Virus record (IMG/VR): IMGVR_UViG_3300023116_000434
Coordinates: 1 to 21,111 of that record
Length of the DNA: 21,111 nucleotides
Origin: a virus
Strand: one strand, 5' to 3'
Shown: positions 1 to 21,111 of the stretch, piece by piece
How the letters are laid out: each line of letters begins with the position of its first letter
How positions within the stretch are numbered: position 1 is the stretch's first letter
Program-made: the position numbers and the translations under genes
Notes under the pieces: model-generated
Told to the model about the DNA's origin: nothing
The model's database searches: none
What the model saw: only the letters and a program-made list of their open reading frames with translations

Positions 1-89
1 ATAAAATTAGTGATTGCAGACGTTAGGTCGGTGCGGTTTAACCAATCCGCGACCGCCGACTGCAATTCAGCGTAGGTCGTGATCGCCAC
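1..89 (-). CDS. SU10-type head-tail adaptor protein, N-terminus only (partial)
   Basis: Only the first 29 codons are present; the gene runs off the left edge. It reads MAITTYAELQSAVADWLNR and onward, an N-terminus I recognise from phage adaptor proteins of the SU10 type, which sit between the portal and the tail and usually follow the capsid gene. The GTG start at 89 overlaps the TAG stop of the upstream 108-aa gene by one base (TAGTG), a translational coupling arrangement, and no ATG is available nearby. The position directly after major capsid protein and the 108-aa gene fits the assignment. The family call rests on the N-terminal motif and synteny alone, since the body of the protein is outside the window. 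Confidence 0.6.
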   Translation of the reverse strand, partial: MAITTYAELQSAVADWLNRTDLTSAITNF

Positions 90-415
90 TAGACGCGGCC
101 TCCTCTCGTCCTAAAAAAACGATTGTCAGGATCGTTGAGCCACTTCTTAAAACGGGCAGGGTCATCAACGATGCCCTGCCGTTTCAAGTCGTAGTACAGG
201 TTCAATGGTATCGACGCCACCTTCGACCACTCGCCGTAAGGCTTGTGCTTGTCGATTTCATTAGCCGAGCGCTTGTTCATCTCAATGATGTTGGTCACGT
301 CTTGCGTCTCGCTGATGATGATCTTGTCATCCTTCAGTGAGTCGCCAGATTCGTAAACAAACTCAGTGTGAGTCCCGAGCAGCTCGTCAATGTTTAGTGT
401 GCGTCGATCTTCCAT
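89..415 (-). CDS. Conserved phage head-module protein, unknown function (108 aa)
   Basis: A 108-aa soluble, charged protein with no signal peptide or membrane segment. The N-terminal half is acidic; the C-terminal half carries a conserved-looking stretch ending FKKWLNDPDNRFFRTRGG, which I recall from small proteins encoded just after the capsid gene in SU10-like and related podoviruses. The ATG at 415 lies 10 bases after the capsid stop and is preceded by GGTGAAAG as a ribosome binding site. The stop overlaps the adaptor start by one base. Its place between capsid and adaptor suggests a role in head completion or assembly, but no domain with a known activity is visible, so the function is left open. 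Confidence 0.75.
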   Translation of the reverse strand: MEDRRTLNIDELLGTHTEFVYESGDSLKDDKIIISETQDVTNIIEMNKRSANEIDKHKPYGEWSKVASIPLNLYYDLKRQGIVDDPARFKKWLNDPDNRFFRTRGGRV

Positions 416-425
416 CTTTCACCTA

Positions 426-1397
426 TTAGCTGGTTGACAAGTCAGCCACTACACCAAGACCTGCTTCCTGGTTGACCTGGAGGCCGACCTCAGCAAGAAG
501 CATGTACTTAGTTGCGTCACCCGTCTTAGCAAGCTCTTCGCTTTGAATCGGGCGAAGCGTAGCCAGCTCACACATATCGGGGTCAACGATGTAGCAATCG
601 CGTGCTCGTGAGAAACGAGAAGGAACGATCTGTACAGATCCGAAGTCACTCATGTAAACGTCAGCCGCACCGATGATGGTGGTGGGTGAATCAGAAGGCG
701 CCATGTAACGCTGAGCCGCGATACCAGCAAAGCCAGAGATCACAGTCTTAACGTGAGGGCCAACCATTGCCATCTTGGGCTCGCCGCCCTGAGTCCATAC
801 AGACTGCAGAACAGTCTTAAGCAGAGCCTCAGTGATGGCGCGTTGCGTACCGTCGGTAGCGGCAGCGTTAACTACGCCGCTTGATACTGTGGGATCTGCA
901 CCGCCTGTTCCGCGTGAGGTGTTGGTCTTGATGAACGCAGACAGAGAAGCCGTCTTACGAGCGGTTGAGCTGTTACCAGCTACTGCAGCCTGGTTCACAC
1001 CGCAAAGGTTGTATTCCATGTCCCGCTTTAGCTCGTCGCCTTTCTTAGCGAGTTGGTAAGCGATCTCTGATCGACGACCAGCCAGGTCCATCGCGCCTCC
1101 GAGGTTGTCAGCGATGATGAAGTCCTTGCGTAGAATCTGCGTGTAGTTACCAAGACGTGAAGTCGCAGTGACTGCAGTGTAAGAAGACAAGTCGTCGCCG
1201 TCGATCTGCGCGTTAGCTGCAGCGGCTGCGAGGGAGTCAGTCTGCCATTCAAAGAACGTGTTGGTGACCTTGCGTCGCTTGGTCATGTTTGACACGAAAG
1301 GTGTCGTTTGGGGCGAGATGTTGAAAATAACATTCGCCAAGTCTTCACGAATACCGACCGCGTCGTACTTCGTGAAAGTGTTGGTTACGATAGCCAT
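426..1397 (-). CDS. Major capsid protein, SU10/DUF5309-like
   Basis: A 323-aa protein that most resembles the SU10-type major capsid proteins (DUF5309), which have the HK97 fold and build the icosahedral head. Visible hallmarks are the N-terminal segment with REDLANVIFNISPQTTPF (residues about 17-34), the early domain with FFEWQTDSL (about 48-56), a helix with GDELKRDMEYNL (about 119-130), an A-domain segment MAMVGPHVKTVISGF and the C-terminal YMLLAEVGLQV. The ATG at 1397 has an AAGGA box 8 bases upstream. It follows the scaffold gene by 11 bases and precedes the 108-aa gene by 10 bases, the usual order scaffold, capsid, completion. The product should be the most abundant virion protein. Family assignment is by eye from sequence character and synteny. 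Confidence 0.88.
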   Translation of the reverse strand: MAIVTNTFTKYDAVGIREDLANVIFNISPQTTPFVSNMTKRRKVTNTFFEWQTDSLAAAAANAQIDGDDLSSYTAVTATSRLGNYTQILRKDFIIADNLGGAMDLAGRRSEIAYQLAKKGDELKRDMEYNLCGVNQAAVAGNSSTARKTASLSAFIKTNTSRGTGGADPTVSSGVVNAAATDGTQRAITEALLKTVLQSVWTQGGEPKMAMVGPHVKTVISGFAGIAAQRYMAPSDSPTTIIGAADVYMSDFGSVQIVPSRFSRARDCYIVDPDMCELATLRPIQSEELAKTGDATKYMLLAEVGLQVNQEAGLGVVADLSTS

Positions 1398-1408
1398 TGT
1401 TTAATTCC

Positions 1409-2425
1409 TTAGAGCATCGATTCAAGTAAATTAGCCGCATCATCGAGACGGCCACTTCTAGCAAGACGTTGACGAGCTGACTTCTGCCTTCTTGAACCTG
1501 GTTTCGACTGAGCCTGACTGCTGCCCGGCCTTACCGTCTTGGACCGACGACCATCTTTCGCTGCGCGCTGCACGCGCTTTTGGCCTTTGTCGTAGAGCAT
1601 TGCTTTGCGCAATACCTTGATGTGGTTTGCGCGAACTAGGGCTTGTAATTCTTCTTCTGCAACGCCCGAGTTGATTAAATACTCTCTAAGCTCTTCGCGC
1701 TCTTTCGCCGCAACGTCGTTATCCCGCCACTCGGGGATAACTTCAGGAAGCCTCTGAACTTCCTCTTGCAATATCTGCTGCATGGTCTGCATTTGATACT
1801 GTCGATTAGCCTCTTGAACTCGCTGCTGCTCGAGCTGTATCGCCTGCATCTTCTGTTGCTTAGCAGACTGCCTTTGTTGCCATTGACGTTCGAGTCGCGT
1901 CGCCTCAATTGGATCCTCATCGTACAAACGATCGAAGTCCGGGGCGGGCTCGTCCATTCCGTTCAATTGTTGCTGCAGTGCCCCGAGAAGTTGGGCGTAT
2001 TGCTGTCGCTCTAAAAGCACGGCATCCCGGTCTTGCTCGAACGATCTTCGTTCTTCCGATAATGCCTGCGACTTTTTTGTGTAATCTGATTGACGCGAGT
2101 AGCCTGCCTTAAGCTCGTCTATTCCGACCTCGATCTCCTGTCCGTTTACCTTAACGGTGAAGACGGTGTCGTCTGACTCAAGCTCGTCTGACTCTTGTTC
2201 ATCGTCATCCAGTTCGACTTCTTCATCTTCTGAATCGAGCGCTTCTTCTGCCGCGTACTCTTCTTCAGTCTCATCAAAAGCCTCGCCCTCAAGGGACTCG
2301 TCAACGCGCTCTGATGAATCGTTTGCCGTGTCCTCGTCTGAGGGGGTCAACATATCCAATATCGCGCTTTGCGCTGAACTGATCCCCATATCTGGGGAAT
2401 CGTTGCCTTCAATTCTATCACTCAT
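1409..2425 (-). CDS. Capsid scaffolding protein
   Basis: A 338-aa protein from the chosen ATG at 2425. The frame is open further upstream to 2476, but only the ATG at 2425 has a good AGGAG box, and starting there leaves a 4-base gap to the preceding stop. The composition is diagnostic of scaffolds: a very acidic N-terminal third (many D/E between residues 25 and 85), a short folded segment (TVFTVKVNGQEIEVGIDELKAG), a long Gln-rich helical region likely to form coiled coils (about 125-230), and a strongly basic C-terminus (KRVQRAAKDGRRSK), which in other phage scaffolds contacts the capsid protein. It lies immediately before the major capsid gene. No protease domain is visible, so scaffold removal would need another protease or simple exit. 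Confidence 0.82.
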   Translation of the reverse strand: MSDRIEGNDSPDMGISSAQSAILDMLTPSDEDTANDSSERVDESLEGEAFDETEEEYAAEEALDSEDEEVELDDDEQESDELESDDTVFTVKVNGQEIEVGIDELKAGYSRQSDYTKKSQALSEERRSFEQDRDAVLLERQQYAQLLGALQQQLNGMDEPAPDFDRLYDEDPIEATRLERQWQQRQSAKQQKMQAIQLEQQRVQEANRQYQMQTMQQILQEEVQRLPEVIPEWRDNDVAAKEREELREYLINSGVAEEELQALVRANHIKVLRKAMLYDKGQKRVQRAAKDGRRSKTVRPGSSQAQSKPGSRRQKSARQRLARSGRLDDAANLLESML

Positions 2426-2429
2426 AATT

Positions 2430-2663
2430 CTAGTTGCTCCTTTGTTTCTCAAACGCAATCGAATCTGCTGCCGCACGCATGTCGTTCACCAGTTGCTCAA
2501 GTGCTTCTAATTTCGCGTGTATTCGCTCCCGCTCATCGGGTTTGCGCTCACGCTGCCACGCTTCAAAAAACTCATACTTGACCCGGCCGACTAACGTCGA
2601 AAAGTCCGGGTCGTCGAACATCCTCTGGATGTTCTCAAGATACTGCTGCTCGGTTTTGGCCAT
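2430..2663 (-). CDS. Small helical phage protein between portal and scaffold (77 aa)
   Basis: A 77-aa, highly charged protein beginning MAKTEQQYLENIQ and ending with a long predicted helix (DERERIHAKLEALEQLVNDM) likely to form a coiled coil. The ATG at 2663 lies within the 3' end of the portal gene, overlapping it by 29 bases, which points to translational coupling. The stop is followed after 4 bases by the scaffold start. I recognise such small proteins between portal and scaffold in SU10-like podoviruses but no function has a sequence signature here. A head-assembly accessory role is inferred from position only. Confidence 0.72.
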   Translation of the reverse strand: MAKTEQQYLENIQRMFDDPDFSTLVGRVKYEFFEAWQRERKPDERERIHAKLEALEQLVNDMRAAADSIAFEKQRSN

Positions 2664-4776
2664 TGACTGTGCTCGCTATTTGCCTAACCACTTCTCTGTC
2701 TCGTTCAGCATTCGCCTTGATCTCGGCAATGTTCACCTGGGCGCCGTAACGCGCCTCAAGCTCTGCCGCCTTCAAGATGATGTCCGCTTCATCTTTGTCT
2801 CTTCGCCGATCGTCTTCGCGCATCATCTTTTCCCGCTCTAGCTCTAGCTCGGCCTGCTTCTTCTGCATATCGACTTGCAGTGCTTGCATCTGCAGTTGGA
2901 TCAGTTGCTGATTCGGATCAGGCTTCTGCTCTTGCTGCTGGGCCTGGGCCTGCATCTGCTGCATGGCTTGTGTCGGATCGGTGAAGAATCGATTGATGTC
3001 CTTGAACCCGGCAAGCTCAAGCATTTGCGTGAGCGTCGCGTAGTAGTTGGTCGGGCTGACCATCGGGTTCTGTGGGCCGAGTTGCTGCATGATCATTTCT
3101 TGCTTCTGAGCAACCTGCTGCAACATGCTCATGCGCTCTTGATCTGATCCGCGACCGAGATGGACGTTACTCACCACGTCCATGTCTGCGTTCCAGATGT
3201 CAGGCGACATCGGCACAAACTGATTGCGCAATCGAATCATTCGCGGTCGATCTTGGTATTGAATGATCAAGCGCAGGAGACCTTTGTAGAGGCGCGTCAT
3301 GCCGTTTTCGGCGAACAGCCGGCTAATCATCTCAATACGCTGTTGCGCCGCTGCGATCGTCTGCTGCACGGCCATAAGCGTCGATGATTGAAGTTGCTCT
3401 GGCGCCAGACCATCGGCCGCTCGGCTGATGCCGGTTCGGTTCTCTCGGAGTTGGTCGAGATACTCCATCATGGGGAATGCGGCCTGGCCGACGTAAGGCA
3501 GTGTGAACGGCACGACTGCACCGGGGTTTCGCATGCGAATAATCCCGCCGGCTTCGACGTTCATCACGTCTTCGAGTGAGGCTTGCCCTTCTACAATGCC
3601 GACTCTTGGATGAGTAGACATAGCAAGAGAATCAAGACTTGCACGTAGCACTGCCGACTTGATTCTCTGAATGTCCATCGTGAGGTCCGCGATCGACATA
3701 CCAAAGAAAGCATGCGGCTCAGGGTCAGGGCAGAAATGAGCGAAGGGAATATCATCGGCTGGCTCGTTGCGCATGACTTCGTAGTTCGGACCCATGCAGC
3801 AAAGCTTGCGCAGCTCGGCAATGCCGTCTCCATCAACGTCCATGCGCATGTAGGCTTCAACATAAAGGACTCGCTTGCGAGAAGGGTCGTCGGTGTAGTC
3901 GCGATTCTCCTGCTGGCTGAGCATCCGCTCGCGAGCCTCGACGTTGTACAAGGTGAAGTCATCGTCTTCAGTTTCATAATTGGTGACCGTGTCGAAGTCG
4001 TAACCCATTTCGACAAGCTCACTGACGGTAGCGTAGCGGCGGTGCGCGATGAGATCCGCGTCCGCAAAGGAGCGAGCGTGGCGCGAAACGAGAACCTCCT
4101 CGGGAGGCACCGCCGCTACTTTGACTTTGCCGTTCACCTGGCGATGAATGACAGAAACGTCATGTAGCATTTGCGGCTGACCTGTTTGCGAATCGACCTG
4201 GTCGTTGCTCGCGCTGCTGGAAAGCATTCTGACTTCGATGTTGGGATCTGCGTTCAGTGCCGCGAGCGCCTGATCATCGAGTCGTTTTAGTTCGTATGTT
4301 TTTACTTCTTCGATCTCGTCCCAGTAATACTTCAGGAATCCACTGCCCTTGACGAGCGCGTCTTTAAACGTCTGGTACATTATCGAAACAAAAGCTTCGT
4401 CCTGATCTTGGTTCAGAACGTAGTTGACGTAGTCGGTCGCCTGCTTTGCGATCTCAACGTCCTCTGGCCCGGTTGGCGCGTACTCGACAACGTGATCGCT
4501 GCCGCAAAAGACGCGCATCAAACTCGGGAGCATGGCCTGCACGGTATCGCGCACGTCCATCGTCATCGCAGTTGAGCGGCCTTCTTGCTCGTTGCCGAAT
4601 GGTTCGCCGTTGTAATACTCGGCGGCTTCAGCCCGGCCAGGGCTTACCGTGTTGTCAATGAAATCGACAGCGTCTTCAATCGCTAGACGCGCGATCGCGT
4701 TGATCTGCTCTTCATCCATCTCCGGGTTTTCTTCGACGTACTGCTCGTCGTCATCGTAATAATCTAATTCGCTCAT
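2635..4776 (-). CDS. Portal protein, podovirus (SU10/P22-like) type
   Basis: A 713-aa protein, in the size range of podovirus portals. The portal is the dodecameric ring at the head vertex through which DNA is packaged and ejected. Sequence features: an acidic N-terminus (DYYDDDEQ), a segment typical of the family around residues 55-170 (PFGNEQEGRSTAMTMDVRDT; VKGSGFLKYYWDE), a wing/stem region with FAHFCPDPEPHAFFGMS and DLTMDIQRIKSAVLRASLD, then the tunnel-loop/crown region and a very Gln-rich helical C-terminus (about 600-690) that could form the barrel. The ATG at 4776 overlaps the stop of the ADP-ribosyltransferase-like gene by 4 bases (ATGA). The gene lies downstream of large terminase and upstream of scaffold, as expected. 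Confidence 0.9.
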   Translation of the reverse strand: MSELDYYDDDEQYVEENPEMDEEQINAIARLAIEDAVDFIDNTVSPGRAEAAEYYNGEPFGNEQEGRSTAMTMDVRDTVQAMLPSLMRVFCGSDHVVEYAPTGPEDVEIAKQATDYVNYVLNQDQDEAFVSIMYQTFKDALVKGSGFLKYYWDEIEEVKTYELKRLDDQALAALNADPNIEVRMLSSSASNDQVDSQTGQPQMLHDVSVIHRQVNGKVKVAAVPPEEVLVSRHARSFADADLIAHRRYATVSELVEMGYDFDTVTNYETEDDDFTLYNVEARERMLSQQENRDYTDDPSRKRVLYVEAYMRMDVDGDGIAELRKLCCMGPNYEVMRNEPADDIPFAHFCPDPEPHAFFGMSIADLTMDIQRIKSAVLRASLDSLAMSTHPRVGIVEGQASLEDVMNVEAGGIIRMRNPGAVVPFTLPYVGQAAFPMMEYLDQLRENRTGISRAADGLAPEQLQSSTLMAVQQTIAAAQQRIEMISRLFAENGMTRLYKGLLRLIIQYQDRPRMIRLRNQFVPMSPDIWNADMDVVSNVHLGRGSDQERMSMLQQVAQKQEMIMQQLGPQNPMVSPTNYYATLTQMLELAGFKDINRFFTDPTQAMQQMQAQAQQQEQKPDPNQQLIQLQMQALQVDMQKKQAELELEREKMMREDDRRRDKDEADIILKAAELEARYGAQVNIAEIKANAERDREVVRQIASTVNGQNRAAVS

Positions 4777-7109
4777 AATGGGCTCATGTCTAATAATGAT
4801 TCGCCAACGAGCTGCGCACGGCGCGGGAGCTGGCCAAAGAGTGATGTGATGGGCTCAATGATCGGCATCGCAGGCGCCAGCAATCCGGCAAGAAGCTGCA
4901 TTCCGTCATCGCTCAATTGCTGACCGATTTGAGTTCGAGGTTGGTAATCCATAGCTGCTAATCGAGCTTGGCTTGCTTGGTCAATCTGACTAGTCGGTCT
5001 ACTGCTGGTCAGCGATTGAATAAGTGTGTGGGGCGCATTAGCGATCGGTGCAATAATCGCAGAGCCAGCGTTTGCTGCGGCGTCGAGGATGCCGGCTCCG
5101 TAATCGGCGAGCGTGGGCTCGGCTTGTGACGGCTCTTTAATCGCGGCAGCGCCTAGCAATCCAGCACCGCCTGCTGCGGTCATTGCTGCGGGGGTTGCGG
5201 AGCCGTCTTGCTTGTTTTGCCTCAAATAGTTATCGACACCCTCAGCCCATTGCTCGTTGAACGGCTGATAGAGTTTGGGATTCATGACCAGTGAGCCGGT
5301 CTTCTGCGACTCGGTGAACGGCTGTCCTGCAACGTTGGTTGCTTTGTCTAGCTCTGCAAAAACATCTGGGTACATCACTCGAGCTGGCACACTTTGCTCG
5401 AGGCCGCCAATGTACGTGCCGGGAATGATCGTGTCATAGCTTTGATGCGGCGCATTCGGCATAGTCGGCGCGTTGGGGTCGGCAGAGAACATGCTGAACC
5501 CAGAGCTGCCGATCGGTGCGTTCGCTAACTCGGGCTGTAGAATTTCTGCGTGAGCGTCTTCTTTGACCGGAAAACCAACGTCGCGATAGCGCGACTTAGA
5601 CATTTCATCAACAAAAACAGATCGAAGCTTGCCTGCGCCCTTCTGTGGATAGTCTCCGCGACCCATTAACTGGTCCATTGCGTCGGGATGGTTAAGACCC
5701 ACCCACTCAGGTCGTAGCTTTCTTAGCTCGGCATCGAATTTCTTAATGTCACCCTTTTTGATTGGCAGCGAGCGAGCTTGCTGAAGCATTGACTCTGCCA
5801 CCGGCGTACTAAAATTTACCGCCTCTTTGCCCATCGCCGAAAATATGCCAACGGGCTCCATGCCGGTTTCATCTGCAGCCAAAGCAAAGTTGCCCTGCTT
5901 TTTTCGAGCAGCATCTGCCATCGAAGCCCAACCATACCCTTGGTCCTGGTAGCGCAGCGGGAAGTTGCTGCCGCCCTCAACCTGAACAGGCGACTCTAGA
6001 TTCACGCCGCCGATTGTCTCGATCACTTTGCCAGTGGTGCTCGTGTCGCCCGATACAGGAACGCCAACCTTGCCTACTAGGTCATCGACTGTGAGCAAGT
6101 TACGCTCACCGATATCGAGCGTTTGCGTTTTGTTCTCAACATCAGAACGGAGCTTCTCTCGAGCCCTAAAAGCTTTGCTCTCACGCATCGCTTTGTCGTA
6201 TTTGGTAAGCGCCGACTTAACCGCTGTTGGGTTCTGAGCGCTTTCGACGGTGAGCATGCCGAGACGGATTAAGTTTGCTGGCGTAGTGAGGAAGCCAGCT
6301 TCAGCCTCATTCGATTGCTGCAGCATCGCTGCGGCGACCGGGATCGTGACGCCGTACTTGCGAGCGATGTCGATTAGTCGATCATCGAAAATAACGAAGT
6401 TTTTTGATTGTTGTGGATCGGGTTTATGACGAGTGAATGCGTCACCGTATTCGATACCGGGCACACCCTCGGCTTTCATAATTTCAGCGCCCAGAGGGGA
6501 TATATGGAACCTGCGGAAATGGTCGTGATCAGATTCTGGATCGCCGAATATGTTTTTGCCTTTTGGAGACTTTTCGGCAAACCTAGCGTAAGCGCGCTTG
6601 ACGATATCTGGCTGGTCTTCCAGCGGGCTATCGAGTTTTAAAAAGTCTTTTCGATCGGCGCGAATGTTGACTTCGTATAGCCTGCCAAGTTTTGGCCCGT
6701 AGTCTGTGATCTCTTTTGCGACCGCTTTTGCGGTACTTGCTAAATCGGGGTCGTCAGCATATCGAGCCACAAGCTCTTCGGGGCTAGCGTGCAGCATGGC
6801 GTCTTCGTACATCTGCATGCGCTCGTAATCGCCCTTACCCTCTGCTGCCTTGTACTTGCGCATCAGGAAATCTTCGTAATCAAGATCGCGCTTTGTCAGT
6901 TGATCGCGATAATTCCTGGCAACATCCTCGGACTCAGCAAAGTACAAGCCTTGCCCGTACATATTGGCGCCTTCGCCGGTCAGCGGGTAATCGGTACTAA
7001 AACGATCAAAATCATGCGGAGAGCCGTGATAGGCCCGAATTCCAGGCGAGAGCAAGCCGGCATCGAGTGCTGCCTTAGTGGCTTGCTTGGCGGCTCCGAG
7101 CAACGCCAT
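4773..7109 (-). CDS. Polyvalent protein with N-terminal ADP-ribosyltransferase-like domain
   Basis: A 778-aa multidomain protein. Residues about 25-250 match the ADP-ribosyltransferase fold of the H-Y-[E] class seen in phage polyvalent proteins: YHGSPHDFDRF with His28, GEGANMYGQGLYFAES with Tyr56 and Tyr67, and a final strand KNFVIFDDRLIDI. By analogy with PARP (EYIVYD), the catalytic Glu position is Asn237 here. Residues about 320-620 (DLVGKVGVPVSGDTSTTG; FSAMGKEAVNFS; HQSYDTIIPGTYIGG) look like a recurring polyvalent-protein associated domain with no known activity. The C-terminal 150 residues are Ala/Gly-rich with hydrophobic helices, suggesting membrane interaction. The gene starts directly after the lysine-rich gene stop and overlaps portal by 4 bases, so it is made with head proteins. 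It may be packaged and ejected into the host; this is an inference. Confidence 0.78.
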   Translation of the reverse strand: MALLGAAKQATKAALDAGLLSPGIRAYHGSPHDFDRFSTDYPLTGEGANMYGQGLYFAESEDVARNYRDQLTKRDLDYEDFLMRKYKAAEGKGDYERMQMYEDAMLHASPEELVARYADDPDLASTAKAVAKEITDYGPKLGRLYEVNIRADRKDFLKLDSPLEDQPDIVKRAYARFAEKSPKGKNIFGDPESDHDHFRRFHISPLGAEIMKAEGVPGIEYGDAFTRHKPDPQQSKNFVIFDDRLIDIARKYGVTIPVAAAMLQQSNEAEAGFLTTPANLIRLGMLTVESAQNPTAVKSALTKYDKAMRESKAFRAREKLRSDVENKTQTLDIGERNLLTVDDLVGKVGVPVSGDTSTTGKVIETIGGVNLESPVQVEGGSNFPLRYQDQGYGWASMADAARKKQGNFALAADETGMEPVGIFSAMGKEAVNFSTPVAESMLQQARSLPIKKGDIKKFDAELRKLRPEWVGLNHPDAMDQLMGRGDYPQKGAGKLRSVFVDEMSKSRYRDVGFPVKEDAHAEILQPELANAPIGSSGFSMFSADPNAPTMPNAPHQSYDTIIPGTYIGGLEQSVPARVMYPDVFAELDKATNVAGQPFTESQKTGSLVMNPKLYQPFNEQWAEGVDNYLRQNKQDGSATPAAMTAAGGAGLLGAAAIKEPSQAEPTLADYGAGILDAAANAGSAIIAPIANAPHTLIQSLTSSRPTSQIDQASQARLAAMDYQPRTQIGQQLSDDGMQLLAGLLAPAMPIIEPITSLFGQLPRRAQLVGESLLDMSPL

Positions 7110-7259
7110 CTATTTCTTCTTTTTGGGGCTTTTCTTTTTCTTTTTGTCAGCAATGCCCATCATGATGACGATGTCTGCTGCTGCTTCGCGGTGGCCACCG
7201 GGGCCGTTTCGGTAGGGTTTTTTCTTTCCGGTTGCTTCTAAGTATTCGGTCATCGCCAT
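7110..7259 (-). CDS. Lysine-rich phage microprotein (49 aa)
   Basis: The frame is open back to 7433, inside the terminase gene, but the only start with a strong ribosome binding site is the ATG at 7259 (GGGGAG six bases upstream), giving a 49-aa protein. It has a short folded-looking part (MAMTEYLEATGKKKPYRNG, then HREAAADIVIMMGIAD) and ends in a tail made almost only of Lys with one Ser-Pro. Such a tail would bind nucleic acid or an acidic protein partner. The stop abuts the start of the next gene with no gap, so the two are probably translationally coupled. It lies 85 bases after large terminase. I recall similar Lys-tailed small proteins between terminase and portal in related podoviruses, with no assigned function. 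Confidence 0.68.
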   Translation of the reverse strand: MAMTEYLEATGKKKPYRNGPGGHREAAADIVIMMGIADKKKKKSPKKKK

Positions 7260-7344
7260 TGAGCGCTCCCCAGATATGGGCAAAAGGTACGCTCCATTGT
7301 CGCAAATCAGATCGAGTTGCGTAAGTATCTTGTGGTTACTTTTT

Positions 7345-8757
7345 CTATACAACAGAAAGGTTGCGTCGAATCGGCTTAGTCCAATTACTGGCCATCGATG
7401 ATCCCTTGATGACCGTGGCGGCCTCAGTTGCAAAAGTAAGACATACGGCGTCTGCGCGGTCAGGGCTCGCCATTCCCCGACGCCGCATCTCGTCCTTGCT
7501 TTCGATTTGAAGCTTGCCGCTGCTCGTAAACTTATACTTAACAGCGACCAGCTCGGCCAGCAACAGATCGTCCTTTGGCAGACTCACGTCGCGCGCCTCG
7601 AGCCAGGCTTTCAGCTTGAACCAAAGCTCAGCTCGAAGGTTCGTATAAGTGGTCCTGAGCGCCGGGCTTTCAGCCGTGTTAATGCCCACGGCCGGCAGGC
7701 CCAGCTCGCGCAGGCGATCGCACACGCCACCACCAACGCCTATCGAGTCCACACAAATCTGCATCGGCTCTTGCCTCGGCTGACAGCTCTCGTATTCGGC
7801 CACCACGGCGCCTGTGAGCTGCATTAAGTCGAGCCCCCGCCAAGTCTCCATTGCTAAAATCTTTCGCCCCTGGCGCTTGCAGAGCACGCTGCTGGCGCTC
7901 CCGAATCGCGCAACGTCCAGCCCCCAGATAATCGCCTCTTCATCGCTGATCTCAATATCACGCACCTGCGCGCTTTCGACCAGCTCTAGCGGGATGACCG
8001 TGTCATCGTCGCGGGCCGGGAACTCTCCGAGCACGCGAACGCGAAACGCGTTGCTCTCCTCCCCATACCTCACCTTCATCTCTTCGATGTACTGCTCGCT
8101 CACCATCGGCGAGTCAGCGCAGCTCACCTTGCGCGTCCACCACTCGCCGGCTTGCGTGTGGTGCGTGTCGAAGAAAAACCCGCTCGATCGAGTTGGGTTG
8201 CCGAGCAGAATCGTGCAGGCGTTCTCGCCGGACATCGACCCGGCTGCGGCCTCAAACACTTGCTCAGGGATACCAGACGCCTCGTCACAAATGAGCAACA
8301 CGTTATCAGCATGCACGCCCTGCAGCGCTTCTGGCGTCTCGGCACGGCTAGTTCGAGCGCTGATAAAGCATTCGCTCGGCGCCGATTTGTGCGCGATACG
8401 ATCGGTCTTCACCTCGAGGATGTCCTTAAGCGCAATCGGCAGCTCATTAATCCAGCGCTTTAGCTCCGCGAACAGCGCGTCAAAAAGCTGCGCGCTGGTC
8501 GGCGCCGTCACAACGATCTTCACCGGGTATCGAGTGATGAGATACCAAAGCATCGTCCAGGCAGCGGCCGTGGATTTGCCCACGCCATGCCCCGATCGAA
8601 TAGAAATCTTACGCTCGCCATCCTGAACGGCCTGCAGCAATTCTGCCTGCCATGGCTGCACTTTGATCTTGAGCACATGCTCGACAAACGCCACCGGGTC
8701 GTGTCGGTAGCGCTTCAGGAAATCGATATAAGGATTAGGGGGCAGTGCTTTGGGCAT
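7345..8757 (-). CDS. terL: Terminase large subunit (packaging ATPase-nuclease)
   Basis: A 470-aa large terminase, the motor that pumps DNA into the prohead and cuts the concatemer. The ATPase domain shows an adenine-binding region (VQPWQAELL, about 33-41), Walker A SGHGVGKS (55-62), a coupling/motif III region and Walker B LLICDE (154-159) followed by ASG. The nuclease domain starts with the acidic strand IIWGLDVARFG (Asp281 as metal ligand), has a second acidic strand ICVDSIGVGGG (about 333-344) and ends with SPDRADAVCLTFA, the third acidic position. Length is normal for the family. The ATG at 8757 lies within the serine recombinase gene (23-base overlap), so expression is tied to that gene. 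The small subunit is not adjacent but about 1.7 kb upstream, beyond the recombinase and a rightward island. Confidence 0.93.
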   Translation of the reverse strand: MPKALPPNPYIDFLKRYRHDPVAFVEHVLKIKVQPWQAELLQAVQDGERKISIRSGHGVGKSTAAAWTMLWYLITRYPVKIVVTAPTSAQLFDALFAELKRWINELPIALKDILEVKTDRIAHKSAPSECFISARTSRAETPEALQGVHADNVLLICDEASGIPEQVFEAAAGSMSGENACTILLGNPTRSSGFFFDTHHTQAGEWWTRKVSCADSPMVSEQYIEEMKVRYGEESNAFRVRVLGEFPARDDDTVIPLELVESAQVRDIEISDEEAIIWGLDVARFGSASSVLCKRQGRKILAMETWRGLDLMQLTGAVVAEYESCQPRQEPMQICVDSIGVGGGVCDRLRELGLPAVGINTAESPALRTTYTNLRAELWFKLKAWLEARDVSLPKDDLLLAELVAVKYKFTSSGKLQIESKDEMRRRGMASPDRADAVCLTFATEAATVIKGSSMASNWTKPIRRNLSVV

Positions 8758-9409
8758 CGAGTGCTCGCTTAACTTTCATGTGGGAGGTGGGGAGCTTGTA
8801 TTTCGCGGAGACAAGTTGCGCGATGTCGCGATAGCTTTTCCCCTCGTCTCGAAGCACGCGCATCATGCCGATCGCTTCGCGCCGGAAAGGCAGCTCGACT
8901 ACCTTGCTCTCTTTGCCCTCGCCCTCAACCTTGCAGCCCCAGGGCGCTTCGCCGCCGATAAACCCGCCCCGCTCGCGCTTCGCGCGCCGGCCGCGCATCG
9001 TGCGCTCCTTGATCACGCGCCGCTCGTGGCCGGCGAACGCCGCCATGATCTCGAGCATGAGGCGCGCAGTCAGGTTGCCATCATCGGTCACGTCGCCATG
9101 GCCGTTCAAGAACAAACGCACGCCGCGCGCCTTGAGGTCGTGAATCGTGTTCAGGCAGTCGCGCGCGTCGCGGCTGAATCGATCGAGGGCGCTGCAGATA
9201 ATGATGTCGCCCGGCTGAATATCGAGAGTCGCGACAGCCGGCCTGGCGAAGAACGGCACGCTGCCGCTCACGCCGGGGTCTTGCAAGAACGTGATGTCCG
9301 TGGGGAGTTGGTTCGCGAGAGCCACGCCCTGGATCATCGATTGTTGCGTTGCGAGGGACGTGCCCTCGGCTTGCTCTTCTGTGCTTACGCGGGTGTATCC
9401 GTAGATCAT
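8735..9409 (-). CDS. Serine recombinase (resolvase/invertase family)
   Basis: A 224-aa small serine recombinase that would cut and rejoin DNA through a covalent serine link. The catalytic domain opens IYGYTRVSTEEQ with Ser9 as nucleophile, continues with the QDPGVSGSVPF loop and carries the conserved SALDRFSRD motif with Arg77 and Arg80. The long helix that follows (LMLEIMAAFAGHERRVIKERTMRG) is the dimerisation helix, then comes RAKRERGGFIGGEAPWGC, and a C-terminal helix-turn-helix (YRDIAQLVSAKYKLPTSHMKVKRAL). Length and architecture fit resolvases and invertases rather than large phage integrases. The ATG at 9409 has GGAGGAG upstream. Its 3' end overlaps terL by 23 bases. It may act on a site inside the phage genome or have come in with a mobile cassette; a target site was not identified. 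Confidence 0.88.
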   Translation of the reverse strand: MIYGYTRVSTEEQAEGTSLATQQSMIQGVALANQLPTDITFLQDPGVSGSVPFFARPAVATLDIQPGDIIICSALDRFSRDARDCLNTIHDLKARGVRLFLNGHGDVTDDGNLTARLMLEIMAAFAGHERRVIKERTMRGRRAKRERGGFIGGEAPWGCKVEGEGKESKVVELPFRREAIGMMRVLRDEGKSYRDIAQLVSAKYKLPTSHMKVKRALDAQSTAP

Positions 9410-9427
9410 GCTGTCTCCTCCGGCCGC

Positions 9428-9583
9428 TTACGCGGCTTCTCCGTTTTGCTTAGCAAGTTGTTTCTCTAGCTCATCAATTCGCGCTTGCATCGCTTCCGTC
9501 CTTCGCCGAAAAATTATCTTTTGATCTGCTAAAGCCTCTAACAGCATTTCAATCTCGACCTCAAAATCTTTATTCGTTTTCAT
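9428..9583 (-). CDS. Small coiled-coil protein upstream of recombinase (51 aa)
   Basis: A 51-aa protein starting MKTNKDFEVEIEM and ending EKQLAKQNGEAA. The frame extends upstream to 9637, but the ATG at 9583 has a clear AAGGAG box 6 bases before it and is chosen. Residues about 8-45 are a continuous charged helix with leucine heptads (EMLLEALADQKII; MQARIDELEKQLA), so a dimeric coiled coil is likely. It precedes the serine recombinase by 18 bases and is probably co-transcribed with it. No function can be assigned from sequence; a regulator or accessory of the recombinase is one possibility based only on position. Confidence 0.6.
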   Translation of the reverse strand: MKTNKDFEVEIEMLLEALADQKIIFRRRTEAMQARIDELEKQLAKQNGEAA

Positions 9584-9605
9584 CTCTCGCTCCTTGTATT
9601 TGTCG

Positions 9606-9660
9606 GTTACCTTTATGTAACGGAGACATCGTATCAAAGAATGTTACATATGTGTACCAT
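9606..9660. promoter_or_regulatory. Two palindromic operator-like sites between divergent genes
   Basis: The 137-base gap between the leftward coiled-coil/recombinase genes and the rightward island holds two inverted repeats. The first is GTTAC-CTTTAT-GTAAC at 9606-9621. The second is a 20-base imperfect palindrome at 9641-9660 whose halves (ATGTTACATA and the complement of TGTGTACCAT) agree at 8 of 10 positions. Both share a GTTAC/GTAAC core, so one dimeric regulator could bind both and control both directions. This is read directly from sequence; binding is inferred. Confidence 0.45.
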
Positions 9661-9663
9661 TTG

Positions 9664-9691
9664 TTGACATTATTTTTATTTTTTTTATCGA
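9664..9691 (+). promoter_or_regulatory. Candidate promoter of the rightward two-gene island
   Basis: A perfect -35 hexamer TTGACA lies at 9664-9669, followed after 16 bases by a weak -10 (TATCGA, 9686-9691) in a T-rich tract. It is 30 bases before the 46-aa gene. The -35 is convincing and the -10 is not, so the exact start is uncertain. Confidence 0.4.
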
Positions 9692-9720
9692 TTAATCTAG
9701 GGGGCTTTGGAGGCCTAGAT

Positions 9721-9861
9721 ATGCAGAAATACGGACACAAGCCGCCGGTCAAGCCGCTTCAGCGGCCCTTACACTCCGGCAGCAATCAAGCAAACAAACA
9801 CGCATCGATGGTGGGCGGTGTTCGAGTTGGATCGCCCAAGCCCTCGTTCCCGCCCAAGTAA
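9721..9861 (+). CDS. Small protein of unknown function in rightward island (46 aa)
   Basis: A 46-aa protein, MQKYGHKPPVKPLQ and onward, rich in Pro, Lys, Gly and Ser, with no predicted regular fold and no hydrophobic segment. The ATG at 9721 has a GGAGG box 7 bases upstream, a much better start than the upstream frame opening at 9652. Its TAA overlaps the ATG of the next gene (TAATG), a strong sign that the pair is translated together. It lies opposite in direction to the terminase operon that surrounds it. I do not recognise a family. Confidence 0.6.
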   Translation: MQKYGHKPPVKPLQRPLHSGSNQANKHASMVGGVRVGSPKPSFPPK

Positions 9862-10115
9862 TGGCCGAACCAAGGAAAGGCAAAGCCCGCGTCAAGGTGA
9901 CGGCGTCCGGCAAGCGGGTGTCGTATGGCCAGGCGGGGCGCGCCAGGGACGGCGGGCCGCGCGTGCGGCCGGGTACGTCAAAAGGCGACAGCTACTGCGC
10001 GCGGAGCGCTGGGCAGATGAAGCAGCACAAAAAAGCGGCGGCCAACCCGAATTCGCCTTTGCGGCTATCGAGGGCTCGCTGGAAATGCAGCGGCACTAAA
10101 TCGAAAAAAAATTAA
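9861..10115 (+). CDS. DUF6321-like small basic phage protein (84 aa)
   Basis: An 84-aa, strongly basic protein. It has the features I recall for DUF6321 proteins of marine phages: VTASGKRVSYGQAG near the N-terminus, RVRPGTSKGDSYCARSAG in the middle, and PNSPLRLSRARWKCSGTKS at the C-terminus, with two conserved Cys. The charge suggests nucleic-acid or virion association, but no activity is known to me. The ATG overlaps the preceding stop (TAATG). The gene ends 36 bases before a strong rho-independent terminator. The region is visibly more GC-rich than the AT-rich promoter before it. Together with the 46-aa gene it forms a self-contained island inside the packaging operon. Confidence 0.72.
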   Translation: MAEPRKGKARVKVTASGKRVSYGQAGRARDGGPRVRPGTSKGDSYCARSAGQMKQHKKAAANPNSPLRLSRARWKCSGTKSKKN

Positions 10116-10149
10116 GCTGGCGAACCCCTCTCTCCTCCCCTACGCCAGC
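10116..10149 (+). other. Stem-loop with pyrimidine-rich loop after the DUF6321-like gene
   Basis: GCTGGCG at 10116-10122 pairs perfectly with CGCCAGC at 10143-10149. The 20-base loop is almost pure pyrimidine (CCCCTCTCTCCTCCCCT). It starts on the base after the stop codon and sits directly before the terminator hairpin. It may stabilise the 3' end of the island transcript; the role is not known. Confidence 0.5.
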
Positions 10150-10150
10150 A

Positions 10151-10177
10151 GGCCCGCGCAAGCGGGCCTTTTTTTTT
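10151..10177 (+). terminator. Strong rho-independent terminator closing the rightward island
   Basis: GGCCCGC (10151-10157) and GCGGGCC (10162-10168) form a perfect 7-bp GC stem around a GCAA tetraloop, followed by nine T residues (10169-10177). This is a textbook intrinsic terminator for rightward transcription. Its U tract exists only on the plus strand, so leftward late transcription from the terminase side should pass it less hindered. Confidence 0.92.
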
Positions 10178-10468
10178 GGGCGGTGCAAAATTTTTTTTTG
10201 GTGCGTGCGGGTCTAACCCCTACTCCCCCTCCCCCGGCTCGAGCGAAGGGGGGGGGTCGCGCGGCGCCTGGATCGAGCCAGAAATCCTCCGGCAGCGTTT
10301 ACACCGGCCCTTCAAACGTAGGTCGTTGTTTTATAACGCTTTTATATGTAACGCCCTGTTAACGCTGTGATTTACACCAGTTCAGGCCGCGCCGTTACGC
10401 AAGATTATGTTAAATAATTGAGTCCCGCGCGCGTGAATTCCGGGTCTCTCTCGGTGCGCGAGAGAGCG
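10178..10468. other. Non-coding region between island terminator and small terminase; GC hairpin and repeats, possible packaging site
   Basis: No credible gene is present. Structures seen: a second long T tract (10190-10199); a C5-T-C5 block (10225-10235) facing a run of nine G (10248-10256) around a GCTCGAGC palindrome (10237-10244); three TAACGC repeats at 10334-10339, 10349-10354 and 10360-10365, two of them within GTAAC-GCCCT-GTTAA (10348-10362); and a perfect 8-bp hairpin CTCTCTCG-gtgcg-CGAGAGAG (10446-10466) just beyond the small terminase stop. The region lies between the two terminase genes, so a cos or pac recognition site is possible. That is inference from position and structure. 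Confidence 0.45.
10446..10466 (-). terminator. Hairpin just after the small terminase stop (possible weak terminator or mRNA end)
   Basis: CTCTCTCG at 10446-10453 and CGAGAGAG at 10459-10466 form a perfect 8-bp stem with a 5-base loop, beginning 3 bases beyond the terS stop on the leftward strand. No U tract follows in the leftward direction, so it is not a classic intrinsic terminator. It may mark an mRNA processing point or a protein-binding site. Confidence 0.35.
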
Positions 10469-10903
10469 TCACTGATCGCTCACAATCGAGTCTTCAGGCT
10501 GGATCAATTCACGCAATGCGACCAGGTGTTGGTCTTGGATATTGATGCTGAGCAATGGATCTCGCCGCTCTCCCCAGTTGTCGGGATTCGCTCTCGCCGC
10601 TAGCCATTTGCGGGTATCGATCCTGAGCTTTCGGACCTGCGCATCGTGAGCATCGATTGCTCCGTCTGCGATCTCTAGCGTCTCCTCTGCTAGCGTGTCA
10701 GCCCATCGCCTTCGAGCCTCGTAATACTTCTCCTCTCGCCCCTCAACAGACCTCAGCCATTTGTAGAATACTCGCTTACTTACGCCGATCTTCTTGACCA
10801 AGGCAGTCATGGTCATGCCGCCAGCGAGCTGATCGAACAAATCCTCTCCACCCTGCTCGTCGATCTTTCTCATTGCCGCCCGCATGATTGGCCTACCGCT
10901 CAT
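10469..10903 (-). CDS. terS: Terminase small subunit, Sf6-like
   Basis: A 144-aa DNA-recognition subunit of the packaging motor. The N-terminal domain has a helix-turn-helix (MTMTALVKKIGVSKRVFYKWLRS, about residues 29-52 of the protein) for DNA binding. It is followed by the family signature ADTLAEETLEIADGA, DAQVRKLRIDTRKWLAARANPDNWGE, which I recognise from Sf6-type small terminases; that region forms the oligomer core. The ATG at 10903 is preferred because GGGAG lies 9 bases upstream; an ATG at 10909 is too close to that box. It overlaps the zinc-ribbon gene by 11 bases. It is separated from terL by about 1.7 kb, unusual because the two subunits are commonly adjacent. Confidence 0.85.
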   Translation of the reverse strand: MSGRPIMRAAMRKIDEQGGEDLFDQLAGGMTMTALVKKIGVSKRVFYKWLRSVEGREEKYYEARRRWADTLAEETLEIADGAIDAHDAQVRKLRIDTRKWLAARANPDNWGERRDPLLSINIQDQHLVALRELIQPEDSIVSDQ

Positions 10904-11210
10904 ATCCATCCACTCCCATTTCTCTCAGCACATCTGACACCGCTTCCAGGTCGTCGATGACGTAGAACTCGTCGTCGTACTCGCGGTCCCTGAGCGGCTC
11001 TGCAGCCCTTCTCAGGTCGCGCACAGTCTTTGCTGGCTTTGCTGTCGATTTAATCTGTCTCTGCTGTTCACCTTTACGTTTCACATGTAACATCTCAAGC
11101 GTGTTAAACGTGTGATCACACACTTTACAGCGCCTATCCCTTAAAACGCTCTCAGAACGTCTCTGAGTGTGCGTTACCTCTGACCTACCCTGGCATATTG
11201 GACAGTTCAT
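10893..11210 (-). CDS. Zinc-ribbon protein, NrdR N-terminus-like
   Basis: A 105-aa protein starting MNCPICQGRSEVTHTQRR. Two Cys pairs (CPIC and CKVC, residues about 3-6 and 30-33) form a zinc ribbon similar to the N-terminus of NrdR-type regulators (RRCKVCDHTFNTLEM). The remainder lacks the ATP-cone domain of NrdR and instead is charged, with an acidic C-terminus (DDEFYVIDDLEAVSDVL). The ATG at 11210 is chosen over a GTG at 11222 because GTGAGG lies in the right place. It overlaps terS by 11 bases and follows the nuclease gene by 8 bases. A transcription factor for late genes is plausible, by analogy with small phage zinc-finger activators, but unproven. Confidence 0.7.
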   Translation of the reverse strand: MNCPICQGRSEVTHTQRRSESVLRDRRCKVCDHTFNTLEMLHVKRKGEQQRQIKSTAKPAKTVRDLRRAAEPLRDREYDDEFYVIDDLEAVSDVLREMGVDGYER

Positions 11211-11218
11211 AAAACGCC

Positions 11219-11560
11219 TCACACGGCCTCTACGCGCGTCTCAGCGCACGTATTGGTCAAATACCGTCTCACTTGCTCCGCTGCGAGCCCGTTCTTCACC
11301 ATATCGGACGTATAGCGCAGAACCGCATACCCGTACTCGACGGCAAGATTGTACTTCTCGCAGTCCTTGCGAAAGCCGCTGCCGCGCGTATGCCTGCCGC
11401 CCGACCACGTCCCGCCCTCGACTTCGCACACCAGCCCGGCCTGCGGGATAACGAAATCGAATCTGAACCTCCGGCCCGGCACCAGCATCTGCTCACGCTC
11501 GTACGTTATTCCGTACGCATCGAGCTGCGCAGCGAACAGCTCCTCGAGCGCGCTAGCCAC
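11219..11560 (-). CDS. Small PD-(D/E)XK-like endonuclease (Vsr/DUF559-like)
   Basis: A 113-aa protein with the core of a restriction-like nuclease: an N-terminal helix with ALEELFAAQLDAYG, then RFRFDFVIP (Asp35), LVCEVEGGTW (Glu46 and Glu48), SGGRHTRGSGFRKDCEKYN and the strand GYAVLRYTSDMV. This layout is familiar from small phage nucleases related to Vsr and DUF559 proteins. The GTG at 11560 is selected because GGAGG precedes it by 5 bases; the frame also opens at a TTG at 11572. It overlaps the upstream 63-aa gene by 8 bases. Position before the packaging genes and after the origin region suggests DNA junction processing or trimming, an inference. The usual catalytic Lys of the ExK motif is replaced by Glu in a direct reading. 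Confidence 0.75.
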   Translation of the reverse strand: MASALEELFAAQLDAYGITYEREQMLVPGRRFRFDFVIPQAGLVCEVEGGTWSGGRHTRGSGFRKDCEKYNLAVEYGYAVLRYTSDMVKNGLAAEQVRRYLTNTCAETRVEAV

Positions 11561-11744
11561 GCTTGCCTCCAAACGCGAACCGCTTCACCTCCAAGCTCGC
11601 CGGCTCGTCGCCCCCGGCTTCGCCGGGCTCCTCGTCCGGCTCGCCGTCATCATCGATCTCGTACACATACTCCTCGTTATCGAGTTTGACGGTGAGCGTC
11701 ATGCCCGCCTCAAAATCCGTAACCTCAATCTTCACTGTTGCCAT
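11553..11744 (-). CDS. Small acidic protein (63 aa)
   Basis: A 63-aa protein with a compact beta-rich start (MATVKIEVTDFEAGMTLTVKLDNEEYVYEI) followed by a very acidic, Gly/Pro-rich stretch (DDDGEPDEEPGEAGGDEPAS) and a basic end (KRFAFGGKRG). The ATG at 11744 has an AGGAGG box. It is the first gene left of the origin-like region and overlaps the nuclease start by 8 bases. The acidic tract could mimic DNA or hold a basic partner; no family is recognised. Confidence 0.65.
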   Translation of the reverse strand: MATVKIEVTDFEAGMTLTVKLDNEEYVYEIDDDGEPDEEPGEAGGDEPASLEVKRFAFGGKRG

Positions 11745-11854
11745 CGCGCCCTCCTGGCCGACTTTGCGCAGATCCTAACCCCCCGCCATCGAGTTGCGAA
11801 ATTCTGCTTCGCGAGCGGCTGCGCCGCCGCCAACCAATAGATATAAATGAACTC

Positions 11855-11872
11855 GGCGCACGTAAGTGCGCC
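11855..11872. other. Perfect hairpin with GTAA tetraloop at edge of AT-rich tract
   Basis: GGCGCAC (11855-11861) pairs with GTGCGCC (11866-11872) around GTAA. It stands two bases from a 19-base A/T-only run. A single-strand initiation or priming structure is possible; the position beside the iterons is the only support. Confidence 0.5.
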
Positions 11873-11898
11873 AGTTATATATTTATATATATAGGGCA

Positions 11899-12074
11899 AC
11901 TGACGCACTGACGCAGATTGCGTAAGCCATTGATTTAATTGAACAAATCGGCAGCAAAAACAGAGTGACGCAAAAACAAACTTACGCAACTGACGCAAAT
12001 TCGCGTAAGTCATTGATTTTATTGGTTGCGTAAGTTGTTTTGAGTAACTGACGCACAACTGACGCACTGACGCA
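11899..12074. repeat. ACTGACGCA / TTGCGTAAG iteron cluster
   Basis: Seven copies of a 9-base motif (six exact ACTGACGCA) occur in one orientation. Pairs overlap by one base at 11899/11907 and 12058/12066. Interspersed are four TTGCGTAAG-type motifs, one inverted. Spacing between the outer pairs and the centre copies is irregular, so groups may be bound cooperatively rather than as a uniform array. Confidence 0.8.
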
Positions 12075-12089
12075 CAGAACTGGTCAAAA

Positions 12090-12566
12090 CTAGCCATTTT
12101 GGTGCTCCCAAATGGTCTTTATCCACCACCAAAACTCATCGATGTTGAGCGTATGACGCATCGTATTTACCTGGTTACAGACCAATTGAACGTTGCCCCT
12201 GACGTACCCTTCGTTGTGATTTATTCGGTCGATAGATGCGTTAAATGGCAGCTTTTTCCCGCCCCTTCGATGGTGCGTCATGTTCAGATTAGAGAGCGCG
12301 CATTTGCCTTTCTGGGCGTCCCAAATCGATAACAGGTCTTCGTATTCGATCTCCCAGTCGAAGTCTTGAGAGCGTCTCTTGCTTCTGAGTTGACCGAAAA
12401 GCAGCTTCAAATAGCTTTCGTGGTCGTCGTTGATTCGCTTCTGACGCATCATTCGCCAGCAAAGTTTGCAGCGCTTGTAGCCCTTTAACGTGGCTTCGCT
12501 AGGGTAAAAATCGGTCTCGGGTTTGTCGGTTTTGCATACGTTGCATCTTAAAAATCCATCATCCAT
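12090..12566 (-). CDS. HNH-family nuclease with N-terminal zinc ribbon
   Basis: A 158-aa protein. The N-terminus has two Cys pairs (CNVC, residues 8-11, and CKLC, 33-36) forming a zinc ribbon. The C-terminal half matches small HNH-type endonucleases: GKCALSNLNMTHHRR, then NASIDRINHNEGYVRGNVQLVC, followed by an Asn and an aromatic-rich helix (EFWWWIKTIWEH). The DRI and GNVQLVC elements are typical. The ATG at 12566 overlaps the PrimPol stop by 19 bases. The protein could be a free-standing homing nuclease that settled beside the origin, or a replication or packaging nuclease; the overlap with PrimPol and lack of an intron favour a resident gene. Its stop directly borders the iteron region. Confidence 0.8.
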   Translation of the reverse strand: MDDGFLRCNVCKTDKPETDFYPSEATLKGYKRCKLCWRMMRQKRINDDHESYLKLLFGQLRSKRRSQDFDWEIEYEDLLSIWDAQKGKCALSNLNMTHHRRGGKKLPFNASIDRINHNEGYVRGNVQLVCNQVNTMRHTLNIDEFWWWIKTIWEHQNG

Positions 12567-14497
12567 GAGGGAGCTTCTCCTACTTCTACAAACTTGCGCA
12601 TGTGCCTTTGCGCGTCAGGTCGCTCCACTACCTTCAGCTCTTTGTTTTCAATCCACGTATTGATCATCGTTTTTATCTTGCTCTTGACGCTCTCGTCCCT
12701 CGCGTCGAGGTCAAGCACCTGCGCCACCGCAAGCCCGACCCAGCTCTTCGAGCGAACGTCCTCGCGCCACTCGCCGTCGCGCACGAGCGTCTGAACGCGC
12801 GCCAAGTCCTCGCCCGTCACATCCTCAAACGCATCCGGCCATTGCCAGGGCTCCATCACGCCGATCGAGTCCCCGTTCGCGATCTCCACGCTCACCATCT
12901 TCCGCCATGAGCTGTCGCGACTTGGCGGTGCCAGGTTGTCTTTGCTGTCGGCTTCTCTGCTGTACTGCCAGAACTCGCGCTCGTCGATCCCGGCAAGCCT
13001 CGCTTCCTCTGCTGTCATTCTCTGAAGCCGGCGAACGTGCCGGGCTGCGTCCGTCAGCGCGCTCGCTCCGCGAGCGTCGCCATAGCTGGCCGATTGTCCT
13101 GCCTGCGCTTTTCTGACGTGGTGAACGAGCTCGACTGAGCAGTTGCCGAGGTCTGCGATTCGCCCCCAGGCTTTGACGACTAGGTCCATCTGGCCATTGT
13201 CGTTCTCGTTGAGCCTGTGCGAGCTGACAAAAGGATCGACAATAATTACGTCGATCGAATGTTCTTTAATGAAATCGATAATCTCTTCGACTGCAGGCGT
13301 CAGCGCGGCTTCGCCGCGCTCGCTCTCGGCGATCAGCAATTTGCTGTCGCGACCACTGTTCACGTAGAGCCGATCCGCAAAATCTTCTTGCTTGACGTTG
13401 TAGTGCTGGCAGATGCCGGCGATGCGTCGCTGCAGTTCTTCGAGCGGGTCTTCGAGGTTCCAGACCCAAACCCTGCGCGGTGGCGTCTCGGTGCCGAGCA
13501 AGTCTTTGCCCGCTGCCATCGCCACCGCCTCAGTTAACGTGAGCGCGGTCTTGCCCGAGCCGCCCGCCGCAACCGTCACGCTCAGAAAGCGTCTTATGTA
13601 ATGGCGCCCGTACACCCATTGCCTCGGCGGGATAGCGGCCGGGTCTGCCAGGACAAACGGCCTCGGCGCCAGCGCTGCGCGCCGCGCCTCTAGTGCTGTC
13701 GCGACTTCCTTCTCTTTCTCTGCCCTCCTACGCTCGATGGTCTCAGCCCACTTCTTTCGAGCCCCATCGATCGCCACCTGAAACTCTTCGAGCGTTTCTT
13801 CGACCGTGTAGCCCGGCTCTGTCCATGCGGGCGCCTCAGCGAGGATCTCTTCATCGGTATAGTCGCGCAGCACCTTGCTGCCGACTTCCCTGATCATGCG
13901 CTCGTGCCAGCCGCCTTGCGGCGCGCTCGAAGCCCCGCCATGGATAGCGACGACGTTCGTGGGCTTGTTCTCTGCGTCGATTAGTTCGGCAAAGTTTGCT
14001 TGCCACATCGGGACGCCATCGAACGGATCATCGATGCCGATTTCTTTTTCGATCGTGTAAGTCTTGCCGCTCTGATGTATCGAGCCTGGCGCGATGACGA
14101 TGCCGCCCTGTCCGCGAACATCTATCTTTGAGTCTGGATTTGCGCTCGATCGAACCGGGCATTCAGGGTTCGCTTTAAAATAGAAATGCTTGCCTCTGCT
14201 CGTGCTCACCTTCAGCGGCGTGTAGGGCAGATTGTTATCCACCCATATCATGGCATCGACAGAGTCAGCATCGACAACGACATATTCTTTGCCGGTTACG
14301 AGCGCCCAATTGCATTCGTTGAATTTTGCAGAGCTGGTCCAATAGTTCATGAGGTCTTCGCTGACCTCTTCAAATTGGTATCGCTCCCAACTGACAAGGG
14401 GCCTCTTTTGAATTGGATGCGCGGGTAAGACGGTGAGCCCCCGCTGCCATAGATCCCACGCCCATTCCTTGCGATCCATCGCTATTGCCCCGCTCAT
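12548..14497 (-). CDS. Bifunctional primase-polymerase / RepA-like helicase
   Basis: A 649-aa replication protein. The N-terminal PrimPol domain (about 10-170) has VVVDADS with Asp76 and Asp78 as metal ligands, STSRGKHFYFK with His104, and IDVRGQGGIVIAPGS with Asp126. A charged linker (about 240-275) leads to a RecA-fold helicase of the RSF1010 RepA/AAA_25 type: Walker A AGGSGKT (311-317), VWNLEDP, Walker B VIIVDPF (417-423), ELVHHVRK and GDARGASAL. It would synthesise primers and unwind the origin in one polypeptide. The ATG at 14497 overlaps the Cro-like gene stop by 4 bases (ATGA). An alternative ATG lies at 14479. The gene heads the leftward replication operon and is followed by HNH and the iteron region. 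Confidence 0.92.
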   Translation of the reverse strand: MSGAIAMDRKEWAWDLWQRGLTVLPAHPIQKRPLVSWERYQFEEVSEDLMNYWTSSAKFNECNWALVTGKEYVVVDADSVDAMIWVDNNLPYTPLKVSTSRGKHFYFKANPECPVRSSANPDSKIDVRGQGGIVIAPGSIHQSGKTYTIEKEIGIDDPFDGVPMWQANFAELIDAENKPTNVVAIHGGASSAPQGGWHERMIREVGSKVLRDYTDEEILAEAPAWTEPGYTVEETLEEFQVAIDGARKKWAETIERRRAEKEKEVATALEARRAALAPRPFVLADPAAIPPRQWVYGRHYIRRFLSVTVAAGGSGKTALTLTEAVAMAAGKDLLGTETPPRRVWVWNLEDPLEELQRRIAGICQHYNVKQEDFADRLYVNSGRDSKLLIAESERGEAALTPAVEEIIDFIKEHSIDVIIVDPFVSSHRLNENDNGQMDLVVKAWGRIADLGNCSVELVHHVRKAQAGQSASYGDARGASALTDAARHVRRLQRMTAEEARLAGIDEREFWQYSREADSKDNLAPPSRDSSWRKMVSVEIANGDSIGVMEPWQWPDAFEDVTGEDLARVQTLVRDGEWREDVRSKSWVGLAVAQVLDLDARDESVKSKIKTMINTWIENKELKVVERPDAQRHMRKFVEVGEAPSWMMDF

Positions 14498-14682
14498 CTT
14501 TTGTATAGGTCGGGGCGAAGCTCTGCCCTGTCGATGCCTGTTGCCTCTTCGATTTGGAGGATCCTGCGGTCAGGAATTCCTCGCTCGGATCGCCGCCATT
14601 TGTAGACGGCCATTCGAGTCACATCCAGCTTGCTCGCTAACTGAGCGATATTAATTTCATCCCATACTTTACTTGGGGTCAT
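14494..14682 (-). CDS. Cro-like helix-turn-helix repressor (YdaS-like)
   Basis: A 62-aa protein made of a single helix-turn-helix: INIAQLASKLDVTRMAVYKWRRSERGIPDRRILQIEEATGIDRAEL. The pattern (AQLA..L.V....VYKWR....IP..R.LQIE..TGI) matches Cro/YdaS-type phage regulators. The ATG at 14682 has GGAGG 6 bases upstream. It is the first leftward gene, divergent from the CI-like gene across a 183-base region with inverted repeats, the normal place of Cro. It overlaps PrimPol by 4 bases, so repressor and replication protein are made together. Confidence 0.82.
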   Translation of the reverse strand: MTPSKVWDEINIAQLASKLDVTRMAVYKWRRSERGIPDRRILQIEEATGIDRAELRPDLYKR

Positions 14683-14710
14683 GTCTTGCCTCCGTACAGA
14701 AGCGGCAAGC

Positions 14711-14727
14711 GTAACTCATAACGTTAC
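14711..14727. promoter_or_regulatory. Inverted repeat GTAAC-N7-GTTAC in the leader of the Cro-like gene
   Basis: GTAAC (14711-14715) and GTTAC (14723-14727) form an inverted repeat 29 bases before the Cro-like start codon. It resembles the GTTAC/GTAAC sites at 9606-9660, so a second regulator or Cro itself may bind here. Confidence 0.35.
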
Positions 14728-14732
14728 AACGT

Positions 14733-14749
14733 GTAAACATTTTGTTTAA
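14733..14749. promoter_or_regulatory. Operator O1 of the divergent switch
   Basis: GTAAAC-ATTTT-GTTTAA: two 6-base arms with a 5-base spacer, one mismatch. It lies about 50 bases before the Cro-like start and overlaps a weak leftward promoter candidate (TTAAAC, 17 bases, TAACGT). Confidence 0.6.
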
Positions 14750-14803
14750 GAAGGTCCGAGGAGGCCCAATAACGTCCAGCAAAGTCCATAAAGGTACAGC
14801 GTG

Positions 14804-14832
14804 TTGCTTAACGTAAACCAAACGTTTACACT
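14804..14832 (+). promoter_or_regulatory. Candidate promoter for the CI-like gene
   Basis: TTGCTT (14804-14809), a 17-base spacer and TACACT (14827-14832) form a reasonable sigma70-type promoter 34 bases before the CI-like ATG. Operator O2 overlaps the spacer and -10, so autoregulation by repression is likely. Confidence 0.5.
14813..14829. promoter_or_regulatory. Operator O2 of the divergent switch (perfect)
   Basis: GTAAAC-CAAAC-GTTTAC: perfect 6-base arms with a 5-base spacer, overlapping the CI-gene promoter candidate and extending on the right to GTTTACAC, a half-site also seen at O1 and O4. Confidence 0.7.
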
Positions 14833-14865
14833 ATTTTCCTTTGCCCGTTTCAAACGGAAGGTGTG

Positions 14866-15243
14866 ATGAGTAAAACCTTTTCTGAAAAACTTAAAAATCT
14901 CCGAGAGGCTCGAGGGATGAGCCTGCGCACGATGGCGGCCGAGCTAACTCGGCTTGGAGAACCCACGAGCCATGCAGCAATTGCGCGGTGGGAATCTACG
15001 CTCCAAAAAGATTTATCTAGGCTACCTCGGCGATCTGCAGTGGCGGCGATTTCAAAATTATTTAACGTGGCGCCAAGCTGGCTGCTCGAGGATGTGCTGA
15101 TCGAAAGCACATCGAAGGGGACGAGAGCGGACAAGTTCGGAGACTTAGACTTATTAACCGATGGGGAATTCGATGCTCTGTTGGCGGTAAAGACAGCGTT
15201 CCTCAAGGCTCGACAAAACAATAGAGCGAAAATGGATGCGTAA
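14866..15243 (+). CDS. CI-like lysogeny repressor, short form without S24 peptidase domain
   Basis: A 125-aa protein with an XRE-type helix-turn-helix in residues about 4-75: FSEKLKNLREARGMSLRTMAAELTRLG, SHAAIARWES and ISKLFNVAPSWLLED. The C-terminal 45 residues are helical (LLTDGEFDALLAVKTAFLKARQN) and may dimerise. There is no S24 self-cleavage domain, so RecA-triggered autoproteolysis of this protein is not expected. The ATG at 14866 follows GGAAGG; a GTG at 14863 also opens the frame. It is divergent from the Cro-like gene and overlaps the next gene by 8 bases. It is the best candidate to bind the four GTAAAC/GTTTAC operators. Confidence 0.82.
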   Translation: MSKTFSEKLKNLREARGMSLRTMAAELTRLGEPTSHAAIARWESTLQKDLSRLPRRSAVAAISKLFNVAPSWLLEDVLIESTSKGTRADKFGDLDLLTDGEFDALLAVKTAFLKARQNNRAKMDA

Positions 15244-15655
15244 AAAAATTGCTGAGAGAGAAATAAAAAAAGCGATAGATGAAACGTTCTTGAGTGACCT
15301 AGTCCAGGTAGGCACTAACGTCTATGGCACGACCTACTTCGTCATCAACCCAGAAGAGCGGCCTGATCTGCATGAGATCGCTCACCGCCCGATGAGCTGG
15401 GAAAGATTCCTGAGCAATAGATCAGTCCAAAAAGCGATAGAAACAAATGACGTGTTTCAAAGATCCGTGCAAACAAACGGAGTATTCGTTTCTGAGGGCT
15501 ACACCTTGTCGATCTGCGTATGCTACCAAGGCGCAGTGCATGTGAAGTACCTCCCGCGCACGCTGCACGAAACGCTTCGCTGGTACTCCAAAGAGAATGG
15601 CATCTTCATCGCCTGGCCAATGCTGCAAGCCGTTAAGGAGACCGCTCGCGCTTAG
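15236..15655 (+). CDS. Unknown protein coupled to the CI-like repressor (139 aa)
   Basis: A 139-aa protein starting MRKKIAEREIKKAIDETF. It appears to be a mixed alpha/beta globular domain: VGTNVYGTTYFVINPEE, a helical middle (MSWERFLSNRSVQKAIETNDVF) and strands GYTLSICVCYQGAVHVKYLP followed by LHETLRWYSKENGIFIAWP. No signal peptide, membrane segment or known motif is visible. It overlaps the repressor stop by 8 bases, so both are made from one message in the lysogen. Such placement suits a repressor partner, an anti-repressor target or a lysogenic-conversion or superinfection protein; the sequence does not decide between them. Confidence 0.7.
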   Translation: MRKKIAEREIKKAIDETFLSDLVQVGTNVYGTTYFVINPEERPDLHEIAHRPMSWERFLSNRSVQKAIETNDVFQRSVQTNGVFVSEGYTLSICVCYQGAVHVKYLPRTLHETLRWYSKENGIFIAWPMLQAVKETARA

Positions 15656-15680
15656 TGTAAAAAAATGGTTTACATATAAT
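15652..15680 (+). promoter_or_regulatory. Early rightward promoter for the recombination operon
   Basis: A perfect -10 hexamer TATAAT lies at 15675-15680. The best-spaced -35 at 17 bases is the weak TTAGTG (15652-15657), which includes the upstream stop codon. Operator O3 fills the spacer, and O4 lies about 15-30 bases past the expected start, so a bound repressor would block both binding and escape. Confidence 0.62.
15657..15673. promoter_or_regulatory. Operator O3 at the early promoter
   Basis: GTAAAA-AAATG-GTTTAC, one mismatch to the O2 arms, same 5-base spacer, inside the -35/-10 spacer of the early promoter. Confidence 0.6.
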
Positions 15681-15700
15681 ACATAGATCGTCTATTCTTC

Positions 15701-15717
15701 GTTTACACGACGTAAAC
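15701..15717. promoter_or_regulatory. Operator O4 at the early promoter (perfect, reversed arm order)
   Basis: GTTTAC-ACGAC-GTAAAC: perfect arms with a 5-base spacer but with the arm order reversed relative to O1-O3. The left half continues as GTTTACAC, the same extended half-site as at O1 (as its complement) and O2. It lies 11 bases before the next start codon, next to the ribosome binding site. Confidence 0.6.
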
Positions 15718-15728
15718 GGAGAGAGACG

Positions 15729-16142
15729 ATGCAACACGCGACACAAACGAACCAACCTTCGATCGATGCATTAGCCGACCAGTGGCTGATGATGAAGCAG
15801 CTCATCGCTAGCAACCAGGCTGAGCTTCTGCGAATCGAACAGAATTTAATTCCCCTTCTCAACGCCAAAGACGACGGCAGCGCGACCACGCATACGCCGC
15901 TCGGAAAGAAGGTCGTTTTAAAGAACAAAACGAACTACAAACTCGACGGCACGAAGCTCCTCAAGGTGCGTCAGAAAATCCCCGAGGCTTTGTTGCCGCT
16001 GAAAGTGAAAGAGCTGCTCGACGAGCCCCGCTTAAAGTATCTGCGCAACAACGAGCCAGAGGTCTACTCGATCTTTGCTGACGCTTTGACTGCAACCCCC
16101 GCAAAACCCAACGTGACTGTGGAGGTGACCGATGGCGTTTGA
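15729..16142 (+). CDS. Conserved phage protein encoded before Sak4 (137 aa)
   Basis: A 137-aa protein. The N-terminal half is a long helix (SIDALADQWLMMKQLIASNQAELLRIEQNLIPLL) likely to form a coiled coil; the C-terminal half has GKKVVLKNKTNYKLDGTKL and a segment LLDEPRLKYLRNNEPEVYSIFADALT. I recall this combination from phage proteins encoded just before Sak4-type ATPases (a DUF7173-like family). The ATG at 15729 has GGAGAGAG upstream and is the first gene after the operator-controlled early promoter. Its stop lies inside the Sak4-like gene (11-base overlap). A helper of recombination is inferred from constant neighbourhood only. Confidence 0.72.
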   Translation: MQHATQTNQPSIDALADQWLMMKQLIASNQAELLRIEQNLIPLLNAKDDGSATTHTPLGKKVVLKNKTNYKLDGTKLLKVRQKIPEALLPLKVKELLDEPRLKYLRNNEPEVYSIFADALTATPAKPNVTVEVTDGV

Positions 16143-16893
16143 TCTTTCTGCAGTCAAAAAGACGAGCGGCCTTAAGCCGCCGTTTATTGTGGTGTACGGA
16201 CAAGCCGGCGTCGGCAAGACGACGCTCGGCGCGCAAGCCCCCAACCCCGTGTTCCTGCAAACCGAATCAGGCGAAGGCACTCTTGAGATCAATGCGTTCC
16301 CGCAAGTGAAAGATTTTTCGGAGATGCTTGAAGCGATCGCGAGCCTCATCGAGCACGAGCACGATTATGAAACGCTTGTTATCGATAGTCTTGATCACCT
16401 CGAGCCGATCATCTGGAAAGAAGTGTGTAAGACCCAAGGCATCGATTCGATCGAGAAGCTGGGCTACGGCAAGGGCTACGTGTTTGCTCTCGACTATTGG
16501 CGCGAGCTGATGGCAGCGCTCAACGCACTCCGGGCCAAGAAGGGCATGGCGATCATCATGATCGCGCACACCCACATCCGTAAGTTTGAGTCGCCTGACT
16601 CCGACACCTACGACCGATACGAAATAAAGCTGCATGCAAAAGCTAGCGGTCTAGTCCAAGAGAGCGTCGATGCTGTGCTCTTCGCAAAGCATGTAGTGGT
16701 AACGAAGAAAGAAGACAAGGGCTTTGGACAAACGCGCGTGCGCGGCGTGAGCACTGGCGAGCGTGTGCTGTGCGCGAACGAGAAGCCTGGCTTCGTGGCG
16801 AAGAATCGCTACGGGCTACCCGACGAGATCGACCTTTCCTGGTCGGCCTTCCAAGAAGCAATAGCAACCGCAATCAACGGAGAAACGAAATGA
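16132..16893 (+). CDS. Sak4-like RecA-fold ATPase (phage recombination)
   Basis: A 253-aa protein with the reduced RecA core of Sak4-type phage recombinases, which anneal single strands in homologous recombination. Walker A GQAGVGKT is at residues 23-30, the family motif FLQTESGEGTLEINAFP follows, and Walker B is TLVIDSLDHLE (about 82-92), then MAIIMIAHTHIRKFESPD and RYEIKLHAKASGLVQESVDAVLF. The ATG at 16132 has an excellent GGAGGTG box. It is coupled at both ends: an 11-base overlap with the upstream gene and an ATGA overlap with the DUF669 gene. Together with the next two genes it forms a complete recombination set of ATPase, ssDNA-binding type protein and exonuclease. Confidence 0.87.
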   Translation: MAFDLSAVKKTSGLKPPFIVVYGQAGVGKTTLGAQAPNPVFLQTESGEGTLEINAFPQVKDFSEMLEAIASLIEHEHDYETLVIDSLDHLEPIIWKEVCKTQGIDSIEKLGYGKGYVFALDYWRELMAALNALRAKKGMAIIMIAHTHIRKFESPDSDTYDRYEIKLHAKASGLVQESVDAVLFAKHVVVTKKEDKGFGQTRVRGVSTGERVLCANEKPGFVAKNRYGLPDEIDLSWSAFQEAIATAINGETK

Positions 16894-17390
16894 CGAGTTT
16901 TGCATTTGACGTAACGAGCGCGCCCGAGTTGGCGCCGGCACCGAGCAAGTACGCCCCAATCCCTGCGGGCGACTACAAAGCAATGATCACTGAAAGTGAG
17001 ATGAAGCCAACGCGCGCTGGCACTGGTCAGTACCTGCAGTTGGTTTGGGAGATCACAGACGGTCAGCATGCCGATCGAAAGATTTGGGATCGCTTGAACC
17101 TAGTGAATCCAAACCCCACCGCTGTCGATATTGCTAAGCGAGACCTTGCGAGCATCATGCGTGCAGTTGGCCTCGACAAGATCGATGACACCGAGCAGCT
17201 ACATTACAAAGAAGTCATGATCACCGTCACCGTTCGTAAAGGCGACAACGGCTACGAAGACAGCAACGAAATTAAAGCCTACGCCCCGGCCGGCCGCTCC
17301 GCGCCCGCCGCAGCGCCCGCAGCCCCTGCTGCTGTCGCGACCCCCGCTGCCGCGCCTGCGTCAGTGCCCGGCAAGAAGCCCTGGGAGTAG
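16890..17390 (+). CDS. DUF669 protein, SSB-like partner of Sak4
   Basis: A 166-aa protein. The start is the ATG at 16890, which overlaps the Sak4-like stop (ATGA); the frame continues further upstream but only inside the Sak4 gene. The DUF669 signature is clear: YAPIPAGDYKAMITESEMKPT, GQYLQLVWEITDGQHADRKIWDRLNLVNPNPTAVDIAKRDLASIMRAVG in pieces (about residues 20-90), then YKEVMITVTVRKGDNGYEDSNEIKAY. The last 35 residues are an Ala/Pro-rich linker ending GKKPWE, like the disordered tail of SSB proteins, though the tip is not the classical acidic DDIPF. Members of this family are often the phage substitute for SSB. Confidence 0.85.
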   Translation: MTSFAFDVTSAPELAPAPSKYAPIPAGDYKAMITESEMKPTRAGTGQYLQLVWEITDGQHADRKIWDRLNLVNPNPTAVDIAKRDLASIMRAVGLDKIDDTEQLHYKEVMITVTVRKGDNGYEDSNEIKAYAPAGRSAPAAAPAAPAAVATPAAAPASVPGKKPWE

Positions 17391-17393
17391 GTC

Positions 17394-18440
17394 ATGGTTG
17401 CCCTGCCGGAGGAGCAGCACACCACCCTCAAACTTGTGGAGCGAGCGACAGAGGAGGCGCAGGCCAGCGGTGCTGGCCGCGCCCACCTCGGCGCAAGCTT
17501 GATCGGTGATGAGTGCCAGAAAAAGCTGTGGTTCATTTTTCGTTGGGCTTCGCAAACCAAACATCCTGCTCGCCTGCTTCGATTGTTTAATCGCGGCGCC
17601 CGCGAGGAAGAGGTGTTTAACTTCTTGCTGCGCCAGGCTGGCCTCAGCGTGTGGGACGTTGACCCGGACACCAATCAGCAATGGCGCGTTGAGGCGGTCG
17701 GCGGTCACTTTGGCGGCTCACTCGATGGCGTGGTCCAGGGTTTGGTTGAGGCGCCCAAGACGCCGCATGTGAGCGAGCAGAAGACGCACAACGAGAAGAG
17801 CTTCAAGAATGTGCGCGACAAGGGCGTCAAAGAGGCGAAGCCCGAGCACTACGCGCAGATGCAAACTTATATGCACCTGATGGGCCTCGAGCGCGCGTTG
17901 TACCAGGCTGTCAACAAGAACGACGACGAGCTGTACTACGAGCGCGTGAAGTACGACAAGCAGGTTGCTGAGGGCTTGCTCGCGAAAGCCGAGCGAATCA
18001 TTACGAGCGACCTGCCGCCCGAGGGGATCAGTCACGATCCTGCGTTCTTCAAATGCAAATACTGCGACCAGAGCAGCGTCTGTCACGGCAATCGAATCCC
18101 GCAAGCCAATTGCAGAACGTGTTGTTTTGCGACGCCCGAGCTGGACGGAGACGCGCGCTGGTCATGCAGCAAGCATCAAAAAGATTTAGGGAATGAAGAC
18201 CAACGTCTCGGCTGCGAACAGCATTTGTTCATCCCTGCGCTGCTTACCAACTGGGCTGAATGCATCGACGGCGATGATGACGCGGTGCGCTATCGCAACA
18301 AATCGACCGGCGCCGAGTTTGTGAATGGCGAAGGCGGGTTCACGTCCAAAGAGATGGCGGCGGTGATCGACGTGAGCGTCCTTGGCGATCCGATCGTTGA
18401 CACGTTCAAGCAGGAATTCGGTGCGGAGGTCGTTGGTTAG
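17394..18440 (+). CDS. Fe-S PD-(D/E)XK exonuclease, RecB/Cas4-like
   Basis: A 348-aa nuclease that probably resects DNA ends for Sak4. RecB-family motifs are in order: Glu around residues 71-73 (AREEEVF), FGGSLDGV with Asp111, SEQKTHNEK with Glu128 and Lys130, and QMQTYMHL with Gln155 and Tyr159. An Fe-S cluster of the Cas4/AddB type is indicated by Cys41 (GDECQKKLWF) with Cys221, Cys224 and Cys230 (CKYCDQSSVC). Directly after it is an extra Cys cluster (Cys240, 243, 244, 258, 274 plus His261), enough for a zinc site and not part of the basic family plan as I know it. The ATG at 17394 is 3 bases past the preceding stop with GGAG upstream. The gene ends one base before the methyltransferase start. 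Confidence 0.86.
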   Translation: MVALPEEQHTTLKLVERATEEAQASGAGRAHLGASLIGDECQKKLWFIFRWASQTKHPARLLRLFNRGAREEEVFNFLLRQAGLSVWDVDPDTNQQWRVEAVGGHFGGSLDGVVQGLVEAPKTPHVSEQKTHNEKSFKNVRDKGVKEAKPEHYAQMQTYMHLMGLERALYQAVNKNDDELYYERVKYDKQVAEGLLAKAERIITSDLPPEGISHDPAFFKCKYCDQSSVCHGNRIPQANCRTCCFATPELDGDARWSCSKHQKDLGNEDQRLGCEQHLFIPALLTNWAECIDGDDDAVRYRNKSTGAEFVNGEGGFTSKEMAAVIDVSVLGDPIVDTFKQEFGAEVVG

Positions 18441-19423
18441 TGTGGATAGTGCCGAAAACCCTGCAAGCGTCATTGCCTTTTGCGCTGGATACGGTGGCAT
18501 CGAGCGAGGACTTGAACTCGCTGGCGTCAACCATCGAGTCGTCGCTTATGTGGAGATCGAAGCCTTCGCCATTGCGAACTTGGTTGCAAAGATGGAAGCG
18601 GGAGCCTTGGCTTCAGCGCCTATTTGGTCGGATCTTAAAACCTTCCCAGCACACCTGTTTCGAGATCGAGTGGATCTCGTCACTGGCGGCTACCCATGTC
18701 AGCCATTTAGCAACGCAGGCAAACGACGCGGAACAGAAGACCCTAGACACCTTTGGCCCTACCTCAAAGACCATGTGCGGACAATTAGACCTGTTCAGTG
18801 TTTCTTTGAAAACGTCGAAGGACACATCAATCGAGGACTCCAAGAAGTTGTCGGAGACTTGGAAGAACTTGGTTACGAAGCGACGTGGGGAGTATTTAGT
18901 GCGTCAGAAGTTGGCGCACCGCATCAAAGAAAACGAGTCTTCATCTTGGCCGACGCCAACGGTGGACTCTTCAACAGTTCGCAACAAGAAGTACAACCAA
19001 GGTGGAATGCCGTTACAGATGGCAGCAAAACTTTGGCCGACCCCAACAGCGAGCGACAGCGAAGGAGGACCGAGGCAACAGGACGGCAAACGGGGCCGAG
19101 CTCTAAAGGACTTGCCCAACGCGCCGTGGATGACACCGTTAGTGCAGGACTCACGGCACAGCGGAACCAATCCGTCGAAGAACGGAGCGAGGATGTTACT
19201 AGCCAACCAAGTGCATTGGCCGACGCCGACATCGAGAGACTGGAAGGACACACCTGGGATGGCAACACAAGCTGGGAGCCGAAGCAGGCTGGACCAATTA
19301 CCCAGAGCAGTTTTTGCAAACAATGGGGATCAGAAATCTGGTCAGTTGAACCCAACGTGGGTCGAGTGGTTGATGGGTCTACCTTTAGGGTGGACAGACT
19401 TAGGCTTTTGGGCAACGGAGTAG
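18440..19423 (+). CDS. Overprinted open frame inside the methyltransferase gene (up to 327 aa)
   Basis: A second frame on the same strand, shifted one base relative to the methyltransferase, stays open for 327 codons. It is not random-looking: it has three WPTPT repeats (residues 170-174, 199-203, 260-264), WKNLVTKRRGEYLVRQKLAHR before the first, SRDWKD after the third, and LNPTWVEWLMGLPLGWTDL at 303-321, only six residues before the stop. From memory these match a recurring phage protein family with unclear function. The conserved methyltransferase motifs and these motifs are encoded by the same bases: QRKRVFILADA lies over IKENESSSWPTPT, and GRVVDGSTFRVDRL over WVEWLMGLPLGWTDL. The start is uncertain: GTG 18440, or ATG at 18548 or 18773, none with a strong ribosome binding site. 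Translation could also arise by frameshifting from the main gene. It may instead be a by-product of codon bias. Confidence 0.45.
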   Translation: MWIVPKTLQASLPFALDTVASSEDLNSLASTIESSLMWRSKPSPLRTWLQRWKREPWLQRLFGRILKPSQHTCFEIEWISSLAATHVSHLATQANDAEQKTLDTFGPTSKTMCGQLDLFSVSLKTSKDTSIEDSKKLSETWKNLVTKRRGEYLVRQKLAHRIKENESSSWPTPTVDSSTVRNKKYNQGGMPLQMAAKLWPTPTASDSEGGPRQQDGKRGRALKDLPNAPWMTPLVQDSRHSGTNPSKNGARMLLANQVHWPTPTSRDWKDTPGMATQAGSRSRLDQLPRAVFANNGDQKSGQLNPTWVEWLMGLPLGWTDLGFWATE

Positions 19424-19497
19424 TGCCGCAGCAGGCAGCAAAAGCATGGATAGTTTTGAGTGAGCAGGTAAATGAGAAAGATGACGATCGAGTTTGA
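18442..19497 (+). CDS. dcm: C5-cytosine DNA methyltransferase
   Basis: A 351-aa enzyme (GTG start) that would methylate cytosine at C5, probably to protect phage DNA from host restriction. Motifs in order: I FCAGYGGIERGLELAG (13-28), II-III EIEAF and WSDLKTF, IV GGYPCQPFS with catalytic Cys86, VI FENVEG (122-127), VIII QRKRVFILA (162-170), IX-X GRVVDGSTFRVDRLRLLGNGVVPQQAAKAW at the C-terminus. Between VIII and IX the target-recognition part is polar, Gln/Arg/Ser-rich, with three LAD(A/P)(N/D) copies. The GTG at 18442 follows the exonuclease stop by one base with GGAGGT 11 bases before it; an ATG at 18382 in the same frame lies inside the exonuclease gene. Another open frame covers nearly the whole gene. 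Confidence 0.88.
   Translation: MDSAENPASVIAFCAGYGGIERGLELAGVNHRVVAYVEIEAFAIANLVAKMEAGALASAPIWSDLKTFPAHLFRDRVDLVTGGYPCQPFSNAGKRRGTEDPRHLWPYLKDHVRTIRPVQCFFENVEGHINRGLQEVVGDLEELGYEATWGVFSASEVGAPHQRKRVFILADANGGLFNSSQQEVQPRWNAVTDGSKTLADPNSERQRRRTEATGRQTGPSSKGLAQRAVDDTVSAGLTAQRNQSVEERSEDVTSQPSALADADIERLEGHTWDGNTSWEPKQAGPITQSSFCKQWGSEIWSVEPNVGRVVDGSTFRVDRLRLLGNGVVPQQAAKAWIVLSEQVNEKDDDRV
18947..19231 (+). repeat. Three dispersed direct repeats TGGCCGACSCCRAC inside the methyltransferase gene
   Basis: Copies of a 14-base element begin at 18947, 19034 and 19217 (TGGCCGACGCCAAC, TGGCCGACCCCAAC, TGGCCGACGCCGAC). They encode LADAN/LADPN/LADAD in the methyltransferase frame and WPTPT in the overlapping frame. 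They could support slippage or internal recombination, or simply reflect repeated protein motifs. Confidence 0.7.
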
Positions 19498-19636
19498 AGA
19501 ACAAGATGTCGAGGAGTTGATCGAGCTGTTCAAAGAAATTAATCAGCAAATCAAATTGACTCAAGACATGGTGGGGGTGCTGCTTGCGAGAGCGTACAAA
19601 GAAAAAGGAAGTTTCGACTTCTCTGATACTCACTAA
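19472..19636 (+). CDS. Small acidic helical protein after methyltransferase (54 aa)
   Basis: A 54-aa frame starting MRKMTIEFEEQDVEE and ending SFDFSDTH. The first half is acidic and helical (ELIELFKEINQQIKLTQDMV), probably a coiled coil. The ATG at 19472 lies in the 3' end of the methyltransferase gene (26-base overlap) just after AGCAGG; a second ATG is at 19481. The stop is 4 bases before the next start, so it sits in the operon without gaps. No family is recognised; the case for coding rests on spacing, ribosome binding site and helix pattern. Confidence 0.6.
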   Translation: MRKMTIEFEEQDVEELIELFKEINQQIKLTQDMVGVLLARAYKEKGSFDFSDTH

Positions 19637-19640
19637 GCGC

Positions 19641-19778
19641 ATGCACGAGTATCCGTCTTGTTATTACTGCGACGAGATGGTGATCGACTGGTGCGCGATC
19701 TATAAGAGCGTGCCGCCGGTCGAGTTCACCGTTAAGCAAAACGATTGCGAGTTTTTTAAGGACAGTCTCAGTGACTGA
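19641..19778 (+). CDS. Small cysteine-containing protein (45 aa)
   Basis: A 45-aa protein starting MHEYPSCYYCDEMVIDWCAIYK. Four Cys (CYYC, then Cys18 and Cys36) could bind one zinc ion. The ATG at 19641 is selected because it follows the previous stop by 4 bases; the frame opens earlier at 19584 inside the 54-aa gene. It overlaps the next gene by 8 bases. No family is recognised. Confidence 0.58.
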   Translation: MHEYPSCYYCDEMVIDWCAIYKSVPPVEFTVKQNDCEFFKDSLSD

Positions 19779-20193
19779 GATGGACACCAAAAATTTTCAG
19801 ATATGCATTTGCGGCAACTGGGTGCGCAGGACGACCGGCATCTGCCGCAAGTGTAGGGTCAAACACAAAATCACAGACGTGGAGATGTACTACGCACGCG
19901 AGCCGCAGAGATGGTTAACGAAGGCATGGCGTAGCGACTGGAGCATTGAGGAGGAGTTAGAGAATGAGCGCACTAGAGAGGCAAGTTGGGGGGGCTCACT
20001 ACAAGAGTTTCAAGATTCAACCAATTGTTTTCTGCGAGGCGAATGGCTTGTCGCCGATTGCAAGCAACATCATCAAATACGCTTGCCGCTACAAGACGAT
20101 TCGACGGCACGGAGTTCTTCGGCCGAATGTGGAGGATCTGCGCAAGATCATTCACTACGCGGAGATTGCGATACAGATGGAGCTGGAAGCTGA
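19771..20193 (+). CDS. Zinc-ribbon-like small protein, extended into the next gene (140 aa)
   Basis: The first 65 residues look genuine: CICGNWVRRTTGICRKC (CxC and CxxC) forms a small zinc ribbon, followed by a helix (EMYYAREPQRWLTKAW) and an acidic end (SIEEELENERTRE). The GTG at 19771 has AAGGA upstream; an ATG at 19780 is an alternative. From 19964 on, the frame runs inside the DUF3310 gene and its sequence turns polar and featureless, so the last 75 residues may simply be read-through of a frame with no early stop. It overlaps the preceding gene by 8 bases. Function is unknown; a DNA- or RNA-binding accessory is possible from the ribbon. Confidence 0.5.
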   Translation: MTEMDTKNFQICICGNWVRRTTGICRKCRVKHKITDVEMYYAREPQRWLTKAWRSDWSIEEELENERTREASWGGSLQEFQDSTNCFLRGEWLVADCKQHHQIRLPLQDDSTARSSSAECGGSAQDHSLRGDCDTDGAGS

Positions 20194-20347
20194 GACCGAG
20201 CCTGAAGAGGATCGGTTTAGGAAAGAGCATCAGTTCAAAACGTTTAGCGACGAGAGAGACGTGGTGCTCAGCGAGGAAGTCGATGACGAGCGACTAAGCG
20301 CGCACCTGGCGAAGGCAACATGCGAGGACGGAACATGCGATTTATAA
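19964..20347 (+). CDS. DUF3310 protein (T7 gp1.7-like family)
   Basis: A 127-aa protein. The N-terminal 60 residues match DUF3310: VGGAHYKSFKIQPIVFCEANGL, IASNIIKYACRYKTIRRHG and EDLRKIIHYAEIAIQMELE. This family includes T7 gp1.7, reported as a nucleotide kinase acting on dTMP/dGMP, so a role in nucleotide supply or resistance to nucleotide analogues is possible. The C-terminal 60 residues are acidic and not conserved to my eye. The ATG at 19964 has GGAGG upstream. Its last bases contain the start of the hidden 42-aa gene. Confidence 0.82.
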   Translation: MSALERQVGGAHYKSFKIQPIVFCEANGLSPIASNIIKYACRYKTIRRHGVLRPNVEDLRKIIHYAEIAIQMELEAETEPEEDRFRKEHQFKTFSDERDVVLSEEVDDERLSAHLAKATCEDGTCDL

Positions 20348-20463
20348 AACGTCGTCGATGGGGAGATAACTACGAGCCGCTTCTTACTTGCGTCACCGCG
20401 CACACGATTTGGCTATTCAGTCTTTGCGTGCTTGTTTCTATTGGGGTGCTGCTGTGGAATTGA
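20335..20463 (+). CDS. Small single-pass membrane protein (42 aa)
   Basis: A 42-aa frame starting MRFIKRRRWGDNYEP. The N-terminus is strongly basic (KRRRW) and residues about 21-41 (AHTIWLFSLCVLVSIGVLLW) form one hydrophobic helix, so an N-in single-pass inner-membrane protein is expected. The ATG at 20335 overlaps the DUF3310 stop region by 13 bases with GAGGACGG as ribosome binding site, and its stop overlaps the excisionase-like start by 10 bases. It is far too hydrophobic in the right pattern to be chance read-through. Candidates are a superinfection-exclusion protein or a small regulator of a membrane process; nothing in the sequence decides. Confidence 0.62.
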   Translation: MRFIKRRRWGDNYEPLLTCVTAHTIWLFSLCVLVSIGVLLWN

Positions 20464-20711
20464 ACACCGTATCAAGAGAAAAGCTCGCCAGCATGATCGG
20501 GATCAGCGAAGACACCGTTAGAGGATGGACCGATCGACATTTCGAGCGAGGTTTACACTACACTGTCATTGGCAAGACAACGTTGTATTACCTGGAAGAG
20601 GTTGGCGAATGGCTCGAATCGCAGAGGGGATCGAAGAAAGGGGCTCAGGGCTCCGCATCCATTTCTCATGGAAGGGCCGCAGGTACAAAGAGACTCTTGC
20701 TGGCCCGGTAA
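20454..20711 (+). CDS. Excisionase-like helix-turn-helix protein
   Basis: An 85-aa basic protein. From the GTG at 20454 it reads VELNTVSREKLASMIGISEDTVRGWTDRHFERGLHYTVIGKTTLYYLEEVGEWLESQR in pieces: a winged helix-turn-helix (residues about 5-30) and the wing HYTVIGKTTLYYLEEVGEWL, a pattern shared by phage excisionases that bend attachment-site DNA. The frame is open upstream to 20388, but that part lies over the membrane-protein gene and has no ribosome binding site. It overlaps the integrase start by 103 bases, the usual arrangement of xis and int. Whether it drives excision or only represses is not visible. Confidence 0.72.
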   Translation: MELNTVSREKLASMIGISEDTVRGWTDRHFERGLHYTVIGKTTLYYLEEVGEWLESQRGSKKGAQGSASISHGRAAGTKRLLLAR

Positions 20712-21111
20712 CTGCCGCGCTCATAAAGCGCGCAATCAAGCGCCGCGAGTGGCTGCTGTCGCGACTTCAGGTTGGGCTTCCGATCGAAGAGCAATCAGGC
20801 AAGCTCTTGCGCAACGCCGCGATCGATTGGCTTGATTCCCTAGACGTTAAGCGCTCCACGCTGATGAGCTACCAGGCGCTTTATCGATCGCACTGGCAAG
20901 TTTGGGAATCGCTCGCGGTCGATAGCATTACGCCCGGCATGATCAAGTCCCTGATCAATCAGAAGGACATCTCGTCCAAGACCAAGCGTAATGCGTTGAT
21001 CGTGCTGTCGGGCATCTTGCGTCACGCAGACGTTAATCCGAACCCCTGCGCAAACATTCGGTTTCGCAAGCAACAGAAAAAACCGATCGAGCGTTATCGA
21101 CCGGCAGAACT
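20609..21111 (+). CDS. int: Tyrosine integrase, N-terminal part (runs off the right edge)
   Basis: The first 167 codons of a phage integrase. The N-terminus is an arm-type DNA-binding domain of the DUF3596 kind: EERGSGLRIHFSWKGRRYKETLAG, then ALIKRAIKRREWLLSRLQVG (residues about 8-56). Next is a SAM-like core-binding domain: LLRNAAIDWLDSLDVKRSTLMSYQ, WESLAVDSITPGMIKSLIN, SSKTKRNALIVLSGILRHA (about 70-145), followed by NPNPCANI and RYRPAEL leading to the catalytic domain outside the window. The R-H-R-Y residues are therefore not seen. The ATG at 20609 has GAGG 7 bases upstream. The arm domain indicates control by excisionase and probably attachment arms nearby. Confidence 0.88.
   Translation, partial: MARIAEGIEERGSGLRIHFSWKGRRYKETLAGPVTAALIKRAIKRREWLLSRLQVGLPIEEQSGKLLRNAAIDWLDSLDVKRSTLMSYQALYRSHWQVWESLAVDSITPGMIKSLINQKDISSKTKRNALIVLSGILRHADVNPNPCANIRFRKQQKKPIERYRPAE

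What the first reader, a model, noticed from the sequence alone, without database searches (positions are those of the whole stretch)
4773..7109. ADP-ribosyltransferase-like effector built into the head operon, with Asn at the catalytic Glu position
Between large terminase and portal lies a 778-aa polyvalent protein whose N-terminus has the H-Y parts of an H-Y-E ADP-ribosyltransferase (His28, Tyr56, Tyr67). In the final strand the position of the PARP-type Glu is Asn237 (KNFVIFDD). Such change usually means loss of polymer-forming ability, mono-transferase activity or a different chemistry. Since it is translated with head proteins and ends in hydrophobic Ala/Gly-rich helices, it may be packaged and ejected to modify a host target.
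Basis: partly seen in the sequence, partly recalled or inferred. Interest (0 to 1): 0.66.

Follow-up and report, generated by a model that had tools for sequence, protein, structure and literature searches.

The report
Phage head-operon ADP-ribosyltransferase, asparagine variant
A phage carries, wedged between two of its DNA-packaging genes, a modular protein with an NAD-using enzyme domain that is probably packed into the virus particle and injected into the host; the odd asparagine in its active site is the fixed signature of a large, poorly catalogued subfamily in which the usual catalytic glutamate may have moved to a neighbouring loop.

Summary
The minus-strand ORF 4773-7109 (778 aa) lies between terminase and portal, overlapping portal by ATGA. 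A confident AlphaFold model (pLDDT 89) has ADP-ribosyltransferase (ART) strand order. Its best PDB match is an ART-bearing protein of a cyanophage pre-ejectosome, then RES toxins, a diphtheria-toxin homologue and tankyrase.

The Asn is not peculiar to this phage. It is invariant in the phage subfamily (87/87 aligned) and Cys in five bacterial relatives, so it is a selected signature, not decay. Every HGSP-motif ART examined also has a donor-loop Glu (GxGEG; Glu46 here), which Glu-type ARTs lack. A relocated catalytic carboxylate is the novel, untested reading.

The gene is a recombining cassette: ART, a phage-only second domain and a constant C-terminal tail assort independently between TerL and portal, under purifying selection. 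A hydrophobic Ala/Gly segment directly follows the ART family-wide.

It is a polyvalent protein of the known kind, with an ART below Pfam ART-PolyVal's cutoff. Packaging, NAD use and target are inferred; published virion proteomics of phage PhiGT1 (Table S3) could settle packaging.

The parts
4773..7109 (-). the finding: 778-aa modular (polyvalent) protein gene, wedged between a small ORF after terminase and the portal gene
6345..7049 (-). ART domain, residues 21-255 (strands 24-30, 55-58, 143-149, 218-222, 236-240, 246-252)
   Evidence: AF2; PDB fold match; Pfam; alignments
7026..7028 (-). His28 codon (motif I, AYHGSP)
   Evidence: H in 86/86 aligned relatives
6972..6974 (-). Glu46 codon (donor-loop GEG), candidate relocated catalytic carboxylate (inferred)
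   Evidence: E in 86/87; GEG in 92/92 HGSP-type ARTs, 1/52 of QIK-type ARTs
6942..6944 (-). Tyr56 codon (motif II, GLYF)
   Evidence: Y in 87/87
6909..6911 (-). Tyr67 codon (equivalent by position of the nicotinamide-stacking Tyr of PARPs; own knowledge)
   Evidence: Y 85, F 2 of 87
6399..6401 (-). Asn237 codon (motif III, KNFVIFDD, start of strand 5)
   Evidence: N in 87/87; C in five bacterial relatives
6309..6350 (-). hydrophobic Ala/Gly-rich segment directly after the ART (residues 254-267, VTIPVAAAMLQQSN)
   Evidence: family-wide enrichment
5190..6248 (-). second globular domain (residues 288-640), phage-specific, no Pfam family; model pLDDT 90.4
4776..5189 (-). constant C-terminal tail module (residues 641-778), kept when the other domains are swapped
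2635..4776 (-). portal protein (SU10 type), ATGA overlap with the ART gene
7345..8757 (-). terminase large subunit
7110..7259 (-). small Lys-rich ORF (about 49 aa) between terminase and the ART gene
   Evidence: (ORF list); its start codon is inferred

Best explanation
The gene encodes a head-packaged, ejected effector. Made together with terminase and portal, it is loaded into the capsid and enters the host with the DNA. Its N-terminal ART domain binds NAD+ with His28, Tyr56 and Tyr67 and transfers a single ADP-ribose to a host macromolecule early in infection, working like T4 Alt. Asn237 is the normal state of a large phage ART subfamily (H-Y-N; H-Y-C in some bacterial relatives). The carboxylate usually supplied by the strand-5 Glu is probably supplied by the invariant donor-loop Glu46, or by the substrate. 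Shown here: ART fold (predicted), residue positions and invariance, gene placement and coupling, modular recombination, purifying selection, hydrophobic segment. Inferred: packaging, ejection, NAD use, single transfer, host target, role of Glu46.
For: ART fold: AF2 pLDDT 89.4, strand order, N237 at the start of strand 5; PDB best match 9k3a_B, cyanophage A4 pre-ejectosome, E 5e-3, probability 0.99, then RES toxin, Albireti toxin and tankyrase. 9k3a_B is Anabaena phage A-4L gp27 over its full 1717 aa, and gp27 has its own YHG...GTYF motif. Invariance: H28 86/86, Y56 87/87, N237 87/87; N237 is one of ten invariant columns at 18% mean column identity, and the search patterns did not include motif III. 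N-type and E-type ARTs occur in one polypeptide in L194 and L025. Donor-loop GEG in 92/92 HGSP-type ARTs versus 1/52 QIK-type. Head context: ATGA overlap; neighbour genes of relatives are most often portal and terminase; the PhiGT1 gp5 homologue sits between portal and scaffold. Modular swaps: window vs L009 ART 63% but middle 97%; vs L016 ART 92% and tail 91% with the middle replaced. Selection: ART dN/dS about 0.10, middle 0.03. Literature: head-cluster polyvalent ARTs are predicted to be packaged and injected (PMC5512222, PMC9503650); mono-ARTs lacking the Glu can use substrate-assisted catalysis (PMC9189837).
Against: No virion proteomics or NAD assay exists for this protein. Foldseek E-values are modest (best 5e-3, none below 1e-3). 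The donor-loop/strand-5 pattern largely contrasts two clades, so it is few independent events and could reflect ancestry rather than compensation. QIK-type ARTs themselves vary at the strand-5 position (E 21, Q 7, T 5 and others of 52), so that residue may be dispensable for other reasons. The donor loop has low model confidence (about 67 for residues 41-50). Part of the GEG conservation is favoured by one of the search patterns, although members found by motif I alone also show it.
Confidence: 0.6

Rival explanations
1. The ART domain is an NAD+ hydrolase or phosphorylase (RES/KptA-like chemistry) rather than a macromolecule modifier: ejected into the host, it alters the NAD+ pool or removes an NAD-derived signal.
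For: RES toxins rank directly after the ejectosome protein in the fold search; the strand-5 Glu is absent; PMC9503650 states that RES and KptA ART-fold enzymes use phosphate attack and that some phage ARTs may be NADases.
Against: The motif I/II residues are PARP-like (HGS...GLYF, Tyr67) rather than RES-like; depleting NAD early would probably hurt a phage; the fold matches to RES are weak (E 0.13).
Confidence: 0.2
2. The ART domain is a pseudoenzyme that binds NAD+ or a nucleotide (sensor, shield or structural role in the head), with Asn as a non-catalytic residue.
For: The canonical Glu is absent in 87/87; the gene sits among structural genes; PARP9 (Q-Y-T) and PARP13 (Y-Y-V), listed as inactive, also lack the canonical triad.
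Against: The His, which PARP9 and PARP13 have lost, is invariant here, as is Tyr56; an invariant Asn plus an invariant donor-loop Glu is not the pattern of decay; N-type and E-type ARTs coexist in one polypeptide.
Confidence: 0.15
3. The protein is made with head genes but is not packaged: it acts late inside the infected cell, for example on the packaging machinery or to protect it.
For: PMC9503650 raises this alternative for ARTs next to portal and terminase; there is no proteomic evidence for this protein.
Against: The fold relative with a solved structure is a virion ejectosome component; hydrophobic segments and a constant tail would suit an ejected protein (inference); the second domain occurs in a phage protein annotated as structural.
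Confidence: 0.2

Closest known systems
ART domains of phage polyvalent proteins (Iyer et al. 2017, PMC5512222; Pfam PF18760 ART-PolyVal)
   Same: multi-domain phage protein in the head gene cluster; YHGS motif I, GxYF motif II; predicted packaged and injected
   Different: scores below PF18760's curated cutoff (23.8 vs 31.2 bits; eight relatives 23.0-30.0; one Roseovarius relative 33.4), matching only the first third of the model; published active site is H-Y-D, and full-length PF18760 matches read here have a strand-5 Glu, while this subfamily has Asn plus a donor-loop Glu
Anabaena cyanophage A-4L gp27 (PDB 9k3a chain B, pre-ejectosome)
   Same: ART-fold domain inside a virion-borne ejection protein; best fold match
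   Different: no detectable profile similarity, 10% identity, motif III region reads TTLVINP, much larger protein
PARP/tankyrase H-Y-E and mono-ART H-Y-hydrophobic enzymes
   Same: His, two Tyr and the strand-5 position are equivalent (fold match to tankyrase)
   Different: Asn instead of Glu or Ile/Leu/Tyr; no regulatory domains; donor-loop Glu
T4 Alt
   Same: working model: head-packaged, injected ART that modifies host proteins
   Different: R-S-E clade, not in a polyvalent protein (PMC5512222)
Sulfitobacter phage PhiGT1 gp5 (QLB38217.1)
   Same: 36% identical ART with Asn, encoded between portal and scaffold
   Different: 387 aa, no second domain; annotated hypothetical

Membership tests
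Pfam ART-PolyVal (PF18760) | score above the curated cutoff of 31.2 bits | tested here: not met
   23.8 bits, residues 26-73 only; eight relatives 23.0-30.0 bits, one relative 33.4: the subfamily lies at or just below the edge of the model
H-Y-[E/D] ART clade (PARP-like ARTs) | ART fold with His in strand 1 and Tyr in strand 2 | tested here: met
   AF2 model and strands, PDB fold matches, H28 and Y56 invariant
H-Y-[E/D] ART clade (PARP-like ARTs) | acidic residue at the strand-5 position | tested here: not met
   Asn in 87/87 aligned relatives, Cys in 5 bacterial ones; Asp242 lies five residues further and is less conserved (78/87)
Phage polyvalent proteins (Iyer et al. 2017) | two or more unrelated globular domains in one polypeptide with shuffled architectures | tested here: met
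   two confidently modelled domains; module swaps among relatives
Phage polyvalent proteins (Iyer et al. 2017) | encoded with virion/head genes in a portal-terminase phage | tested here: met
Phage polyvalent proteins (Iyer et al. 2017) | packaged in the virion and delivered to the host | not testable with these tools
   no proteomics for this phage; PhiGT1 Table S3 exists but supplements could not be read
Catalytically active ADP-ribosyltransferase | NAD-dependent transfer | not testable with these tools
   sequence and predicted fold only
YTH-like modified-base reader (considered for the second domain) | detectable profile or significant fold similarity to YTH | tested here: not met
   recurrent but insignificant fold hits (probability 0.18 or less); hhalign, Pfam and PDB profile negative

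The most novel reading that the evidence does not exclude
A widespread phage ART subfamily has moved its catalytic carboxylate from the canonical start of strand 5 to the donor loop (GxGEG, Glu46), leaving Asn or Cys at the old site: an active-site relocation within the ADP-ribosyltransferase fold, deployed as a capsid-delivered effector.
Probability: 0.27. Interest if true: 0.66.

Novelty: new variant of a known kind. Interest (0 to 1): 0.46.

Why it matters
It turns an apparent one-off oddity into a definable, large subfamily of phage ARTs that the current Pfam model under-detects, with a precise and cheap test (is the donor-loop Glu catalytic?). If the relocation is real, it changes how catalytic competence is read from ART sequences, where a missing strand-5 Glu is often taken as loss of activity. 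The cassette between terminase and portal also gives a natural system to ask which module directs virion packaging (the constant tail?) and which act on the host (the swapped domains?).

Tried and rejected
1) YTH-like identity for the second domain: many weak YTH hits and a shared W-x-S string, but hhalign, Pfam and a PDB sequence profile were negative; rejected. 2) Sequence search of the PDB with the full protein and the ART profile: only chance-type hits. 3) NCBIfam and PADLOC: nothing. 4) The Roseovarius podovirus RPP1 vRNAP ART as a near relative: only marginal similarity. 5) Searching bacterial genomes broadly with PF18760: 1 of 200 genomes, so cellular genomes were not a rich source. 6) Reading PhiGT1 virion mass-spectrometry data: the main text points to Table S3, not readable here. 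7) Measuring distances in the models: coordinates are not exposed. 8) C-terminal tail in annotated phages: no match. 9) First regex attempts at the donor-loop residue captured the wrong letter; redone. 10) The Fisher test is not used as evidence, because it contrasts clades rather than independent events.

Full report
CHECK OF THE OBSERVATION. The window is a 21,111-base virus record. The ORF at 4773-7109 is real but on the minus strand. It codes for 778 aa and lies between large terminase (7345-8757) and an SU10-type portal (2635-4776), followed by scaffold (1409-2476) and SU10-type capsid protein (426-1397). Its ATG directly follows the stop of a small Lys-rich ORF (TAG|ATG), and its TGA overlaps the portal ATG as ATGA, which is the usual arrangement for translational coupling.

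FOLD. Pfam ART-PolyVal matches residues 26-73 with E 8.6e-5 but below its curated cutoff. An AlphaFold2 model from 74 relatives reaches pLDDT 89.4, pTM 0.80, with strands 24-30, 55-58, 143-149, 218-222, 236-240 and 246-252. His28 is in the first, Tyr56 in the second, and Asn237 at the start of the fifth, the PARP Glu position. In the PDB the best match is 9k3a_B, a cyanophage A4 pre-ejectosome chain (E 5e-3, probability 0.99), followed by RES toxins, a diphtheria-toxin homologue and tankyrase. 9k3a_B is Anabaena phage A-4L gp27 over its full 1717 aa, and gp27 has its own YHG...GTYF motif. So a remote fold relative is an experimentally seen part of a virion ejection apparatus. None of these matches is below E 1e-3, so the fold assignment rests on the model, the motifs and the consistency of the hits together.

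THE ASPARAGINE. Among 98 unique homologues the residue at 237 is Asn in 87 of 87 that align there; the other 11 local alignments end earlier, and all seven of those printed in full show Asn by eye. Conservation equals that of His28 (86/86) and Tyr56 (87/87), in an alignment with 18% mean column identity and ten invariant columns. In a wider pattern-based count of 92 HGSP-type ARTs the site is Asn 82, Cys 5, unresolved 5; the Cys forms are in bacterial genomes such as Selenomonas and Veillonellaceae. The Asn is therefore a subfamily signature under strong constraint, not a loss in one phage.

A RELOCATED CARBOXYLATE? PF18760-type ARTs (marker AFxPxQIK) most often have Glu or Gln at the same site (E 21, Q 7 of 52; others vary). 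Only 1 of 52 has a GEG donor loop, whereas 92 of 92 HGSP-type ARTs have it. In a Marinobacter protein (L194) and in L025 both types occur in one polypeptide. A simple reading is that the carboxylate moved to the donor loop (Glu46). Cautions: the contrast is between clades, hence few independent events; one scan pattern favoured GEG, though members found through motif I alone also show it; the loop is the least certain part of the model; QIK-type ARTs without an acidic strand-5 residue also exist, so that site may be more tolerant than in PARPs.

A CASSETTE GENE. The second domain (288-640) models well (pLDDT 90.4, pTM 0.85), has no Pfam family or significant PDB fold, but matches 17 viral predicted structures at E 1e-3 or better, all phage proteins where named, including one annotated structural. 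Close relatives show independent assortment: L009 has an ART only 63% identical but a middle domain 97% identical; L016 has ART 92% and tail 91% but DUF7178 in place of the middle domain; L021 keeps only the tail; L013, L015 and L109 lack the ART. Those with both flanks held lie between terminase and portal. Comparison of synonymous and replacement changes shows purifying selection (ART about 0.10, middle 0.03). The C-terminal tail is the constant part and is my candidate for the packaging signal (inference). Directly after the ART, 58 relatives share a hydrophobic Ala/Gly-rich stretch (+1.22 vs -0.50; 69% above 1.0 vs 2% of background windows).

CONTEXT IN RELATIVES. Of 99 neighbour ORFs from 62 loci, the commonest families are portal and terminase (phrog_1216 20, phrog_2 15, phrog_156 11). 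PhiGT1 gp5, with the same Asn, lies between portal and scaffold. PhiGT1 virions were analysed by mass spectrometry, but the table is a supplement that could not be read.

MECHANISM AND LIMITS. Most likely: packaged with the DNA, ejected, and used early as a mono-ADP-ribosyltransferase on a host macromolecule. Polyvalent ARTs in head clusters were predicted to act this way, and mono-ARTs that lack the Glu can rely on substrate-assisted catalysis. Shown: predicted fold, residues, invariance, placement, mosaic evolution, selection. Inferred: packaging, NAD chemistry, target and the Glu46 role. Known kind: polyvalent phage protein with an ART. Variant: H-Y-N/C active site with donor-loop Glu, at or just below the edge of the Pfam model (eight relatives 23.0-30.0 bits, one 33.4, cutoff 31.2).

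Noticed in passing
window 18382-19497 and 18440-19423 (+): Two overlapping ORFs in different frames both have phage homologues: a C5 cytosine methyltransferase (PF00145 E 1.5e-32, phrog_363) and a second protein matching phrog_1008 'DNA methyltransferase' (E 1.3e-29), with 106 phage records holding relatives of the latter. About 980 bases seem to code for two real proteins.
   Followed up: partly
window 5190-6248 (-): Phage-specific second domain without a Pfam family, found in 67 viral loci and in several polyvalent-type proteins; nearly invariant polar residues (GD, WxS, H, Y) suggest an active or binding site.
   Followed up: partly
L016 291-3524; L021 6090-8429: The slot's middle domain is replaced by DUF7178, or both ART and middle domain are absent, while the tail stays constant: a recombining effector cassette before the portal gene.
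   Followed up: yes
domain junctions of the window protein and L016/L021 (e.g. RKYGVTIPVAAAMLQQSNEAEAG, LLAAPEESEAG): Junctions look like short signal-like segments: basic residues, hydrophobic stretch, then A-x-A-G or E-A-G; could be cleavage or membrane-insertion points.
   Followed up: no
L182, L183, L185, L187, L188: Bacterial relatives with Cys instead of Asn at the strand-5 position (GRC[FY]VVFDDKA), still with HGSP and GEG motifs.
   Followed up: partly
L194 (Marinobacter): One large protein alternates Asn-type and Glu-type ART domains.
   Followed up: partly
window 8735-9409 (-): A serine recombinase (resolvase type) sits between the terminase subunit genes; an integrase-like ORF runs off the right end (20525-21109), hinting at a temperate phage.
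   Followed up: no

Follow-up and report, generated by a model that had tools for sequence, protein, structure and literature searches.

The window, that is, the whole stretch of DNA that was analysed, comprises positions 1 to 21,111 (21,111 nt) of the IMG/VR virus record IMGVR_UViG_3300023116_000434. Two reading frames on its plus strand occupy almost the same DNA. The first, alpha, encodes the catalytic subunit of a C5-methyltransferase; the second, beta, lies in its +1 frame and overlaps 982 of the 1056 nt of alpha (93%). The features of the locus are given below.

18440..19423, plus strand: beta, nested +1 frame of 327 aa, the proposed DNA-recognition subunit, consisting in order of an N-terminal leader, WPTP repeats and motif IX (phrog_1008; 0 stops in relatives; synonymous-site constraint in alpha)
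18440..18444, plus strand: GTGTG, two start codons that overlap by one base (GTG of beta from 18440, GTG of alpha from 18442)
18442..19497 (stop included), plus strand: alpha, C5-methyltransferase catalytic subunit of 351 aa with a GTG start (PF00145, phrog_363, AF2 model, Foldseek)
18478..18504, plus strand: alpha motif I, FCAGYGGIE
18685..18726, plus strand: alpha motif IV with the catalytic PCQ (P85 and C86 invariant and Q87 near-invariant in 77 relatives)
18802..18825, plus strand: alpha motif VI, FFENVEGH (E123 and N124 invariant in the alignment of 77 relatives)
18830..18916, plus strand: predicted beta leader helix, residues 131–159, lying across the end of the alpha catalytic domain (AF2 helix, pLDDT 80–87 over most of it)
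18913..18948, plus strand: alpha motif VIII, GAPHQRKRVFIL
18947..19342, plus strand: putative target-recognition region in the beta frame, predicted disordered linker in the alpha frame (substitution data, AF2)
18947, 19034 and 19217, plus strand: WPTPT repeats in beta (beta residues 170, 199 and 260)
19343..19402, plus strand: beta motif IX, QLNPTWVEWLMGLPLGWTDL (near-invariant in 78 relatives; IX profile)
19402..19449, plus strand: alpha motif X, RLLGNGVVPQQAAKAW (modelled helix, pLDDT 72–97; also matches phrog_1008 positions 291–314)
19421..19423, plus strand: beta stop codon, TAG

The original prediction had described the beta frame by these ends and by its 327 codons, three WPTPT copies and the sequences RRGEYLVRQKLAHR and LNPTWVEWLMGLPLGWTDL; we found all of them in the beta frame. 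The motifs follow one another on the DNA in the order I–VIII, recognition, IX and X, and only recognition-IX is in the other frame. Motif X of alpha starts at 19402, where the motif IX segment of beta ends.

Upstream of the methyltransferase pair, at 16132–18440 on the plus strand, are genes for an AAA_24 ATPase, a DUF669 protein and a PD-(D/E)XK nuclease-like protein, which together form a recombination-type operon. Elsewhere in the window, on the minus strand, 4776–7109 encodes a 778-aa protein with an N-terminal ADP-ribosyltransferase-like stretch (ART-PolyVal, 9e-5), and 10896–11222 encodes a small protein with an NrdR-like zinc ribbon at its N-terminus (5e-5); neither match reaches the curated cut-off. 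We noticed no ribonucleotide reductase near the latter gene.

A stop-free run of this length had been predicted to be improbable by chance, and the shuffling analyses bear this out. Synonymous shuffles that preserve the alpha protein and its codon usage predict 6.5 stops in the +1 frame of the window; none is present, and not one of 20,000 such shuffles reached zero. For the relatives, we used methyltransferases retrieved with alpha alone, so that the loci were not picked by beta. All 58 distinct methyltransferases obtained in this way have a beta-like +1 frame. Homologous enzymes with frequent +1 stops were what the original prediction had named as evidence against a second gene; the 16,597 codons that we counted contain no stop, while synonymous shuffles predict 405.6. 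The counts are 0 in 9,160 codons over motifs I–VIII (283 expected) and 0 in 6,711 codons over the recognition region (103 expected), and +1 stops turn up directly past the end of beta. The +2 frame of the same 58 genes has 968 stops versus 948 expected, as a result of which openness of the +2 frame as a general property of these genes was rejected. An artefact of composition (a ‘shadow’ of alpha) was likewise rejected by the synonymous shuffles.

Not every likeness among the +1 frames is informative. A profile of the beta leader scored 95 bits in real +1 frames and 58 in synonymous shuffles of alpha, and the resemblance of the leader across relatives is thus partly the shadow of alpha. As the shuffled alpha also scores, we did not count leader profile matches on their own as evidence for beta. 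The motif IX profile, in contrast, gave 53 bits in the real frames and 0 in the shuffles.

We then compared substitutions in 31 disjoint pairs of relatives having 62–97% identity in alpha. Nearly all changes at the four-fold degenerate third positions of alpha alter the amino acid of beta. Synonymous sites of the methyltransferase frame, the comparison that had originally been proposed, are constrained within the overlap: 13.1% of the four-fold sites differ over motifs I–VIII (n = 2104) and 8.4% over the recognition region (n = 1201), compared to 27.6% past the stop of beta (n = 214; Fisher p = 1e-7 and 3e-13, respectively, against this last region). In the homologous flanking genes, available for 22 of the pairs, 23.2% of the four-fold sites differ (n = 3766). 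Over the catalytic part fewer residues differ in alpha than in beta (9% versus 18%), while over the recognition part fewer differ in beta than in alpha (26% versus 35%). Change at alpha codon positions 1–3 in the recognition part is 0.297, 0.172 and 0.201; the fastest position is alpha position 1, which is position 3 of beta. Both frames are under purifying selection. The true dual coding that had been put forward is strongly supported by the stop counts and the four-fold constraint, and we regard it as nearly certain.

Alpha had been taken for a full C5-methyltransferase with all motifs. It carries motifs I, IV (PCQ), VI (ENV), VIII and X, which define a C5-cytosine DNA methyltransferase, and matches phrog_363 (2e-60) and PF00145 (1.3e-32). 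The latter match covers residues 10–205 only, and no motif IX was found in alpha, the PF00145 match stopping at residue 205. Motifs IX–X had been placed over WVEWLMGLP, but the alpha sequence facing this stretch is VGRVVDGSTFRVDRL, which is not a motif IX; the motif IX is the beta sequence itself, and motif X of alpha comes only from 19402. In the AF2 model, for which the alignments were built without rows from the phage collection, alpha is confident over residues 1–175 and in the motif X helix. Residues 176–320 have a pLDDT of about 40 and almost no secondary structure, and are predicted to form a disordered linker of 145 residues. Foldseek aligned the alpha model to M.HhaI over 171 columns only, corresponding to the large domain. 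With motif IX in beta and residues 176–320 modelled as disordered, alpha does not have the make-up of a single-chain C5-methyltransferase; judged from sequence and model, it lacks motif IX and the small domain. In an alignment of 77 relatives, alpha has no consensus from motif VIII to the W-EP-VGRV stretch before motif X, whereas the EP-VGRV-DG-RVDRL stretch itself is nearly invariant. A single target-recognition region serving two proteins, as had been proposed, does not fit these data: here the beta frame is constrained and alpha is without consensus and modelled as disordered.

Beta matched phrog_1008 over residues 77–320 (1.3e-29). In the alignment of 78 relatives G-LNP-WVEWLMG-P-GWT-L is nearly invariant and the WPTP repeats are kept. 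PF00145 gave no match to beta itself, and the assignment of motif IX in beta comes from phrog_1008 and from the single-chain relatives described below. A search of PDB sequences with beta returned nothing meaningful, the best hits being HMG boxes (E = 0.04). The AF2 model of beta alone is poor (pLDDT 55, pTM 0.23) except for the leader helix (residues 131–159) and the motif IX segment; such a model is expected of an obligate partner, yet it proves nothing.

Split and single-chain records were reached with a consensus query that served only as a probe; the conclusions rest on the records found. In the split enzymes of actinophages (Samy, YungJamal, Renna12 and relatives), alpha stops after motif VIII and the +1 beta has recognition, IX and X. 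In the single-chain enzymes of other actinophages (MelBins, Chevrolet, Graduation and relatives), the recognition-IX-X block is in the frame of alpha, and PF00145 places motifs I–VIII ahead of the phrog_1008 block. phrog_1008 matched the beta of the split enzymes with 2e-68, 3e-59 and 2e-59, and the in-frame C-terminus of the single-chain enzymes with 5e-51, 2e-55 and 5e-30. On these profile matches, the beta module and the in-frame recognition-IX-X block of the single-chain enzymes are homologues. The small domain of C5-methyltransferases consists of a variable region and motif IX (PMC3404938). Since the module corresponds to the part of the single-chain enzymes that follows motif VIII, and since the role of the small domain is established, beta would be the DNA-recognition subunit.

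Single-chain methyltransferases also keep a leader-like +1 stretch (55 bits, versus 31 in shuffles); the beta leader is recognizable in the +1 frame over motifs IV–VIII of L179, L182, L184 and L275–L295, and the +1 ORF of MelBins keeps the first LLPTP repeats as well. This stretch may be a relic or a functional short protein.

Rather than unrelated products, the two proteins look to be subunits of a single enzyme. From sequence, structural models and analogy, we consider it very probable that this is a heterodimeric C5-cytosine DNA methyltransferase whose subunits are nested, one stretch of DNA being read in two frames. Alpha would fold the large catalytic domain from motifs I–VIII and the motif X helix, with its long disordered linker replacing the recognition domain of a single-chain enzyme. 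Beta would supply the target-recognition region and motif IX, behind a leader read across the catalytic motifs of alpha. A single ribosome-binding site would serve both proteins at the overlapping NTGTG start, and beta would bind alpha, perhaps via the leader helix. Only the pair would methylate the DNA, and thereby protect the phage from host restriction.

It is improbable that beta is a real overprinted protein with a role of its own, for example an anti-restriction or regulatory one, unrelated to methyltransferase activity. Its long leader, which has no counterpart in the single-chain enzymes, and the lack of a fold for it would suit such a role, but single-chain methyltransferases have a homologue of its C-terminal half in their recognition-IX-X part, and exactly the recognition-IX part is absent from alpha. 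Moreover, truncated contigs aside, beta was seen only where an alpha core lies over or beside it.

That alpha is active by itself, with VGRVVDGSTFRVDRL replacing motif IX and beta only modulating specificity or stability, appears highly improbable. The near-invariant EP-VGRV-DG-RVDRL stretch of alpha could be read in this way; it faces the near-invariant motif IX of beta, however, so that its conservation may be largely imposed, and the recognition region of alpha has neither a consensus nor a modelled fold. In addition, M.EcoHK31I is reported to need both proteins, according to the title of Lee et al. (1995) as cited in PMC3404938. We also see very little chance that programmed frameshifting fuses motifs I–VIII of alpha to the recognition-IX part of beta in one chain. 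The order of the motifs on the DNA is that of a single chain, and single-chain relatives exist, as a fusion would have it. Frameshifting, however, needs no open +1 frame over motifs I–VIII, yet this is where 283 expected stops are missing and where four-fold change is reduced; the start codon of beta is conserved and is usually preceded by a Shine-Dalgarno sequence, and a fusion ending at the stop of beta would be without motif X. An untranslated by-product of the composition and conserved motifs of alpha, for which the 58 bits of the leader profile in synonymous shuffles could be cited, is hardly credible in view of the stop counts, the four-fold constraint and motif IX scores far from those of the shuffles.

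The first base of the beta GTG is the last base of the TAG stop codon (18438–18440) of the upstream gene, that of the PD-(D/E)XK nuclease-like protein. Because of this overlap, translation of beta may possibly be coupled to that of the upstream gene. An NTGTGG start is present in all 72 relatives with a long beta (65 ATG, 5 GTG and 2 TTG), the alpha GTG lying two bases in. This GTG comes with the sequence, as the second residue of beta is Trp; its meaning comes from the missing other starts, alpha having no other start codon in 37 of the 72. In the window, GGAGGT at 18425–18430 precedes the start at a long spacing (DtoStart 18; 18/20 for the two starts). A Shine-Dalgarno sequence was found in 54 of the 72 relatives, with a median aligned spacing to the beta start of 14 (14/16) and a mode of 13.

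In E. coli, both frames are translated from one ribosome-binding site at AUGUG/GUGUG sites (pqiA, tamA, narQ), the two starts both being active with a 12/14 spacing in the case of AUGUG and over a wider range in the case of GUGUG (PMC9841429). The start codons of the window resemble these sites in overlapping by one base and serving two open frames. The spacings, 18/20 in the window and 14/16 as the median of relatives, compare with 12/14 for the use of both AUG and GUG in that study. Unlike the ambiguous sites of E. coli, the two frames here would encode subunits of one enzyme.

The beta search covered 80 viral contigs, the best 80 of 597 confirmed relatives, and 106 phage records. We first examined 86 loci, the 80 listed contigs plus 6 phages; in every one, beta matches over a methyltransferase, and the offset between the two frames does not vary. 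Species genomes searched with a profile yielded 80 loci, which come from many phyla of bacteria and from two archaeal MAG contigs; 79 of the 80 have the core in frame 0, the leader and IX in +1 and X in frame 0, or small variants of this arrangement. Five nested loci with the same match figures (L239, L240, L243–L245) lie at different places in one uncultured Roseovarius chromosome assembly, and are perhaps repeated prophages. The Klebsiella aerogenes plasmid LR134256 was considered as a possible EaeI system and rejected, being a prophage.

In a tree of 98 catalytic domains, a branch (99/95) has all 69 nested rows to one side of it. Split and single-chain rows group together in a clade (99/95), near the nested rows L038, L078 and L194, and midpoint rooting would make the nested form the older one within that sample. 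A wider proposal, whose chances we put at about even, is that nested two-subunit C5-methyltransferases are an old class, widespread among the phages and prophages that bacteria, and perhaps archaea, carry; that their recognition subunit is overprinted across the catalytic domain, with a conserved AUGUG-type start setting the subunit ratio from one ribosome-binding site; and that the nested form gave rise to the split and single-chain enzymes of actinophages.

Database entries of the second family had been suspected to be +1 frames of methyltransferases, and phrog_1008 and two smaller PHROGs indeed match the nested frame. The latter two, phrog_26627 and phrog_27243 (both ‘unknown function’), are probably fragments of beta. 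In annotated phages (L081–L086, L087–L097) the nested frame is usually unannotated, and most records examined show alpha only; where annotated, it is a hypothetical protein, ‘g62 internal gene’ (Lily), ‘Mte8-like’ (K1ind2) or a second ‘DNA cytosine methyltransferase’ (Likha).

If our reading is true, many phage C5-methyltransferases that databases annotate as one gene consist of two, and a recoded sequence from which only the annotated gene is cloned would yield a dead enzyme. New names can then be given to those PHROG families labelled ‘unknown function’ whose members are nested frames. The near-complete same-strand overlap is unusually clear and is conserved over many phyla, which makes it a yardstick for methods of overlap detection and useful for asking why gene overlaps persist. 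At the shared NTGTG start, ambiguous initiation would find a natural role in making two subunits of one complex, and the presence of nested, split and fused forms in one tree renders the evolution of subunit structure testable.

Among known enzymes, M.EcoHK31I (YGGCCR) has the layout closest in description to that of the window, a relationship that the original prediction had not recognized. Its beta gene is nested in the alpha gene in another frame, as in the window, where the frame is +1, and encodes a polypeptide of 176 aa. Motifs I–VIII and X are on its large subunit, where its predicted TRD has also been placed, and motif IX is on the smaller polypeptide (PMC3404938). The window likewise has I–VIII and X on alpha and IX on a second polypeptide, the likeness being one of motif layout. 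Unlike in M.EcoHK31I, beta of the window has 327 aa, its start precedes that of alpha by two bases and it spans 93% of alpha; the substitution data place the recognition region in beta, and the pair belongs to a phage and not to a restriction-modification system. M.AquI has I–VIII on one subunit and IX and X on the small one (PMC3404938). The window pair shares with it the separation of I–VIII from IX, but motif X in the frame of alpha sets it apart from the M.AquI type; the M.AquI layout corresponds instead to the split actinophage forms (Samy, YungJamal, Renna12). With M.HhaI, alpha shares the large catalytic domain (171 aligned columns), whereas M.HhaI has the TRD and motif IX in the same chain. 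In the open literature (subscription papers being outside the scope), we found no description of nested beta genes in phages, and our data suggest that the nested class is far more widespread than the two described two-polypeptide methyltransferases that we found would indicate. The enzyme is of a known kind, while the overlap of the whole gene, the shared start and the breadth of occurrence look new.
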